A program made the position numbers and the translations under genes. The notes beneath the pieces are model-generated. The model did not search any database, was not told where the DNA came from, and saw only the letters and a list, made by a program, of their open reading frames with translations. Of a stretch of DNA of 64,000 nucleotides, positions 1 through 64,000 are shown piece by piece. The stretch's first letter is position 1; the number at the start of each line of letters is the position of its first letter. This DNA is from Pseudanabaena sp. lw0831 (GTDB lineage Bacteria > Cyanobacteriota > Cyanobacteriia > Pseudanabaenales > Pseudanabaenaceae). Location of the stretch: positions 1-64,000 of the forward strand of contig NZ_BBJB01000085.1 in NCBI RefSeq assembly GCF_016584665.1. Direction: 5' to 3'.

Positions 1-2
1 AT

Positions 3-551
3 AGAGAGAAACAGCAACAACTCACCGAATTGCTTGAACAGGAAATGCAGGGCAAAATCGATTTGCGATATCTTGATGAAAGTGGCTTTTCTTTGACTCC
101 ACCGATTCCCTATGCTTGGCAAGAGAAAGGACTGGGTTTAAGCCTACCCAGTCAACGTAGTAAGCGGTTAAATGTCGTGGGGTTGATGAATCGAAACAAT
201 GACTTATCTGCTTATGTTTTTGAACGTAGTATCACCAGTGCAGTCATTCTCGCTTGTATTGATGACTTTGCTCGCCAATCTACCAAGCCTACTGTGATTG
301 TTATGGATAAAGCCTCTATTCACACCAGTCAAATGATTAATGAAAAACTGGAGGAGTGGAAAAGTCAGCAAGTCGAGATTTTTCTGTTGCCTCCTTATAG
401 TCCCCAGTTAAACTTGATTGAAATTTTATGGCGGTTTATGAAATATGAGTGGATTGAACTAAATGCATATGAATCTTGGGAAAGTTTAGTCTCATATGTT
501 GAAAAAGTTCTTCGAGAGTTTGGTTCAAAATATGTAATTAATTTTGCTTAA
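3..551 (+). CDS. IS630-family transposase, C-terminal part (gene runs off the left edge)
   Basis: DDE endonuclease domain of an IS630/Tc1-like transposase, the enzyme that cuts and joins the element's ends. The visible part has LDESGFSL (first Asp), VIVMDKASIHTS (second Asp) and PPYSPQLNLIEILWRF (the PxxSPxLNxIE block with the third acidic residue), in the family order. The frame is open to the first bases of the window, so the N-terminal helix-turn-helix part lies upstream. The TTG at 30 is internal, not the start. Translation ends normally at 551, only 44 bases before the next gene. I did not identify a clear terminal inverted repeat after it. The family call is firm; whether the element is intact cannot be judged. 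Confidence 0.85.
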   Translation, partial: REKQQQLTELLEQEMQGKIDLRYLDESGFSLTPPIPYAWQEKGLGLSLPSQRSKRLNVVGLMNRNNDLSAYVFERSITSAVILACIDDFARQSTKPTVIVMDKASIHTSQMINEKLEEWKSQQVEIFLLPPYSPQLNLIEILWRFMKYEWIELNAYESWESLVSYVEKVLREFGSKYVINFA

Positions 552-595
552 CTACTTAATGGTTCGATTAGCAAGTTGCAAAGGTGTTTTCTAAT

Positions 596-2311
596 ATGGA
601 TTTAAATTGGGTAAAACTACAAGGATATAAGCGCTTAATATCAGCAACTCTTCATACATCGGGAAAAGTTGTAGCGATTGTTGGTTCAAATGAGGCAGGA
701 AAAAGCTCAATTTTACAAGCACTTCAGCATCTTAGCCATAACATGCGATTCAGACCTCAGGAATTAAATCGTGGTAATGAGTCACGAAATGAAGAAGATG
801 TAGTAATCGAAGCTGGATTTTTACTTGATGATAATGATCGTGAAGCAATTTCACACTTATTCCAAGGTGATAAAGTCAGACAGTTTAAGCTTACAAAATT
901 ACTCAATGGAACAAGAAAATGGGAAATTACGCCTAAGCCAAATCGAATGGCAAAACAATATAATGGTGATGCAAAAAACCTGAGTGACCTTTCAAAAGAA
1001 TTAACTGATCCATGTAAAGAAATGGAAGAAATATTGACTCAGAGAATTCCTAGAATACTATTTTTTGATGAAGCACAACGGGACTTAAAATCTACATATG
1101 AATTATCTAATCTGGCTACATCTCCGCCTCCAGCACTCCGTAATTTGGCAAGTTTAGCAAAATTAGATCTTGTCAATCTTCATGCTGCTCTTTCAGCAGG
1201 TGATCAAGCTAAAGTTCAAACATTTTTGAATAAGGCAAACGTTCAAATAATTAATGTTGTTAAAGATAAATGGTCGCAATCAAGAGTAAAAGTCCGTTTA
1301 AGTACTAATGGCTTAACATTACACGTCCATATTGAAAATGAACAGATGGATTGTACTAACCTTGAGGATCGGAGTGATGGGTTACGCCAATTTGTAGCAT
1401 TAATAAACTTTCTTGAATCTGAGCATACTGATCAAAGACCTATTTTATTGATTGATGAAGCAGAAACCCATTTACATTACGATGCTCAGGCAGATTTAAT
1501 GAACATGTTTGCTAAGCAGTCACTAGCTGTAAAAGTTATATATACAACTCATTCTGCTGGCTGTTTACCTGAAGATCTTGGCAATGGCGTAAGATGTGTT
1601 CTACCGATAAAAGGCAAAGAAGAAAGTAAGATTGAGAACAATTTTTGGGCAATAGATAAACAAGATAAACGTGCTGGGTTTTCTCCACTTCTATTCAGTA
1701 TGGGAGCAAGTAGTTTAGCTTTTATTCCAATTCGCAAAGCTGTTTTCGTAGAAGGAGCAACAGACATGCTTCTTTTGCCAACGATGTTTCGCCAAGTAAG
1801 TGATAAGTCATACTTAGGATTTCAGATCGCCCCTGGACTCTCAGAAACTAAAAATTCATTTTTGAGGCTATTAAAAAACGAAGCTCCGATGGTATCGTTT
1901 CTTGTTGACAAAGATAAAGGCGCGGAAAAACTCATTAAAGATCTCAGAGAGGCTGAAATTGACGATTCTCAAATTTTTCAACTACCTTGCGATGAAGGTT
2001 CAGTTCTCGAAGATTGTATTTCTAAGGAACTATATCTAGAAGCAGTTAATAAACTACTTCAGGACTGGAATCAAAATGTATGTACCATGCTTTTGGAAGA
2101 ATTACCTGACATCAATCGTCCAAAGGCAGTGGAGGAATGGTGTAAAGATAAAAAAATTAAGTCGCCAGACAAGAAAAATATTGCATATTGTCTTCTGGAC
2201 TTTGCTAATGGCGAGCGACAGGAGTTTCTTGTTCAAAAAAACTTGAAGCAATCATTTAAGGAATTGTATGATTCTATAGTTAAATGCCTAAAAATAGAAA
2301 ATTCTATTTAG
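596..2311 (+). CDS. OLD-family ATPase with C-terminal TOPRIM domain
   Basis: ABC-type ATPase fused to a TOPRIM nuclease-like domain, as in OLD/GajA-like proteins. Walker A is GSNEAGKS at about residues 30-37. Walker B is ILLIDEAETHLH, followed by an H-loop region with TTHSAG. The C-terminal third has FVEGATDMLLLP (TOPRIM glutamate) and LVDKDKG (DxD-like). I chose ATG 596, which starts directly before the typical N-terminal strand, over GTG 584. Its A+T-rich composition and its position right after an IS630 fragment suggest acquired DNA. No UvrD-like helicase partner (GajB) follows, so it is an orphan OLD protein. Known relatives act in phage exclusion or DNA maintenance; a defence role here is inference. 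Confidence 0.85.
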   Translation: MDLNWVKLQGYKRLISATLHTSGKVVAIVGSNEAGKSSILQALQHLSHNMRFRPQELNRGNESRNEEDVVIEAGFLLDDNDREAISHLFQGDKVRQFKLTKLLNGTRKWEITPKPNRMAKQYNGDAKNLSDLSKELTDPCKEMEEILTQRIPRILFFDEAQRDLKSTYELSNLATSPPPALRNLASLAKLDLVNLHAALSAGDQAKVQTFLNKANVQIINVVKDKWSQSRVKVRLSTNGLTLHVHIENEQMDCTNLEDRSDGLRQFVALINFLESEHTDQRPILLIDEAETHLHYDAQADLMNMFAKQSLAVKVIYTTHSAGCLPEDLGNGVRCVLPIKGKEESKIENNFWAIDKQDKRAGFSPLLFSMGASSLAFIPIRKAVFVEGATDMLLLPTMFRQVSDKSYLGFQIAPGLSETKNSFLRLLKNEAPMVSFLVDKDKGAEKLIKDLREAEIDDSQIFQLPCDEGSVLEDCISKELYLEAVNKLLQDWNQNVCTMLLEELPDINRPKAVEEWCKDKKIKSPDKKNIAYCLLDFANGERQEFLVQKNLKQSFKELYDSIVKCLKIENSI

Positions 2312-2430
2312 CACCTAATTTCTAAACCATTATCATTATTCTAAAAATTCCTATTCAGATACCAAAGTCTAAGTAGAGATCGCTATATTGAAGTGGTATT
2401 GATAAGTCATTATGAAAATATTTTTAGATA

Positions 2431-2523
2431 ATACTCCCTTCCCAGTCAAGAAATAGCGGTGCGGGGCTTCGCACCGCTATTTTTTGGTTTTATATGTGTA
2501 TTTCTTTGGTGGGAAGGGAGTAT
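2431..2523. repeat. Small inverted-repeat element with inner hairpin
   Basis: Outer 14-base arms (2431-2444 and 2510-2523) are perfect inverted repeats with core ATACTCCCTTCCCA. Inside is a 13-bp hairpin (2451-2463 with 2470-2482) ending in poly-T on the + strand, so it could also end transcription of the OLD gene. The right-arm motif TGGGAAGGGAG recurs at about 54957-54967, again beside a hairpin, which suggests a dispersed family. Confidence 0.7.
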
Positions 2524-2552
2524 CTGAATATTTAATTTTCCTAACCTAGCGA

Positions 2553-2944
2553 TCACGCATTAGATGCAATCCATTCAGATAACCTAGATTGTTCCACTTC
2601 TGCAAAACCTGATTGCTCAGCTAAACCTAGAAAAAATGCCGCTGCTTCATCTTCATCTGCCACAAGTTCAAATCCATTCAATTGGAGAAAAACATCTACA
2701 GCAGCGAGAGAAACTTGTTTGTTAACGTCAAAGAAACAATGATTTTTCGCAAATCCATAACCATAGGCAGCAGCCAAATCAAACAGATTTATATCTGATC
2801 CATAGTGAAATAAATTTTGTGGTTTTGTAATGTAGAAGCTAATAGACCTTCATCAAGGATGCCATAGGAACCTCCATGTTCCTCAATCAAAGCTTCATGA
2901 ATTAGTCGGATTTCCGCTTCTGGTATCCATCTAGGTTCATTCAT
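2553..2944 (-). pseudogene. Doc-family (Fic-fold) toxin, frameshifted
   Basis: Translated from ATG 2944, the first frame gives a normal Doc N-terminus (PEAEIRLIHEALIEEHGG, SYGILDEGLLAS) and then stops. One base later the other frame continues with PQNLFHYGSDINLFDLAAAY and the Fic-like block NHCFFDVNKQ to the end. One base is therefore missing in the AAAA run near 2821-2826. The ATG overlaps the TGA of the upstream antitoxin gene (ATGA), as expected for a coupled toxin-antitoxin operon. The catalytic-loop Arg of the usual HxFxDxNKR is Gln here. Either the toxin is inactivated by frameshift or the base call is wrong; the loop change argues for decay. Confidence 0.8.
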
Positions 2945-3165
2945 TTTGCTAACTTTTTCAAAGCATTTCGATATTTCTTGCGCGTAATTTCAAAAGCTGA
3001 CATAGCAGAATCCAACTCTGGAGTATAAGGAGTCAAGCAAACCCCATCTTGAGTTTCAGTCACTATTAGAGTGTCTCCTTCAGCCAAATTAAATTTTCTC
3101 ACTATTTCATCTGAGAAGTTAGCTCCCACCGAATTGCCCATCTTGTGAATTTTGAGGATATCCAT
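2941..3165 (-). CDS. AbrB/SpoVT-type antitoxin
   Basis: A 74-residue swapped-hairpin AbrB-type DNA-binding protein. The N-terminus has the typical IHKMGNSVGANFSDEIV and FNLAEGDTLIV pattern; the rest is a basic C-terminal tail that would contact the toxin. It is the first gene of the pair with the Doc-like gene and overlaps it by four bases (ATGA). Such antitoxins normally neutralise the toxin and repress their own promoter, which would lie just upstream near 3170-3230. The antitoxin is intact although its toxin is frameshifted, a common end state of decayed modules. Confidence 0.85.
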   Translation of the reverse strand: MDILKIHKMGNSVGANFSDEIVRKFNLAEGDTLIVTETQDGVCLTPYTPELDSAMSAFEITRKKYRNALKKLAK

Positions 3166-3249
3166 AGGTATTTACAAAACAGTCCCACTACAAGTGTATC
3201 AATATTTTCACTAGCGATCGCTAACATCTCAAGATAGCGATCGCATAAA

Positions 3250-3280
3250 CAGAAAAGGTGAGCAATGCCCACCTTTTCTG
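3250..3280 (-). terminator. Hairpin terminator of aspS
   Basis: Perfect 11-bp stem (arm CAGAAAAGGTG) with a 9-base loop, starting one base after the aspS stop codon. It has an A/T-rich flank on the minus-strand downstream side. Confidence 0.7.
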
Positions 3281-5077
3281 TTAGTTTTTAGCAAGCGGTA
3301 GTGACAACTTGACATGCAGCTCTTTCAACTGCGAGTCATCGACGCTTGATGGCGCATCAGTCAACAAGTCGCGTGCTTGCTGTGTTTTCGGGAAAGCAAT
3401 CACATCGCGGATCGAGTCTGCTCCAGCAATCAACATCACTAGGCGATCAAGTCCAAAGGCTAAACCGCCATGAGGAGGAGTGCCATATTCAAAGGCTTCC
3501 ATCAGGAAGCCAAACTTCTCTTTTGCCTGCTCATCGGTAAGCCCGATCGCAGCAAACACCTTTTCTTGGACTTCACGCTTATGGATACGAATACTACCAC
3601 CACCGATTTCTGTACCATTTAGTACAAGGTCATAGGCGAGGGCGATCGTATTGACATTAATGGGTTGACCATCTGCAATATCTTCAGGACGAGGCGATGT
3701 GAAAGGATGGTGCAAAGCTTCCAATCTTTTCTCGTCAGCGTTCCACTCAAACATCGGGAAGTCAGTGATCCAGACAAAGTTTAACTTGTCGTGATCAATT
3801 AGTCCCAACTCATGACCAAGAGCTAAACGCAAGCGATAGAGAGATTCATTAACGATCGCCTTTTCCCCAGCACCAAATAGCAAGATCGTGCCTGCGGTTG
3901 CGCCCGTGCGTTCTAGCAATTCCTGCTTAACTTCTTCGGTGAGGCTGTCTTTGAGAGCGCCAATTGTATCGATCGCACCATCTTCGCGGACGCGGATAAA
4001 GGCTAGTCCCTTTGCCCCGTATTGAGCGACCAGATTGGCAAGGTCACCGCCTGGTTTGATGCGTGTATTAGAAATCGCCGCATCGCCACCAATTACAGGC
4101 AGGACTTTAATCATGCCGCCATTAGCGACCGTGTTGGCAAACACTTTGAACCCTGAATTAGCAAATAAATCAGTGACATTCACCAATTCCATGCCAAAGC
4201 GAGTATCAGGGCGATCGCAGCCATATCGATCCATTGACTCGGCATAGGTGAGACGAGGAAAATCGCCAAGTTCCTGACCTTTAACGGTTTTGAAAATATA
4301 ACGAATCAGGTTCTCATTTAACTCGATGATTTCTTCTTGGGACATGAAACTCATTTCCATGTCCAGTTGTGTAAATTCGGGTTGGCGATCGGCGCGAAGG
4401 TCTTCATCGCGGAAACATCGGGCAATTTGATAATAGCGATCGCAACCACCCACCATCAACAGTTGCTTAAACAACTGTGGTGACTGCGGCAGTGCGTACC
4501 ATTGGCCTGCATTCACGCGGCTGGGGACGAGGTAATCTCTTGCACCTTCAGGTGTAGAACGACAAAGAATCGGTGTTTCTACTTCCATAAAGTGATGTTC
4601 ATCTTCGAGGAAACGACGAATCGATTTGACTACTTCAAAGCGTAGTTTGAGATTATTGGCTAGGCGATCGCCACGCATATCGAGGTAGCGATATTTAAGA
4701 CGCAATTCTTCTTTAATCGTGTCTGCTTCAGAAATCAGGAATGGTAACGGTTTGCTGACAGCGTTGAGTAATTCAATCGATTCAGCATAAATTTCGACCT
4801 CACCTGTGGCAAGCTTCGGATTGAGTGACTCGTCTGGGCGCTTAGAAACTTTGCCGATAATTCTGACTACATATTCATTGCGCATTTCCCCTGCAAGTTC
4901 ATAGGAGACGGGAGTACGCTGGGGATCGCTGACTATTTGCAAGATTCCTGTGCGATCGCGCAAATCTAAAAAGATCACGCCACCATGATCCCGTCTGCGA
5001 TCGATCCAACCGCACAAGCTTACTGTTTGTCCGATCTGTTTGGCATTGAGGTGACCGCAATAGTGACTACGCATCAT
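3281..5077 (-). CDS. aspS: Aspartyl-tRNA synthetase
   Basis: Class II aminoacyl-tRNA synthetase that charges tRNA-Asp in the cytoplasm. At 598 residues it has the bacterial AspRS length and domain order. There is an N-terminal OB-fold anticodon-binding domain ([20 protein letters not shown]), then the class II core with motif 2 ([22 protein letters not shown]), a bacterial GAD insertion in the middle, and motif 3 near the C-terminus ([13 protein letters not shown]). Two in-frame ATGs open the gene; either gives a sensible protein. A strong hairpin follows the stop. The gene is monocistronic, with a 167-base gap upstream of which nothing is clearly co-transcribed. Housekeeping and intact. Confidence 0.97.
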
Positions 5078-5244
5078 GTTTTTCGGGAAGACTTGATTAT
5101 AAAATCGTGATTTTGAACATTGTCTATGATAACTGCTAATGCGTTAGTGACTTGCCTTATTCGTGATTTGTCTTTGCGATCGCAATTTTTTTGCAAATCA
5201 TCTTGTTTGCGATAAATTCCTGAACACTGTGTACTCTCTGGCTC

Positions 5245-5640
5245 CTAAGTTGGATAGCGCATCAAAAGAACGTCAACTTTATCCCTGATCTCGTCCCTAA
5301 TATATCGAAACGATTCGACCAGATCTCCTTCTGGTTGAGGTAAAATCCATTCATCAAAAAACCGACGTAGCATCCATTTGTCTGGTAGTCTCATACTGAA
5401 ATTGCATAGTGAAATTACAGCGTCGAAATGTTCTGGATGGGAATCGCTCAGAAGTTTTGTCTTATGGTCACTGAGGTCAATCCCAACTTCATTCATAACG
5501 CGAATAAAATTAGGGCTGGGTTCACCGATACTAAGTCCCGAACTCGCCACTGATATCGTGTCTTGTGTGAAATCACGCATCCAAGCTTCAGCTATTTGAG
5601 AGTAGGTATTGTCTTTGCAGACAAACATTATATTTTTCAT
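5245..5640 (-). CDS. Arsenate reductase/LMW phosphatase-like protein with degenerate active site
   Basis: A 131-residue homologue of the Synechocystis-type glutaredoxin-dependent arsenate reductase (low-molecular-weight phosphatase fold). It keeps MFVC at the N-terminus, SQIAEAW, DHKTKLLSDSHPEHFDAVISLC and a normal C-terminal helix. The phosphate-binding loop, usually CKxNSCRSQ, reads CKDNTYSQ. It is one residue short and lacks the Arg that binds the oxyanion. The second resolving Cys (the C82 equivalent after VISLC) is Phe, while Cys8 and Cys79 remain. Catalysis as an arsenate reductase or phosphatase is therefore unlikely. No ars genes are nearby. Fold assignment is firm; present role is unknown. 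Confidence 0.8.
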   Translation of the reverse strand: MKNIMFVCKDNTYSQIAEAWMRDFTQDTISVASSGLSIGEPSPNFIRVMNEVGIDLSDHKTKLLSDSHPEHFDAVISLCNFSMRLPDKWMLRRFFDEWILPQPEGDLVESFRYIRDEIRDKVDVLLMRYPT

Positions 5641-5750
5641 TGATTCAGGCTTTCTCCTAATTTAATTAATAGTGATAAAGATTTCAGGATTTTACAGCTA
5701 GAATATGTGGCGATTTTCATCACTCATCCCTACAAAATCCTGAGAGAAGA

Positions 5751-6245
5751 CTAATCGACAATTGGGACAATTGGATAGAAGTGATTCTCGGAGGCAACAT
5801 AACACCATGCCATGCCTTCTGGATCATGTTTTTTAGTCCATTCAGCGAAAGTGCTTTTATCTTTCTTTTGATTTAATGTGCGAACTGCAACAGCTAAGTG
5901 ACTAGATAACTCTTCATCACTCAAAGCTGCAAAAACTCGCTCACTTGTATTAAGTGAAGAAGAGGCAATTGACAAAGACTCATCAGATACAGGGGGGGGC
6001 ACCTGTTGTGAATCACTAGGCTTGTCTGCCAATTTAGTTTCTAGAGCTTCAACACGTTTTACCAAGCCATCAAAAAGATTGCTTTCAATAGGTTTGCAAT
6101 CAGCCATTTCTAACTGTTGCAATGCTTGTACCAATAGAACTTCAACCATCGCTGCCATGCCCATTTTTGTTTCTTGGACACGCGCTTCTAACTTACTAAG
6201 CAAGGCATCGGGAAGCCTTACATTCAACTGTCTCTTTTTAGCCAT
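5751..6245 (-). CDS. Ribbon-helix-helix DNA-binding protein with C-terminal extension
   Basis: The first about 45 residues (QLNVRLPDALLSKLEARVQE, then MAAMVEVLLVQAL) fit a ribbon-helix-helix fold: a short strand with alternating polar residues followed by two helices. Next come a predicted coiled coil (LVKRVEALETKLAD), a Pro/Ser-rich linker encoded over a run of eight Gs near 5991-5998, and a C-terminal region of about 60 residues (RTLNQKKDKSTFAEWTKKHDPEGMAW) that I do not recognise. The promoter carries several phased short repeats (see 6261-6305), which is how autoregulated RHH proteins bind. It is probably a transcription factor of its own promoter. Not assigned to a named family. Confidence 0.65.
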   Translation of the reverse strand: MAKKRQLNVRLPDALLSKLEARVQETKMGMAAMVEVLLVQALQQLEMADCKPIESNLFDGLVKRVEALETKLADKPSDSQQVPPPVSDESLSIASSSLNTSERVFAALSDEELSSHLAVAVRTLNQKKDKSTFAEWTKKHDPEGMAWCYVASENHFYPIVPIVD

Positions 6246-6260
6246 TCACAACACCTCTGT

Positions 6261-6305
6261 GCTATCAAATGCTAGTATAAGCTATCTTGCTATAAAAAGC
6301 TAGCA
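6261..6305 (-). promoter_or_regulatory. Repeated operator and promoter of the RHH gene
   Basis: Five copies of GCTAT/GCTAG start near 6262, 6272, 6282, 6290 and 6300, about one helical turn apart. They directly precede the RHH gene on the minus strand. A good -10 box, TATACT (minus strand, 6274-6279), lies inside the array. Phased repeats overlapping a promoter suggest cooperative binding and autorepression by the downstream RHH protein; the link is inferred from position. Confidence 0.5.
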
Positions 6306-6378
6306 TTTAATAGTTTCTTTATTTTTTGAATATTTAAATCTCCGCTCTCGTTAGTCCTAAACAGGAAAAGATTTATAT

Positions 6379-6417
6379 GGTAAGGATAGGTGGCGCGAAG
6401 CGCTGCCTATCCTTACC
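6379..6417. repeat. 18-bp hairpin, loop GAA
   Basis: Arms 6379-6396 and 6400-6417 pair fully, with two G-T wobbles, around a GAA loop. It lies in a gene-free stretch of about 250 bases and belongs to the hairpin class seen throughout the window. Confidence 0.75.
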
Positions 6418-6503
6418 TCTTTAGTAATCTCTCTTAACATGTGCACATAAGTAGCTAAGAACTCAAGTTCTTGGCTAAAAGCTAAAGTCATCTAAAGCTG
6501 ACT

Positions 6504-6541
6504 GAACAAAAACAATCTGTTTCAATGGGTTGTTTTTGTTC
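6504..6541. terminator. A/T-rich hairpin, possible bidirectional terminator
   Basis: Perfect 12-bp stem, arm GAACAAAAACAA, with 14 bases between the arms. It lies just beyond the 3' end of the pentapeptide gene on the minus strand and next to the 6560-6600 hairpin. Confidence 0.5.
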
Positions 6542-6557
6542 GGCACTTGAGTGCTGG

Positions 6558-7391
6558 CTAAAAGCTGAAAAGTCTCGTGAAGCGAGACTTTTCAGCTTTT
6601 ATAAATTTGCTCAAAAACTTTTTCAACTCATCCGCTTGGAAATTATTATCATGCGGAAATCGCTCTCGCTGTGGATTCCAATATAAGTAGTCACATTGAG
6701 AGTTTGTAAATAAAGTATGCGAATCCAGCATCCATCCATCAACGCAGATTCCCGTTAATAAAGCAAAGGAAAAATCTGTATTCTCAATCAGCGCATGACT
6801 AAAATTAGCATCGGTTAAGTTTGCTTTTTGAAATGAAGTTCCATCTCTGCTCTGCATTGATTCGATCAGCCATCTGCCTAGATAAAAGGTCACGATCGCA
6901 GAAACAATCGCGGGAATCAAAAAAAGCAACGATGATGTAAAGCTGATGATGGTCAATCCCAATGTGAGCAAAATCATGACAGCAAAAATCAAGCCAAGAC
7001 TCACCTCACCAAAAAAACTGGTGATTTGGGGGAATTTCCCCAAAATAGGATTCTGAAACAAGATTAAAACAAATGGAATAATGCTGACCAAAGCTCTACT
7101 TATTTTCCTGTAAATATCACCTAGCCAGCTAAACAAAAGACTATCAATCATCACGATCGCGAAACCGAATAAAATCATTGCGATCGCGCCCATAATCACC
7201 GAGAGAATTGCCATATTAACTTGTCGGGAAGTTTTTCCTGTAATTACACGCTCAAAGTTTGCCCCAATCAAAGTTGCTCTTGTAAAATCACATCCCCGCA
7301 AGTCAGCCCCACCAAAATCGGCTCCAGTAAGATCTAGCCCGACAAAAGATTGATCCTGTAAATTTTGGTTAGTGTAATTCAGGCTATTCAT
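6558..7391 (-). CDS. Pentapeptide-repeat membrane protein
   Basis: A 277-residue protein with two blocks of pentapeptide repeats (for example LDLTGADFGGADLRGCDF near residues 18-35, and KANLTDANFSHALIENTDF near 190-210) around a central segment of about four hydrophobic helices (roughly residues 58-175). Pentapeptide repeats form a right-handed beta helix; function cannot be predicted from the fold. The last 13 codons and the stop are encoded by a perfect hairpin (6560-6600), so the C-terminal KAEKSRFTRLFSF has been created or reshaped by a palindromic repeat. The gene is transcribed divergently from the ABC ATPase gene at 7469. Confidence 0.8.
   Translation of the reverse strand: MNSLNYTNQNLQDQSFVGLDLTGADFGGADLRGCDFTRATLIGANFERVITGKTSRQVNMAILSVIMGAIAMILFGFAIVMIDSLLFSWLGDIYRKISRALVSIIPFVLILFQNPILGKFPQITSFFGEVSLGLIFAVMILLTLGLTIISFTSSLLFLIPAIVSAIVTFYLGRWLIESMQSRDGTSFQKANLTDANFSHALIENTDFSFALLTGICVDGWMLDSHTLFTNSQCDYLYWNPQRERFPHDNNFQADELKKFLSKFIKAEKSRFTRLFSF
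6560..6600. repeat. Perfect 18-bp hairpin inside the 3' end of a coding region
   Basis: Arms 6560-6577 and 6583-6600 are perfect inverted repeats with loop TGAAG. The palindrome covers nearly all of the last 13 codons and the stop of the pentapeptide gene, so it is both a likely terminator and part of the coding sequence. Confidence 0.85.
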
Positions 7392-7468
7392 TTCAAAATT
7401 GAGTAGATGATATCTTCACAATTTATCAACAGGAAGGCTAAGATGACTATAATTTTTGTGGCAATCTC

Positions 7469-8425
7469 ATGACAGCAGTACCTACGGTTCGCACTCACCG
7501 ATTGACAAAACAGTTTGATAATCATGTGGCGGTAAATCATCTTGATTTACAGATAGATCGCGGTGAAGTCTATGGGCTAATTGGACCAAATGGTGCAGGT
7601 AAAACGACCTTGATTCGGATGCTCGCTGCTGCTGAGGAGCCAACCGCAGGCGAAATTTATATCAATGGAGCGCGGTTTTTGCGTGGTCAAAACAACCCCG
7701 AACTAAAGCGGCAATTAGGCTATTTACCTGATGATTTTCCACTTTACGACGATCTGACGGTTTGGGATTATCTCGATTATTTTGCGCGTTTATACTTCTT
7801 GCGAGATCCGCAGCGATCGCAAAGATTGTACGAAGTGATCGAGCTAGTGGAGCTAGAACAAAAAAAGAATGAACTAATTGCGACGCTCTCGCGAGGCATG
7901 AGACAACGCCTTAGCCTTGCACGCAGCATTATTCACAATCCCACTTTGTTATTACTTGACGAACCAGTCTCAGGACTTGACCCTCTTGCGAGGGTTCAGG
8001 TTCGCAATATCATCAAATCTCTGCAACAGCAAGGGATGACGATTCTGATTTCATCGCATATCTTGAGCGATCTTGCTGAAATCTGCACTTCGATTGGGAT
8101 TATGGAGCTAGGGCGTTTAGTTGAAAGCTCAAGACTGCAAGCACTTTACGATCGCAGTAATCAAGATCAGCAACAATTACTAATCTCTACCTTAGGCAAT
8201 CTTGAGGATTTGCAAACTGCTTTAAGGAAATCGGAGCGAGTACAGGAGATAGAATCTCTATCAGATGTTCCGAGTGTGCGTGTTCAGTTTATCGGCAGTA
8301 TTGAAGACTGCGCTGCGTTGCTAAAGTCTTTGATTGAAGTAGGTATTCCTATTTCCAATTTCCATCGTACGCAAGAAACTCTAGAAAATATTTTCTTGAA
8401 ACTAGGCTATAAGCAAACCAGCTAA
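7469..8425 (+). CDS. ABC transporter ATP-binding protein (ABC-2/CcmA type)
   Basis: A 318-residue ATPase subunit of an exporter-type ABC system. Walker A is GPNGAGKT at about residues 40-47. The signature LSRGMRQR precedes Walker B LLLLDEPVSGLDP, and the switch His is in SSHI. The C-terminal about 100 residues form the extension common in ABC-2 ATPases that work with a separate permease. No permease gene follows, so the partner must lie elsewhere. A perfect 18-bp terminator hairpin starts 14 bases after the stop, making this a single-gene unit. The substrate is unknown. Confidence 0.9.
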   Translation: MTAVPTVRTHRLTKQFDNHVAVNHLDLQIDRGEVYGLIGPNGAGKTTLIRMLAAAEEPTAGEIYINGARFLRGQNNPELKRQLGYLPDDFPLYDDLTVWDYLDYFARLYFLRDPQRSQRLYEVIELVELEQKKNELIATLSRGMRQRLSLARSIIHNPTLLLLDEPVSGLDPLARVQVRNIIKSLQQQGMTILISSHILSDLAEICTSIGIMELGRLVESSRLQALYDRSNQDQQQLLISTLGNLEDLQTALRKSERVQEIESLSDVPSVRVQFIGSIEDCAALLKSLIEVGIPISNFHRTQETLENIFLKLGYKQTS

Positions 8426-8438
8426 GACTTCTGCAATT

Positions 8439-8477
8439 ATTTTTTTGTAGAGCGGCGAAGCCGCTCTACAAAAAAAT
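8439..8477. terminator. Perfect 18-bp hairpin between convergent genes
   Basis: Arms 8439-8456 and 8460-8477 with a GAA loop. T-runs at both ends let it act for the ABC gene (+) and for the GGDEF-EAL gene (-), which converge here. Confidence 0.85.
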
Positions 8478-8483
8478 GGTTTC

Positions 8484-11090
8484 TTAGTCTGTTTGAGAAA
8501 GCGCGATCGCTTTCGAGCTTTTGACGATCACCTGCTCTGCGGCAGGTGCAGGCAGAGGACGTGAGAATAAATATCCTTGCCCATACTCGCAGCCTAATTT
8601 CTTTAGAATTTCCACCTGCTGCTCTGTCTCTACCCCTTCAGCCACGACACTCATGTTCAGGGTATGCGCCAACATCGTAATTGTGCGGACAATTTCGATA
8701 TTCTCACCGCCATCAGTCATTTGATTCACAAAAGCACGATCGATTTTGAGGATATTAATTGGAAAGCGATGTAAATAGCTCAGGGAAGAGTATCCCTGCC
8801 CAAAATCGTCAATACTCAGTTGAATATTTCGCGCCCTCAATTGAGCCAGTTTATTGATCGTCTGCTCACCTTGATCCATCAACGTACTTTCCGTGATTTC
8901 TAAACGGATAGAACCACCATCAATACCAGTTTCCGCAAGAATAACATCGAGCTTATCTAACAAATCAGGTTCGCGAATTTGATGGCTAGCTAAATTAATG
9001 CTCATCTTCAAATTAGCAGCTTCAGGAAATTTATGTAGCCAAGTTTTTAGTTGTTGACAGGCTTCTTTTAAAACCCAATCACCGACAGCAATAATTAATC
9101 CCGTATCTTCAGCAAGCGGAATAAACTCTATGGGAGAAATGAAACCACGTTTGGGATTCTTCCAACGGATGAGCGCTTCAAATCCTGATAATTCGTCAGT
9201 GATTAGAGAAACAATTGGCTGATAGTAAAGCTCAAACTCTTTATGCTCAAGGGCGTAATGCAGTTCACTCTCTAACTGAGTTAACCTGAGAGTCTGTTCA
9301 TACATCTCCTGATCAAAGAGTGTATAACGTCCTTTGCCCAGAGATTTTGCCCGATACATGGCAATATCAGCATCCCTCAGCAAATCAGCACAATTATCAT
9401 AATCGGGCGTGCTAATCACAATACCAATACTAGCGCTGGGGAAAATTGCCTCACCTTTGATGATTACGGGAGATAGAAACTTATTGAGAATGCGATCGGC
9501 AACTACTAATGCTTCTCCCACATCTTGAATGTCATCAACGAGAATTGTAAATTCATCACCGCCAAGCCTAGCAACTGTATCGATAGAGCGTAAGCAATCT
9601 TGTAAAAGCTCAGCGATCGCTTGTAAAAATAGATCGCCTACACTATGTCCAAGACTATCGTTAATCATTTTGAATCGATCTAAGTCAATAAAAAAGATTG
9701 CAAACAGATAATTAGAATGCCGTTTACTATATTTGATCGCATGTTCTACACGATCCATAAATAGATTGCGATTGGGTAAGCCTGTTAAGGCATCATGGGA
9801 GGCATCATGGGCGAGTAATTCGATTGAATCAGAAAGTGCAGAATTCAGTTCTCGTAGGCGTGAAATATACATATAGCTCTGCATCACAAGCATGGAGCCA
9901 ATATAAGTAAACAAAGCAGGTGCTACTGGTATCCACCAACCTGATAGAAATAGTAAATAGCTCCCACCAATAAGAAAGCCTGTACAGGAGATCACTGTAC
10001 CAGTTAGAAAAATCAAGCGTTTAGTCGAGAATATCCAAACAATTGCTGCCCCAGCAATTGCCCAAGCTGCAATCCATAGTTCTTCCCAAATATCTGACCA
10101 GACTCTAAATAGAGGGCGATTATCAAGTACTGCTCCCAGAACCAATTTGACAATATTTGCTTGGAATTCTACCCCCGAAATTTGAGCAGGTGAGGTTATA
10201 AAATTACTGCTGTAGGGAGTATAAAAAACATCATTAAGACTAGATGCCTGTGGCCCTATCAGGACAATGCGATCGCGCATTAGTTGCGGATCAATGCGAT
10301 TTTCTAAAATATCTTCAAGGGAAATATGGCGAAATTTTTGATAGGAGCCATGGTAGTTCATTAGAACTTGATACCCACCAGCATCAACATGAATATATCC
10401 ACCATCAGTGCTTTCTAAAGGTCTGAAAATCGTTTTGCCAAGTTGTAAATATCTGGATTCTGACGGTGGTGGTTCTATTCCTTGATCTTTTAAATATCTA
10501 AGCGCGATCGCTAAACCTAGACTTGGTAATCCTTCATCACCTTCAGGCACTGGATACAGTAAAGCACGGCGCAATCTTCCGTCAGGATCGATAATTATGT
10601 CATTCGCCGATACTTGACCTAATGCTTTTAAAGTGGGTGGTGGATTAATGACAGGGCTAAAGCGATCGCCAATACTTTTTTCGATGCCAATCAAGTTGGG
10701 AGTGGTTTTGAATACCTGCTCTAATTCTGCGTAGCCATCGCCTACAGGAATATCTCGATATAGATCTAAGCCAATAACTTTGGGCTTTTGATCGCGGATT
10801 TTACGCAAGATTTGGGCGAGTACATGATCGGATGCGGGCCATTTACCCAAATAACGAATATCAGACTCTTGCACCCCGACAATAATAATTCTTTCATCCA
10901 CTGGCTCCGCAGGTCGCAGTTGGATAAATAGATCAAAGGCTGCCCATTCACTAGGCTGCAACCATCCTAACCAGCGCAGCCCGAATATTAGCAAGTAGAT
11001 GCTGCCACTAGACAGGAAAAAACCTCCCCACTGCTGGAATCTAAGTGGTAATTTTCCCCAACTTGACTTTAAAGTTTTAATAGCGATCAT
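8484..11090 (-). CDS. CHASE2-GGDEF-EAL c-di-GMP enzyme
   Basis: An 868-residue membrane protein for synthesis and/or breakdown of cyclic di-GMP. An N-terminal membrane helix leads into an extracytoplasmic CHASE2 sensor (about residues 40-310). About three helices follow (roughly 330-405), then a GGDEF domain with intact GGDEF near residue 510 and an RSID inhibitory site five residues before it, then an EAL domain with EALIRW near 637, a DDFGQGYSSL loop and a KIDRAF motif. Both catalytic motifs look intact, although loop 6 has Gln instead of the usual Thr/Ser. Which activity dominates cannot be read from sequence. A small secreted ORF lies about 490 bases upstream on the same strand. Confidence 0.93.
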   Translation of the reverse strand: MIAIKTLKSSWGKLPLRFQQWGGFFLSSGSIYLLIFGLRWLGWLQPSEWAAFDLFIQLRPAEPVDERIIIVGVQESDIRYLGKWPASDHVLAQILRKIRDQKPKVIGLDLYRDIPVGDGYAELEQVFKTTPNLIGIEKSIGDRFSPVINPPPTLKALGQVSANDIIIDPDGRLRRALLYPVPEGDEGLPSLGLAIALRYLKDQGIEPPPSESRYLQLGKTIFRPLESTDGGYIHVDAGGYQVLMNYHGSYQKFRHISLEDILENRIDPQLMRDRIVLIGPQASSLNDVFYTPYSSNFITSPAQISGVEFQANIVKLVLGAVLDNRPLFRVWSDIWEELWIAAWAIAGAAIVWIFSTKRLIFLTGTVISCTGFLIGGSYLLFLSGWWIPVAPALFTYIGSMLVMQSYMYISRLRELNSALSDSIELLAHDASHDALTGLPNRNLFMDRVEHAIKYSKRHSNYLFAIFFIDLDRFKMINDSLGHSVGDLFLQAIAELLQDCLRSIDTVARLGGDEFTILVDDIQDVGEALVVADRILNKFLSPVIIKGEAIFPSASIGIVISTPDYDNCADLLRDADIAMYRAKSLGKGRYTLFDQEMYEQTLRLTQLESELHYALEHKEFELYYQPIVSLITDELSGFEALIRWKNPKRGFISPIEFIPLAEDTGLIIAVGDWVLKEACQQLKTWLHKFPEAANLKMSINLASHQIREPDLLDKLDVILAETGIDGGSIRLEITESTLMDQGEQTINKLAQLRARNIQLSIDDFGQGYSSLSYLHRFPINILKIDRAFVNQMTDGGENIEIVRTITMLAHTLNMSVVAEGVETEQQVEILKKLGCEYGQGYLFSRPLPAPAAEQVIVKSSKAIALSQTD

Positions 11091-11578
11091 TAAAAGAAGT
11101 TTAGTTGAACTTGCTTCGTTAAGCCTAACTTGTAGTCGTAATTCCTAAATAGGCTACAAGCTATGGTAAGGATTGCTAAGTTTTAATGCTGATATCAAAG
11201 CGATTTAATCCTACCAAATTAATGCTTTGATGTATGCAAGCTCTTTGTCGTAAGCTAACGTGAGTTGGGGCTATGAGTTGGGGCTAATTTATATAGCCAT
11301 ATTCACTTTTCCAGAGGGTGTGCGGCGGTGCGAAGCACTGCCGCGCAACACTTACAACACTTATTAGATAAAATTAAAAAAGAAGGACATGCTGAGCATG
11401 TCCTTCTTTTGTTTGAAATTAAGCATTATGGCTGTTTCTTTATATTTTATAGATGAACTAATCTATTAACTATATTAGAGCTAGAATGCAAGGCTTACTA
11501 TTAACTAAATTGTAGATAACTCTATAACTGTTGCTAAGAGAGCTAAAAGACTTAATCGCGCTAGATCGAAAACAGAGT
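11091..11578. other. Gene-free spacer with hairpins and a 13-base tandem duplication
   Basis: There is no convincing coding region in 488 bases. It holds an exact tandem copy of TGAGTTGGGGCTA (11261-11273 and 11274-11286), an imperfect G+C-rich hairpin with GAA loop (11318-11352) and a perfect terminator-like hairpin (11379-11411). Confidence 0.6.
11379..11411. terminator. Perfect 15-bp hairpin with T-run
   Basis: Arms 11379-11393 and 11397-11411 (AAAAGAAGGACATGC) with loop TGA. It is flanked by A and T runs and lies downstream of the small minus-strand ORF at 11579. Confidence 0.65.
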
Positions 11579-11806
11579 TTACAAAATAGGATTTTGCAAA
11601 AGTAGTGATTGAGATGGTGTAAACACAACATTTAAGTGTAAGCGAGAGCCTCCACCTTGAGTACGTTGTGGTTTAGGACGATCAGTTGGGGTAAATCCCG
11701 CTTGATCATTTGCCAAAGCTAGTTCTGGTTGACCGACTGCAAAAATCATCCCCCCGATGAAGGCAACCGAAGCTGGCAGAATATTTTTGTATGACTTCAA
11801 CAACAT
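11579..11806 (-). CDS. Small secreted protein of unknown function
   Basis: A 75-residue ORF with a clear signal peptide: a basic start (MLLKSYK), a hydrophobic stretch to about residue 25, and an ALA-type cleavage site before NDQAG. The mature part is only about 43 residues and contains RPKPQRTQGGGSR. That Gly/Arg-rich segment recalls the start of cyanobacterial DUF928 proteins, which often lie beside CHASE2 genes. If so, this would be a truncated member; the match is short and I hold it loosely. A hairpin follows the stop. Export is well supported, function is not. Confidence 0.5.
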   Translation of the reverse strand: MLLKSYKNILPASVAFIGGMIFAVGQPELALANDQAGFTPTDRPKPQRTQGGGSRLHLNVVFTPSQSLLLQNPIL

Positions 11807-12016
11807 ATAGATTCTGGCTCTTAAGCTACATACCAGATTTTACCCGATTTATGTAGAAAAGATTACTTTATATAACTTTTTGATAACTTTTTTTGCTCCA
11901 AATTCTTTTGACTGAACTCTTTCAGAAATATATCTAAATAATCCTTAATAATCCTTAACAATTCTCAGTAACAAAAAAAACTAGCACTGAATGCTAAGTC
12001 CTTTTTTTTTTTTGAT

Positions 12017-12088
12017 GGGCGCTGACGGGCTCGAACCGCCGACATTCTCGGTGTAAACGAGACGCTCTACCAACTGAGCTAAGCGCCC
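12017..12088 (-). tRNA. tRNA-Val, anticodon UAC
   Basis: On the minus strand the 72 bases fold into a standard cloverleaf. The acceptor stem is GGGCGCT/AGCGCCC, the D arm GCTC...GAGC, the anticodon stem TCTCG/CGAGA with loop TTTACAC (anticodon TAC), and the T arm GGCGG/CCGTC with loop TTCGAGC. The 3' CCA is not encoded. A long T run (on the + strand, just left) lies next to the 3' end. Confidence 0.95.
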
Positions 12089-12170
12089 TTTCTTGGTCTG
12101 TTTTTTTGACCTCAATTAATATAGCAGATAGCGATCGCATTTAGTCAACTATTTAGTCACAACCAATTTT

Positions 12171-12248
12171 GATATTTTTAGCGCCTACGGCGCTAAAAAT
12201 ATCTCGCAGACAAAAAGGTGGGGCGCATTGCGCCCCACCTTTTTGTCT
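12171..12248. repeat. Two adjacent perfect hairpins
   Basis: First hairpin: arms 12171-12185 and 12189-12203, loop TAC. Second: arms 12208-12226 and 12230-12248, 19 bp with loop ATT. The second overlaps the stop codon of the minus-strand deaminase gene and has T-runs, so it should serve as that gene's terminator. Confidence 0.8.
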
Positions 12249-13605
12249 ACTCAACTAGCTTACGTGCAATCTTATTAATACGTTCGATCAGCGTTGGTAA
12301 ATCTAGCGTGGTTAATTGACCGCGATCGACTACTTTGCGACCATTGATAAAGCTGTAGTCCACTGATGGCACTGGGCAAAATATTAAAGCTGCAACCAGA
12401 TCGTGATGTGCGCCCGCAAATTGCGATCGCTCAATATCGATCGCTATAAAATCCGCCGCCATATTTGGGGCGATCGAGCCAATGTCATCACGACCCAAAA
12501 CCCTAGCGCCACCCAATGTAGCAATTTCCAAAATCTCCCTAGCACTCATGGATGTGGGGTCGCACTCATTCACCCGCGCCAATAAAAAAGCAGTGCGAGC
12601 TTCTTGCAAAAGATTGCCTGTGTCGTTTGAAGCAGAGCCATCTACACCCAAGCCCACAGGCACTCCATGATTCAGCATTTTCCTGATTGGAGCAATGCCA
12701 CTACCAAGGCGAGTATTACTGCAAGGACAATGTGCTACACCTGTCCCCGTGCGTGCAAATTGTGCGATCGAGTCATCACTCAGCTTTACACAATGGGCAT
12801 GCCAGACATCATCACCTAGCCAGCCAACAGACTCAGCATAGTCTCCAGGGGGTTTACCGAATTTGGCTAGGCTGTAGTCTACATCCGATTTGTTCTCGGC
12901 TAGATGTGTATGCAATCTCACACTGGTATACGATCGCGCCATTTTTGCCGACTCGACCATTAAGTCTGGGGAGACAGAGAATGGAGAACAGGGCGCTAAA
13001 GTCATCCGTAACATGGCAAAGCGAGAAGAATCATGATATTGCTCGATCAGTCTTTGCGAGTCCTTGAGAATATCAACTTCCTTCTCAACTAAAGCATCAG
13101 GTGGAAGTCCACCTTGACTTTCACCGACGCTCATACTGCCACGACTTGCATGAAATCGCATTCCAATCTCTTGGATTCCTGCTATTTCATCATCCAGTTT
13201 GCAATCATTGGGATAGATATAAAGATGATCGCTCGCTGTTGTACAACCAGACAGAATTAGTTCAGCCGCCGCCATCTGAGCGCTGATATAGATACTCTCA
13301 GATGTGAGCTTTCCCCAAATGGGATAGAGAGTTTGCAACCAATTAAACAGAGTGCAATTTTGGGCGGCGGGAATAACTTTGGTGAGAACTTGATAAAAAT
13401 GGTGATGGGTATTAACTAGCCCTGGGAGAACAATATGTTTACCCTGTAAGTCCAGCACCTCATCGGCAGTTTGAGGTAATTCAGTGGTCAGCCCCACCTG
13501 CTCAATCTCGTTATCTCTGACAAATATAGCTGCATCATGGAGTTCGCGGCGATCGCGATCCATGGTGACTAAGGTATGGATATTTTTGACTAGCAGTGTG
13601 GACAT
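12247..13605 (-). CDS. 8-oxoguanine deaminase (amidohydrolase)
   Basis: A 452-residue metal-dependent amidohydrolase. Metal ligands are visible in NTHHHF (residues 65-70), HTHLAEN (second His pair), HAHCVKLS and VDGSASND (metal-binding Asp). The blocks SRGSMSVGESQGGLPPD, APCSPFSVSPDLM and HCPCSNTRLGSGIAP are those I associate with 8-oxoguanine deaminases, which convert 8-oxoguanine to urate and salvage oxidised purines. Length fits the family. The gene stands alone with a strong hairpin at its 3' end. A related atrazine chlorohydrolase-like or guanine deaminase specificity is the main alternative. Confidence 0.85.
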   Translation of the reverse strand: MSTLLVKNIHTLVTMDRDRRELHDAAIFVRDNEIEQVGLTTELPQTADEVLDLQGKHIVLPGLVNTHHHFYQVLTKVIPAAQNCTLFNWLQTLYPIWGKLTSESIYISAQMAAAELILSGCTTASDHLYIYPNDCKLDDEIAGIQEIGMRFHASRGSMSVGESQGGLPPDALVEKEVDILKDSQRLIEQYHDSSRFAMLRMTLAPCSPFSVSPDLMVESAKMARSYTSVRLHTHLAENKSDVDYSLAKFGKPPGDYAESVGWLGDDVWHAHCVKLSDDSIAQFARTGTGVAHCPCSNTRLGSGIAPIRKMLNHGVPVGLGVDGSASNDTGNLLQEARTAFLLARVNECDPTSMSAREILEIATLGGARVLGRDDIGSIAPNMAADFIAIDIERSQFAGAHHDLVAALIFCPVPSVDYSFINGRKVVDRGQLTTLDLPTLIERINKIARKLVE

Positions 13606-13712
13606 GGATTTGGCTAAGATTTAGAATGTGATTTTTTGCCAGAGCGGAGTGCTGGAAAGTAAGTTTTGATTTTTACACTAGAGTCTAGTAATTAATTGTC
13701 ATCGTTGTAACC

Positions 13713-13813
13713 TATAGCAATGCTTGAGTTAGTTAGGACAAATCAAAACCCAAAAGAGTAATGGCGGCGCGAAGCGCCGCCATTACTCTTTTGGGTTTTA
13801 TGTCCTAGCTATA
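13713..13813. repeat. Palindromic repeat element, family A, with 26-bp hairpin
   Basis: A perfect 26-bp hairpin (13745-13770 with 13774-13799, loop GAA) sits between outer boxes TATAGCAAT...TAGGACAAATCAAAAC on the left and TGTCCTAGCTATA on the right. The same left boxes occur at 37497-37548 without this inner palindrome. Confidence 0.8.
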
Positions 13814-13862
13814 CATTCAGTAGGTTACATTTGCAAAAAGGTATGTTTTTATTAAACCGAGT

Positions 13863-14567
13863 TCAATATTTATATATTTCAGGAAACTGCTTTCTTAAAT
13901 GGGCAAGTTTCGGAAGGTCATGAGCGACTACATAAGGATAGTCGGGATTGTGAACAATAAAATCTTGATGGTAATCCTCTGCTGCATAAAAACTCTCTAA
14001 AGGAGCTAACTGAGTCACCACAGGTTTAGAAAAACTTTTGGTCTGGTTGAGACGTTCAATATAAGCTGCTGCGATCTGCTGCTGCTCACTATTCGCGAAA
14101 AATATAGCCGAACGATATTGAGTGCCGCGATCAGGCCCTTGTCGATTTAGTTGGGTTGGGTCATGCGCTACATAAAAGTATATTTCAAGAAGCTTCTCGT
14201 AGGATATTTGGGAAGGATCGTAGGTGATTCTGATGGATTCAGCATGTCCTGTTCGTCCAGAACCGACAGCTTCATAATTAGCAGTTGCAGCACTTCCGCC
14301 AGAATAGCCAGAAACAACATTAGAAACTCCTTTAAGATGCTCAAACACTGCTTCTGTTCCCCAAAAGCACCCTCCTGCGAATACGGCTGTCTTCATTCCT
14401 TTCTGATTGACAGTAGGGATAGCAGTAGAAGTTTGAGTTGCGCTAGACTCAGTGTTACGAGGCTCAGTATTAATCGCCTTACCCGAAACAAGAGAGTTCA
14501 GAAATAAAGATGCGATCGCGAGACTACCAATAATGCCGCCACAAACATATAAACTTCGCTGAAACAT
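13863..14567 (-). CDS. msrA: Peptide methionine-S-sulfoxide reductase with membrane anchor
   Basis: MsrA reduces the S form of methionine sulfoxide in damaged proteins. The catalytic motif GGCFWGTE has its nucleophile at Cys67. SGYSGG, the GRTGHAE segment, LLEIYFYVAHDPTQLNRQGPDRGTQYRS and AEDYHQDF are all family hallmarks. The first about 55 residues are extra: a hydrophobic helix (residues 8-28) and a Ser/Thr-rich linker, so this copy is membrane-anchored or exported and probably acts in the periplasm or lumen. The resolving cysteines seen in some MsrA C-termini are absent. Monocistronic. Confidence 0.95.
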   Translation of the reverse strand: MFQRSLYVCGGIIGSLAIASLFLNSLVSGKAINTEPRNTESSATQTSTAIPTVNQKGMKTAVFAGGCFWGTEAVFEHLKGVSNVVSGYSGGSAATANYEAVGSGRTGHAESIRITYDPSQISYEKLLEIYFYVAHDPTQLNRQGPDRGTQYRSAIFFANSEQQQIAAAYIERLNQTKSFSKPVVTQLAPLESFYAAEDYHQDFIVHNPDYPYVVAHDLPKLAHLRKQFPEIYKY

Positions 14568-14648
14568 ATTCTTAAGAGCTTTAACTTTATGGATTGTATA
14601 AGTAGTACGAAGTGCGATCGCTATTGGATGAATTTACATAGAAAATTG

Positions 14649-14679
14649 TAAGAGACTCACCCGCAGGGTGAGTCTCTTA
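14649..14679 (-). terminator. Perfect 14-bp terminator hairpin of the histidine kinase gene
   Basis: Arm TAAGAGACTCACCC (14649-14662) pairs with 14666-14679; loop GCA. The inner arm contains the kinase gene's stop codon. Confidence 0.75.
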
Positions 14680-16386
14680 TGTGGCTATCGGCAATAAAAC
14701 ACTAACGATCGTGCCTGCGATCGGTGAAGATTCAATTTCTAATATGCCACCATGCGCTTCTACAATCTTTTTGACGATCGCCAAACCTAAGCCATTCCCC
14801 GAAGGTTTAGTGGTAATAAATGGCTTTGTTAAATTCGGTAAAAGCTCAGAGGGAATAGGTGTGCCTCTATTTTGTACTTGCATACAAATTTGGCGAGAAC
14901 TGATCAAAGAAGAAAAACTTACAGAAATTTTTTCACCTTCTGGTACTGCTTCACAGGCATTTTGTAATAGGTTGATCAAGACCTGAGTTAATTTATCTTT
15001 ATCTCCGAAGATTATCAGTGGTTCAGGCATTGCTTCAAAACCTATTTGCTTGCCAATTGCAACTTGCGTACTAGAAATATTTTTAATTAGCTCCAAAGTT
15101 AGTTCGTTCATATCAATAGGAATGACTTGAATAACCTCATGTTTTGCATAGAGTAGAATCTCATTTAAAAGTCGCTTAAGACGTTCTGCTTCATCTAAAG
15201 CTAGGGTTAATCGCTTCCTCGCATTCTCAGACAGTTCCATTCGATGAAAGAAGTCTAAGCCCATCATTACTGTGGTTAGAGGGTTGCGAACTTCATGAAC
15301 AATTGTGGCAGCCAGTTCTCCAATTTCTGAAAGCCTTTCCATTGTTTTAATCGTGCGCTGTTGCTCTTGTTGCCGCTCGGTAATATCTTCAGCAATTCCA
15401 GCAACTCGATAAATTTGCCCATTTTTATCAATAATCGGAAAAGCTTGATCTCGAATGATTCTGAGACTGCCATCTGGTCGGACAATCCGATATTCAAGAT
15501 CGTAATTACCTCCATCTAAAAATACCTTCTTAAATGCTATTGATATCCTCTCTCGATCTTCAGGAATAACAGCATTTAAGCAAACTGCGCCATCCTCATA
15601 CCATTGTTCGATGGGAATACCCCATACTTTCTCAAACATTGGACTCATGTATATTGGCTTCCTATCATGGGAATACATCCATACCAACGGCTCCAAATTT
15701 TCCGCAATCAAGCGTAACTGTTCTTCACTCTTTTGTAAGGCTTGTTCTACTTCCTGCCGTTCTTTGATCTCAGAATGTAATGCTAGATTTATTTCTTGTT
15801 GCTTTTGATAGAGATTATAGTTGTCAATGGCTGTAGCAGCGCGTTCAGCAAAAATTTCCACCAATATCATTTCTTCATGAGTAAATTTACGTGGTTGCCG
15901 ATGAAAAGAACAGATCGTGCCAATAATTTCCCCAGTTGGAAGTCTCAAAGGTGCTCCTAAATAAGCTAAATAGCCATCTGGTGGTTCGCCGTAACTTTTA
16001 TCTATAGATGTGTCTTCTACATATAGGCATCTACCATTACGAATTACAGTTTCAGTGAGAGTACCATGCAAACTAATTTGATAGTCTTCCTCGATACCCA
16101 TATCAATTGAGCTAGCTAAAACTCTTTCAAATCCTTCACGACATAGAGTTACTACTGCCCAATCTAAGTCCAGTAATTCACTAACGCTATTTGCTACTAG
16201 TTGGAGATAGCCTTTCAACTCACCTGTACGATAACTGAGAGAGGATAGGACTTCTAAGGTTCGTTGTTGCTTTTTAATGCGGTTTCGACTAGGCAGCAGC
16301 AAAGCTGAAATGGTAAATTTAATGCCTTTTAGAAATACTTTAACTAACTTCAACATATAGCGATAAAGACGGTTCAGGTATTTCAT
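14677..16386 (-). CDS. GAF-PAS sensor histidine kinase
   Basis: A 569-residue soluble or peripherally bound sensor kinase. After a basic, hydrophobic N-terminus (residues 1-35) come a GAF domain (about 40-195), a coiled coil, a PAS/PAC domain (about 220-340, with the PAC-like GIAEDITERQ), and HisKA with H-box ATIVHEVRNPLT. The ATPase domain has N-box INLLQNACEAV and G-box GNGLGLAIV. All kinase motifs look intact. No response regulator is adjacent on this strand, so it is an orphan kinase. The signal is unknown; the GAF Cys pattern does not clearly mark a bilin-binding site. Confidence 0.92.
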   Translation of the reverse strand: MKYLNRLYRYMLKLVKVFLKGIKFTISALLLPSRNRIKKQQRTLEVLSSLSYRTGELKGYLQLVANSVSELLDLDWAVVTLCREGFERVLASSIDMGIEEDYQISLHGTLTETVIRNGRCLYVEDTSIDKSYGEPPDGYLAYLGAPLRLPTGEIIGTICSFHRQPRKFTHEEMILVEIFAERAATAIDNYNLYQKQQEINLALHSEIKERQEVEQALQKSEEQLRLIAENLEPLVWMYSHDRKPIYMSPMFEKVWGIPIEQWYEDGAVCLNAVIPEDRERISIAFKKVFLDGGNYDLEYRIVRPDGSLRIIRDQAFPIIDKNGQIYRVAGIAEDITERQQEQQRTIKTMERLSEIGELAATIVHEVRNPLTTVMMGLDFFHRMELSENARKRLTLALDEAERLKRLLNEILLYAKHEVIQVIPIDMNELTLELIKNISSTQVAIGKQIGFEAMPEPLIIFGDKDKLTQVLINLLQNACEAVPEGEKISVSFSSLISSRQICMQVQNRGTPIPSELLPNLTKPFITTKPSGNGLGLAIVKKIVEAHGGILEIESSPIAGTIVSVLLPIAT

Positions 16387-16546
16387 GAAAAGATGCTCAG
16401 CTGAAACTCAGCTTTTACTAATTAATTATTTAAAGGTAAATCATATTGCAGAGATAGAGAAGAGTAATAATTATTTATATAAATTCTCAACTTTTTTGAT
16501 GTTAGCTGTTTACGCTACCAAGCACAATCTAAGATTTTTCCTTACA

Positions 16547-16636
16547 GCAATTTCCGATCAAACGAACTACAATAATTTTTTTGAAAGTGTTGCTTAGTAA
16601 TACTTTCAAAAAAATTATTGGTTCGGGTTTGAGCGC
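16547..16636. repeat. Palindromic repeat element, family C, copy 1
   Basis: The left box, with TTACAGCAATTT directly before CGATCAAACGAAC, and the right box GGTTCGGGTTTGAGCGC frame a perfect 18-bp A/T-rich hairpin (16571-16588 with 16602-16619). The same boxes frame a different palindrome at 18318-18405. No gene is evident in the rest of the 332-base spacer (16387-16718). Confidence 0.7.
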
Positions 16637-16718
16637 AAAGCGCTGTAAATGAATTTTGGTCAGCATCGCAATTTTAGTGTGGCGATCGCTAATTTTTTTT
16701 TACAATAACGTGGTTGAT

Positions 16719-17471
16719 ATGAGTGACTTTACTTTAACTCCTTCGAGTGAGACATCTGCAAAAAAGCTGATGGTAAGTCTTGACGAGGCTCAAGCCCAAC
16801 AATTGCAACTAATAGGAAACTTCTCTCATGAGATGCGAACTCCATTAAGTTTGGTATATGGCTATATGCAAAGCATACACCGCCGTAATGAAAACCTTAC
16901 GGATCTCCAAAAGAATGCCCTAGAGATTGCTATGTTTGAAATGAAGCATACCATTCAATTATTGCAAGAATCTCTTGATCTAGCAAGATTAGATTGTCAC
17001 GCCATTTGTTTGCGCCGCGAATCAGTGCCATTGCATGGGTTAATATCTGAAGCGATCGCATTTTCTCCGCAAGTCAAATCTCGTGAAATTACCGTTGAAT
17101 CTGAGGAGTCAAATATTTTAGTGCTAGCTGATGCTGCTCGCCTCCAACAAGTTTTATTAAGGTTGATTGATAATGCTGTGAAGTATTCGGATACTGCGAT
17201 TACGATTAGATTAGAAAAGTCAGGAGATTATGTGGCGATCAGTATCTGCGATCGCGGTTGTGGTATTGACCTGCAAGATCAACTAAATATTTTTAACCCT
17301 TTTTATCGTGTTGATCGCTCCCGTAATCGTGACACGGGTGGAGCAGGCTTGGGTTTGGCGATCGCCAAGGTTTTGGTTGAAGGTATGGGCGGAACTCTAA
17401 ATGTGTATTCTCAACTAGGCGAAGGCAGTATCTTTAAGATTATTCTCAAATCTCTTGTGAGTAGTGCTTGA
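16719..17471 (+). CDS. Sensor-less histidine kinase
   Basis: Histidine kinase core without an obvious input domain. The H-box is NFSHEMRTPLS (His37 from ATG 16719), N-box RLIDNAVKYS, G1 DRGCGID, and G2 AGLGLAIAKVL. I prefer ATG 16719 because the N-terminal extension from TTG 16656 reads through a HIP1 site and a T-run and looks non-coding. The OmpR-type regulator gene starts 56 bases downstream, so the two form a two-component pair. Without a sensor domain the kinase probably gets its signal from another protein. Confidence 0.85.
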   Translation: MSDFTLTPSSETSAKKLMVSLDEAQAQQLQLIGNFSHEMRTPLSLVYGYMQSIHRRNENLTDLQKNALEIAMFEMKHTIQLLQESLDLARLDCHAICLRRESVPLHGLISEAIAFSPQVKSREITVESEESNILVLADAARLQQVLLRLIDNAVKYSDTAITIRLEKSGDYVAISICDRGCGIDLQDQLNIFNPFYRVDRSRNRDTGGAGLGLAIAKVLVEGMGGTLNVYSQLGEGSIFKIILKSLVSSA

Positions 17472-17527
17472 TGTCTATGCTACTCACACCGAGCATTATT
17501 CATGATGTTTAATATATCTATAAATTT

Positions 17528-18208
17528 ATGTCAACTAAAATTCTCTTAATAGAAGATGATATCAGGCTAGCGCAGTTTATTGAAATGGAGTTAACTTGCG
17601 AGGGCTATCAAGTGAGCATGTCTCACAATGGGTTAGATGGACTAACTCAAGCTAGACAGGAACAACCTGATTTAGTAGTTTTGGATTGGATGATGCCAGG
17701 ATTATCGGGGGTAGAGATTTGTCGAAGGTTGCGAGCGACTGGGAGTAAAGTTCCGATCATTTTGGTTACAGCAAAGGATGATATTAGCGATCGCGTGGCG
17801 GGGTTAGATGCTGGTGCTGATGATTATGTAATCAAGCCTTTTAGTATTGAAGAGATGCTTGCCAGAATCCGTTCTAATTTACGTCGTACTAAGGCAGAAG
17901 ATAGTGACACGCTCCAATTTGAAGACCTAAGTCTAAATCTCCGTACACGCGAAATATTGCGTGCTGGAAAGGCGATCGAGTTGACGGTGCGAGAGTTTGA
18001 GTTGTTGGAATATCTAATGACTCATCCCCAGCAGGTCATGACTCGCGATCAGATCTTAGAAAATGTTTGGGGTTATGATTTTGGCGGTGATTCTAATGTG
18101 ATTGAGGTTTATGTTCGTACTTTGCGGCAAAAGTTAGAAATTGATAATACTTGCCGACTAATTCAAACTGTTCGCGGCATCGGCTATGTTCTGCGTCTTA
18201 GTAAGTAA
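17528..18208 (+). CDS. OmpR-family response regulator
   Basis: A 226-residue two-domain regulator. The receiver domain has the acidic pair EDD (residues 9-11), phosphoacceptor Asp53 in VLDWMMPG, the Thr of VTAKDD and Lys in VIKPFS. The winged-helix domain runs from about residue 130 (LTVREFELLEYL, then VYVRTLRQKLE and IQTVRGIGYVLR). It is likely phosphorylated by the kinase directly upstream. The last codons and stop lie inside the left arm of a perfect 28-bp hairpin. Target genes are unknown; the secreted protein and redox genes downstream are on the same strand but behind three hairpins. Confidence 0.93.
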   Translation: MSTKILLIEDDIRLAQFIEMELTCEGYQVSMSHNGLDGLTQARQEQPDLVVLDWMMPGLSGVEICRRLRATGSKVPIILVTAKDDISDRVAGLDAGADDYVIKPFSIEEMLARIRSNLRRTKAEDSDTLQFEDLSLNLRTREILRAGKAIELTVREFELLEYLMTHPQQVMTRDQILENVWGYDFGGDSNVIEVYVRTLRQKLEIDNTCRLIQTVRGIGYVLRLSK

Positions 18209-18405
18209 TACCAAAACACAAAATGGCTACGCCATTTTGTGTTTTGGTATTACTTACTGGGTTTGGTTTTTAATCCACAAAAGTGTGACGACACTTTTGT
18301 GGATTGGTATAATTACAGCAATTTTCGAGCAACCGAACCAATAAAACTTTTGAGAGTGCTGCTTTGCAGCACTCTCAAAAGTTTTATTGGTTCGGATTTG
18401 AGCAC
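18200..18405. repeat. Three consecutive long hairpins, including family C copy 2
   Basis: Hairpin 1 is a perfect 28 bp (18200-18227 with 18231-18258, loop TAC) and begins in the last codons of the response regulator. Hairpin 2 is a perfect 15 bp (18272-18286 with 18291-18305). Hairpin 3 is a perfect 30 bp (18333-18362 with 18366-18395, loop TTT) inside family C boxes (18318-18405). The remaining spacer to 18594 shows nothing else clear. Confidence 0.85.
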
Positions 18406-18594
18406 TTTGCTCTCTAACTGAGTAAACGATGAATTTCAACCTAATTATTTTTAATTTTAAACTTATACAACTCATAACCTGATTTCAGCTTCGTATCATT
18501 GCGATCGGCGATTATTGAGAAGTAGAGATTAGCTGATTTAGCGAATGTCTCTGGTTATCGTAGTTTGAGCTAGCAAATTCAGGAGCATATTAAG

Positions 18595-19008
18595 ATGAAT
18601 ATCAAGTCCCTCAATCCTCTACTTACAAGTGTTGCTTTAGCAGGTTTTATCGGAGTTGGTGATGTAGCTGTCCGCTCATTTACTCCTCAATTTCAATCAG
18701 TAGCGATCGCTGAGGCAATGCCTTCTAAAAAAGCCCAAACAGAAATGCCTTCTGAAAAGACAGAGGCAGCAAAGCATATTGAAATCATTACCAAAAACAA
18801 GGGTCAGATTGGTGGTGGCGATCAGTTGCGTCGCTGGTTCTTTGGCGATCTCATGCCTTTAGGAGTGCAACCAGGTGGAGCAGGTATGGTAGTAAGTCTA
18901 TACAGCAAGACTCATGATGTCACATTTTCCTATTGTGCTACTTATGATGTAGTAGTCGCTGTGAAAAAAGGTCGGGTGGTTACATTCCCTGCTAAAGAAG
19001 TCAAATAA
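18595..19008 (+). CDS. Secreted or membrane-associated protein of unknown function
   Basis: A 137-residue protein with a signal-like N-terminus (MNIKSLNPLLTSVALAGFIGVG) and a possible cleavage region near residue 40 (VAIAEA). A charged Lys/Glu stretch follows, then a compact C-terminal domain with GDQLRRWFFGDLMPLGVQPGG and VTFSYCATYDVVVAVKKGR. I do not recognise the family. It starts ATG after a reasonable purine-rich site (AGGAGCA). It is followed at 110 bases by the DUF4079 gene on the same strand, so it may belong to that redox group. Confidence 0.65.
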   Translation: MNIKSLNPLLTSVALAGFIGVGDVAVRSFTPQFQSVAIAEAMPSKKAQTEMPSEKTEAAKHIEIITKNKGQIGGGDQLRRWFFGDLMPLGVQPGGAGMVVSLYSKTHDVTFSYCATYDVVVAVKKGRVVTFPAKEVK

Positions 19009-19117
19009 TTGATGTTTCGTAGAGCGAATATTTACACTCACTCTCAGCCCCCGCTCTGACATTGAGAGGGGGCAAATTGATTATTTTTTACTAAAGTTAT
19101 TTGCACCTACCAATCAT

Positions 19118-19825
19118 ATGGATCTAAAAGACACTCTAGCTTTACTACATCCCGCGATCGCGATCGCATTTGTATTCCCATTGATTGGTATCGTCATCAA
19201 TCGTTCTTGGCTGACTCGTCAACGTCGTCTGCAAGCCGCAAATGGAGAGAAAAGTAAGATTCCTCCAAGTGTAGGTTCCGAGCATTTAGCGATCGGTTAT
19301 TGGCTGAGTGGCTCGGTTGTGGGAGTAGCACTTTTGGGTATGGCTTTCCCGATTTTCTCCAAGATGATCGAACGCGACATTTTAACCAAAGAGCCATCAC
19401 GGGTTGCCTTTGTGGCGATCATGTTTATTGCTTCTATAGCTTCGATGGTATTTCTCTATCGGGCTACAAGCAAGTTATGGCGCGGTATTTTTGCGACCCT
19501 AACTGGAATAGGATTAATTATCTTAGGTGCTCAACCAGAAGTCTTTCGTCGCGATAAAGAATGGTTTTTCTCTCACTACTACTATGGGATAGCCGCAGCT
19601 TTGTTGATGATTTTTTCAATAGCGATCGTGCAGGATATTTACCAAGACCGCAAAAATCGCTGGCGCACTGTGCATATTTTACTGAATATTTTTGCGACTA
19701 TCCTGTTTTTAGGGCAGAGTATGACTGGCGCTAGAGATTTGTTGTCCATTCCCTATAGCTGGCAAGCTTCCTACATTTCTAAATGTGACTTTACAAATAA
19801 AACTTGCCCGCAAATCAACAAGTAG
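19118..19825 (+). CDS. DUF4079 integral membrane protein (cytochrome b561-like)
   Basis: A 235-residue protein with about six hydrophobic helices and histidines placed as in the cyanobacterial DUF4079 family: LLHPAIAIAF near residue 10, FSHYYYG near 150 and HILLN near 183. These are candidate haem ligands, since the fold is thought to resemble cytochrome b561. The C-terminal tail is outside the last helix and has two cysteines (KCDFTNKTC). The next gene, 127 bases downstream, encodes a membrane-anchored flavin/2Fe-2S reductase, which suggests electron transfer from NAD(P)H to a membrane haem. That pairing is inference from adjacency. Confidence 0.75.
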   Translation: MDLKDTLALLHPAIAIAFVFPLIGIVINRSWLTRQRRLQAANGEKSKIPPSVGSEHLAIGYWLSGSVVGVALLGMAFPIFSKMIERDILTKEPSRVAFVAIMFIASIASMVFLYRATSKLWRGIFATLTGIGLIILGAQPEVFRRDKEWFFSHYYYGIAAALLMIFSIAIVQDIYQDRKNRWRTVHILLNIFATILFLGQSMTGARDLLSIPYSWQASYISKCDFTNKTCPQINK

Positions 19826-19861
19826 ATTGGTTCAAAAGTGGGAGCGATTTCACTATTAGGG

Positions 19862-19922
19862 AATAAAGAAGTAATTTGTTGTGGCGAGGCTTCGACGTGA
19901 CACAACAAATTATTTCTTTATT
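19862..19922. repeat. 22-bp hairpin between the DUF4079 and reductase genes
   Basis: Arms 19862-19883 and 19901-19922 pair with one G-T wobble around a 17-base centre. It could attenuate transcription between the two genes. Confidence 0.7.
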
Positions 19923-19952
19923 AAAAAATCAGATTAATAACGGAATCCGCCA

Positions 19953-21296
19953 ATGTTAGAAGATATTAGACAAATCTCAAATCCCTTTGTTAGAGCAATA
20001 ACTTCTGGATTTTTTTTAAGTACTTTGGTGACCATCCCTGCTACTGCTGCAATTTTTTTGGTAAACCTCAAGAATGAATCTGCCTATAAATTCATTTTTT
20101 ATGCCTCAATCGCTAGTGCTACAGTTGGGGCAATGGGTGGTCTTGCGGCTGGGAAAAGCAAATCTGAGACATCAAAAAGCCCATTAGTTGAAGCTGGTGG
20201 CGGTATCGATTGGAAAGATTGGCGCAAATTTGTTGTCGATCGCAAAGTCAAAGAGAGTGAAAGCATTACATCTTTTTACCTAAAACCAGTGGATGGTGGA
20301 ATGATTCCCAATTTTACCCCTGGGCAATTTCTCACGATTCAGCTAGATATTCCCGAACAGTCGAAACCTGTAATCCGTACCTACTCACTTTCTGATTATA
20401 TCGAGTCTACCTCTCATTATCGACTCTCGATTAAGCGCGAACCTGCTCCCCCTGATACGATCGCACCTGCTGGGATCGCTTCTAATTTTATGCATGATCA
20501 CGTTCATGAAAGCTCGGTAATTTTGGCAAAACCTCCTGCTGGAAAGTTTGTGCTAGACGTGAATAGTTCGCAACCTGCGGTCTTAATCAGCAATGGTGTC
20601 GGCATTACGCCGATGATTAGCATGGCAAAAGCTGCTGGTTTGCTGAATCCACAAAGACATATCTGGTTTTTGCATGGAGCGAGAGATGGAAGTCTCCATG
20701 CCTTTCGCGATGAAGTTAATGCGATCGCAGTTAGTAATCCTAATTTACATATCGTTTATTGCTATAGCCGCCCTAGCTTAACTGATGAAGGCAATTATCA
20801 ACATAAAGGCTATGTGGATGTTGATTTGATCAAGAATGTAGTTGCACCTGAGATGCAGAATTTTTACGGTTCGACCGATGCAGAATATTTCCTCTGTGGC
20901 TCTCCATCATTTATGGATTCGCTTCGAGATGGATTGAGGGAGTGGGGTGTAGCTGATAATAAGGTTCTATTTGAATCTTTTGCCAAGACTAAGCCCAAGA
21001 AGGTAGAACAAGCCCAAGGTTTAACCCAAGAACATGTTTCTATCGAAGTGGTATTTAGTAAGTCTGGTAAAACGCTTAGCTGGAATCCTAAAGATGGAAC
21101 GATTTTAGAGTTTGCGGAAGCAAATGATATCTATCCCGATCATAGTTGTCGAGTCGGCGTTTGCGGTACTTGTATGTGCAAAATTCCTGAAGGAGATGTT
21201 GATTATGAAGAAACACCAACAGCTTCTGTTGACCGTGGTTCAGTCCTCATCTGTATCTCTAAACCTAAGACTGCAAGGGTTGTTCTCGATATTTAA
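19953..21296 (+). CDS. Membrane-anchored FNR-type reductase with C-terminal 2Fe-2S domain
   Basis: A 447-residue electron-transfer flavoprotein. Two membrane helices (about residues 12-38 and 46-66) precede an FAD domain with RTYSLSDY (142-149) and a NAD(P) domain with GVGITPM (215-221) and the later YFLCGSPSFMDS. The C-terminal plant-type ferredoxin domain has Cys spacing C-x4-C-x2-C (HSCRVGVCGTC) and a last Cys in VLICIS. This layout moves electrons from NAD(P)H through FAD to the iron-sulfur cluster at the membrane. The partner is probably the DUF4079 protein just upstream. Substrate or acceptor unknown. Confidence 0.88.
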   Translation: MLEDIRQISNPFVRAITSGFFLSTLVTIPATAAIFLVNLKNESAYKFIFYASIASATVGAMGGLAAGKSKSETSKSPLVEAGGGIDWKDWRKFVVDRKVKESESITSFYLKPVDGGMIPNFTPGQFLTIQLDIPEQSKPVIRTYSLSDYIESTSHYRLSIKREPAPPDTIAPAGIASNFMHDHVHESSVILAKPPAGKFVLDVNSSQPAVLISNGVGITPMISMAKAAGLLNPQRHIWFLHGARDGSLHAFRDEVNAIAVSNPNLHIVYCYSRPSLTDEGNYQHKGYVDVDLIKNVVAPEMQNFYGSTDAEYFLCGSPSFMDSLRDGLREWGVADNKVLFESFAKTKPKKVEQAQGLTQEHVSIEVVFSKSGKTLSWNPKDGTILEFAEANDIYPDHSCRVGVCGTCMCKIPEGDVDYEETPTASVDRGSVLICISKPKTARVVLDI

Positions 21297-21301
21297 AACC
21301 C

Positions 21302-21352
21302 AAAACTAGAGATTGTGTCGCCCGCTACACGGGCGACACAATCTCTAGTTTT
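21302..21352 (+). terminator. Perfect 23-bp hairpin after the reductase gene
   Basis: Arms 21302-21324 and 21330-21352, loop CTACA, ending in a T-run. It begins a few bases after the stop codon. Confidence 0.85.
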
Positions 21353-21396
21353 TTAAACTACTTAGTTATTCCATTAGACCATAGTCATAAATTTGG

Positions 21397-22182
21397 ATGA
21401 TGAATATAATCGAATATGCGATCGAGGCTCTTTGTTTGGGTATGTTTATGGTTGTAGCAACCATAGTTACAGCCATTTTTCAGCTTCCTAGTTCTCCTAT
21501 TCATCAAGCGATCGCCGATCCATTGTTACGACGTTTTTTAATTGGCGTAACAATTGGACTAACCGCGATTTTGATTATTTATTCGCCTTTAGGTAAGCGA
21601 TCGGGCGCACATCTCAATCCTTCTGTAACTTTGACCTTTTGGCGACTTAAAAAAATTCGCACAATAGATGCTTGCTTTTACATCTTGGCACAAGTTCTTG
21701 GTGCAATCTTAGGCGTCTGGTTTGCGGGAATTCTACTTGGTATGGCGATCGCCGATCCAGCCGTAAACTATATTGCTACAGTTCCAAGTTCGGCAGGTGA
21801 GTTAATTGCTTTCTTGGTTGAATTTATCCTTTCATTAGGACTGATGACCTTAATTCTCAATGTGTCTAATCATCCAAAGCTTTCTCAATTAACGGGAGTG
21901 TTTGCTGGGATGTTATTGGTCATTTACATTACGATCGCCGCGCCGATTTCTGGGATGAGTATGAATCCTGCTAGATCTCTGGGTTCTGCTATACCTGCAC
22001 AAGCATGGTCCGGGTTCTGGATTTATTGTATCGCCCCTCCACTGGGAATGATCGTAGCCTCAGAACTCTATCTGCGAATGATCGGCAAAAAGAAAAGCAG
22101 AGCCGAGTTATGCTGCAAACTTTGTCCAAATAGTTCTACTCGATGTATTAGTCTCGTCTGCTGTCAGATGTGCAAGCTGTAG
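21397..22182 (+). CDS. Aquaporin/MIP-family channel with cysteine-rich tail
   Basis: A 261-residue channel with six hydrophobic helices and two pore loops. The first loop is HLNPSVTL (Ala of NPA replaced by Ser) and the second is SMNPARSLG. Members move water, glycerol or small neutral solutes; the NPS variant often goes with altered selectivity. After the last helix the protein ends with about 25 residues carrying seven cysteines, starting CCKLCPNSSTRC. This is unusual for an aquaporin and suggests metal binding or redox control. The gene follows the redox pair but is separated from it by a strong hairpin. Confidence 0.88.
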   Translation: MMNIIEYAIEALCLGMFMVVATIVTAIFQLPSSPIHQAIADPLLRRFLIGVTIGLTAILIIYSPLGKRSGAHLNPSVTLTFWRLKKIRTIDACFYILAQVLGAILGVWFAGILLGMAIADPAVNYIATVPSSAGELIAFLVEFILSLGLMTLILNVSNHPKLSQLTGVFAGMLLVIYITIAAPISGMSMNPARSLGSAIPAQAWSGFWIYCIAPPLGMIVASELYLRMIGKKKSRAELCCKLCPNSSTRCISLVCCQMCKL

Positions 22183-22379
22183 CTGATATTGGACTTCGAC
22201 TTTGGCAAGACAAGTAAAGAGATTGGATTTCTGCCATCAATCAAATGCTTATCACCAAGGTCGTGTAATTTGCTAGCGATCGCATTAGAAGCGCCAAATA
22301 TCACAGTTGCGATCGCGAGTAACCACCTACCGATAGCCCGATTTTGAGAATTAGGGATTTCAGAAAATTCTTGAGACAT
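22164..22379 (-). pseudogene. N-terminal remnant of an EamA/DMT-type transporter gene
   Basis: The ORF starts well (MSQEFSEIP, then RWLLAIATVIFGASNAIASKL and HLIDGRNPIS), which is how many cyanobacterial drug/metabolite-type transporters begin. After about 55 residues it becomes meaningless and stops inside the 3' end of the aquaporin gene. Intact members have about 300 residues and ten helices. The gene was probably cut when the aquaporin gene or its tail joined here. The resemblance covers a short stretch only. Confidence 0.4.
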
Positions 22380-22719
22380 TGCTTGACTATATTTTGTGAT
22401 GGAGCAATAAAATTAAATGCGATCGCGCAGCTTTCTAGTTGAAGGCTGGTATAAGTGTATGATTTTTTAGCACTGGTTTAGGAATGTTATGCTGCACAGC
22501 GATCGATAAAACTCCATTCAGGTATGTTACGCTGCAAAAAATTTGTTATTACACTTATTGGTCGCTTTATCTGGCAAGTTGTGCGATATTTATTTCATAC
22601 ATGTATTTATCCTGTGATCTGAAAGATAATATACAGTTAGGCAGAAATTCGACCTTCTGGCTATATTCACCATAGTTTTGCTTGCATTGTTTCAAATCCA
22701 GAATACATTCAGGTTAAAG
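22380..22719. other. A/T-rich spacer without a convincing gene
   Basis: 340 bases with two loosely repeated segments (GTTATGCTGCA near 22487 and GTTACGCTGCA near 22525). The ORFs crossing it have poor composition and no recognisable start. Nothing else is seen. Confidence 0.5.
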
Positions 22720-23184
22720 ATGAACTCAGAAAACATTGTAGTTGTTGAAAAGAATTTAGGCTACACCTTTTTGAACAAGGAACTGCTAATTCGAGCGCTT
22801 ACACGAAAAGCATTTGCTCAAGAAGAAAAGCAACAGGGTAGACATTGCGAGGATCAGGAAATTTATCGCGTTCTTGGTGACGCAATACTGAAAGCAATCC
22901 TTGTTGAATTACTGATCGAGAACGGTCATAACAGTCGAGAAAGTATCACCAACAAGAAGATAGAGCTTGAGAAAAGAGAAAGTTTGGGGAACTTGTTTCG
23001 AGCGATTGGTATTGCATCATTTATCCGTTTTGGCTTGGGTGAACAAAAGCAGAATATTGCTCAACAATCTTCTGTGTTAGGAGAAACCTTTGAAGCTCTA
23101 ATTGCAGCAGTTTATCTAGATAAAAAGAGTTACGAAACTACCAAGAGCTTGATATCGAAATTATTCAGTTCTCAGTTGACTTAG
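22720..23184 (+). CDS. RNase III-domain protein lacking dsRBD, altered catalytic residues
   Basis: A single RNase III-like helical domain of 154 residues with no double-stranded RNA-binding domain. The N-terminus (VVEKNLGYTFLNKELLIRALT) and the second half (GETFEALIAAVYLD) align well with RNase III. The signature LEFLGD reads YRVLGD, so the first catalytic Glu is Arg. The Asp of the second site (usually ADxFEA) is Glu (GETFEA), while the signature Asp and the last Glu are kept. Two of four metal-binding residues are changed. It may bind RNA without cutting, or be a variant mini-RNase. ATG 22720 is preferred over the upstream TTG. Confidence 0.75.
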   Translation: MNSENIVVVEKNLGYTFLNKELLIRALTRKAFAQEEKQQGRHCEDQEIYRVLGDAILKAILVELLIENGHNSRESITNKKIELEKRESLGNLFRAIGIASFIRFGLGEQKQNIAQQSSVLGETFEALIAAVYLDKKSYETTKSLISKLFSSQLT

Positions 23185-23213
23185 ATTCATATTTTTTGAA
23201 AAAGGTATTTAAC

Positions 23214-23606
23214 GTGAAAAAAGCTTGGCTGATAGGAATTTTGGGTATTCTATCCTCGTTCTGTCTATTATCCGCTTGCAGCGCAAGTAATAAATGGGTA
23301 TATGTCGCACAAGATTCTAGAGGATATAAATATCACTTCAACAACACTACAATCCAGAAGCAAGGTGATAACGTCACCTACGATCAGATGATTACATTAC
23401 CTGTCTCTGAAAATGGTATGACAGCTGGTACTAGCCAATTTACAGGCAGTTGTAAGACTAGGTTAGTTGCCGAAGACAAGCAAGCCGTTGTTATGAACGG
23501 TCAAAGTAAACCCCTCAAAATGACTATGAAAGGTGGAAAAATGTTTTTACAAGAAAATAGTGAGATGGGTAAGGTATTAACTGCTGTGTGTCAGTTCAGC
23601 AAATAG
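23214..23606 (+). CDS. Putative lipoprotein, surface-adhesin-E-like
   Basis: A 130-residue exported protein. From GTG 23214 it opens with a lipoprotein signal peptide (VKKAWLIGILGILSSF) and lipobox LLSAC, so the mature Cys would carry lipid. The domain after it (KWVYVAQDSRGYKYHFNNTTI, then VTYDQMITLP and a final VCQF with a second Cys pair) resembles small cyanobacterial surface or adhesin-E-like lipoproteins. It starts 29 bases after the RNase III-like gene on the same strand. Role unknown. Confidence 0.65.
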   Translation: MKKAWLIGILGILSSFCLLSACSASNKWVYVAQDSRGYKYHFNNTTIQKQGDNVTYDQMITLPVSENGMTAGTSQFTGSCKTRLVAEDKQAVVMNGQSKPLKMTMKGGKMFLQENSEMGKVLTAVCQFSK

Positions 23607-23744
23607 TGCGATCGCAAATCTTGTAGAGGGCGTTAATGAAATGTAACGCACCTTATTTTTTCTTGAACGAATGCAACTTGTTAGGAACAACTTCTGGTCA
23701 GTTATAATGCTAGACAAGGCAATGATCGAGGGAAATTCACAATC

Positions 23745-24020
23745 ATGGCAGTCCGTCAACCCCGCTATAGCAAAGAAGAGTTCGCTCAACGAGGTGATCT
23801 AATTTACCAAACGGAAATACGCCCACAAGTCGAAGCAGGTAATCATGGCAAAATAGTTGCTATTGACATTGAGACAGGTGCGTTTGAAATTGCCAATGAT
23901 ACGATGACTGCCACACGGAAACTTCGAGAACGGTTACCCGATTCCCAAACTTGGGTCGTCCGAATTGGCTATCGCGCCGTTCATCGTTTCGGTGCGCGGA
24001 GCTTGAAAGAAAAGCTATGA
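23745..24020 (+). CDS. Small conserved protein paired with an aspartic protease
   Basis: A 91-residue soluble protein (MAVRQPRYSKEEFAQRGDLIY, then GKIVAIDIETGAFEIA and a basic end GYRAVHRFGARSLKEKL). I cannot assign a family. Its last codons overlap the start of the protease gene by four bases (ATGA), so the two are translated together and probably act together. A substrate, inhibitor or antitoxin role would all fit. The ATG follows a normal spacer. Confidence 0.65.
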   Translation: MAVRQPRYSKEEFAQRGDLIYQTEIRPQVEAGNHGKIVAIDIETGAFEIANDTMTATRKLRERLPDSQTWVVRIGYRAVHRFGARSLKEKL

Positions 24021-24388
24021 TGCAGGGATACGGCAATAAGAATTATGAAGCTACGATTCTTGTGGTCGTTCGTAGCAATGCCAAACTAAAATCCATTAAT
24101 GCTGTTATTGATACAGGATTTACTGGTTTCTTGAGTCTTCCCAACGACATTATTACTGAACTTGGTCTGCCGTGGAGTTATCGCGATCGCGGAACTTTGG
24201 GTGATGGAAGTGAGGTTTTATTTGATATTTACGACGCAGTAGCTATTTGGGATGGCAAATCTCAAGAAATTGAAGTAAATTCAGCAGAAACAGATCCACT
24301 TATTGGGATGAGTATGCTTCGCGGATATCGACTGCAAGTATATACAATTGAGGGCGGATTGGTAATAATCACAGACTTATCAGATTAG
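24017..24388 (+). CDS. Retropepsin-like (clan AA) aspartic protease
   Basis: A 123-residue single-domain aspartic protease of the retroviral/clan AA type. The catalytic motif is AVIDTGFTGFLSLP, and the second hydrophobic-Gly motif is PLIGMSMLRGYRL. Such proteins act as dimers, each giving one Asp. The ATG at 24017 overlaps the TGA of the preceding gene; the longer frame start at 23951 lies inside that gene and is unlikely. Similar small two-gene units occur in cyanobacteria, but the substrate is unknown to me. Confidence 0.75.
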   Translation: MMQGYGNKNYEATILVVVRSNAKLKSINAVIDTGFTGFLSLPNDIITELGLPWSYRDRGTLGDGSEVLFDIYDAVAIWDGKSQEIEVNSAETDPLIGMSMLRGYRLQVYTIEGGLVIITDLSD

Positions 24389-24642
24389 CTGCAAAATCTC
24401 TTCTTTACCTGCCTCCAAAACCTCTGCTGAAAAATTGCAATAGAATCTCAAAAATGAGGATTTGCTGAGCGAACGCTTAAAAAAAATTCTCGAAACATCA
24501 GCTAATTCCAATCAACTTTTTATAACGCGCTAACCCTCTCTAATAGCTTTTCAATCAAAATAGATTGAAATTCTCTCAATGGTCTTAGCCTGCCGAGAAT
24601 TTCGCTCCGATACTATTGCAAATTTTAACACGGTAAAAAATC

Positions 24643-25449
24643 ATGAAGCTGGATGGAAAGATTGCTCTAGTCACTGGAAGCAGTGGTGGTATTGGTCAAG
24701 GTATTGCGATTCGATTGGCAAAGGAAGGCGCTAAGGTTGTGGTCAACTATCGCTCTAATCCTCAAGGTGCTGAAGAGACTTTAAATGCGATCAAAGCAAC
24801 TGGTGGAGATTGCATGATGGCTGAGGGCTTCTGTGATAACGATCGCGGTTATAGTATTGGTGCTGACTTGGGCATGGTTGATGACGTTCGCAAATTAATT
24901 GATGAGAGCATCAAGCATTTTGGAACTCTAGACATTCTAGTCAACAATGCAGGGATTGAGAAACACGCAGATTTTTGGGATGTTACCGAAAAAGATTTTG
25001 AAGCGGTAATGAATATCAATTTTAAAGGCGTTTTCTTTGCGACTCAATCCTTCGTTAAACATCAAATGAGCGAGGGTAAGCGCAATGGACGCATCATTAA
25101 CATTAGCTCTGTTCATGAAGAATTACCATTTCCCCACTTTACCGCCTACTGTGCCAGCAAAGGCGCTTTGAAGATGATGATGCGGAACCTTTCTGTAGAA
25201 CTTGGTGCGCTTGGTATCACTATCAATAACGTCGCTCCTGGTGCGATCGAAACTCCAATTAACAAAGCGCTTCTCAACGATCCCTCTAAATTGGAGCCTT
25301 TGCTAAAAAATATTCCTCTCGGTCGTTTGGGACAACCTGAAGATGTCGCTTCTGTGGTGACTTTTTTAGCTTCTGACGAGGCTCGATACATTACAGGTTC
25401 CACCATTGTTGTAGATGGTGGTTTGCTTTGGAACTATCAAGAGCAGTAG
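24643..25449 (+). CDS. Short-chain dehydrogenase, glucose 1-dehydrogenase-like
   Basis: A 268-residue NAD(P)-dependent SDR. The cofactor motif is TGSSGGIG (residues 11-18), NNAG near residue 105, catalytic Ser in NISSV, Tyr-Lys in YCASK, and a C-terminal ITGSTIVVDGG. Overall it looks most like glucose 1-dehydrogenases, oxidising a sugar or polyol. There is an insertion (GFCDNDRGYSIGADLG) near residue 65 not common in the family. It is the first gene of an operon with two GMC oxidoreductases; the next start is 10 bases downstream. Exact substrate is inferred from family only. Confidence 0.88.
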   Translation: MKLDGKIALVTGSSGGIGQGIAIRLAKEGAKVVVNYRSNPQGAEETLNAIKATGGDCMMAEGFCDNDRGYSIGADLGMVDDVRKLIDESIKHFGTLDILVNNAGIEKHADFWDVTEKDFEAVMNINFKGVFFATQSFVKHQMSEGKRNGRIINISSVHEELPFPHFTAYCASKGALKMMMRNLSVELGALGITINNVAPGAIETPINKALLNDPSKLEPLLKNIPLGRLGQPEDVASVVTFLASDEARYITGSTIVVDGGLLWNYQEQ

Positions 25450-25459
25450 GAAAAAAGCA

Positions 25460-27055
25460 ATGTCAACAGATAACTTGTCTACGGAACATTTGGCTGCCGA
25501 ACATTATGACATCATTATTATCGGTACTGGTGCAGCAGGAGGAACACTCGCTTACAAGCTAGCCTCCACTGGCAAAAGCATCTTGGTGCTAGAGCGCGGC
25601 GGTTTCATGCCTAGAGAGAAGGAAAACTGGGATACTAAAGTCGCGTTTAAGAGCAATCGCTATCATAATGATGAGGTTTGGTACGATCGCGATGGCAACG
25701 AATTACATCCTGGTATGAGCTACTCTGTTGGCGGAAATACCAAGATTTATGGAGCCGCTTTATTTCGTCTGCGCGAGCGAGATTTTGAATCCTATCAGCA
25801 TAAGGATGGTATCTCTCCAGCTTGGCCCCTAAAATATCGAGACTTTGAACCCTACTACACTGAAGCTGAAAAGCTATATCAAGTTCATGGCAATCAGGGT
25901 CTAGATCCTACCGAACCACCACGTAGCCACGATTATTTTTATCCTGCGGTCAGCCACGAGCCGCGAATGGAATCCGTTAGCAACTCACTCCAACAGAAGG
26001 GGCTACATCCATATCATACGCCTCTGGGTATCAGGCTAAATGAAGTCCAGCAACATCTGAGTGAATGTATTCGCTGTAATACTTGTGATGGATTTCCCTG
26101 CCTAGTTCATGCTAAATCTGATGCTGAGGTGACTGGGATTTTGCCAGCAATACAGCATCCTAATTTGACGCTATTGACAGAGGCTAAGGTGTTGAAACTC
26201 CATACCAGTGATTCTGGCAAGGAGATTACTACGGTTGAAGTAAGCATCAATAATGAGATTAAGTACTTTTCGGGTGGAATAGTCGTTCTTTCTTGTGGAG
26301 CAGTTAACTCATCGACGATCATGCTGCGATCGCATAATGACCAACACCCGAATGGTTTGGCAAATAGCTCTGATTTGGTAGGGCGCAATTTTATGAAACA
26401 TGTGCTCGGTTCCGTTATTGGAGTAACGAAAGAGCCAAATCCCACCAAGTTCCAAAAAACTCTATCGATCAACGATTTCTATTGGGGTGAAGATGGCTAC
26501 GACTATCCGATGGGGCAAATCCAAACCCTTGGTAAAGTCAATAAGGAAATGATCGAAGGCAATGCCGCTGCCTACGCTCCCCGCACACCTGAAGAAGTGG
26601 CAAGTCACTCTGTCGATTGGTGGTTGACTGTAGAGGACTTGCCAGACCATAACAACCGCGTTCGTGTTGATGGCGATCGCATTATTTTGGACTATACCGA
26701 AAATAATTCCGAACCCTATGCCCGATTGGAGCAGAAGTGGATCGAGATTCTTAAATCTATTGACTGTGGCGAGAGCATTCTGTCTCATGACAGTTATTTT
26801 GTCAAAGGTTCCACTAACTATTTCACTGGGAAACTCCCTTTGCAAGGAGTCGGACATCAAGTTGGGACTTGCCGCTTTGGTGAAGATCCCCAAACCTCTG
26901 TACTGAACCTTAATTGTCAAACCCACGATATTGATAATCTCTATGTTGTTGATGGCAGTTTTTTCTGTTCGAGTGGAGCCGTCAATCCGACTTTGACTAT
27001 CATTGCTAATGCTTTGCGGGTTGCCGAACATCTCATCAAAAGACTTGAGGCATAG
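25460..27055 (+). CDS. GMC-family oxidoreductase, copy 1
   Basis: A 531-residue FAD-dependent oxidoreductase of the glucose-methanol-choline type. The N-terminal dinucleotide fold is IIIIGTGAAGGTLAY, the Gly-rich SVGGNTKIYGAALFRLRERDF contacts the flavin, HQVGTCRFGEDP holds the active-site region, and VDGSFFCSSGAVNPTLTI is the C-terminal motif. A cysteine set CIRCNTCDGFPC (about residues 203-214) sits where FAD-glucose dehydrogenases carry a 3Fe-4S cluster. ATG 25460 after TAGGAAAAA is preferred to the upstream GTG in the SDR gene. It has a close paralogue at 30047. It likely oxidises a sugar or polyol. Confidence 0.92.
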   Translation: MSTDNLSTEHLAAEHYDIIIIGTGAAGGTLAYKLASTGKSILVLERGGFMPREKENWDTKVAFKSNRYHNDEVWYDRDGNELHPGMSYSVGGNTKIYGAALFRLRERDFESYQHKDGISPAWPLKYRDFEPYYTEAEKLYQVHGNQGLDPTEPPRSHDYFYPAVSHEPRMESVSNSLQQKGLHPYHTPLGIRLNEVQQHLSECIRCNTCDGFPCLVHAKSDAEVTGILPAIQHPNLTLLTEAKVLKLHTSDSGKEITTVEVSINNEIKYFSGGIVVLSCGAVNSSTIMLRSHNDQHPNGLANSSDLVGRNFMKHVLGSVIGVTKEPNPTKFQKTLSINDFYWGEDGYDYPMGQIQTLGKVNKEMIEGNAAAYAPRTPEEVASHSVDWWLTVEDLPDHNNRVRVDGDRIILDYTENNSEPYARLEQKWIEILKSIDCGESILSHDSYFVKGSTNYFTGKLPLQGVGHQVGTCRFGEDPQTSVLNLNCQTHDIDNLYVVDGSFFCSSGAVNPTLTIIANALRVAEHLIKRLEA

Positions 27056-27056
27056 T

Positions 27057-28127
27057 ATGGCTATTAAATTCCAAAAAAGAGTCTTTCTGATTGCCTTCTC
27101 TTTAGTGTTAGGAGTCTTTGCCCAAGAGGCGGCAATCTTAAATCCGCTATCAACCCGATCGCCCTATGCGATCGCCCAAGCCCAGCCAGCTAATGTAACT
27201 GCGGTTGACTCTGTGGGCATTACAGTTTCAGATATGGATAAAGCTATTCAATTTTACTCTGAGGTTTTGTCCTTCCAAAAAATATCTGATGTTGAGGTTT
27301 TAGGCTCTGAATACGAACGACTCCAAGGCTTGTTTGGAGTGCGTTTGAGAGTGGTAAAAATGCGACTAGGCGGAGAGATTCTCGAATTAACGGAATTTAT
27401 CACGCCGAAGGGTAGACCGATTCCTGTCGATTCGCGCAGTAACGATCGCTGGTTTCAACATATTGCGATCGCAGTCAGCGACATGGATAAAGCCTATGAA
27501 ATTCTTCGTAAATTTAAGGTGCAACATGCTTCTACTGCTCCGCAAAGGATTCCTGATACTAATAAAGCCGCCGCAGGAATTCGTGCCTTCTACTTTAAAG
27601 ATCCTGACGGACATAATTTAGAAATTATTTATTTTCCTAAAGGTAAAGGCGATCCGAAATGGCAAGAGAATCAGGCGCAAGTCTTTTTAGGAATTGACCA
27701 TACGGCGATCGTAGTTAGTAATACTGATGCTAGCTTGAAGTTTTATCGCGATGTTCTAGGACTCAAACTGGCGGGTGAAAGTGAAAACTTCGGCACGGAA
27801 CAGGAGCATCTCAATAATGTGTTTGGAGCCAAGTTACGCATTAGTGGATTAAAAGCGCCATCAGGTTTAGGGATTGAGTTTCTCGATTACTTGTCTCCGA
27901 GCGATGGCAAGCCTTACCCCTCTGACGCACGCACCAATGACTTGCTGCATTGGCAGACTACTTTAGTTGTCAATGATGCTAAAGCGATCGCGCAAAAGTT
28001 GCGAAATTCACGCACAATTTTTATCTCGCCCGATGCGATCGAAATTCCTTCTCTTTCTTTAGGGTTTAAGCGCGGATTTTTAGTCCGAGATCCCGATGGT
28101 CATGCCCTGAGGATTATCGAAAAATAA
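27057..28127 (+). CDS. Exported protein with two VOC (glyoxalase-like) domains
   Basis: A 356-residue protein with a signal peptide (basic MAIKFQKR, hydrophobic to about residue 27, cleavage near YAIAQA) and two vicinal-oxygen-chelate domains: about residues 45-195 (VGITVSDMDKAIQFYSEVL, FKDPDGHNLEIIYF) and 208-355 (DHTAIVVSNTDASLKFYRDVL, VRDPDGHALRIIE). VOC domains bind a metal and act as lyases, isomerases or dioxygenases, or just bind ligands. The ATG follows GAGG and lies one base beyond the stop of the GMC gene, so it is in the same operon. It probably handles a product of the GMC enzymes outside the cytoplasm; inference. Confidence 0.85.
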   Translation: MAIKFQKRVFLIAFSLVLGVFAQEAAILNPLSTRSPYAIAQAQPANVTAVDSVGITVSDMDKAIQFYSEVLSFQKISDVEVLGSEYERLQGLFGVRLRVVKMRLGGEILELTEFITPKGRPIPVDSRSNDRWFQHIAIAVSDMDKAYEILRKFKVQHASTAPQRIPDTNKAAAGIRAFYFKDPDGHNLEIIYFPKGKGDPKWQENQAQVFLGIDHTAIVVSNTDASLKFYRDVLGLKLAGESENFGTEQEHLNNVFGAKLRISGLKAPSGLGIEFLDYLSPSDGKPYPSDARTNDLLHWQTTLVVNDAKAIAQKLRNSRTIFISPDAIEIPSLSLGFKRGFLVRDPDGHALRIIEK

Positions 28128-28176
28128 GCGATCGCCTAATCAAAAAAATTAATCGAAAAAATTTAGCTATAACATT

Positions 28177-29007
28177 ATGAATATTCCCGATCAACCATCA
28201 TTTACACTCGATCATCAGCAACTTGCTGAAGCGAGAATTCAACTTCATTATGCAATCCAGCCATTAGCAGCCATCTCCAACGCTCTAGCAGATTCGAGTA
28301 ATAAAGGATTATTCTGGGACGATCAACTAGGATTCACAACCCGCGCAATTACATTGATCGAGTCATATCGACTTGCTCTCGATCCGATCGCATTAACTCT
28401 AAATTTTGTAACCGATCGCGATCAAGTTATTTCTGCTTTTGCATTAAGCGATCGTACATTGACTGAAGCATTTGACTGGATGAAGGCGATCGTTGGTGGA
28501 TTGGGCGGTGCTGCTGATTTAATTACTCCGATTTCCTATCCACCCAACGACTTCCCAGACAGCGATCTTGCCCGTGGCGCAACTTTCCAACTCCTGAACC
28601 TAACTTCAGATTTAGCTGAATACTACGCCAGTGCAGATCGTATTCTCCAAAATATAGTCCAACAAGAACCTATGGCATCGGATGTTCGCATTTGGCCACA
28701 TCATTTCGATATGGCGACTTTGATTTCTATCCCAGATGAAATAAATGGACAAGAAAAGTCAGTAGGCATCGGTCTATCCCCAGGGGATAGCAGCTATAAC
28801 GAGCCATACTGGTATGTGACTCCCTATCCTTATCCCGAGGATCGTAGTAATTTACCGATTCTAGATGGTGATGGAATTTGGCACACAGAAGGTTGGGTTG
28901 GGGCAATTCTTACTGCTTCACAATTTGGCGAGCCTAGGGCAAGTATCGATCAAGTTAACACCTTCTTAAAGTCTGCGATCGTTGCTTGCAAAAAACTATT
29001 AAATTAG
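28177..29007 (+). CDS. Conserved protein of unknown function in the GMC operon
   Basis: A 276-residue soluble protein without signal or membrane segments. The N-terminal half is helical (LAEARIQLHYAIQPLAAISNAL). The second half has striking aromatic blocks: VRIWPHHFDMATLI, IGLSPGDSSYNEPYWYVTPYPYP and GIWHTEGWVGAILTAS. His, Trp and Tyr clusters suggest a ligand or metal site. I do not recognise the family, though the blocks are strong enough to be a real conserved domain. It starts 49 bases after the VOC gene and ends 19 bases before the next start. Confidence 0.65.
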   Translation: MNIPDQPSFTLDHQQLAEARIQLHYAIQPLAAISNALADSSNKGLFWDDQLGFTTRAITLIESYRLALDPIALTLNFVTDRDQVISAFALSDRTLTEAFDWMKAIVGGLGGAADLITPISYPPNDFPDSDLARGATFQLLNLTSDLAEYYASADRILQNIVQQEPMASDVRIWPHHFDMATLISIPDEINGQEKSVGIGLSPGDSSYNEPYWYVTPYPYPEDRSNLPILDGDGIWHTEGWVGAILTASQFGEPRASIDQVNTFLKSAIVACKKLLN

Positions 29008-29026
29008 ATTGAATGAGGTTGAAATT

Positions 29027-30016
29027 ATGTCAAAAATTAATTGTCTACCTGATAAACGTTCTGTCGAGATTAACAAATCTGACACGGTTTTAGAAGCTTT
29101 ATTGTTAAATGGAATCGAGCATACCCACGTCTGCGGTGGGAATGCCTATTGTTCCACTTGTCGCATCATGATTTTAGATGGAGTGCAAAATTGTAGTCCT
29201 CCAACTAGCGCTGAAAGAGCTTTAGCCAAAAAACTGGATTTTCCCGTCCATGTGCGGCTTGCTTGCCAAACCAAGGTGACAGGAGATGTTTCGATTCGCC
29301 GCATGGTAATTGACAATGAGGATATAGACATTCTCGAAGGGCAGCTAGCTACAGGTGCTGTGAATAGCGATCGCAATGTAGCTTTGCTAGTTGCCACAAT
29401 TCGCGGATCGACTAATTTTGACGAGGTAAACTTTCACTACGATATTGTCTATATCATGAGTCGCTATTTCCATCGCGTCCAGAAAGTCGTGGGTCAATAT
29501 GGTGGGATTATTCCTAACGTCATGGGTGTTAGAGTCATGGCAGTATTTGGATTTGAGAAAAATAGTAGTCAGGCAGCAGAAAGAGCCGTATGGGCGGGCT
29601 TGGAACTGCTTAAAACCATAGCGGAATTGAATGTTTTCTTAAAGAAGTTATCTTACAACCCACTAAATATGAGTATCGGCATTCACTATGGCGCAGCCGT
29701 TTTAATTCCGATAGATCCTAGCAAGCTCAATGTTCTTACGCCTTTGGGTGATATTGTAAATTCGGTCGGTCGAATTGAAGCTGCCAATCAAGAAGTTGGA
29801 AGTGATTTGTTAATTTCAGAATCAGTCTACAACCAAGTCAAAGACAAAGCGATTATCAATCGTAACGGTAATTTCAGCCTAGGTAAAAATGAATTTAAAG
29901 TCTATGAAGTCACTGGTATGCAGGGGAATCCTCCTAAGGTAGCGAAAGTGCAAGAATCTACTGCTCCCGCACCTAAGAGATTCATGTCTTTTCTCCAGAA
30001 GTTCTTGTCTAAATAA
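29027..30016 (+). CDS. 2Fe-2S ferredoxin fused to a catalytically degenerate class III cyclase domain
   Basis: A 329-residue fusion. Residues about 1-95 are a ferredoxin with Cys spacing C-x5-C-x2-C (HVCGGNAYCSTC) and a last Cys in RLACQT. Residues about 118-300 are an adenylate/guanylate cyclase domain (IRGSTNFDEV, GIHYGAAV, LTPLGDIVNSVGRIEAANQ). Both metal-binding Asp are gone: the usual FADIRGFT reads LVATIRGST, and GDxVMAVFG reads GVRVMAVFG. It should fold and perhaps bind a nucleotide but not make cAMP. ATG 29027 follows GAGG. It lies between the unknown gene and the second GMC gene, so a redox-sensing or electron-carrier role for the GMC enzymes is plausible. Confidence 0.85.
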   Translation: MSKINCLPDKRSVEINKSDTVLEALLLNGIEHTHVCGGNAYCSTCRIMILDGVQNCSPPTSAERALAKKLDFPVHVRLACQTKVTGDVSIRRMVIDNEDIDILEGQLATGAVNSDRNVALLVATIRGSTNFDEVNFHYDIVYIMSRYFHRVQKVVGQYGGIIPNVMGVRVMAVFGFEKNSSQAAERAVWAGLELLKTIAELNVFLKKLSYNPLNMSIGIHYGAAVLIPIDPSKLNVLTPLGDIVNSVGRIEAANQEVGSDLLISESVYNQVKDKAIINRNGNFSLGKNEFKVYEVTGMQGNPPKVAKVQESTAPAPKRFMSFLQKFLSK

Positions 30017-30046
30017 ATCTTCGTTCTCAAATCAATAGGAAAATCA

Positions 30047-31591
30047 ATGTCTACTGAACATTACGATGTGATTATTATCGGAACTGGTGCAGGTGGCGGA
30101 ACCTTAGCCTATCGCCTTGCTTCTAGTGGAAAGAAGATCTTGATCCTAGAAAGAGGTGCATTTTTACCTCAAGAGAAACAGAATTGGGATACAGTTGAAG
30201 TCTATAAAAAAGACCGCTATCACACTTCTGAAACTTGGATTGATGATAAAGATGGCAGTACGATTCATCCAGGAACTGGCTACTGGGTCGGCGGAAACAC
30301 TAAAGTCTATGGAGGCGCATTGCTGCGTCTTAGAGAACGGGACTTCGATCTCGTAGAACATCAGGGAGGTATTTCTCCTGAATGGATACTGAAGTATCAA
30401 GACTTTGAACCCTACTATACAGAAGCAGAAAAACTCTATGAAGTACATGGTGAGCGTGGTCAAGATCCTACTGAGCCACCAACTAACTCGCCCTATCCAT
30501 TCCCACCAGTCTCCCATGAGCCGCGCATCCAAGAAATCCATGATGACTTGGTAAAGCAAGGCTTAAATCCAATTAACCTTCCTTTGGCAATCAAGCTAAA
30601 TGAAGTCAATCGGCGTTTGGGAGCTTGCATTCGCTGCAATACCTGTGATGGGTTCCCCTGTTTAGTGAATGGCAAGGGTGACTCAGATATAAATTGCGTG
30701 CGTCCAGCGATCGCAAAAGACAACATCACTTTGCTCATCGAGGCAGAGGTACTGCGACTGCATACAAGCCCATCGGGAAGGGAAGTCACCAGCGTTGAAG
30801 TGAAATTAGACGATCAAATTCTTAACTTCTCTGGCGATATTGTGGTGGTTGCCTGTGGCGCGATTAATTCTGCTGTCTTGTTGTTGCGATCTGCTAATGA
30901 TCAACATCCTAACGGTTTAGCGAATAGCTCTGACCAAGTTGGGCGAAACTTCATGAAACATCAACATGGTGCGATCGTTGGCATCACTCCCAAGCCAAAT
31001 CATAGCGAATTCCAAAAGACTCTCGCTGTGCTTGATTATTACTGGGGTGAAGAAGGCTTTAACTACCCGATGGGACTGATCCAATTATTGGGCAAGGTGA
31101 ATAAAGACATGATCGCCCTTGATGCTCCTGTTTTTGCCCCAGGGATGGCACTAGATCAAGTTGCTCAGCACTCCGTTGATTGGTTTATCACAGCCGAAGA
31201 CTTACCCGATCGCAACAATCGTGTCACCGTCAAAAATGGCACAGTGCATCTCAGTTATACCGAAAACAATACTGTCGCCTTCGATCGCCTCATGGATCGC
31301 TGGACGCAAGTATTAAAAAAGATAAATTGTGGCGATCGTATTTTGCCTCTCTCCCTCTATTTTCGGAAAAAATTAGCGATCGCGGCAGTAGCGCATCAAA
31401 ATGGTACTTGCCGCTTTGGTGAAGACCCCAAAGATTCGGTTTTAGATATTAATTGTCGTACTCATGATGTCGATAATCTCTATGTTGTTGATGGTTCCTT
31501 TTTTCCCTCCAGTGCCGCCGTCAATCCTACATTAACAATTATTGCGAATGCTTTACGTGTCGGCGATCATCTGCTCAAGCGAATTAACTAG
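30047..31591 (+). CDS. GMC-family oxidoreductase, copy 2
   Basis: A 514-residue paralogue of the enzyme at 25460, similar along its whole length. It keeps IIIIGTGAGGGTLAY, the Gly-rich WVGGNTKVYGGALLRLRERDF, HQNGTCRFGEDP and SSAAVNPTLTI. The four-cysteine set CIRCNTCDGFPC is at residues 194-205. It lacks the ten-residue N-terminal extension of copy 1, and the loop before HQNGTCRFG is shorter. No signal peptide is seen. It directly follows the ferredoxin fusion (30 bases) and ends the operon before two strong hairpins. Two GMC enzymes may act on successive positions of one substrate, or form a heterodimer. Confidence 0.92.
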   Translation: MSTEHYDVIIIGTGAGGGTLAYRLASSGKKILILERGAFLPQEKQNWDTVEVYKKDRYHTSETWIDDKDGSTIHPGTGYWVGGNTKVYGGALLRLRERDFDLVEHQGGISPEWILKYQDFEPYYTEAEKLYEVHGERGQDPTEPPTNSPYPFPPVSHEPRIQEIHDDLVKQGLNPINLPLAIKLNEVNRRLGACIRCNTCDGFPCLVNGKGDSDINCVRPAIAKDNITLLIEAEVLRLHTSPSGREVTSVEVKLDDQILNFSGDIVVVACGAINSAVLLLRSANDQHPNGLANSSDQVGRNFMKHQHGAIVGITPKPNHSEFQKTLAVLDYYWGEEGFNYPMGLIQLLGKVNKDMIALDAPVFAPGMALDQVAQHSVDWFITAEDLPDRNNRVTVKNGTVHLSYTENNTVAFDRLMDRWTQVLKKINCGDRILPLSLYFRKKLAIAAVAHQNGTCRFGEDPKDSVLDINCRTHDVDNLYVVDGSFFPSSAAVNPTLTIIANALRVGDHLLKRIN

Positions 31592-31635
31592 CTAGACAAA
31601 AGAAAGATTGCAACGCTCTGCGGTGTCTCAAAAAA

Positions 31636-31765
31636 CAAGAAATTTTTTAAAAGGCTTGCGAAGCAAGCCTTTTAAAAAATTTCTTGTATCCCATGAAGCC
31701 TCAATAGCCTTTAAAGCTCAAAAGAGAGTTGCACCGCTTTACGGTGCAACTCTCTTTTGGGCTTT
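31636..31765 (+). terminator. Two strong hairpins closing the GMC operon
   Basis: The first is a perfect 24 bp (31636-31659 with 31663-31686, loop GAA). The second is 24 bp with one wobble (31713-31736 with 31742-31765). The box TAGCTAGACAAAAG before the first resembles that at the start of the family B element at 32338. The rest of the 330-base spacer is empty. Confidence 0.8.
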
Positions 31766-31921
31766 GAAAACAGCTATAACTTCTCAGGCATAATTAATCA
31801 TTCTCTCATTTTCACATCAGGGTGACTTCAGGCAAAAGGTAAATACTTAGATTAATACAAAAAGAACTAATTCATTAATTAGTTCCCCAAAAGAATAAAT
31901 TCTATATCGAGAGATAAAATC

Positions 31922-32275
31922 ATGAAAAAATTACTTCTAGCTTTCTTGCCTGCACTCTTGCTCTCTGCAACTGCTATAGTTCCTGCTGCCAAGGCTCAAG
32001 ATGCTATGCAAATGCCTTCTATAGAAGTAAAAATGAAGATAACCTTGACACCCTTTAACCTCGCTTATCTGGCACATCAGGGGTATTTTACAAGCCAAGG
32101 TATTCCTGACTCTGAAGGTCTGATGAAAGGCTTTAACGATGGTACGATCACCGCAGCTCAACTTGTAAAAGCCGCAGTTGCCGACAAACGATTACCTGCT
32201 GCGTTCTTGACGAATGATTCCTATATCGCCGCAGTGAAGAACCAATTATACACTCTTACTCTCTCAGCTCGTTAA
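31922..32275 (+). CDS. Small secreted protein of unknown function
   Basis: A 117-residue exported protein with a textbook signal peptide (MKKLLLAFLPALLLSATAIV, cleavage after AKA before QDAMQ). The mature part (about 92 residues) begins with VKMKITLTPFNLAYLAHQGYF and has regular hydrophobic spacing (LMKGFNDGTITAAQLVKAAV, then RLPAAFLTNDSYIAAVKNQL), so it is probably helical. No cysteines remain after cleavage. Family not recognised. It sits between the GMC operon and the glucosidase gene, each separated by hairpins. Confidence 0.7.
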   Translation: MKKLLLAFLPALLLSATAIVPAAKAQDAMQMPSIEVKMKITLTPFNLAYLAHQGYFTSQGIPDSEGLMKGFNDGTITAAQLVKAAVADKRLPAAFLTNDSYIAAVKNQLYTLTLSAR

Positions 32276-32337
32276 GCCAAATTAGGATTTACGAATAGAA
32301 TACTAGATGTAGAGGCAGTTCATGAATTGTCTCTACT

Positions 32338-32439
32338 AAGTAGCTAGACATAAGTAAACTAAAAACCAAAGAGGTGGTTCCGCCCGCGTAGCGGACGGAA
32401 CCACCTCTGGTTTTAGGTTTTAATTATGCTGAGCTACTT
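32338..32439. repeat. Palindromic repeat element, family B, copy 1
   Basis: Ends AAGTAGCT and AGCTACTT are inverted repeats. Inside, AAAACC/GGTTTT boxes frame a hairpin (core 32370-32408, loop GTA, one mismatch). It shares ends and boxes, but not the inner stem, with 35168-35272. Confidence 0.7.
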
Positions 32440-32514
32440 ATATGATTGGAAGTTTACGCGATTTTATGCAAGTCCTATTGATTAGCAAAAGCAGAAATAA
32501 TCCTGTAGAGAAAT

Positions 32515-35169
32515 ATGATGAATCCAGAGCAAGCTAGATTAGTAGAAACCAGAAACGGAAAACCTTGGAAGCAATGGGGATCTTATCTTAGCGAGCGGCA
32601 ATGGGGAACTGTTCGTGAAGACTATAGCTCTGCGGGAACCGCTTGGGATTATTTCTCTCACGATCAATCTCGATCGCGAGCCTATCGATGGGGAGAAGAT
32701 GGGATTGCTGGCATTTCTGACGATCATCAGTTTCTCTGCTTTGCGATCGCGCTCTGGAATGGAGCCGATCCGATTATTAAAGAAAGATTGTTTGGGTTAA
32801 CTGGCAGCGAAGGTAATCATGGCGAAGATGTTAAGGAGTATTACTTTTATGTAGATAATACGCCCACGCATTCCTACATGAAATATCTATACAAGTATCC
32901 TCAAGTTGCCTTCCCGTACGAACAGCTTGTAAATGGGAATAAACATCGCAGTCGAAATGAGCGAGAACTTGAACTACTAGATACAGGGGTGTTTGATAGC
33001 GATCGCTACTTTGATGTGGTTGTTGAATATGCTAAAAACTCGCCTCAGGATATTACAATCCAAATTAGTATCACCAATCATGCGCCTGACTCACAGACGA
33101 TTCATCTGCTGCCGTCTCTGTGGTTTCGGAATAATTGGGTTTGGGACAATAGCAAGAAACCCTCACTTAAGGCTCATTCTTCAGACATGATTGCGGCAAG
33201 TCATGAGCAATTAGGGCAAATGTGGCTCTATTGTCCAGAGAGTAAAGAATTACTATTTACAGAAAATGAAACCAACTATCAGCGGCTATTTGGAACTGCA
33301 AATATCTCTCAGTATGTAAAGGATGGCATCAATGATTATATTGTCAATGGTAAAGCATCGCTAAATCCTCAGCAACAAGGCACAAAGGCTGCTGCTCATT
33401 ATGAACTAGCGATCGCGGCGGGTGAGACTAAAGTTGTCAGATTGCGATTGAGCGATATTGCCCCTGATGTCCTCGTTTTGGGAGTAGAAGCCGAAATTGT
33501 GGCAACGAGACTGCGCGAAGCCAATGAGTTTTATCAGCAAATTTCCCCATTTGAAATGACGGATGATATGCGAAATGTCCAGAGACAGGCTTTTGCAGGA
33601 ATGCTATGGAGCAAGCAGTATTACAACTATTCTATAAAACCTTGGTTAGAAGGCGATCCAAATACGCCCACACCACCAAGCGATCGCCTCAAGGGGAGAA
33701 ATGCTCAATGGTTCCATTTGGAATCTGAGGATATTCTTTCGATGCCCGACAAATGGGAATATCCTTGGTTTGCTGCTTGGGATTTAGCTTTCCATACGAT
33801 TCCGATCGCGATGATTGACCCAGATTTTGCCAAGCGGCAGCTTGATGTAATTACCCGCGAGTGGTTTATGCATCCAAATGGGCAAATTCCAGCCTACGAG
33901 TGGGCTTTTGGCGATGTGAATCCCCCCGTTCATGCATGGGCGACCTATCGAGTTTATAAAATCGAGCAGAAGATGCACGGTAAAGGCGATCGCAAATTCT
34001 TAGAGCGGGTTTTTCAGAAGCTTTTGTTAAACTTCACTTGGTGGGTAAATCGCAAAGATCGCGATGGCAAGAATGTTTTTGAAGGCGGCTTTTTGGGATT
34101 GGATAATATTGGAGTGTTCGATCGCAGTGCGGAACTTCCTACGGGTGGGTATATTGAGCAAGCCGATGGTACTAGTTGGATGGGCATGTATTGCTTAAAC
34201 ATGCTAACGATCGCTTTAGAACTTGCCAAAGAAAATCATGTTTATGAGGATATTGCCACTAAATTCTTTGAACATTTTCTCTATATCGCCGATGCTATGA
34301 ATAAAGTCGGTGAGAAGCATACAGAGCTTTGGGATGAAGAAGATGGCTTTTACTACGATGTTCTCAATCTCCCCTCTGGTAATCAACTAAAACTAAAAGT
34401 GCGATCGCTCGTTGGACTGATTCCACTCTTTGCCGTACAGACATTAGATCCCGAAGTACTCGATCAATTGCCAGAATTCAAAAATAGAATGCAATGGTTT
34501 ATCAACCATCATCCTGAGCTAACTCAAAATGTTGCTTGCATGGAAACCTGCGGGATGGACGCTAGACGGTTACTTGCTATCTGCTATCGCGATAAGCTCC
34601 AACGCATTTTAACCAAAATGCTAGACGAGAAAGAGTTTTTGGGAGAATTTGGCATTCGCGCACTCTCTAAATTCCATAAGGATCATCCCTATATTTGGAG
34701 AGCTAAAGGTAGTGAATATAGAGTTGATTATGAACCAGCCGAATCTTCGAGCGGTTTGTTTGGAGGGAATTCTAACTGGCGTGGTCCAATTTGGATGCCA
34801 GTAAATTTCCTCATTATCGAATCCTTACAGAAGTTCCATCATTTCTATGGTGATAGCTTCAAAATTGAGTATCCTACTGGTTCGGGAAACTTGATGACGC
34901 TATGGGATGTCTCGGTAGAGCTATCTCAGCGTCTTATCAATATCTTTGTTGAGGATGATCGTGGCGATCGCCCTGTAAATGATTCGCAAAATGGTAAAAA
35001 ATCAAAATTCGATACTGATGCTAACTGGAAAGATTTAGTATTATTCTATGAATATTTTCATGGCGATAATGGTTCAGGAATTGGCGCTAGTCATCAAACA
35101 GGATGGACAGGACTGGTGGCAAAACTGATCCAACAATCGAGCGAATATTCTGACAAACAGCCAGATTAA
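32515..35169 (+). CDS. MGH1-like/GH63-type glucosidase
   Basis: An 884-residue alpha/alpha-barrel glycoside hydrolase of the mannosylglycerate hydrolase/GH63 group. The N-terminus ([41 protein letters not shown]) and the core blocks ([56 protein letters not shown]) are typical of large cytoplasmic glucosidases in cyanobacteria. Acidic residues in AWD and in the YEWAFGD block are likely catalytic. There is no signal peptide, so it acts inside the cell. Its position after an SDR/GMC sugar-oxidising operon suggests it frees glucose or a related sugar for that pathway; inference. Confidence 0.88.
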
Positions 35170-35272
35170 GTAGCTTAGTATAGTGAAAACCAAAAAAAAA
35201 CAAAGCGCAGGTTGCCCGCGTAGCAGGTGACCTGCGCTTTTAGGTTTTAAGGTTGCTTATGCATAGCTACTT
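35168..35272. repeat. Palindromic repeat element, family B, copy 2, hit by an IS
   Basis: Ends AAGTAGCT and AGCTACTT, with inner boxes AAAACC/GGTTTT as in copy 1 at 32338. The inner stem is unrelated (core 35202-35240, 11 perfect outer pairs). The right end is interrupted by the IS element at 35274. Confidence 0.7.
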
Positions 35273-35273
35273 A

Positions 35274-36988
35274 TGGCTTACTGAAAAAGCAAGAAAAGCA
35301 TACAAGCAAAGGTTTCCAAGGAGATCGAAAACTGATAAAATGCAAGAAAAAGCAGGAAAAGCAAGGAAAACCCTTGCACAAATAAAATTTCATGTGCCGA
35401 CAATCTCCCACGGGACAGCTATCATTCGAGAATTTCTACTTACCATTTGGCGGGAAACTGTCAGGAGAAAATCGATGGGTAAGATTAGCGGAACTAGTAC
35501 CATGGGAACAATTTGAGAGTGAATATGCCGAACAATTTAGCAAAGAACAAGGAGCGCCAGCAAAGTCATTTCGGATGGCACTTGGGGCGCTGATAATCAA
35601 AGAAAAATTAGGAACAAGCGACGAAGAGACAGTGGAACAGATCCGCGAGAACCCATATTTACAATACTTCCTAGGCATATCAGAGTACAGCGACAAAGCA
35701 CCATTTGAAGCAAGTATGATGGTACACTTCCGCAAACGATTGAACCTAGAGATCGTGGGGAGAATCAACGAACGGATTGTGAAGCCTCCCAAAGAATCGG
35801 GACAAAAAGAGAAAGAAGAAAAGCAGGACAAAAAGGCAGAAAAAGAAGAGAAGAAAGTAGAAAAGGAACAGAAAGAAACAGAACCAGCAAACCAAGGAAA
35901 ATTGCTGCTAGATGCAACAGTCGCGCCAGCTGACATCCGTTATCCCACTGACATCAAGCTGTTGAACGAAGCAAGAGAACAAACGGAAATTGTGATTGAT
36001 GCTCTTTACAAACAAGTGAAAGAACAATTACCGAAGAAACCACGCACCTATCGCCGTGAAGCAAGGACAGCTTATCTACAAATTGCCAAACAACGCAAAC
36101 CCAATTCTAAAAAGATTCGCAAAGCATTACGCCAACAGTTGGGATATGTCCGTCGCAATCTTGCCCATATTGACACCCTAATTGGCGCAGGAGCAAAGCT
36201 ATCAGAATTGAAGAAGAATCTCTATCGGAACTTACTGGTCGTCAGTGAAGTATATCGGCAACAACAATTGATGTACGAGCAAGGTTGTCATCGCATAGAC
36301 GACCGCATCGTCAGTATTACTCAACCTCATGTGCGTCCAATCGTCAGAGGTAAGTCAGGCACACCTGTGGAGTTTGGCGCTAAACTCTCAGTTAGTTGTG
36401 TGGATGGTCATGCGTTTCTCGACCATCTCAGTTGGGATAACTTCAATGAATCGGGGGATTTACAGCATCAAGTAGAATTGTTTAAATCTCGCTTTGGACA
36501 TTACCCTGAAGCGGTTTACTTTGACCAGATTTACCGCACTCGCAGCAATCGCGCCTATTGTCGAAATCTGGGTATTCGGATTACGGCTCCGCCTTTGGGC
36601 AGACCTGTAACCGATGATGTGGCGGCTATTCGCAAGCAAACTCTCGAAGATGCTAAGGTTCGTAATCAAATTGAAGGTAAGTTTGGACAGGCTAAACGAC
36701 GGTTCAGCTTAAATCGCGTTATGACCAAGTTGGCAAATACTTCGGAAACGGCGATCGCTATCACCTTTTTGGTAATGAATCTAGAGTCGCTGCTCAAGCA
36801 GCTTGCTTTTTTATTTTTTTCTTGGTTTATGTTGGGCAGACAATGCCTTTTTCTTCCATTTAACAAGGTGGCTTTTATCTTTTCTGCTATCTCTTGCCAA
36901 TCTTGGCAATTTCCTATCTTGACTGCTAGGAAGTCTGCGTTTTCTCCTTACCTTGTACCTGCCACCTAATTGCTTTTTCAGCAAGCCC
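35274..36988 (+). mobile_element. Complete IS element (IS5/IS1182-like) with terminal repeats and target duplication
   Basis: Terminal inverted repeats match over 18 bases with one difference: GGCTTACTGAAAAAGCAA at 35275-35292, and the reverse complement of 36970-36987. TACTTA flanks both sides (35268-35273 and 36989-36994), a 6-base target duplication (7 if the preceding C is counted). One long transposase gene fills the 1.7 kb element. Matching target repeats and an intact gene point to a recent insertion, into the end of a family B repeat. Confidence 0.8.
35392..36969 (+). CDS. IS5/IS1182-like DDE transposase
   Basis: A 525-residue transposase. The N-terminal DUF772-like part (FRMALGALIIKEKLGTSDEETV, NPYLQYFLG) is followed by a Lys/Glu-rich linker (about residues 137-165). 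The DDE core has first Asp in LLLDATVAPADIRYPTD, second in VYFDQIYRTRSNRAY and the Glu in NQIEGKFGQAKRRFSL, all present. The last about 60 residues, after FLVMNLESLL, are hydrophobic and may be read-through of the element's end. The complete triad and intact frame suggest an active enzyme. The exact IS family needs a database match. Confidence 0.88.
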   Translation: MCRQSPTGQLSFENFYLPFGGKLSGENRWVRLAELVPWEQFESEYAEQFSKEQGAPAKSFRMALGALIIKEKLGTSDEETVEQIRENPYLQYFLGISEYSDKAPFEASMMVHFRKRLNLEIVGRINERIVKPPKESGQKEKEEKQDKKAEKEEKKVEKEQKETEPANQGKLLLDATVAPADIRYPTDIKLLNEAREQTEIVIDALYKQVKEQLPKKPRTYRREARTAYLQIAKQRKPNSKKIRKALRQQLGYVRRNLAHIDTLIGAGAKLSELKKNLYRNLLVVSEVYRQQQLMYEQGCHRIDDRIVSITQPHVRPIVRGKSGTPVEFGAKLSVSCVDGHAFLDHLSWDNFNESGDLQHQVELFKSRFGHYPEAVYFDQIYRTRSNRAYCRNLGIRITAPPLGRPVTDDVAAIRKQTLEDAKVRNQIEGKFGQAKRRFSLNRVMTKLANTSETAIAITFLVMNLESLLKQLAFLFFSWFMLGRQCLFLPFNKVAFIFSAISCQSWQFPILTARKSAFSPYLVPAT

Positions 36989-37016
36989 TACTTAACCGCT
37001 CTAAAATAGAGAATAG

Positions 37017-37379
37017 ATGATGGAATGGATCGAACACTTAGAACTTGGACTGAGCAGCATTGCTAAACTAGCTAAGCTCGGTATAGAGGCAATTTCAATT
37101 TTCTGCGTGATTTTAGGGATACTGCAAACAGGACGCATGGCGATCTCTAAAAATGCTTTCTCATTTAATCATTTGCGCTTATATTTCGGGATGTGGTTGC
37201 AATTAGCCTTAGAGTTGCAGCTAGGAGCAGACATCTTGGCAACAACTGTCGCTCCCACATTTGAAGCGCTTTACAAATTAGCGATCGTCGCGTTGATTCG
37301 CACCTTTTTAAACTACTTTCTTAATCGAGAGTTCGCCGAACAATCGCCCGAATCAATTCATCTCCTACGAAATAGATAG
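37017..37379 (+). CDS. DUF1622 membrane protein
   Basis: A 120-residue membrane protein with three predicted helices. The conserved block RLYFGMWLQLALELQLGADILATTV and the following IRTFLNYFLNREF are hallmarks of DUF1622, whose function is unknown. It starts 28 bases after the IS element, so its promoter has probably been altered or replaced by the insertion. Neighbouring genes downstream are on the other strand. Confidence 0.85.
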   Translation: MMEWIEHLELGLSSIAKLAKLGIEAISIFCVILGILQTGRMAISKNAFSFNHLRLYFGMWLQLALELQLGADILATTVAPTFEALYKLAIVALIRTFLNYFLNREFAEQSPESIHLLRNR

Positions 37380-37496
37380 CGTTAATCAGTTAAGGTACAT
37401 GGGCATAAATGAAACCTTAATTTTCTTTTCATAGGTTTTCGTAAGCAGATGGACAATTTGCTAAACCTGCCTCTACAAGGATTTTGTTTTATAGGA

Positions 37497-37548
37497 ATAT
37501 AGCAATCCAAGAGATAGATAGGACAAATCAAAACTTACATTGCTATAT
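37497..37548. repeat. Palindromic repeat element, family A, copy without inner hairpin
   Basis: TATAGCAAT and TAGGACAAATCAAAAC in the order seen at 13713-13760, closed by ATTGCTATAT. Arms 37497-37506 and 37539-37548 pair perfectly. The long inner palindrome of the 13.7 kb copy is missing. Confidence 0.55.
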
Positions 37549-37571
37549 CTTAAGCGGAAGGCAAAATAAAC

Positions 37572-38441
37572 CTAAAATGCCCATGCTACCAAGAAAGAGC
37601 TAACGATATAGGTAAATGCTTCGATAAAGCCCACACCTAAGTTTGGCGTTTCTTGCTTAGCAATTTCATCAGATATTTTGACACCTGGTACGAGGATCAA
37701 ATCGGCAAGCCACCGAATCACTGCTAATAAGATTAATCCGCCGCCTAAAGCGATCGCGTAGAGAGAAAAGCTCACTGTCCAGTTCTCAAATTCTGGAACA
37801 AGGGCATTGCGAATAACATTTGCCACACCAATGATCGCACCTGCAAATGCTACTCCAGCCGCAGGATTGTTGCGTTTAGCGATTTCGCCATAGACATCGT
37901 AAGCGGCGATCCGAGGATAGACGATACTCACTAACACCAAAACACCTAAACCCAATAGCCAACAAACTAAACCCACAAATAAATTGCCTCCCTCCCCACC
38001 AAGGGCGCTACTCAGTATCAGTCCATTGGCAATATGACAACCTGCTTCTACGCTTCCTGCACCAACATTATGCTCTTCACGGACTTCTCTAGCACAGTCA
38101 CACCGACGCAAAATCGTAAAGTCGCAGATCCAAGCTCCAGCAAGCATTAGTAAAATGGAGAATGCGCCATAACTGGTTAAGTTAAGCAATGTATCTTGCC
38201 AAGAAGAGCGAGTTTGGATAAGCACTCCACCCAACGCGATCGCAATTCCCATGTAATAACCAACTAGGGCGATCGCCACAGCAGGATTATCGCGCACAAA
38301 AAGCTGGAGATTGAGATTCATGCGCCGAAATAGCTTTTGGTAAGCGAGCTGTCCGAGCCAAAATAGCGCAAATCCTAAGAGCAGTTCCATTACTATTAGA
38401 GGAATGCGATTTATCTCTTGCCAAATTCTTTCCATACTCAA
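37572..38441 (-). CDS. DUF350 membrane protein (two DUF350 units)
   Basis: A 289-residue integral membrane protein with about eight helices, built from repeated DUF350 units. Each unit is marked by an NPA-type motif: NPAVAIALVGYYMGIAIALGG near residue 48 and NPAAGVAFAGAIIGVANVIRN near 190, with a third NLGVGFIEAF near 270. Function is unknown, but in cyanobacteria DUF350 genes travel with DUF4178 and spermidine-synthase-like genes, as here (39.6-41.8 kb, same strand). The unit was probably one operon, now split by a repeat element and the FemAB-like gene. Confidence 0.85.
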   Translation of the reverse strand: MSMERIWQEINRIPLIVMELLLGFALFWLGQLAYQKLFRRMNLNLQLFVRDNPAVAIALVGYYMGIAIALGGVLIQTRSSWQDTLLNLTSYGAFSILLMLAGAWICDFTILRRCDCAREVREEHNVGAGSVEAGCHIANGLILSSALGGEGGNLFVGLVCWLLGLGVLVLVSIVYPRIAAYDVYGEIAKRNNPAAGVAFAGAIIGVANVIRNALVPEFENWTVSFSLYAIALGGGLILLAVIRWLADLILVPGVKISDEIAKQETPNLGVGFIEAFTYIVSSFLVAWAF

Positions 38442-38464
38442 TCTTCTCCAGTTTATCTATTGTG

Positions 38465-38581
38465 TCTGCCGAAGGCTGCCATTGTATCCCTTGTAGGGTG
38501 AGTTAGCGAGGCGTAACTTACCATTGAGGTTATCTGGTGCGTTACGCTATCGCTAACTCACCCTACGTATGTGTCGGCAGA
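38465..38581. repeat. Inverted-repeat element with GTAGGGTGAGTTAGCGA arms
   Basis: Outer ends TCTGCCGA and TCGGCAGA are inverted repeats. Inside, arms 38493-38517 and 38541-38566 pair (17 perfect pairs, a bulge, then GCGTAAC/GTTACGC). This sequence type (a GGTGAGTTAGCG...CGCTAACTCACC variant) is a known widespread cyanobacterial repeat class. Confidence 0.75.
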
Positions 38582-39625
38582 TTAAAGTTTCTCTAGTAGT
38601 CCTATGATTGTATCTGCTAAGCGATCGTAGAAAAAATAGTCATGTGCGCCGATGGTTTTGGCGATCGCACCGCCAAACTGTTGCTTAAACCGCGAAAATT
38701 GAAAATAGGCATGGTTCGGCTCGTTAGTGAATCCATAAAAATCATATACTTTGCAATCTCTGGCTTTGGCTTGTTGCATGGCAGCCCAGTGCATCGCGTA
38801 ACTCGCCATCACATGGGGATGCTTAACACTACGTCCGCCATACAGATAAGTACAGCGATCACCCCAATAAATTACGAGAATGGCAACTAATGCTTCACCT
38901 TGCCATCTGGCTAGGCAAATTTCTGCCATATTTGCCCGAAATAAGGTTTGGCAAAGGTTAATAAAAAAGCCGAAGGGTTCACCAAAAAAGTTTTGCCGTT
39001 GAGAGGTTTCCCAGAACAGATCGTAAAACAAGGCGATCGCAGCATCGTCTTGGCGAAATTCGGTAGTTACGCCATAGCGCCAACTGAGGCGCAGATTATA
39101 GCGTCCCTTGGGTTTCATCTGGGCAAGGAGTTGATCGGTTGTCAGTTGCAGATCGATCAACAGGGTTTCCGTAGGCATGAGATCGGCAGGCGATCGCACA
39201 AAATCTGCGGGTAACCAGTGCGGTTTGCTTTCCCATAACGGCTCAATGCGTAAGGCGATAATGCTGGTACTAAAGTAAGCACTATACTCGTAAGCCAACT
39301 GTTCGGCAGTTTCTAACAACAATGGCATTCCCATTGCGGCACATTCTGGTGAGAGCATTGCCCCTCCTGCTGCCAATAAAATGTTTGCTCCTCCCAATTG
39401 TGGATAAAAATAGAAGATACAACCCCCAACTAAGTTTTCAGAAGTACGTTCTAGATTTGAGTCCTGACCACACAACAATCCATACCGCCAAGTCTTGTAG
39501 CCTTGTAATTCTTTGAAATCTGCCCAAGTCCATGACTGCATGAAACAGCTATATGGATTGGTTTTGACCATGCTATCCCAAGCATAGCGATCCCGATCGG
39601 ATAATAATTCTAAATGGAGATTCAT
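38582..39625 (-). CDS. FemAB/GNAT-fold acyl- or aminoacyltransferase
   Basis: A 347-residue protein with two GNAT-like halves, as in FemAB/FemX proteins that add amino acids to peptidoglycan or other acceptors. Blocks seen are SCFMQSWTWADFKELQGY at the N-terminus, MKPKGRYNLRLSWRYGV in the middle (nucleotide or tRNA contact region) and the C-terminal YLYGGRSVKHPHVMASYAMHW with YDFYGFTNEPNHAYFQFSRFKQQFGG. Acceptor and donor are unknown. It follows the spermidine-synthase-like gene by three bases, so it is in that operon, which suggests transfer of an aminoacyl or acyl group in an amine-related pathway. Confidence 0.85.
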   Translation of the reverse strand: MNLHLELLSDRDRYAWDSMVKTNPYSCFMQSWTWADFKELQGYKTWRYGLLCGQDSNLERTSENLVGGCIFYFYPQLGGANILLAAGGAMLSPECAAMGMPLLLETAEQLAYEYSAYFSTSIIALRIEPLWESKPHWLPADFVRSPADLMPTETLLIDLQLTTDQLLAQMKPKGRYNLRLSWRYGVTTEFRQDDAAIALFYDLFWETSQRQNFFGEPFGFFINLCQTLFRANMAEICLARWQGEALVAILVIYWGDRCTYLYGGRSVKHPHVMASYAMHWAAMQQAKARDCKVYDFYGFTNEPNHAYFQFSRFKQQFGGAIAKTIGAHDYFFYDRLADTIIGLLEKL

Positions 39626-39628
39626 AAA

Positions 39629-41155
39629 TTATTTGGAATCCGAATCTGCATACAAATTAGATAACCACACAAACCCGATGGTCGTCATGATCAGCCCCGC
39701 AAATCCCCAACCAAGCTCAGAATCACCACCGCTTGCGTAGCCAGAGGAGCCTTTGGCAAATACCGAATCAGGAGCAATCAGATTTGCTACTAACATTGTG
39801 ACTGTGAGCGAAATTAACAACTTGGTTGAAGTCGAAAATTGAAATGTTTCGGAACCAATACGGTTAGGAACTACATCACTACTCTCATCAATGCGTTCCT
39901 CTTGGCTTCTAGACTGAAGCTTCGTTAATAACTGCTTGAGATCAGCGATCGCCTGAGGTGGCAGATCTTTGCCCCGTGTAATTATGCGATCAATCAAACG
40001 TGGCAAATTAATCTGCTCTAAGAGTTGCGGCACGGAGCCTAACCAAGAAGCAGTCATTCTGGGCGTATGGTAAGGATTTTGAACTGGCAAAAGTTTCTGA
40101 AGGTCAGGATGCGACTTTTGCATTTGCTCTAACCACAGCTTGGCTACAGACTCTAACCTTAGGGGATCGATCGCTAGCGATCGCATCCAAGACTGGCTGA
40201 GGCGGTTGATTTCCTGCGCGTCATCGAGATCGAGAAAGTCTATATTCCGATCCGCAGATTCGATCATGTTTGGATGGGGATTGAGCAGATAATAAAGCAA
40301 TTGTGGCACTTTCAGGCTATGGATGTTGACGGCAAAACGCTGCTCGGCGATCGCATCAGAAAAGCTAAAAGCGGCTAGTAGAGAATTGAGATCAAGCGAT
40401 CGCAACCCATCGGGTAAATGGATGTTGGTAAGTTCGGCTTTGGTAATCGCCCGATCGTTTGCAGCTAGCAAAAAGCCCCAATTGCCATAACCATGCTGAT
40501 GGAACGAGGGAATGCAAACCTGCATCGGTTTGGCGATCGCCCCTGCACTCCAAATCGTCTGATACATGCACCAGAAGCCCGAAGTATTGAGATCGGGAGA
40601 GACGGCATTCTCGGCGATCAGCCCTTGCGGATGGAGGACTTGGCGTACAAGTTGAAACCATTCTTGACTATGTACGCGGGTTTCTTCAGGAGATGTGGGA
40701 TAGGTAAAATCGCAGATCACCACATGATAGCGATCGCCAGAGTTGGCTATATTTTGAATGCGATCGCTCAAAAACAAAAAGGCATCTTGAATGTGAATAT
40801 TAACCTTGCGATCGCTCAAACTATGGTGGTTAAAGGGTGCAAAAACTGTTTTGCCAAGTTCTACTACTTCAGGATTGAAGTCTACCAAGTCAATAGAACT
40901 CACTTCTGCAAATCGCAATACATCCCTAGCCGCAAGCCCATCACCACCACCGCAAATTAAGACCCGCAGCCCCTCATTGGGTGCATTACCTTGAGAAACG
41001 GATAAATCTAAAAATCGTTTTACCGCCAGCGCGATCGCTGGAACGACTAAATATTCATGGTAAATCTGTTCATCTTCCGTATGGAACTGCAATTCGCCAT
41101 TGATATAGAAAGCTAAACCGTTCGGACAATGTTCAATAAATAATGAAGCAGACAT
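39629..41155 (-). CDS. Spermidine-synthase-like aminopropyl/methyltransferase with C-terminal membrane helices
   Basis: A 508-residue protein. The N-terminal about 260 residues form a spermidine-synthase fold: HTEDEQIYHEYLV, RVLICGGGDGLAARDVLR for cosubstrate binding, SIDLVDFNPEVVELG, and VVICDFTYP in place of the usual DSTDP. A helical linker follows, then two hydrophobic segments at the end (LLISLTVTMLVANLIA and the last 30 residues), so the enzyme is membrane-tethered. I take ATG 41155, not GTG 41158. The changed active-site segment means the product may not be spermidine. It lies in an operon with DUF4178 (upstream) and FemAB-like (downstream). Confidence 0.85.
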   Translation of the reverse strand: MSASLFIEHCPNGLAFYINGELQFHTEDEQIYHEYLVVPAIALAVKRFLDLSVSQGNAPNEGLRVLICGGGDGLAARDVLRFAEVSSIDLVDFNPEVVELGKTVFAPFNHHSLSDRKVNIHIQDAFLFLSDRIQNIANSGDRYHVVICDFTYPTSPEETRVHSQEWFQLVRQVLHPQGLIAENAVSPDLNTSGFWCMYQTIWSAGAIAKPMQVCIPSFHQHGYGNWGFLLAANDRAITKAELTNIHLPDGLRSLDLNSLLAAFSFSDAIAEQRFAVNIHSLKVPQLLYYLLNPHPNMIESADRNIDFLDLDDAQEINRLSQSWMRSLAIDPLRLESVAKLWLEQMQKSHPDLQKLLPVQNPYHTPRMTASWLGSVPQLLEQINLPRLIDRIITRGKDLPPQAIADLKQLLTKLQSRSQEERIDESSDVVPNRIGSETFQFSTSTKLLISLTVTMLVANLIAPDSVFAKGSSGYASGGDSELGWGFAGLIMTTIGFVWLSNLYADSDSK

Positions 41156-41158
41156 CAC

Positions 41159-41824
41159 TTACCAGCCCCCAAAAATCATCAGAAGAATACCGCCGATAGT
41201 TAAAGCCCAAGCCATTACAATCTGAATTTTTTTCTGCTCTGATTTACTTAAACCCTTACGAGAACTTGTGAAACTTGCCTTTTTTGTATCGGTCTTTACT
41301 TCCGAAAAATCTTCGGGGTTGACTTTTTTAGTGGAATAGAAATGGATCTCGCGATCTTCCCAAGCCTCGATCGCTAAATTCCATAAATGGTCTTGATCCC
41401 AATAATCCCAAGTAGTACGCGAAGCCTTTCCTTTGTCGCTCCTATATTTACCATCAGTTTGTGACTCAAAGTAGAACTCCTTGCCCAAAGCCCGTAAATG
41501 CGGATAGGGTTGTTCGCCCTCACGCATCACTCGCCACATTGTAAATTGCAAGTTATCGCTGAAGCTCTCGCCAGAGACACTTGAGCCACTAATTTCTTCA
41601 GACAAATACCAGTTAACCAAGGTTGTGGGATTCTCTGGATCGACTTCTCGCAACAGGTAGTACGATCTTGCCCTTGTGGTTTTCAGCAGCCATTCTTCGG
41701 TAGCATAGCCGTTGTCGTCATCGTAGGAACTGTAGTCCGCAACTTCCCACTGTACGCCTCCATAGGTAACGAGATCGCCTGCCCGAAGATGCTGTAATTG
41801 GGCTTGAGTAAACACACTGGGCAT
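41159..41824 (-). CDS. DUF4178 protein
   Basis: A 221-residue protein. The N-terminal about 160 residues are a DUF4178 domain (RAGDLVTYGGVQWEVADYSSYDDDNGY, EEWLLKTT, YYLLREVDPENP, then GKASRTTWDYWDQDHLWNLAIEAW). One membrane helix closes the protein (IQIVMAWALTIGGILLMIFGG). The family is unknown in function but almost always near DUF350 and spermidine-synthase-like genes. Stop and next start are separated by only three bases. It is the first gene of this minus-strand operon, transcribed away from the PLP decarboxylase gene. Confidence 0.85.
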   Translation of the reverse strand: MPSVFTQAQLQHLRAGDLVTYGGVQWEVADYSSYDDDNGYATEEWLLKTTRARSYYLLREVDPENPTTLVNWYLSEEISGSSVSGESFSDNLQFTMWRVMREGEQPYPHLRALGKEFYFESQTDGKYRSDKGKASRTTWDYWDQDHLWNLAIEAWEDREIHFYSTKKVNPEDFSEVKTDTKKASFTSSRKGLSKSEQKKIQIVMAWALTIGGILLMIFGGW

Positions 41825-41913
41825 AGAATGAAACTCTGTGGGTTTGCTAAACTACTAAGAATAATATAGGCGATCGCGCTACTAATTCAGAAATTTAGCA
41901 ATTTATATTTTTT

Positions 41914-43014
41914 ATGTCAGATCGGCTGTCTCAGTTTATTCACCACCTCGATCATGCCTATGACGGCCCCGCACTTCTATTCGATCTGACAATTCTCAAA
42001 GAACGTCTTCAGCAATTACGAGAGTTAGGCGATCGCTATAATGGCAAGTTCTTAATGCCTGTCAAAGCCTTTAGACATCCTCTCATTTATCAGATCGCTG
42101 GCGAAGTACTATGGGGATTTGATATCTCTAACTACAATGAATATGCTGGGTTGCTAACTCCTTTAACCAATAAACTGGTGAGCTTGACCGATCCTGCCTT
42201 TGATGGTTACGACCTGCAATTATTTCTTACTAAACAAAATAACTTTAGAATTTATATTGAGACTATTTCTCAAGCTCAAAAGCTGCAATCTCAACAGGTG
42301 GATTTTGGGATTAGGCTCAATTCTTCTTCACTCTTGACTACAGAAGATAGCGATCGCCTATCTTCTAGCTATAGTCGTTTCGGTATATCCGATCTGACGG
42401 AATTAGTCAAGTTTGCTCTGTCAGCACCAGATCGTTTTGTCGGTTTTCACATTCATCACGGTATCCACGAAAATTCCCCAGATACGATCTTGACTTTTGC
42501 CCGTCAAGCGATCGCTTTAGCCGATCGGTTTCAACTTCCACTTCCGAGTATCGATCTAGGTGGAGGATTAGCTGAGATTGGGTTTTCACAATTGGAAGCT
42601 CTACTTATAGAACTTCGTCGCTTGGTGCGATCGCCTACTGTTTTGATATTTGAGGCTGGGAAATTGTTGTTTGAGGATATTGGTTTTGCCTATGGAAAGG
42701 TGAAGTCGCTACAATGCGATCGCCGTGGTTGGATGGTGACTCTCGACCTTTCCAAAAGCTGTCATCTGCGGTGGTCACAGCCTCAACTGATTGTCCCAGA
42801 TTCTACCTCAGCAACCCAAGTCCCCGTAAGCATTTATGGTGCTACTTGTAATGAAGGCGATCGCTTAGGCGAGTTCCTAGTTCCTCTTCCCAATGTTAAG
42901 GACAGTCCCTATCAAGAAGGTGATATCGTTGTTTTTAAAAATATCAATTGTTACTCGGTTTCTTGGAATACCTCATTTAATGGCATAAAACCAGCAGAAG
43001 TAAAGTTTTTCTAG
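41914..43014 (+). CDS. Fold-III PLP-dependent decarboxylase (ornithine/DAP decarboxylase family)
   Basis: A 366-residue PLP enzyme of the alanine racemase-fold decarboxylase group. The PLP Lys is in FLMPVKAFRHP (Lys51). HIHHGIHE and SIDLGGGLAEIGF are phosphate- and substrate-binding segments, and EAGKLLFEDIG stands in for the usual EPGR. The C-terminal ATCNEGDRLGEF carries the CxxxD-type active-site motif. Family members decarboxylate ornithine, lysine, DAP or carboxy-polyamines. The gene runs divergently from the DUF4178/spermidine-synthase-like operon, consistent with a polyamine pathway. The changed EPGR motif makes the substrate uncertain. Confidence 0.85.
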   Translation: MSDRLSQFIHHLDHAYDGPALLFDLTILKERLQQLRELGDRYNGKFLMPVKAFRHPLIYQIAGEVLWGFDISNYNEYAGLLTPLTNKLVSLTDPAFDGYDLQLFLTKQNNFRIYIETISQAQKLQSQQVDFGIRLNSSSLLTTEDSDRLSSSYSRFGISDLTELVKFALSAPDRFVGFHIHHGIHENSPDTILTFARQAIALADRFQLPLPSIDLGGGLAEIGFSQLEALLIELRRLVRSPTVLIFEAGKLLFEDIGFAYGKVKSLQCDRRGWMVTLDLSKSCHLRWSQPQLIVPDSTSATQVPVSIYGATCNEGDRLGEFLVPLPNVKDSPYQEGDIVVFKNINCYSVSWNTSFNGIKPAEVKFF

Positions 43015-43109
43015 GTTTCTTTATCTCGAACATGTAGCGAATTTGGGGAAATGTCATTCAAGCGGAGCGATAACTTGGGAGACAGATTTTCGTCAAAAAG
43101 TAATTTCAT
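43011..43109 (-). pseudogene. DUF5615 PIN-like toxin gene, truncated to 32 codons
   Basis: Translation from ATG 43109 gives KLLFDENLSPKLSLRLNDIS and then PNSLHVRDKET, followed by a stop. This is the standard N-terminus of DUF5615 toxins, which normally have about 110 residues. The ATG overlaps the TGA of the DUF433 antitoxin gene (ATGA). The remaining three quarters are missing where the 3' end of the PLP decarboxylase gene begins, so the toxin was cut by a rearrangement at about 43015. Confidence 0.8.
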
Positions 43110-43336
43110 GCTGATATTGGTGCAGTCATAAAACGGCGCTCGCGGTCTGCTGCATATGCGATACAGGCTTTAAAATCTTCCCGTGTTAAATCGGGGAAAT
43201 CTTCGAGTATTTCTGCTTCTGTCATGTCAGAAGCTAGGTATTCAAGCACTTCATAAACCGTAATTCGCAAGCCACGCACACAAGGCTTACCACTACGCTT
43301 ATTTGGTTCAACCGTGATGTAATTTCGGTAGTTCAT
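43106..43336 (-). CDS. DUF433 antitoxin
   Basis: A 76-residue DUF433 protein: YITVEPNKRSGKPCVRGLRITVYEVLEYL, then MTEAEILEDFPDLTREDFKACIAYAADRE. DUF433 is a winged-helix-like DNA-binding domain paired with DUF5615 PIN-like toxins. The toxin gene follows with a four-base overlap but is cut to 32 codons. The antitoxin itself has normal length and should still be made, so it is an orphan that may still regulate related operons. Confidence 0.9.
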   Translation of the reverse strand: MNYRNYITVEPNKRSGKPCVRGLRITVYEVLEYLASDMTEAEILEDFPDLTREDFKACIAYAADRERRFMTAPISA

Positions 43337-43464
43337 AAATTATCTCAGCCATACTTGGTTATTGTAGAGACAGCGATCTTGATTTTATCGTATATTAGGT
43401 ATTAGCGCCTAGATCCAACGCCTATGACTTCTAAACTTCATGTAATTACTTAAAGGATTTAACC

Positions 43465-44106
43465 GTGATTACAAATGCTAGTAGCATTACCCTTGGCAAT
43501 CTCCGTCAAACCTTTGGCTTGAGACTCAACTCTAGCGATCGCTTTTTTGATGAATGGTTAAATGATGCACCGACTCTAACCGAAGCGGAACTACAAGGGC
43601 TAGATCGCCTCACTCGCAACTATACCTATCTCAGTCAAGAAGAACCACCCCTCGAAGAAATCGTTAAGCTTGTCGTGGTATCGCCATTGCTGGATTTGGC
43701 TGGTTTCTATCAGTTTCCTTTTTTGGTAAAAGCAGAAGTAAGTACCAATATCGAAGTTGCGGACGAAGCTAATGCTATGACGGTTCAAGGTCGAATTGAT
43801 ATTTTGGTCATCCAAGATAGTTTTTGGATTTTGGTAATCGAATCAAAGCCCGCAAGGCTAGACGTTACGGCGGGAATCCCCCAAGCACTTACTTATTTGT
43901 TGAGCGCTCCTAATTTACAATCAAGTTGCTATGGAATGGTTACGAATGGAAGAGAAGTATTGTTTTTGAAATGCGATCGCCACCAAAGTGTCCCTCAATA
44001 TACGCGATCTCATACTTATCGATTACTCGAAAACACAACGGAACGTGTTCAAGTTTTGCAGGGACTTAAACAAATTGGGGCTTATATTAGTGATTTGAGT
44101 GTTTAG
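43465..44106 (+). CDS. Nuclease-fold protein related to type I restriction HsdR N-terminus
   Basis: A 213-residue single-domain protein from GTG 43465. The core VQGRIDILVIQDSFWILVIESKPA matches a PD-(D/E)xK nuclease: Asp in GRID and ExK in IESK. LVVVSPLLDLAGFYQFPF precedes it, and QALTYLL and GMVTNGREVLFLK follow. These are features of the N-terminal domain of type I restriction R subunits, but the helicase part is absent. Stand-alone copies are frequent in cyanobacteria; their role is unknown. The gene stands directly before HIP1-bearing repeats and an attC-like site. Confidence 0.75.
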   Translation: MITNASSITLGNLRQTFGLRLNSSDRFFDEWLNDAPTLTEAELQGLDRLTRNYTYLSQEEPPLEEIVKLVVVSPLLDLAGFYQFPFLVKAEVSTNIEVADEANAMTVQGRIDILVIQDSFWILVIESKPARLDVTAGIPQALTYLLSAPNLQSSCYGMVTNGREVLFLKCDRHQSVPQYTRSHTYRLLENTTERVQVLQGLKQIGAYISDLSV

Positions 44107-44216
44107 GCGATCGCTATTACTGTAAGTTGTTATTTCTAGGCGATCGCATCAATATATCTATCTCTTAAAGGCGATCGCTATTACTATAAGTTGTGACTTC
44201 TAGGCGATCGCATCAA
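44106..44216. repeat. 47-base direct repeat with HIP1 cores (two copies; a third lies near 53.8 kb)
   Basis: Copies at 44106-44152 and 44170-44216 differ at only three positions. Each begins and ends with a GCGATCGC-containing block, with ATTACT(G/A)TAAGTTGT in between. A related arrangement occurs at 53761-53832. The repeats follow the stop of the nuclease-fold gene. Confidence 0.75.
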
Positions 44217-44265
44217 CTTCGTTTGATTTTTAAGTGAAGCGACGATCCATGGAATTAAACAATTA

Positions 44266-44351
44266 GTCTAACGGCTAAGTTGAGCGGCGACTAGTATCCT
44301 CTGCATCCCCACCGAGATCTCCTGTTCGTCCGCTCCAACGTGTTGTTATGC
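44266..44351 (+). other. attC-like site (integron cassette recombination site)
   Basis: The four boxes of an attC are recognisable in order: GTCTAAC (RYYYAAC type) at 44266, TTGAGCGG at 44280, its near complement CCGCTCCAA at 44330 with one unpaired extra base, and GTTATGC at 44345 (one change from GTTRRRY). The 86-base length fits. Orientation would place the nuclease-fold gene in the cassette ending here. No integrase gene is in the window. Confidence 0.45.
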
Positions 44352-44470
44352 CGCCGTCGCACTCACTATTTTTAGCAAACCTACCTTGGAATGTAAAGAA
44401 TTATTTCATTCCCGATCATGGCTTAGGGCTGTGTAATACTCGCTTTTATAGTCGTTTGGTATCAGCATTT

Positions 44471-44821
44471 ATGGAGTCTAAGTTTGAACGTACAGAGATT
44501 GTTCGAGTTAAGCTCCCTAACGGCAAGGAAGTGAAAATTGAAGCTAGGTTTCTTGGTGGTGAGGAGAATGTTTCAGCTAAAAAGATACTATTGCTTGATG
44601 ATATGACTGATGTGCTTGATGGAGTTGCCCTAGCAATAGCCGATTCACTGCAAAAAGTTCAGCCCACGAAAGCCACTGTCAAACTAGGCTTAGAAGTAGC
44701 AGTAGAATCCGGACAGCTGACAACACTAATCGTAAAGGGATCGGGGAAAGCCAATTTGGAAGTCACCTTGGAGTGGCAGAAGCGAGATATGCCAACTCCT
44801 AAGCAAATTCCACCAGCCTAA
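44471..44821 (+). CDS. Trypco1-domain protein (CU044_2847 family)
   Basis: A 116-residue protein, taken from ATG 44471 because the domain begins at once with ERTEIVRVKLPNGKEVKIEA and the upstream extension overlaps the attC-like site. The C-terminal block KATVKLGLEVAVESGQLTTL followed by ANLEVTLEW is the hallmark of the trypsin-co-occurring domain Trypco1. These proteins are encoded beside trypsin-like proteases in conflict systems and are thought to be their regulators or substrates. Here the protease gene starts 50 bases downstream on the same strand, fitting that pairing exactly. Confidence 0.85.
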   Translation: MESKFERTEIVRVKLPNGKEVKIEARFLGGEENVSAKKILLLDDMTDVLDGVALAIADSLQKVQPTKATVKLGLEVAVESGQLTTLIVKGSGKANLEVTLEWQKRDMPTPKQIPPA

Positions 44822-44871
44822 GTACTAATGGGTGCTCATATAATTCTTGAGTTTGACAGGATCTGAGTATA

Positions 44872-47800
44872 ATGAATCAACAGTTGTTGGAATTGCTACA
44901 TCAATGCACCGTTCGTTTGAGTACTCCACAAGAAGATGGAACTGGATTCTTCGTGGCACCTGGGACTATTCTTACTTGTGCTCATGTAGTTGAGACAAGA
45001 AGAGATGAACCAATTAGCATCTATTGGCAAGGGCAGAATTATACAGCTACAGCGGTTGAGGGGTTGCCAGAAGATACCAAACTACTTGATCTAGCTCTTT
45101 TAAGACTGACTACCGAGGTTTTCAACCATCCCTGCGTTTATCTTGATGAAGTTATTTATCTTAATGACGCATTGTACAGCTATGGCTACACGGACGATTA
45201 TCCTAATGGAGATCCAGCCACCTTTGAATTTGAGGGCAACACAGGAGATCAACCTCCCCTACTTAAATTTAAAGAAGGTCAAGTTCGTCCTGGGCTAAGT
45301 GGTTCTCCTTTGCTGAATCAGCGCACTGGTATGGTGTGTGGAGTTGTTAAAAAGACCCGTGATCGCAACACCGATCTGGGCGGGAGAGGAGTACCAATAT
45401 CTGCTGCCATTGCCCAATGGACTCATCTCGTAGAATTACAGCAAGAGTTCCACCAAAAAGATACACGCTGGAAAAACTTTTTATTAGAATTGAAATACCA
45501 AGGCATTCCTGAGAATATTCCCGAAAGTGGTGTTGTAGAGTTTGTTGGACGCGAAAAAGCCCTTTTTGATCTGCATCAACTTCTAGAGGAACACAATCAG
45601 GTAGCAATTAAAGCTGCTATTACAGGCATGGGTGGCGTAGGTAAAACTGAGCTTGCGATCCAGTATGCTCGGTGTCATTTACAAACCTATCAGGGTGGGG
45701 TTTGCTGGTTACAGGCACGTAATGAAGAGGATGTGGGGATTCAAATAGTAAACTTTGCCAAAGGGCTATTGAAGCTCAATCCTCGTGAAGATATAGATCT
45801 AATTAATCAAGTGCGGTTCTGTTGGCAAGAGTGGCTAGATGGAGAAGTATTGGTTGTTTTAGATGATGTCGTTGACTATCAGCAAATTCAGCCTTTTTTA
45901 CCTTCACACAAGCGGTTCAAAGTTCTAATCACTACAAGAAAACAATTGCAACCACCTATTGCTCTATTAGCCTTGGAACTTCTATCAGAGGAAGCATCTC
46001 TAGATTTATTGATTTCTCTAGTAGGGGAGACACGGATTCAAGAACAACTAGATGATGCCAAAAGGCTTTGTAGGTGGCTAGGCTACTTACCTTTGGGGTT
46101 GGAGCTAGTAGGGCGCTATTTGCTAAGAAATTCAGCTTTATCTTTAGCGAAAATTTTGTCTCGCCTAGAGAAAAAGCGGCTCAAACACCCAGCTTTCGAT
46201 AGCTCAAAAAAGATGACAGCCCAGATGACAGCCAAATTGGGCGTGACAGTCGCTTTTGATTTGACTTGGGAAGACTTGGACGAACAGGCACAGCAATTAG
46301 GCTGTCTATTGAGCTTGTTTGCCCTAGCCCCTATCCCTTGGTCACTAGTGGAGGATGTTGTAAAAATATCTGATTGGGAAATTGATCCAGATGATCTCAC
46401 GGAAGAGAGTAGAGACACTCTGGTGCTTTGGAATCTATTGCAGCATGTTGGCGAGGAAACTTACAAACTACATGAATTAATTCGGGATTTCTTTCGAGAA
46501 AAGTTAGAAGACCTTACTCAGGCTAGCAACTTTAAGCAATCTATTGCTAATTCAATGGCAACCTTAGCAAGGCATATTCCCGATACACCCAGTCGTCAGA
46601 TTACTCAATCAATAACCATAACAATTCCTCACCTAACTGAAATTACTGAGTCAATAGATTATACTCAGTTCGACGATACATTATATTGGCTTTTCGTTGG
46701 CTTAGCAAGGTTCTATAATGGTCAGGGCTTTTACACCCTTGTAGAAAAATGGTGTGAGCAAGGCTTATCTATTATTAGAAAACGGTTTAATACAGATAAG
46801 ATCACAAATACTGACTCAACTCTTAAGGAGGTAATCGCCGCTTTATGGCTGTTTCAAGGCAAGGCTTTACGAGTTAAAGGAGAATATAGTTTTGCTTTGG
46901 AAAAATATCAGCAGAGTATTAAAATACTACAAGATGGTCAAGAAAAAACGATGGTTGTGCGTGCTTTACGTGGGCAAGGTCACGTCTATCGCTTGCAAGG
47001 GAAGCATGAGGATTCTATACGCAGTTATGAGGAATCAAGAGGGCTAGCTGAAGTTATTAAATTTGACAAAGGAGTAGCAAGAGCGGCGTATGGTGTTGCT
47101 CGAATCTACCGATTGCGGGGAGAATTAGAGAAAGCTGCCTTACGCTATGAAGAAGCCAGAGTAGCCTTTGAAAAACTTGATCTACCTGTTGAAGAAGCTT
47201 GGGCGACGTTTGGGCTAGGAGAAGTACAACGAATGCGATGGATTCTCCAACAATCTTATGAGATGTACTCAGCTGCACTACAGCAATTCAAGGAGTTAGG
47301 ACATAGGGAAGGAGAGGCGTATGCTGCATGGGGAACTGGAGATACAAATAGACTACTAGGAGGAATTGAAGCAGAAAAGAGAAATCTTGAGACTGCATTA
47401 AAGTATCTTGAAACTGCCAAAAAAGACTACGAGCTATCCTTAGAAATTTGCCAGCAAATAGGTGACAGACGAAGCGAGGCATGGGCTGTACTTGGATTGG
47501 CAGAAGTTTCTAGGATGGAGGGTAAATATGAAGTTTCTGCTTCAGAAAAAGCGATTTCTAAATACCATGATGCACTGTCAAAGTACCAACATGTATTCTC
47601 TCTAGTTAGTTATCAAGAATGTGTAGAGGAAGCCCATGCACTCTTGGGAATTGCTGCTACTAAGCGGTTATTGAGCTTGCAGGGAATAATAAGTGATTCA
47701 GGCATGGAAATCAATGAAGCATGTGAGAAAGCAATTAATATTTACCAAGATCAAAACCGCAATATGAACTACTGTATCGTTGATGCTCTAATAGAGAGAG

Positions 47801-47964
47801 GTCTATACCACCTCATCCAATTAAATTGGGAACAAGCTCAGCTTGATTTGGAGCAAGCTGAAAAAATTTGCATCAATAATAATTACACTGAAGAAAAAGA
47901 TCTAATCAATAGAATAAAAAACCAAAAAGACAGCAGTGAGTTACATATTCTAAATTTCCCATGA
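44872..47964 (+). CDS. Trypsin-like protease / NB-ARC STAND ATPase / TPR protein
   Basis: A 1030-residue signal-transduction ATPase with a protease effector. Residues 1-195 are a trypsin-like domain with full triad: His38 in LTCAHVV, Asp73 in LLDLALL and Ser143 in GLSGSP. Residues about 220-480 are NB-ARC, with Walker A GMGGVGKT (252-259), Walker B VLVVLDDV (326-333), ITTR (353-356) and the GxP motif in LGYLPLGLEL. A winged-helix-like stretch follows, then a long TPR array (about 640-1000; for example ALRGQGHVYRLQGKHEDSI). By analogy with plant R-proteins, the repeats sense a trigger, the ATPase oligomerises and the protease is switched on. The Trypco1 gene upstream is the expected partner. 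Confidence 0.92.
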   Translation: MNQQLLELLHQCTVRLSTPQEDGTGFFVAPGTILTCAHVVETRRDEPISIYWQGQNYTATAVEGLPEDTKLLDLALLRLTTEVFNHPCVYLDEVIYLNDALYSYGYTDDYPNGDPATFEFEGNTGDQPPLLKFKEGQVRPGLSGSPLLNQRTGMVCGVVKKTRDRNTDLGGRGVPISAAIAQWTHLVELQQEFHQKDTRWKNFLLELKYQGIPENIPESGVVEFVGREKALFDLHQLLEEHNQVAIKAAITGMGGVGKTELAIQYARCHLQTYQGGVCWLQARNEEDVGIQIVNFAKGLLKLNPREDIDLINQVRFCWQEWLDGEVLVVLDDVVDYQQIQPFLPSHKRFKVLITTRKQLQPPIALLALELLSEEASLDLLISLVGETRIQEQLDDAKRLCRWLGYLPLGLELVGRYLLRNSALSLAKILSRLEKKRLKHPAFDSSKKMTAQMTAKLGVTVAFDLTWEDLDEQAQQLGCLLSLFALAPIPWSLVEDVVKISDWEIDPDDLTEESRDTLVLWNLLQHVGEETYKLHELIRDFFREKLEDLTQASNFKQSIANSMATLARHIPDTPSRQITQSITITIPHLTEITESIDYTQFDDTLYWLFVGLARFYNGQGFYTLVEKWCEQGLSIIRKRFNTDKITNTDSTLKEVIAALWLFQGKALRVKGEYSFALEKYQQSIKILQDGQEKTMVVRALRGQGHVYRLQGKHEDSIRSYEESRGLAEVIKFDKGVARAAYGVARIYRLRGELEKAALRYEEARVAFEKLDLPVEEAWATFGLGEVQRMRWILQQSYEMYSAALQQFKELGHREGEAYAAWGTGDTNRLLGGIEAEKRNLETALKYLETAKKDYELSLEICQQIGDRRSEAWAVLGLAEVSRMEGKYEVSASEKAISKYHDALSKYQHVFSLVSYQECVEEAHALLGIAATKRLLSLQGIISDSGMEINEACEKAINIYQDQNRNMNYCIVDALIERGLYHLIQLNWEQAQLDLEQAEKICINNNYTEEKDLINRIKNQKDSSELHILNFP

Positions 47965-47982
47965 GCAGTATGAATTTTGTCT

Positions 47983-49071
47983 TTAGATAGAAATTGCAAG
48001 TATTTCTTCTCTCAGGACTCTTATAAATTCGTGATTCTCTTCAGGTGTACCAACGGATACCCTGAGACAGAATTCATCTAATCCAGGTTTCATTCCAAAG
48101 TCTTGTACAAAAATATTTCTCTTTCTAAGAGCAGAAACTAAACTTTCTGAGGTAATTCCTAAGGGTTTAGTACTCAAAAATAAGAAGTTTGTAGCAGATG
48201 GATAAACACTAAATCCAAGAGTTGTTAGTTCATGAGCTAAACTTGTACGCTCTTGACAAATTTTTACAATATTTGAGTAGGCATATGACTTATCTTCTAA
48301 CGCCGCGATCGCTCCTGCTAATGCTAACTTGTTTACTGGAAACAACTGAGCACATCTGTACAAATAGTCTGAAATCTCCTCATTTGTAATTGCGTATCCT
48401 ACTCTAAGCCCTGCCAATCCAAAGCTCTTGGAAAGGCTTCTCAGAATAATGAGATTAGGATATTTCTCAATAAGATCTATTGCTGTTTCTTTGCAAAATT
48501 CATAGTAACACTCGTCAATAACCACAATACAATTTAAATGATTAAGAGCTGACAAAATTACATCTCGTGGAATTAGATTAGCGGTTGGATTATTAGGATT
48601 AGCAATAAATAAAACTTTAGTATTCACCGTAACTTTTTGTAGTAAAGCTTGAACATCTAAACCAAAATCGGCAGTTCTACTAATAAAAACTGGATTACCA
48701 CCCATCATCTGAGTAGCGTGCCAATAAACAAAAAAGGTTGGGACAGGTAATAAAACTTCTTCCCCAGGCTTAACAAAAATCTTGATAATTAGCTCAATCA
48801 AATCATCAGATCCATTTCCAATAACAATTTGCTCTTTTCTGACTCCCGTATAATGAGCCAATGATTCTCTTAGAGTCCCGCCAAGCACATCTGGATATCG
48901 GTTAATAGTACTGATAGCATCAGCGATCGCCTTAGTCACATGAGCAGAAGGGGGATATGGCAGTTCACCTTTATCTAAACGAATTGAGTTATTTCCCTTA
49001 ATTGCTCCAAGCTCTTTGGGACTAAGGGTTCTAATGTACTCATTGATTAGGTGATCGATTGGATTACTCAA
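47983..49071 (-). CDS. HisC-like PLP aminotransferase
   Basis: A fold-type I aminotransferase of the histidinol-phosphate aminotransferase family, about 362 residues. The PLP Lys is in RSLSKSFGLAGLRVGY. Other family motifs are YPDVLGGTLRESLA, VIGNGSDDLIELI, ANPNNPTAN and the C-terminal LRVSVGTPEEN. I take TTG 49071, which follows GGGGGTTTAAGTAC and the stop of the preceding gene by four bases. GTG 49110 would overlap that gene by 35 bases. It is the last gene of a five-gene operon with HAD, APH-kinase and HisD-like genes, so its substrate is probably not histidinol phosphate of primary metabolism. Confidence 0.88.
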   Translation of the reverse strand: MSNPIDHLINEYIRTLSPKELGAIKGNNSIRLDKGELPYPPSAHVTKAIADAISTINRYPDVLGGTLRESLAHYTGVRKEQIVIGNGSDDLIELIIKIFVKPGEEVLLPVPTFFVYWHATQMMGGNPVFISRTADFGLDVQALLQKVTVNTKVLFIANPNNPTANLIPRDVILSALNHLNCIVVIDECYYEFCKETAIDLIEKYPNLIILRSLSKSFGLAGLRVGYAITNEEISDYLYRCAQLFPVNKLALAGAIAALEDKSYAYSNIVKICQERTSLAHELTTLGFSVYPSATNFLFLSTKPLGITSESLVSALRKRNIFVQDFGMKPGLDEFCLRVSVGTPEENHEFIRVLREEILAISI

Positions 49072-49075
49072 GTAC

Positions 49076-50206
49076 TTAAACCCCCAACAAATTTGGTAAA
49101 TCAAGCACACTGCTCAAAATAACATTACAACCGCTATCTACTAACATCTTTTGTTGACTAGCGATCACCCTTCCATCTACACAACCTGTCAGTACCCCTA
49201 TTGATATACAATTAGAGCGTTTAGCCGCAACCACATCACTTGCAGCATCTCCAATATAGGCAACATAGCTACGATCAAGACTTTGAAATTCCTCGGTATA
49301 TAAGACTCGGACATCTTCATCAGGGTGAATTGCTTTAAGCAATACAAATGGATGAGGCTTGGCTAAAAGAACATGTTTGCTCAACTGTGAAGCTAATTCC
49401 TCAGCTTGCAGAACTTCGTCATATGTCGCAATCCGCGACTTCTCGAAGTAGTCCAACAGTCCTAACGCTAACATAGGATTAATCACTTCTGAGCGAGGTC
49501 TACCAGTTGCAATACCCAAGCTATACTTTCTCGACTCACACAATTTACTAAACATTTGCTTAAGCCCTGACAGGGTAACCACAGTGTCGTCATCAGGTAA
49601 GGAATAATCCCGTTTTCCTTCATACCATTCTTGAAAGTTGTGATAGCATAGCTTCCACAATTCTCCTTTAGGCTTCAGGTAATGCATGTCTGTGTTTAAA
49701 ATCGCTTTGGAAAATGGGTGGAGATATTCAACTACCGCAGTCCCAGTCAAAGATTCTGTTTCTTGCCAAAACCGCCCTATCAAAACATCACTATCCTTAA
49801 AGTTATAGGCTTGGTTGCTTAAAAGCCCTTTCAACTGTATCAATTGTTGCTCAATGGAAAGAGAATTGGTGTTGAGAAACGTGCTCCAAAATTCTGGTTG
49901 ATTCTCCTTCAGGCTGTGCAAAATACTAATCAAGTGTAAGGATAAAACAAAAAAAGTAAGATCCCAATTAGAATTCACCGCACGCTTTTTCAACTCATAG
50001 ATAAAATCACTAGAAATTACGTTTTTTCCCAGTAGAGCTAACTGATCTAAAAAGCTATCGCCTTCATCAAAATAGTTGTTCAATCCGATATAACTGTCAC
50101 TAGACAGTATTTCCCAAACAGTTAATCGGGCAGTATTCCAATACTTGTTTTCACTTGTTATTACACCATCCATATCAAAGATTAGTGTTGTGATATTCTC
50201 ATACAT
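49076..50206 (-). CDS. HAD-superfamily phosphatase
   Basis: A 376-residue haloacid dehalogenase-fold hydrolase. Motif I is FDMDGVIT with nucleophile Asp11 and acid Asp13. Motif II is GIATGRPRSE, the motif III Lys is in LLAKPHP, and motif IV is YIGDAASDVVAAK. A large helical cap of about 190 residues (30-220) lies between motifs I and II, far bigger than in phosphoglycolate phosphatases, which suggests a specialised substrate. The gene overlaps nothing and lies six bases after the kinase gene. In the operon it could remove the phosphate from an amino alcohol phosphate made by the HisC-like enzyme. Confidence 0.88.
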   Translation of the reverse strand: MYENITTLIFDMDGVITSENKYWNTARLTVWEILSSDSYIGLNNYFDEGDSFLDQLALLGKNVISSDFIYELKKRAVNSNWDLTFFVLSLHLISILHSLKENQPEFWSTFLNTNSLSIEQQLIQLKGLLSNQAYNFKDSDVLIGRFWQETESLTGTAVVEYLHPFSKAILNTDMHYLKPKGELWKLCYHNFQEWYEGKRDYSLPDDDTVVTLSGLKQMFSKLCESRKYSLGIATGRPRSEVINPMLALGLLDYFEKSRIATYDEVLQAEELASQLSKHVLLAKPHPFVLLKAIHPDEDVRVLYTEEFQSLDRSYVAYIGDAASDVVAAKRSNCISIGVLTGCVDGRVIASQQKMLVDSGCNVILSSVLDLPNLLGV

Positions 50207-50211
50207 ATAAA

Positions 50212-51456
50212 TTACAGATATTGTTTAGTGTAAGCAGCTAAATTTAATTCAGAATCAATAAAGCTTTTATTATTTTCCGGACTGGTACTTCCCATTTCTA
50301 TAGACATCGCTAAACCTAAAAGCGTAATTTCAGGTGGAAAAATTTCTGGGTCTATCAAATTTCTTGTTAAGAAAGGACAACAAAATAATGCAAGCTTTAA
50401 ATATTTTCTCCAATTACTCAACGACAAACCTCGAACATCCAATTCACCCAACAAGGGAGTAAGAACTCTTTGGAGTTTAGAGCGCAAAAATTCTACTCTG
50501 ACTGCTGAAGGAGTAAAATTATGATCTAAAATAACCTTGTCTTCTTGAATATCTAGCTTGATTAATAAAGTACTTACGATCTCTTGTGGGTAATACATCC
50601 AAGCAGCAAAAACATTATGAAAAAGAGGTTTGGCCAAGTCTAGAAAAGGTGAATGGCGACCTGCAAACGCTGGATCAAAGTAAATGAGTGACTGATTCAC
50701 CTGATCGATAAATATATTTCCGTTGTGGGCATCACCATGTCCAATGATTGTTGGGATATCTATCTTACCTGGCTCTAAGACCGTGATCGCCTGTTGCACC
50801 AAGTCACTAATGGAGTCATCAAACTTCACTCCATTAATAACCCACTTCAATTTGCATAACTGCTCAAATTTAATTTTATGTCCAGGCAGATAAATTTCTT
50901 TGTCTGTATAGAAGTTAGTAAATCTTCCTGCCGTCAGCCGATGAGAAAAAAGTTGGTGAATAGGTGCATCTTTGTCTTCACTTGCAGGAGAATAGCGTAA
51001 TGTTTTTAGGTAAATATTTAAAAGTTCATCATCTGCCTTTTTTTGAATTGAAATTAAAGAATTGATATCATTTGTCTCACCTAGCTCCATCTTACGAACA
51101 ATATCAAACAACGAAGGATCATCGATATATTCATAGATCAATAACTGCTTTCCCCACTCCGTCGAACTGTATATGGGTTGGATGACTGGATAACCGGACT
51201 CGGCTAAGATCCCAGAATTATAGTATTCGCTGATGATACTTTTAGGTTCAACATGTGTTTTAAAGAAAAGGCGCTGCCCACTCTCCGTGTTTAAAAAGCC
51301 GTTAAGTGAATTTAAGGAAACAGCAAGTGGACGAATTTGTATTCCAGTCACCTTAAAGGGTAAGTTAGCATTCAAAAACTTTTTTAGCAGATCATTAGCA
51401 ATCTGAATATTAGTGAACTGAAGCTCTTGAATTTTCTGCAACTCTTTATCAGACAT
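50212..51456 (-). CDS. APH-family small-molecule phosphotransferase
   Basis: A 414-residue kinase-fold enzyme of the aminoglycoside/choline/homoserine kinase group. The catalytic loop is GHGDAHNGNIFID (HGDxHxxN motif, with catalytic Asp), and the metal-binding segment is YFDPAFAGRHSPFLDLAK. The N-lobe is degenerate but contains LLIYEYIDDPSLF as the hinge. Such enzymes phosphorylate hydroxyl groups of small amino or sugar compounds. With a phosphatase gene next to it, the operon may install and later remove a phosphate, or the kinase may act on the final product. No resistance determinant is evident. Confidence 0.82.
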   Translation of the reverse strand: MSDKELQKIQELQFTNIQIANDLLKKFLNANLPFKVTGIQIRPLAVSLNSLNGFLNTESGQRLFFKTHVEPKSIISEYYNSGILAESGYPVIQPIYSSTEWGKQLLIYEYIDDPSLFDIVRKMELGETNDINSLISIQKKADDELLNIYLKTLRYSPASEDKDAPIHQLFSHRLTAGRFTNFYTDKEIYLPGHKIKFEQLCKLKWVINGVKFDDSISDLVQQAITVLEPGKIDIPTIIGHGDAHNGNIFIDQVNQSLIYFDPAFAGRHSPFLDLAKPLFHNVFAAWMYYPQEIVSTLLIKLDIQEDKVILDHNFTPSAVRVEFLRSKLQRVLTPLLGELDVRGLSLSNWRKYLKLALFCCPFLTRNLIDPEIFPPEITLLGLAMSIEMGSTSPENNKSFIDSELNLAAYTKQYL

Positions 51457-51518
51457 CTTTTCACTGAAGTTACTAAAGGGATAATTAACAGAATTCTAGC
51501 ATTTTTTATATGAGCAAC

Positions 51519-52010
51519 TCACTCCAAAGTGCCTGTATTAATTAGTATGCTTTTTAAGCATCTATAGGCTAACTGCATGTTGTCCCAAGCCAGTTCGTAC
51601 TTCTTCTGATTCCAATATGCATCAGCCACGTTTTTATACCCCTCTTCTGCCTTAAGAAAAAGATCGGTTGCTAGGGATATGGACTGTGCTTTTTGGGCAA
51701 CAATGGCAGCGCTGATCAAAGCAGCACTATATGCCTCCTTATTTCCTTCGTGCTCATAAATGCTAGCGGCTCCTTTGTAAGCTTCCACTACTTCCTGATA
51801 AAAATCAACGTTGTCTTGTAATCCTACACCAATTTTCATTAAGGCAGCAATAGTAAGATTTAGCCGGCCAACACTTTGGTAAAGTACAGCGGCTGCTTGA
51901 CATAGATGAATAACATCTCCAGCATTTCCCTGGTCAGCTAGTAATTCGTCGGCTTTTCTTAGTAAAATTTCAGCGGTTAATTCGGTCATTTCAACAGTTA
52001 ATTCCATCAT
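51519..52010 (-). CDS. TPR-like all-helical protein
   Basis: A 163-residue helical protein with about three TPR-like helix pairs: GDVIHLCQAAAVLYQSVGR, YQEVVEAYKGAASIYEHEG and LFLKAEEGYKNVADAYWNQK. It has no catalytic motif. Being inside the operon (17 bases after the HisD-like gene and 62 before the kinase gene), it may scaffold the enzymes or hold a carrier. The family name is not certain; tetratricopeptide resemblance rests on the spacing of Ala, Tyr and Leu residues. Confidence 0.7.
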   Translation of the reverse strand: MMELTVEMTELTAEILLRKADELLADQGNAGDVIHLCQAAAVLYQSVGRLNLTIAALMKIGVGLQDNVDFYQEVVEAYKGAASIYEHEGNKEAYSAALISAAIVAQKAQSISLATDLFLKAEEGYKNVADAYWNQKKYELAWDNMQLAYRCLKSILINTGTLE

Positions 52011-52026
52011 AAAGAAAATATATCGG

Positions 52027-53337
52027 TTACTTCAACAAAGTATCTCGTTCTATGATTGACATCGCATGAGCAGGGAATCCTTCATAGTTTGCTAGGATTT
52101 GAGTTGTTTTCTTTAGTTTCTCAAAGCCCTCCTTGGTAAGATATCCAATTCCTGAACGCTTAAGGAAATCGAAAACGGATACGGCTGAATAAGAACGAGC
52201 AAATCCACCTGTTGGTAGAATTGCATTTACTCCTAAACAATAATTACTTACGGGAATTGGTGTGTAAGCACCCAATAAAATCTCGCCAGCGTTTTTTATC
52301 TTTCCTAAAATACTAAAAGGATCATTGACTAGGATCTCTAAATGCTCTGGAGCATATTCATTAACGAAATTGATAGATTCTTCCAAGCTCGAAGTCAACA
52401 GGATTCCCCCGTAGGACGATAAACTCTTTTCGCAAAATTCTCGCCTCCACTCTGGGAGTTTCTGAACGTATTTAGACACAAAATCCGCCGCTTTCAAAGC
52501 GACCGACTCATCATGAGTTACAAGCAATGCGGCGGACTCAGGGCCATGTTCAGCTTCAACTAGCAAGTCAAGAGCCGCCAGTTCAGGATCAGTATGTTCA
52601 TCAGCAAGAATGATAGACTCACTAGGTCCAGCTGGTAATCCTACATCAACCGTTCCAAACAAAACTCTTTTAGCTGCGGATCCATAAACATTACAAGGAC
52701 CAGTAATCTTATCAATCTTTTGGATAGATTCTGTGCCCAAAGCCATTGCTGCAATAGCTTGAATACCACCTAGTTTATAGATGTCTTTTATACCTGCCAT
52801 TTGCGCAGCCACTAGAGATGCAGGTTCAACCTTGCCGTCCTTACCAGGAGGAGTACACACAATCACTTTACTAACTCCAGCCACCTTAGCTGGGATTGTG
52901 AGCATCAGCATCACCGACGGGAAAGATCCCTTGCCTCTTGGAACATAGAGTCCCGCACTTGCTATAGGAGAAACCTTTTCACCTGCAAATACCCCACTCT
53001 CAATCTCTGCGAGATGGATTTCATTAGGCATCTGTCGTTGATGAACTTCTCGAATATTTACAAATGCATGGTGGATTGCATCCCTGAGCTCAGGTTCAAT
53101 TGAGATACTTGCCTCTTCAAATTCTTGGTCACTAACTTTCAAGCTTCCAATTTCTGCATCTGAGTAATCAAACTTCCTGACATACTCGATAAGAGCCGAA
53201 TCCCCACGGAGCTTAATTTGATCAATAACTTCTCTTGCTAGGGAGAGCGCACCCTCAATATTCAACTCTGCCCGTCTTTTGAGTAAGGACATCTCTTCCG
53301 AACTCATTTCTGCTAGCCGTAGAATTCTAGTTTCCAT
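52027..53337 (-). CDS. Histidinol dehydrogenase paralogue with changed active site
   Basis: A 436-residue HisD-fold dehydrogenase. Most family motifs are present (GLYVPRGKGSFPS, KIDKITGPCNVY, GLPAGPSESIILAD, YAPEHLEI). The catalytic Glu331-His332 pair and zinc ligands His264 and His424 are kept. Compared with E. coli HisD, zinc ligand Asp360 is Asn365, Gln259 is Glu261, and substrate His367 is Ala372 (segment VSNYCLGVNAILPTGG). It is therefore unlikely to be the housekeeping hisD. It heads an operon with HisC-like, HAD and APH genes, so it probably oxidises a different amino alcohol in two steps to the acid. Confidence 0.9.
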   Translation of the reverse strand: METRILRLAEMSSEEMSLLKRRAELNIEGALSLAREVIDQIKLRGDSALIEYVRKFDYSDAEIGSLKVSDQEFEEASISIEPELRDAIHHAFVNIREVHQRQMPNEIHLAEIESGVFAGEKVSPIASAGLYVPRGKGSFPSVMLMLTIPAKVAGVSKVIVCTPPGKDGKVEPASLVAAQMAGIKDIYKLGGIQAIAAMALGTESIQKIDKITGPCNVYGSAAKRVLFGTVDVGLPAGPSESIILADEHTDPELAALDLLVEAEHGPESAALLVTHDESVALKAADFVSKYVQKLPEWRREFCEKSLSSYGGILLTSSLEESINFVNEYAPEHLEILVNDPFSILGKIKNAGEILLGAYTPIPVSNYCLGVNAILPTGGFARSYSAVSVFDFLKRSGIGYLTKEGFEKLKKTTQILANYEGFPAHAMSIIERDTLLK

Positions 53338-54004
53338 TACACCTTAAGTTTCCCTGATTAAACGTTTGAGAATTGTGCTGACAAGCTTTGTCTCATTCTA
53401 TCTAGTATATCACGACTAAAGCTCAATGTGCATGACTCCGCTCGATAAATGAGGTGGTGGTTGCTAAAAGTCTTGTCAGATAGGCATTCTAGGTTTTCAA
53501 AGATAAAAACTTATCACCAGAAATAACCGGGACAAATACTAATGTAAGTTCCGCTGTATCTCCGTTATTCAGCGATAAGGACTTGCCACAAAGTAAAAAA
53601 TATCTCGACGCTGATTTCCACGTAGCCAAGACAAACTCAGGGCATCTCCATCAATATCTACACATACAGCTTGAGGCGGCATAACTAGAGTTTATAACGC
53701 AACTGCGGTTTAGTTTCGATATTTAAAGAAAAATTACCGCAGATTCTACTTTAAGTCAAATGCGATCGCATCAACAATCTATCTCCAAAAGGCGATCGCA
53801 ATTACTGTGAGTCTCAAATTCTAAGCGATCGCTAAGTGTTTAGCCGCTATCCAAGATGTAGCTTTGCAAAATCCCAAACTTGACGATGCTTTGCGCGATC
53901 GCTGAGTTCGAGCGATCGCAGAGTTAAATGCAGTAGCGAAATGTTTGAAATCTGAGTAAAGCGATCGCAATTCGGCTTTTGTAGAGAGGTTAGAGAAAGC
54001 AATT
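53338..54004. other. Promoter region and gene-poor spacer upstream of the HisD-like operon
   Basis: The 667 bases lack a convincing full gene. The left part is the operon's leader and promoter. A 37-codon minus-strand ORF at 53569-53682 (MPPQAVCVDIDGDALSLSWL) has protein-like composition but no recognised family, and could be a remnant. The right part holds several HIP1 sites and the third copy of the 44.1 kb repeat (53761-53832). Confidence 0.5.
53404..53409 (-). promoter_or_regulatory. Candidate -10 box of the HisD-like operon
   Basis: TATACT on the minus strand, preceded by TGA (extended -10 like), 67 bases upstream of the HisD-like start codon. No good -35 box is visible, so activation by a regulator is possible. 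Confidence 0.35.
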
Positions 54005-54899
54005 TTACAGATGCAGACTAATTTCCTGTGAATTAATGAGCAACTGCAAAGACTCTCCATAAACAATATCGGCAATAGGCATAGCGATCACCTCTAGCAC
54101 CGATGGATTTTGGAAATGGCGCAGCTTCGTTTCAGGATGTGGGTAATACACCCAACCATCATAGCGATTGCCCTTATAAAGAACTTGGCAGGAAACAAAG
54201 GAAAAATCTTCAGGTGGATGCTTAGTTGTCCAATCTACTTGTCGAAAAGTGTAATGGGGCTTCTGGATCGTGTAAGTGTAAGGTGAGATATCAATATTTA
54301 AAGTGCCTCGAAAATAGGGCGATAGGTCTAACCCTAGATTTTGGAAGAAGGGAATTTGCATCGAGATTGAACCTTCAGCATAGGGACTGTCCTCTGAAAG
54401 CCCCGAAGCAACCCGATGCCCTTGAATCAGTTTGCCGTCTACAACACATAAACTCAGAGCATCCCTCACAACTTGCCTTGTGCGATCGCCGATCCCCTCA
54501 GCAACTGACTCCCGATTACCCGCCACATTTAGCACCTTGACTTGCTGCTCAATTAGCCAATCATGCAAGGTGAGAGCATCGGGATTGATGAGATAAGGCT
54601 TTTGATATTTGATGCAAGACTCAATGGTTAGCTTTGTACCATCGCTATGAAGGCGATCGGCAAAAATAACCGTCGCATCAGCAGCTTGGACATTTTGGAC
54701 AGTGCGAACTTCATAATCTACGCGATCGGATTCCTGTAAGCCAAACTTGGCAAGCTCTAAATTTTCACCTGACTCAGTACGGTAGCCTTTCGGAGCAAAG
54801 CCCACCCGTAGCAATGCCCAAGTCCGCTGCCGCCAGCAAACCACCCCAATCTGCACCAGTTTGTCCACCTGAAATGATTAACGTTACGGGCTTGTTCAT
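54005..54899 (-). pseudogene. Molybdenum-carrier-like (LOG/YspA-fold) protein with C-terminal RibK-like domain, frameshifted
   Basis: From ATG 54899 the first frame reads NKPVTLIISGGQTGADWGG, then LLAAADLGIATGG, the classic nucleotide-binding start of putative molybdenum carrier proteins. One extra base in the GCCCACCC run near 54800-54807 breaks the frame. The continuation FAPKGYRTESGENLELAKFGL and DATVIFADRLHSDGT is in the next frame to 54005. After about residue 150 comes a second domain with GHRVASGLSEDSPYAEG and FRGTLNIDISPYTY. These resemble the GTLN motif of archaeal CTP-dependent riboflavin kinases. The domain match is tentative. Frameshift or base-calling error cannot be told apart. 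Confidence 0.65.
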
Positions 54900-54917
54900 A
54901 AATAGATACTACTCCAC

Positions 54918-54946
54918 AGAGGTGTGCGGCTTCGCCGCGCACCTCT
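54918..54946 (-). repeat. 13-bp hairpin, loop TTC
   Basis: Arms 54918-54930 and 54934-54946 with one wobble, followed by TGGGAAGGGAG as in the 2.43 kb element. It lies between cheW and the frameshifted gene and may terminate the chemotaxis operon on the minus strand. Confidence 0.7.
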
Positions 54947-54984
54947 AATTATTCACTGGGAAGGGAGAATGTGATGGACAATCC

Positions 54985-55440
54985 TTAGGATGCCATTTTT
55001 AGCAATAGTTCTGAATCTAATAAAAAGACAGTTTGTGGTTCGGATTTTTTGATCGAGACTTGCATCATGTGACTAGCAATTCCTAATGTGTCGCGATCGC
55101 GATAAGCAGGAGGTACAAGCTGCAAACTATTCACAGGTACATCTTCTACATTTGGTAAAGCCGCGATCGTAAGACCATACAAACTGTTTTGCCCCGCAAA
55201 AATCACCAAAAAGCCTTTAGCTAGATTTAGCTCTTGACCATAGATTCGCTTATACAAATCGATGACTAAGACCTCTTGCTCTTCATAGTTAGCTATGCCC
55301 AATAATTTATCGCCACTGCGATGAATTTTTGGTAAAGGGATAATCCGCACCACACTCTCAATGCCGATCGCTAAATTGAGATCTGCCATGGTGAAGATTA
55401 GGAATTTAAGCGTTTCTTCTTTTTTTTTGCTGCTGAGCAT
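54985..55440 (-). CDS. CheW-like adaptor
   Basis: A 151-residue CheW-type protein: LKFLIFTMADLNLAIGIESVVRIIPLP at the start, LLGIANYEEQEVLVIDLYKRIYG in the middle and TVFLLDSELLL at the end. It links receptors to the CheA kinase in chemotaxis or pilus-motility arrays. It is the last gene of the operon, 57 bases after the CheA gene. The N-terminus is short and basic (MLSSKKKEE), encoded over an A/T-rich stretch. Confidence 0.88.
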   Translation of the reverse strand: MLSSKKKEETLKFLIFTMADLNLAIGIESVVRIIPLPKIHRSGDKLLGIANYEEQEVLVIDLYKRIYGQELNLAKGFLVIFAGQNSLYGLTIAALPNVEDVPVNSLQLVPPAYRDRDTLGIASHMMQVSIKKSEPQTVFLLDSELLLKMAS

Positions 55441-55497
55441 AGTAGTTAATTATAAGTTCGGATAATGAAATCTGATATAGGTGAAGATTCGCTCCAT

Positions 55498-58400
55498 CTA
55501 TACGAGTAGTAGTTGGATAGTTTTGATTAATTCTTGTTCTAAATAGGGTTTGGTGAGATATCCTGAAGCGCCAAGCATCTGAGCAACTCCGCGATGCTTA
55601 GCACCGCTACGAGAAGTGAGCATAACAACGGGAATATCTTGATAGCGGCTATCTTTATGACAGGCGGCTAAAAATTCAAATCCATTCATATTCGGCATTT
55701 CCACATCACACAATACTGCTTGGATTTCAGAAGATCTAGCAAGTTGCTCGATCGCTTCGCGTCCATCGCTAGCTTGGATAACTTGGTAGCCAAATTTCTC
55801 TAAGGTCAAATAAAGTGCTTGGCGAGCAGTGAGTGAATCATCCACAATTAGGATCGTTTTCCGCTGCGGTGGATTGGGCTTAGATGCGGCTAATAACGGT
55901 GGAGTGGCGACTGTACCTGAAGATGTATCTGCCGATGGCGATGCTGATAGCAAGGATTTAGTAGACTGTTTGATAGAAAGCAAAACTGAACTATCAATTA
56001 CAGGAACAAGTGTTCCATTACCCAACACAGTACAACCGTATAGATAGGGGGGCGGCGTGATTGCTTTACCAAAAGGTTTAATCGCTAACTCCTGCTCATT
56101 AAGTACGCGATCAATGGGGAGCGCCACAACTTGATCGCCATCAGAAAACAGCAGCAAAGTGGTCTGATTTTCTTCGTTAAATGACTCCGTGTTAAACATA
56201 TCTAGAGATTGCTTGGGCAATGGATATCCATCAGCGAATAAAGATATCGGATATAGAGGAACCAGCCGATCTTCAAAACGATAGAACTCATTACCTTGGA
56301 TAATTTGAATTTCATCGCTATCAACGGTGATAATTCCTAGCAAGCTATCGATCGCGATCGCTAATAAGCGTTCTTGAATGCTGAAAATCATCAGCTTGGC
56401 AATGCTCAGTGTTAGAGGTAATTTAATCGTAAAAGTCGTACCCTGTCCTAGTTCTGACTTAACTTCAATTGCACCTTTAAGACTACGGACTTGCTCTTGG
56501 ACAGTCGATAGTCCCATTCCCCGCCCAGAGAGATCGGATACTACATCCGCAGTCGAAAAATTAGGTTCAAATAAAAACTGATAAACTTCATCATCGGTAA
56601 TCTGATTGGCTTGTTCAGGCGATAATAAACCAGATGCGATCGCCTTTGCTTTAACATTATCAGGGTTAATCCCTTGACCATCATCTTTGATTTCGATATA
56701 GGTTTGATTGCCGCGATAATAAGCACGAATCTCAATGCTTGCGATCAAAGGCTTCCCGCGATCGAGACGCTTTTGAGCCGACTCAGTACCATGATCGAAA
56801 GCATTACGGACTAAATGCACAAAGGGATCGTAAAGCTTTTCCAATATAGATTTATCAACTAATGTCCCTGTGCCAAATAATTTTAGATTGACCTGTTTGT
56901 TATATTTGTTTGACATCTCCCGCACCATGCGCGGCAAACTGCTGAGAATATCTCCTAGTGGCAACATCCTCGACCACAGTAAGTCATAACGTACTTGTTT
57001 GAGAATTTGCTGCTTGCGCCGTTGAGTTTGCTGCGTCTGTTGCATTAAAACCGTCATATCGCGCATCCCTTCATCCATTTGCGCAATATCTTCGAGTGCT
57101 TCTTGGATAAAACTATGCAGATGGCTGTAAGAATCCATTAACAATGGGTCGAAATCTGCTAGTAGATTCGTAGAAGTAGAAAAGCTGCTGGAAATATCAT
57201 TTGCCTTGTTGGCATCGAGAGGAGAAGAATCTACAGTTAGTTCTTGAGTTCTAACTTGCGATCGCTGGGCTTTATCGAGCCATGTTTGCAGATTTTTAGA
57301 GAGTTGATCAAACCCTTTAAATTGCTTTTGAATGCGTTCAATTTTGGCTTGAAGCTGCTGATTTTGAAGAATTGAGGCATTCTCTTGTGTCACTAATTCA
57401 CTAGAATAATTATTTAATCGCTCTAATCTGGGTACAGCGACTCGAATAGTTTCGGCAATGGAAGGAATAACATTTTTAGGGGTACTGACAATTTCTTGGG
57501 TAACATAATTAGCTGATATTTTCTTGGGGGTCTGTGGTACAGTTTCAGCTAATTGGGAAGAAGATTTATTAGTTAATGAGGATTCTTGAGGTTCAAAGAA
57601 ATTAGAGAGTTCAGATATATCTGATACTTCATCAAAACCATTAAAAGCATCTGTTTCCGTATGCTCATTGTCATTCTCATCCAGATCCTCAGAAAAAATA
57701 TCAAAATCAAAATTTTGCTCGAGTTGATCGATATCTAGAGCCTCAAAGTTCTCAAATTCTGACATTGTTTCCGATAACTCCGAATTGATCCCTGAGCTGA
57801 TTAAGGAAACATCAAATTCTTGAGTATCTACAAATAAATCTAATTCCATTTCTGGAGAATTATCGACAAAACTATCTGTGGCTAGATCTATCTGTGTTTC
57901 TAGTTGTAGATCTTCATCCAGATTTGTAGAAAAAATATCAAAATTTTGATCGAGTTGCTCAAGATCCTGAGCCTCAAAGTTCTTAATTTCTGATGTTGCT
58001 TCCCATAACCCTGAATTGATTAAGGAAATATCGTCAAGATGATCAAATTCTTTGGTGTTTGCAAATATATCTAAGTTTAATTCTGAAGTTAAACCTGTCT
58101 GTGTTTCTAGTTGTAGATCTGAGTTAGTCTCTGGATATACAATCTCATTTAATTCCTGCTCTAAAGACTGGAACCAATCATCATCGTCAAAATTTGTCTC
58201 AGTCTCAAAAGTGGCTTCTTCTATCAAAGCTGGAATTGTTGCTGTCGGAACTGTTACTGTCGGATTTTTTACTGTTGGACTAGATTGAGCTTGATTAGCT
58301 TGAGAATGAGATTTTGTTAGGGCAATTAACTCTGGACTTGGTTGCCCGCCTTGAGTGCGATCGCCTGCCAAAACTTGAGCGCGTGCCGCTTCAAAATTAG

Positions 58401-59091
58401 CGACGGCAACTTTGCCCACCAAAATTGGATTGTCAGAATTATGTGCAAGCGCCTGTAGGGTTGCATCGGAGATCGCCTTAAACCCAGATAAATTTAATAA
58501 TTCGCCAATACCGCTAAATACTTCTATTTGCGCTCGGATTTCCCCTGCTACAGGTACACCTTCAGGATTTGCAAGGACGCTTTGTAAGCGAGTAAGCCCC
58601 TGTTGGACATCGCCTTCAAAGACGATCTGAACAATGTCAACACCTAACTCAGCCGCAGTTGGTAATTCAACATCTTCATCCGTATCACCCAAATACAGCT
58701 TTAGTACTTCAAATACTGGTTCCGCCGCCGCGATCGCGGCGGCGGATTCGTATTGTCCTGATTGCAGTTGATCCATTAATGGCAAGCGCAAGCAGTCATA
58801 AGCTTGCAATAGTAATCCCTCAACATCTGCATCAATTTCGCCTTCAAAACGGTATAGCGATCGGAAGACATCTTCTAATTGATGGGCGATCGTTTTGATG
58901 CCTTCGAGATTGAGGCTAGCGGAACCGCCTTTAATCGAGTGAGCAGCTCGCATGATCGAGTGGATATTATTGGTACTGCGATCTTCCCGCAGAGAGAGTA
59001 AGCCTGTCTCAATCGTCTGCAAAAATTCAGGTGCTTCTTGCTTGAAAAATTGGTAGGCCTGATCGTGAATTTCTCTTTCTGTGCTGTACAT
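55498..59091 (-). CDS. CheA-type hybrid kinase with Hpt, CheW-like and receiver domains
   Basis: A 1197-residue kinase of the pilus/phototaxis type (PilL/TaxA-like). The N-terminal Hpt has AAHSIKGGSASL with phospho-His51. A long acidic linker (about 290-500) contains two tandem copies of a unit of roughly 70-77 residues. The ATPase part has VRNAFDHGTESAQKR, DDGQGINPD and GRGMGLSTVQEQV. A CheW-like domain follows (about 905-1040), then a C-terminal receiver with VDDSLTARQA, Asp in VLCDVEMPN and a Lys in LTKPYL. All key motifs look intact. It likely controls type IV pilus motility in response to light or chemicals, with the two receptors upstream. Confidence 0.94.
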   Translation of the reverse strand: MYSTEREIHDQAYQFFKQEAPEFLQTIETGLLSLREDRSTNNIHSIMRAAHSIKGGSASLNLEGIKTIAHQLEDVFRSLYRFEGEIDADVEGLLLQAYDCLRLPLMDQLQSGQYESAAAIAAAEPVFEVLKLYLGDTDEDVELPTAAELGVDIVQIVFEGDVQQGLTRLQSVLANPEGVPVAGEIRAQIEVFSGIGELLNLSGFKAISDATLQALAHNSDNPILVGKVAVANFEAARAQVLAGDRTQGGQPSPELIALTKSHSQANQAQSSPTVKNPTVTVPTATIPALIEEATFETETNFDDDDWFQSLEQELNEIVYPETNSDLQLETQTGLTSELNLDIFANTKEFDHLDDISLINSGLWEATSEIKNFEAQDLEQLDQNFDIFSTNLDEDLQLETQIDLATDSFVDNSPEMELDLFVDTQEFDVSLISSGINSELSETMSEFENFEALDIDQLEQNFDFDIFSEDLDENDNEHTETDAFNGFDEVSDISELSNFFEPQESSLTNKSSSQLAETVPQTPKKISANYVTQEIVSTPKNVIPSIAETIRVAVPRLERLNNYSSELVTQENASILQNQQLQAKIERIQKQFKGFDQLSKNLQTWLDKAQRSQVRTQELTVDSSPLDANKANDISSSFSTSTNLLADFDPLLMDSYSHLHSFIQEALEDIAQMDEGMRDMTVLMQQTQQTQRRKQQILKQVRYDLLWSRMLPLGDILSSLPRMVREMSNKYNKQVNLKLFGTGTLVDKSILEKLYDPFVHLVRNAFDHGTESAQKRLDRGKPLIASIEIRAYYRGNQTYIEIKDDGQGINPDNVKAKAIASGLLSPEQANQITDDEVYQFLFEPNFSTADVVSDLSGRGMGLSTVQEQVRSLKGAIEVKSELGQGTTFTIKLPLTLSIAKLMIFSIQERLLAIAIDSLLGIITVDSDEIQIIQGNEFYRFEDRLVPLYPISLFADGYPLPKQSLDMFNTESFNEENQTTLLLFSDGDQVVALPIDRVLNEQELAIKPFGKAITPPPYLYGCTVLGNGTLVPVIDSSVLLSIKQSTKSLLSASPSADTSSGTVATPPLLAASKPNPPQRKTILIVDDSLTARQALYLTLEKFGYQVIQASDGREAIEQLARSSEIQAVLCDVEMPNMNGFEFLAACHKDSRYQDIPVVMLTSRSGAKHRGVAQMLGASGYLTKPYLEQELIKTIQLLLV

Positions 59092-59139
59092 GGCTGCTAT
59101 CCTGCTTCTTTTGCTTGATTCTCTCTCTAGTAATGGATT

Positions 59140-61776
59140 CTAGGCGTTGACTTTAAACTGAGCTACGCTGACTTGCAATTCTTCGGCAACTTGCAATAAC
59201 TCGCTAAAGGACTCGTTAAGATTTTGGGCATAAACAGAGTTAGAAGTGGCGATCGCAGCTACGTTTTGAATCGTTTGGCTAGCCTCATCCGAAGTCTGTG
59301 ATTGCAAAGAAGCTGATTGAGCGATTTCTCTAACTAATTGGTTAACTTGTTGACTAGATGCCGAAATATCAGTTAGCTTCAGGCGGGTTTCTTCAACCAA
59401 TTGCGAACCACTGTTTACTTGTTTTGTCCCCATTGCCATAGCCTTGACGAGATCATTAACTTGCGATTGAATTTCCTCAATCAATTGCCGAATTTCGGTG
59501 GTAGCCTTTGCCGAACGTTGAGCAAGTGCTCGTACTTCGTTAGCAACTACGCCAAAGCCCTGACCTTCCTCTCCAGCTCTTGCGGCTTCAATCGAAGCAT
59601 TCAGCGCTAGCATATTTGTCTGATTGGCAAAACCACTAATCAGTTTGACGACCTTAGAAATTTTCTGTGAAGCTTCTCCCAACTGCTGCACTTTTTCGGC
59701 GGTTTCGGCTACCGTCTCACGAATAGCCGTGAAGCCTTCAACGGTACTATTCATCGCCATATCACCTTCGAGCAGTGCTTGGTTTGTCGATTCCACCTGT
59801 GCTTCCGCTTGAACTGCACGCATTTCTACACCTGCGATCAATTCGGTGAGCGTATGAATTCTTTCAAGAGTCTGATCGATCGCTTGTACTTGTTCTGAAG
59901 CTCCATTGGAGACGTTTTCCATAGTTGGTTGATTCTTCAAAACGGTTTGAGATACAGACTGAGCAGCAGATTGGACTTCTAGTACCAGCTTGCGAAGGTT
60001 TCTAATGGTGGCATTATAGGAGTCAGCAATCGTACCAATTTCATCTTCGGTAACCTGAGCGCGAATTGTTAAGTCACCTCGACTGATCGGATCAACTTCG
60101 ATCAGCAATTCCAAGGCTCGTTTTTGCAGAAATTCCTTCGCCTGACGTTGTTCTTGAATGCGCGATTCTGACTCGGTTTGAGCAACCTCCTGTCTAGCTA
60201 AAGCAATCCGCTCTGCTTCTAGCTGCTTCTCAGCAATCAGCACTTCTAGCTGTTCAGCCATGTTATTTAGCTCTTGTGACAGGGTGCCAATTTCATCACG
60301 GCGATCGCTATCAGTTAATCTTTCAGCCATTTCACCGCGACCCACTTTTTGGGTGAAACCTGACAAACGCCGCAACGGACTAGCAAAGGAACCAGCAATG
60401 ATTAAACCGATCGCACTAGCAATTACAATCGAGATTAAGGCGATCGCATATCCAGCATTGGATAAACCACTTAACAAGTCCTGAATTTCGGATAGAGGAC
60501 GACCCACATAAGCAATGCCAACAGGCTTAGCCTTATCATCAATCAGCTTGCGGTGATCATAAAGAGGGGCATAAAATGTCAAGTAATTGACACCTGTAAT
60601 GTTCGTTTCCCCGATATATTCTTGACCTTGTTGAAGTACTGTATCTGATACTTCACGCGCCGCACGAGTGCCGATCGCTCTGGTGCTGTCTGCACTTTTA
60701 GTGTTGGGATCGACGTAAGGAACGTTCGTCGTGACCCGCCAATCTTGAGCGAAGATTGTTGCTGTTGGCATATTGTAGCGTACAGAAAACTTATCAACGA
60801 TGCCATAATTTCGATTGAGCAAGGCTCCCACCACAGCAGTCCCAACTACTCGCCCTTTGACCTTGATTGGATACACTGCCATACTTACTAAGCCTGACTT
60901 ACCTTGTTCAATGTCGTAGGTTCCTGTTGGAGCTGGCTGTTTTAATTCTTTCAGTCCCTGTGTTATTTGAGGGCGGATGCCAATGTTGGCTTGCTTTTCT
61001 AAGCCGAGGGCTTGCAGATCAGCCGATTTCACCAATTCGATCCCATACATCGGCTTGCCAGTTGCGATCGCATTTTTGACGATGGGGAGATTATCTAAAT
61101 TGGTGTTGACCTTTACTGGTTCTTGTTTGTAAGACTGAACAGCTATTGCTGATTTCTCTTTGGCAGCCTTGATACTTAGTAGAGCTGGGTCTTTATAAGC
61201 CAGAAATGGAAACTTAGAAAAATCTTCTTGCAGGATCAGGACATTCCCTTCAATACTGCGACCACTGCTGTCTGTGATCAACTTTATATTCTTAATCGAT
61301 TCAGGATCGACACCTTCGCCGCTAACTTGAAGCAATGGTTGCAGAATGGAGCGCTTAGCTGCTAGGGAAGTTGCATCGCTTAAATCTAGATTAGCATCTT
61401 CAATGCTTTTGGCGATCGCCTCGGCATCCTGCTTACTTTCATTATTTGTCCAAAGCACATATTCTGATACAAAGAATGAACCTTTTTCTTGTACTGAAGT
61501 ACGTAATTCTCTAAGAGCAGCCTGTTCTGAAGATTTAACTAGTGTTTGTGTGACGATTATGACTGGCAGCCCCGAAGCCAACAATAGTACAATCGACAAC
61601 TTCCAACGCACACCTAAGTTATTCCAAGCTTGTGCGGGCAACTTCCAGACAGGGATTTTAGGGCTAGGCAATTTCGTCTTTGTTATGGAAATTTGTTTGT
61701 CTTCCGATGATTTTGCAAGTGAGGTTTGCTCTGCATCCTCAGGTGATGGCATCTCTGGTTTGTCTTTAAGTAACAT
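59140..61776 (-). CDS. Methyl-accepting chemotaxis protein, PilJ-like, copy 1
   Basis: An 878-residue receptor. A cytoplasmic Pro/Lys-rich N-terminus precedes a membrane helix near residue 70 ([17 protein letters not shown]). An extracellular Cache-type domain of about 300 residues follows, then a second helix ([20 protein letters not shown]), HAMP, a second HAMP-like segment ([15 protein letters not shown]) and the signalling hairpin with the conserved tip [45 protein letters not shown] (quoted in part: [18 protein letters not shown]). I start at ATG 61776, since the longer frame overlaps the upstream gene and an intergenic hairpin. It sends its signal to the CheA kinase downstream. Confidence 0.92.
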
Positions 61777-61811
61777 AATTTTCTCTAAATCTATGATCAA
61801 TATTGAATTCA

Positions 61812-61838
61812 GATGGTCGTCGCTAAGCGGCGACCATC
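61812..61838 (-). repeat. 12-bp hairpin between the two receptor genes
   Basis: Arms 61812-61823 and 61827-61838, loop TAA, one wobble. It sits in the spacer and may attenuate or process the operon transcript. It also supports the downstream start at 61776. Confidence 0.65.
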
Positions 61839-61846
61839 CAAGAGAC

Positions 61847-64000
61847 TTAAGCAACCTTGAACTGAGATACACTCACCTGTAAATCTTGAGCAACTTGCAA
61901 AAGCTCAGAGAACGATCGCGCCACATCTTCAGACTGTTTAGATGTATCCTTTGCGATCGCGGCAATACTTTGCATTGTCTCCCCCATGTGATCGGAAGTT
62001 TGGGTCTGCGTATCCGCAGCGATCGCAATCTCGCGCACAATTGAGTTTACCTGTTTACTCACCATCGCAATTTGAGTTAGTTTTTCACGAGCATTTTGGA
62101 CGAGTTTTGTGCCTGTGACCACCTGTTCTGTACCAGTCTCCATCGCTGCAACTACTTCATTCGTTTGCGACTGAATCTCTTCCACTAGTTGTTCGATTTC
62201 CGCCGTTGATGTTGCCGACTGCTCCGCAAGATCTCGGACTTCTTCCGCAACCACGCTAAAACCTCTGCCTTCTTCACCAGCACGAGCCGCCTCAATTGCA
62301 GCATTCAAAGCTAACAAGTTGGTTTGAGCCGCAAAGTTACTGATCAAGTTCACAATTCGCGAAATCTTTTGCGAAGTTTCTCCAAGACGCTTGACTTTTT
62401 TCGCAGTTTCCGACACAGTCTCACGGATCTCGGAAATGCCTTGAACCGTGCGGTTCATCGCCTCGTCTCCTTCTTTCAGAACCGATGCTGCTACTTGCAT
62501 TCCCTGTTCAGCTTGTTTGGCTCTAGTTTCTACACCTCGACTTGACTCAGTCATGACTTTAATTTCTTGTAGTGCTGAGTTAATCGATTCTGACTGCTTC
62601 AATGCTTCATTAGAAACCGATCGCACCGACATTTCATTACTTATTGCCGTTTGGGTTACAGATTGCGAAGCTCCCTGAACTTCAACTACCAGTTTCCGCA
62701 AGTTACGAATAATTGCGTTATAAGAATCAGCGATCGTTCCTACCTCATCAGCAGTCACGTTTGCCCGAATCGTTAAGTCACCGCGACTAACAGGATCAAC
62801 TTCCATCAATAGCTCTAACGCACGACGTTGCAAGAACTCTTTTTCCTGCTTCTGCTCTTCAGCCCGTTCATCTGCTTCCGCTCTTGCCTCTTGCCGAGCC
62901 GACTCCAATCTTCCTGCTTCTTGCTGCTGGATGTCACTCAGGTACTTGAGTTGCTCAGCCATCCCGTTAATGTTACTAGACAAGACTCCTAGCTCATCTT
63001 CACTTACTACGTCAAGGCGAGTATCTAGATCGCCTAGTCCAATCTTTTCGACCACCTTCGCGGCTTCCTGAATTGGTTTTACAGCTCGATTAGCGATTAT
63101 TGCTGCTAGCAGAGCTACCAGTAAAGTCGTTATCCCTGTCCCAGTGGCTAGAGTAATCAACAGATCCCGTTGGGGTTTAAAAGCAACATCAGTATTCAGA
63201 GCCATGATGATGCCAAAATTGAGATTAGGCATATCTTGAAAATTAGGCAATGGCACATAGGTCAAAAGTTGCTCTTTGCCACCGACAAAACTCACCACCG
63301 TAATTGAAGTCTTGCTCGTAATTGCGGAAGCTAGCAGTGGATAAATATCCTTGGATTGCGCATCCAACTCGTCTATTTCCTTGGCTACAAATATTTTGCC
63401 TGAGACATCGGTCAAATGGTATTGATCATCATCGCTAGAACTAGCTTTAACAACATCCTCAAGTCTTTCAATCGGAGTCCTTGTCCTCACTACACCAATC
63501 AACTTGTCTGAGCCAAGTTCTTTGACAGGCGCAGAAATAAACAAGCTAACTTTTTTGGTGACTGTTGATTTCCCAGGCTGACTAATAAATGGTTTACCTG
63601 TAGATAAAGCAATTTTAAAGAAGTCACGTTCTTTGATATTTGGTGCAGGATCAGATGTAATCGTTGAACGAATTGGTGTGTTCCCCTCCAAATCTGCAAA
63701 TGCAATTAAGTTATATATGCCATAGACTCTGGCATAGTCATTCAAAATAGCTTCGCGCTCAGCTTGGTTAATAACAGCTTGAGCTTTGCGGTTTGTAAAA
63801 ATAGGATGATTTGCTAATACCTGAACATCACCATAGCGCTCATATGTAAAGCGATTAATTTTGTCGGCGATTGTATTTGTCTTTTGGAGTTGCGATTCGC
63901 GAATTTGCTCATCAAGTGAACGGCTAGAGAAGTAGTAAGCTGCACTACCGATCGCGACTACAGGAATCGTACTAATCATTACTGCTAGTAACGTGGCTTT
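61847..64000 (-). CDS. Methyl-accepting chemotaxis protein, PilJ-like, copy 2 (5' end outside the window)
   Basis: At least 717 residues; the frame is open to the right edge, so the first membrane helix is partly missing. An extracellular dCache-like domain (about 20-270, [20 protein letters not shown], then [18 protein letters not shown]) is followed by a helix ([20 protein letters not shown]), HAMP ([22 protein letters not shown] in part) and a PilJ-type second HAMP ([15 protein letters not shown]). The MCP tip is [19 protein letters not shown]. It is close in sequence to copy 1 after the sensor domain but not in it, so the two receptors share the kinase and detect different signals. Confidence 0.9.

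Follow-up and report, generated by a model that had tools for sequence, protein, structure and literature searches.

A histidine-like operon in a genome that keeps canonical hisB, hisD and hisC

Histidine biosynthesis is generally described as a single, unvarying route, and a locus in the cyanobacterium Pseudanabaena sp. lw0831 raises the question of whether this route has a second ending. In the window (a 64-kb stretch of contig NZ_BBJB01000085.1) five open reading frames (ORFs), all on the minus strand, encode in order a HisD-like protein, a TPR-like protein, an APH-type kinase, a HAD phosphatase and a HisC-like aminotransferase. An initial annotation had read these as a five-gene operon paralleling the end of histidine biosynthesis; the ORFs and profile matches bear out the operon, and the parallel is right. 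We think it probable that these genes specify another ending of histidine biosynthesis, one that does without HisB. Hereafter we refer to the HisD-like protein and its counterparts in relatives as variant HisD. The five genes are:

52027..53337, minus strand: variant HisD of the histidinol dehydrogenase fold (E259, I356, N360, A367), proposed imidazoleglycerol dehydrogenase forming imidazolyl-glycerate
51519..52010, minus strand: small TPR/SNAP-like helical protein
50212..51456, minus strand: APH-fold kinase (K66, HGDAHNGN and D261 kept), proposed ATP-dependent dehydrating enzyme in place of HisB
49076..50206, minus strand: HAD phosphatase with a large cap, proposed imidazoleglycerol-phosphate phosphatase (rival role, histidinol-phosphate phosphatase)
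47983..49071, minus strand: HisC-like PLP aminotransferase with a TTG start at 49071, proposed transaminase converting imidazolepyruvate to histidine

The intergenic gaps are 16, 62 and 5 nt and are followed by an apparent 35-nt overlap between the HAD and HisC-like genes, which arises because the ORF caller took an unlikely GTG start at 49110 for the latter (ORF 49110-47983). An alternative TTG start at 49071, 4 nt past the HAD stop, gives a length resembling that of the 356-aa relative in locus L015. A search of the whole 64-kb window for RNA regulators at Rfam gathering thresholds gave a single hit, the tRNA at 12016-12088.

In this genome the operon comes on top of canonical hisB (a single copy, on C55), hisD (C85:139738-140937) and hisC (C29), all retained elsewhere; the initial annotation had called for a normal hisD and hisC to be sought, and both were thus found. 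No operon protein matches PF00475, the HisB domain. A candidate second HisC, L006, was rejected as CobD, the canonical HisC being L005.

Signature residues and folds of the operon proteins

Variant HisD scores above the cut-offs of PF00815 (489.5 bits against 27) and TIGR00069 (474.1 against 243.8), as does the HisC-like protein with TIGR01141 (329 against 276.55). Such scores, above the equivalog cut-offs for HisD and HisC, favor the reading of the operon as a redundant but ordinary terminal histidine module obtained by horizontal transfer, with the kinase a passenger and the loss of HisB in relatives a matter of auxotrophy. We give this reading very little credence on account of the Chloroflexota gene contexts described below.

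HisD residues are numbered here by alignment to E. coli HisD. The zinc ligands of HisD (Gln259, His262, Asp360 and His419; PMC5585171, mapped to E. coli numbering) are incomplete in variant HisD, with H262 and H419 retained and E259 and N360 altered. The changes Q259E, D360N and H367A, together with an intact Glu-His pair, had been noticed at the outset and stand in the alignment, to which we add Glu356 to Ile, absent from that first list. Also retained are S237, the catalytic E326 and H327, and E414, which contacts the imidazole; the Glu326-His327 pair is likewise present in the variant HisD rows of the relatives. The three weakest loci (L030 to L032) were not treated as relatives; L030 has canonical archaeal HisD and HisB. 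The substrate of variant HisD has probably changed relative to that of HisD.

A useful comparison is HpsN, the (R)-2,3-dihydroxypropanesulfonate 3-dehydrogenase, which shares the HisD fold and, in the excerpted text of PMC11382572, oxidises a diol with its hydroxyl on zinc and carries a G-R-Y-A/S-H motif with an axial His126. Variant HisD, too, would be predicted to convert the end of a vicinal diol into a 2-hydroxy acid, with NAD+ as the oxidant. The two differ in that the same excerpts place Gln and Asp on the HpsN zinc, whereas variant HisD has E259 and N360, and in that variant HisD has G-K-G-S-F at the motif position and retains Glu414; on the strength of the motif we ruled out an HpsN-type sulfopropanediol dehydrogenase.

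The substrate-side changes in variant HisD and the presence of canonical hisB, hisD and hisC elsewhere in the genome both suit the proposal of the initial annotation, in which the operon converts another, non-imidazole substrate to a non-histidine product (an unusual amino acid or small conjugate); its likeness to histidine enzymes would then reflect ancestry only. We find this quite improbable, because the imidazole-contacting Glu414 is kept and because, as detailed below, relatives of variant HisD lie in his operons or beside HisG, are the sole HisD in genomes with HisG, HisA and HisF, accompany the displacement of HisB and, in Sinorhizobium, have HutC as a neighbor. The same his-gene contexts and HisB loss leave an unusual amino acid product unsupported.

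The catalytic motifs of APH-type kinases are a Lys, HGDxxxxN and an Asp, and K66, H240, D242, N247 and D261 of the operon kinase are invariant in 15 aligned rows. Its PF01636 score (21.3 bits) falls below the gathering score of 23.2; its structural model (pLDDT 88.6) has APH-fold matches, which are no predictor of substrate. Hydrolases of the HAD type carry DxD, Thr, Lys and acidic motif IV residues, and D11, D13, T234, K283, D320 and D324 of the operon HAD protein are invariant in 15 aligned rows. This protein matches PF13419 (45 bits against 23.8) and scores under the cut-off of each NCBIfam family matched. Its unusually large cap, remarked on earlier, is real: the best structural match, the uncharacterised 380-aa protein 1qyi, is the only one of its size among the 50 PDB matches listed.

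In the lexapeptide system, which has a peptide substrate and a partner protein, LxmK activates a hydroxyl for elimination. The operon kinase model matches this lexapeptide dehydratase kinase with a Z of 17.9, several other kinases being near-tied. LxmK of LxmK/LxmY is likewise an APH-fold kinase, part of a dehydratase complex (PDB title); the operon kinase differs in that it is proposed to act on a small molecule and that no separate lyase was found in the operon.

Displacement of HisB among relatives of the operon

The replacement of HisB is well supported. In Chloroflexota, HisB (PF00475) was missing from every one of 26 genomes with the kinase but occurred in 41 of 54 without it, the latter picked by us out of 324 (Fisher p 1e-11, relatedness ignored); since many of the positives are close relatives in the tree, these counts are not independent events. 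In the kinase-positive genomes G366, G446 and G577 one contig spans about the whole genome, so that the absence of HisB there is not an assembly gap. The 13 of 54 kinase-negative genomes that also lack HisB are what a redundant module beside plain auxotrophy might predict, but HisD is kept in 25 of the 26 kinase-positive HisB-negative genomes and missing in seven of the nine kinase-negative HisB-negative ones checked (of the 13).

The neighborhood of the kinase points the same way against a passenger. Every one of 24 Chloroflexota kinase contexts has his genes, usually in the order HisS-HisG-[HAD-kinase]-HisH-HisA-HisF-HisI, and none of them matched HisB. In 22 the kinase and the HAD form a single protein. 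The initial annotation was right to count the kinase as part of the pathway. The contexts without fusion are L110 and L132; in L110, which surrounds the G538 kinase, no HAD was matched. Two of the 26 positives were left out of the 24: G570, with its kinase split over two contigs, and G292, whose stretch (L061) matches HisD, kinase and HAD and no further his gene. The Chloroflexota aminotransferase was not located. The fusion recalls E. coli HisB, in which a phosphatase domain and the dehydrating enzyme form one protein, as proposed here, and which has a similar his operon position; it differs in that a kinase of another fold replaces the dehydratase domain and in that the HAD cap is large and of the 1qyi type.

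Variant HisD is tied to the kinase: it occurs in all 25 kinase-positive genomes having a HisD and in none of 23 kinase-negative genomes. No HisD was detected in kinase-positive G510, and in kinase-negative G625 the residues E259, S360 and A367 stand in a HisD-like stretch of a 1028-aa frame.

Outside Chloroflexota, six Clostridial genomes have variant HisD as their only HisD and, as their only HisB, a form devoid of the phosphate site. H55, R99, K177 and K201, whose phosphate-site roles are taken from excerpts of PMC4509728, are lost and the catalytic Glu pair is retained in 14 of 14 such loci, whereas all four residues are kept in 13 of 13 canonical HisB proteins. No kinase adjoins variant HisD in the loci from Clostridia. 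On plasmids, five operons (Pantoea, Shinella, Sinorhizobium, Klebsiella and Pacificitalea) combine variant HisD and kinase with an importer and have no annotated HAD; the S. meliloti operon carries a HutC regulator (TIGR02018, 259.5 against 220).

The initial annotation advised a search for the same gene order in other cyanobacteria. The kinase is in 19 of 388 genomes of a sample drawn from the order of cyanobacterium G291 (G291 included). The TPR-like gene was matched in none of 46 related loci at E 1e-6. A first sample had given HAD and kinase in one of 291 cyanobacteria, the window genome alone; the two samples differ, so the distribution is patchy and sample-dependent. Among the 19 loci from cyanobacteria, six gave no HAD match. 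In G291 the sole HisG lies within the operon, HisA and HisF are present, HisB was not found, and a second HisD is without H262, E326, H327 and H419. HisS-like and HisG genes adjoin the operon in L015; a natural-product cluster, its HisRS resistant and its HisG insensitive to feedback, was considered for this locus and ruled out, as the genome has no other HisG and many his operons of Chloroflexota likewise have HisS and HisG paired next to HAD-kinase. Cyanobacterial variant HisD proteins nest in the tree with those of Chloroflexota G538 and L016 (98/93), and the genes of the operon appear to have come together from a Chloroflexota-like source.

A proposed end to histidine biosynthesis

The comparisons above show which genes go together, that HisB is displaced, the residue signature of variant HisD, the fusions and the altered Clostridial HisB; the substrates, order of steps and elimination chemistry that we infer are these. 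First, the HAD protein would strip the phosphate from imidazoleglycerol phosphate (IGP) to give imidazoleglycerol. Second, variant HisD would oxidise the primary alcohol twice with NAD+ to imidazolyl-glycerate, the C2 hydroxyl occupying the zinc position held by the amino group in histidinol. Third, the kinase would use ATP to phosphorylate the ring-adjacent hydroxyl, and loss of this phosphate would yield enol/keto imidazolepyruvate, a step standing in for the HisB dehydration. Finally, the HisC-like protein would transaminate imidazolepyruvate to L-histidine. Neither histidinol nor histidinol phosphate would be an intermediate, and the order would probably be dephosphorylation, oxidation, dehydration and amination in place of the amination, dephosphorylation and oxidation first proposed. 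With the classical HisB-HisC-HisN-HisD branch this route would share its start in IGP, its presumed end in histidine, the HisD and HisC folds and a phosphatase; it differs in having an APH-fold kinase and no HisB, in its swapped HisD zinc-side residues and, probably, in the lack of histidinol. Against this route weigh the canonical hisB, hisD and hisC kept in the window genome, the Clostridial loci with no kinase next to variant HisD, and the kinase loci in which HAD went unmatched.

An ATP-driven version of the classical route is a different way to use the same genes. Here the kinase would phosphorylate the C3 hydroxyl of IGP, elimination would give imidazole-acetol phosphate, and HisC, the HAD protein as histidinol-phosphate phosphatase and variant HisD as a divergent ordinary histidinol dehydrogenase would follow. 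It accords with the finding of HisB in only one of 28 kinase-positive genomes searched (the window genome) and with the annotated resemblance of the HAD-kinase fusion to the phosphatase-dehydratase fusion of E. coli HisB. Two further observations speak for it and are counted against the HisB-independent route: the HisC-like protein scores above the equivalog cut-off for HisC, and HAD-HisC fusions (four loci in three cyanobacterial genomes) would join consecutive classical steps. We nevertheless consider it unlikely, as it leaves the tie between variant HisD and kinase unexplained and accounts neither for the pairing of the two in import operons without annotated HAD nor for the phosphate-site loss in the Clostridial HisB that accompanies variant HisD.

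Returning to the HisB-independent route, we lean slightly towards a broader reading in which a second end pathway avoids both imidazole-acetol phosphate and histidinol by means of HAD, variant HisD, an aminotransferase and, as ATP-driven dehydratase, the APH-fold kinase (or, in Clostridia, the HisB without a phosphate site). It would be standard in a Chloroflexota group and would also have reached cyanobacteria; rhizobia would use its two middle enzymes on an imported imidazole diol.

The gene cluster is most likely a so far undescribed way of completing histidine. No HisB-free histidine route was found among the titles listed from a collection of 5.39 million open papers, preprints not included; a 2019 paper poses such a route as an open question, and a table of a 2022 gut-genome reconstruction gives a single complete histidine route, HisB included (PMC9026213). 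The operon is a concrete, testable candidate for a HisB-free route. If it is one, histidine auxotrophy as now predicted for Chloroflexota and for some cyanobacteria would have to be corrected, and a kinase would be acting as a small-molecule dehydratase. Organisms with only this branch should not depend on HisB, which would bear on HisB as a herbicide target, and a pathway long taught as identical in every organism would have a second version.

Gene content and the changed HisD

ORF calling placed five closely spaced, consecutive open reading frames on the minus strand of the window, from 53337 to 47983, in agreement with the operon proposed in the initial annotation:

Operon gene 1, minus strand: HisD-like protein, 436 aa
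Operon gene 2, minus strand: small TPR/SNAP-like protein, 163 aa
Operon gene 3, minus strand: APH-fold kinase, 414 aa
Operon gene 4, minus strand: HAD phosphatase, 376 aa
Operon gene 5 (last), minus strand: HisC-like aminotransferase, start probably TTG 49071 and not GTG 49110

When aligned with E. coli HisD, the first protein carries the changes Q259E, D360N and H367A that had been read from the sequence, and additionally E356I, with S237, H262, the Glu-His pair E326 and H327, E414 and H419 kept. According to the account of the Medicago HisD structure, Glu455 (equivalent to E414) binds the imidazole ring and the equivalents of Q259 and E356 are in mutual contact (PMC5585171; the numbering offset of 40 to 41 residues is our own mapping). 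The variant HisD thus appears to preserve the imidazole contact while its amino and zinc side is rewired.

AlphaFold models of the kinase and the HAD protein were good (pLDDT 88.6 and 87.5). The APH active site of the kinase is intact, and the kinase model matched, among others, PsiK (Z 20.9), a lexapeptide dehydratase kinase (17.9) and 5-methylthioribose kinase (17.8); the second likeness proves only that the APH fold has a dehydrating use. The HAD model matched the solved large-cap protein 1qyi (TM 0.71 over most of the HAD length), the sole such match among those listed. 1qyi is a 380-aa uncharacterised HAD protein (Q8NW41; 25% identity) whose function may be related.

Convergent with the operon, at 44348-47964, lies the gene for a CU044_2847-family protein (NF041216, 56.9 bits over 23) and, after it, one for a trypsin-like/NB-ARC/TPR protein (1030 aa); the two resemble a conflict or defence pair of the STAND type. 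Upstream on the operon strand, an ORF at 54005-54868 matches, over its residues 22-136, the family of circularly permuted YpsA SLOG proteins (PF12694).

The same genome has the normal hisD and hisC expected by the initial annotation, a canonical HisD on the same contig and a HisC scoring above the equivalog cut-off, together with one HisG and one HisB with canonical active-site residues, so the operon is an extra set in this organism. In the one other genome of the genus in our first sample (G280) neither kinase nor HAD was found.

Probable replacement of HisB in Chloroflexota

The Chloroflexi genome L016 has variant HisD, kinase and HAD, and 26 of 350 genomes of its phylum have the kinase. 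We fetched 24 of these 26 contexts (G570 was omitted and G292 viewed separately). HAD and kinase form a single protein in 22 of the 24, all 24 contain at least one of HisS, HisG, HisH, HisA, HisF and HisI within the fetched stretch, and the typical order is HisS-HisG-[HAD-kinase]-HisH-HisA-HisF-HisI. HAD was not matched in one stretch (L110), and HisB was matched in none of the 24. E. coli HisB is annotated as a phosphatase fused to a dehydratase, and it is HisB's place that the HAD-kinase fusion occupies. This gene neighbourhood suggests that kinase and HAD are part of histidine synthesis. The initial interpretation holds in reading the operon as a second end branch that runs parallel to the normal one and uses an altered HisD; its unusual amino acid product from a non-imidazole substrate is judged wrong on present evidence.

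HisB (PF00475) was found in 0 of 26 kinase-positive Chloroflexota genomes versus 41 of 54 kinase-negative ones, the latter hand-picked in roughly even steps out of 324; the p value of 1e-11 for this exclusion is valid if genomes are independent, and many of them are related. In G366, G446 and G577 the kinase-bearing contig is about as long as the entire genome, so assembly gaps do not account for the absence in these three. Neither does plain auxotrophy explain the loss, since HisD is kept in 25 of 26 kinase-positive genomes and is missing from seven of nine checked (out of 13) that lack both kinase and HisB. We consider it very likely that this gene set replaces HisB in histidine synthesis. 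No HisB-free histidine pathway was among the matches listed in a search of the open PMC literature, with preprints outside its scope. The relevant passages of individual papers describe Hormoscilla without HisB, where one suggested explanation is a substitute dehydratase yet to be discovered (PMC6520454); list histidine gaps at HisN (three) and HisC (one) plus two further spurious gaps, with none at HisB (PMC7311316); list one complete route, HisB included (PMC9026213); and treat the classical his genes of S. meliloti (PMC5929573).

The combination E259, N360 and A367 was present in 25 of 25 HisD proteins from kinase-positive genomes versus 0 of 23 kinase-negative genomes having HisD, 22 of which show Q259, D360 and H367 and one of which (G625) shows E259, S360 and A367. 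The G625 stretch (L210, G625:C107) lies in a 1028-aa frame in a Chloroflexota genome with HisB and is perhaps a third HisD type. Five plasmid operons, 10 cyanobacterial sequences and nine further Clostridial ones also show the variant signature. A maximum-likelihood tree unites all variants and G625 in one clade (100/99; 87/65 without the long-branched G625), with a program warning of long branches that include the join of plasmid and Clostridial sequences. Cyanobacterial variants cluster with the Chloroflexota sequences of G538 and L016 (98/93), a placement suggestive of transfer into cyanobacteria.

Clostridial and plasmid relatives and the order of steps

Thirteen loci from Monoglobus and other Clostridia, plus a plasmid record (L014), encode variant HisD, a HisB-like protein and HAD. 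In all 14 this HisB has lost H55, R99, K177, the S199/K201 loop, H142 and H213 and kept both catalytic Glu residues, whereas 13 of 13 canonical sequences keep H55, R99, K177 and K201 (H213 varies among these too). As described for HisB, H55, R99, K177 and the S199/K201 loop hold the phosphate of imidazoleglycerol phosphate (IGP; PMC4509728), and H142 and H213 are among the metal ligands (numbering of PMC10978614). Such a site would suit a substrate with the phosphate replaced, for example by a carboxylate. In six Clostridial genomes the altered HisB is the only HisB and the variant the only HisD, and the Candidatus Roslinia stretch also carries fused HisZ-HisG, HisA and HisIE. The three genes are followed in L014 (9014-9544) and L018 (11175-11708) by the beta subunit of an Fe-S hydro-lyase (FumA C-terminus/TtdB type), and the L014 stretch has no annotated alpha subunit.

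On plasmids of Sinorhizobium, Shinella, Pacificitalea, Klebsiella and Pantoea, variant HisD and kinase adjoin an ABC importer, with no HAD annotated in the five stretches, a histidinol-phosphate transaminase in three and an alpha-hydroxy-acid oxidase in four. The Sinorhizobium stretch encodes the histidine-utilisation regulator HutC, above the curated cut-off. Judged by these neighbourhoods, variant HisD and kinase look like adjacent steps on an unphosphorylated imidazole compound.

We propose a route in which HAD would convert IGP to imidazoleglycerol, variant HisD would oxidise this to imidazolyl-glycerate with two NAD+, the kinase (in Clostridia, the altered HisB) would yield imidazolepyruvate, using ATP and with loss of the phosphate, and an aminotransferase would form histidine. 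HisB empties the carbinol next to the imidazole via a diazafulvene (PMC4509728); this is the proposed kinase target, and a phosphate there should leave easily. Alternatively, the kinase could convert IGP to imidazole-acetol phosphate, with the textbook steps following through histidinol, which would suit both the score-based resemblance of the HisC-like protein to normal HisC and a HAD-HisC fusion found at four loci in three cyanobacterial genomes. However, that order needs no tie between variant HisD and kinase, yet the tie is observed; nor does it fit the importer-linked plasmid pairs or the Clostridial HisB without phosphate-site residues, and HpsN, an enzyme with the HisD fold, forms a hydroxy acid by oxidising a diol, a hydroxyl taking the amino group's place at zinc (PMC11382572). 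Counting against the proposed route are the relatedness of many Chloroflexota genomes and the kinase-bearing stretches without a HAD match, one from Chloroflexota (L110) and six of 19 from cyanobacteria. On the four grounds given we lean modestly towards the histidinol-free order.

Cyanobacterial operons

A scan with the HAD alignment across 84,980 species genomes yielded 18 loci, including three weak ones; the informative types are the Clostridial loci and L016 described above and a cyanobacterial one. The latter, in Oscillatoriaceae cyanobacterium M7585 (G291), has variant HisD, kinase, HAD and HisC in the order of the window, 79, 62, 52 and 63% identical to the window proteins, and a HisS-like gene and HisG come immediately after them. 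A sample of 388 genomes drawn from the order of M7585 contains 19 with the kinase. The 19 fetched cyanobacterial loci, some on contigs that end early, gave HisD matches in 11, HAD in 13 (not matched in six) and a close HisC in 11. One operon has a Uma2-type putative endonuclease gene between kinase and HAD (L234:10574-11134).

The sole HisG of M7585 sits inside the operon, HisA and HisF are present, and HisB was not found in this metagenome assembly of unstated completeness. Its second HisD (L041, G291:C33:30232-31443), 65% identical to the window's canonical HisD, is an uninterrupted frame whose zinc and catalytic residues have been substituted (H262K, E326Q, H327N, E356Q, H367Y, H419R), as would be expected of a dying gene or pseudoenzyme. 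The classical branch of M7585 looks dead, and its variant HisD is intact. M7585 would then represent a pathway replacement in progress; the Pseudanabaena genome carries both branches.
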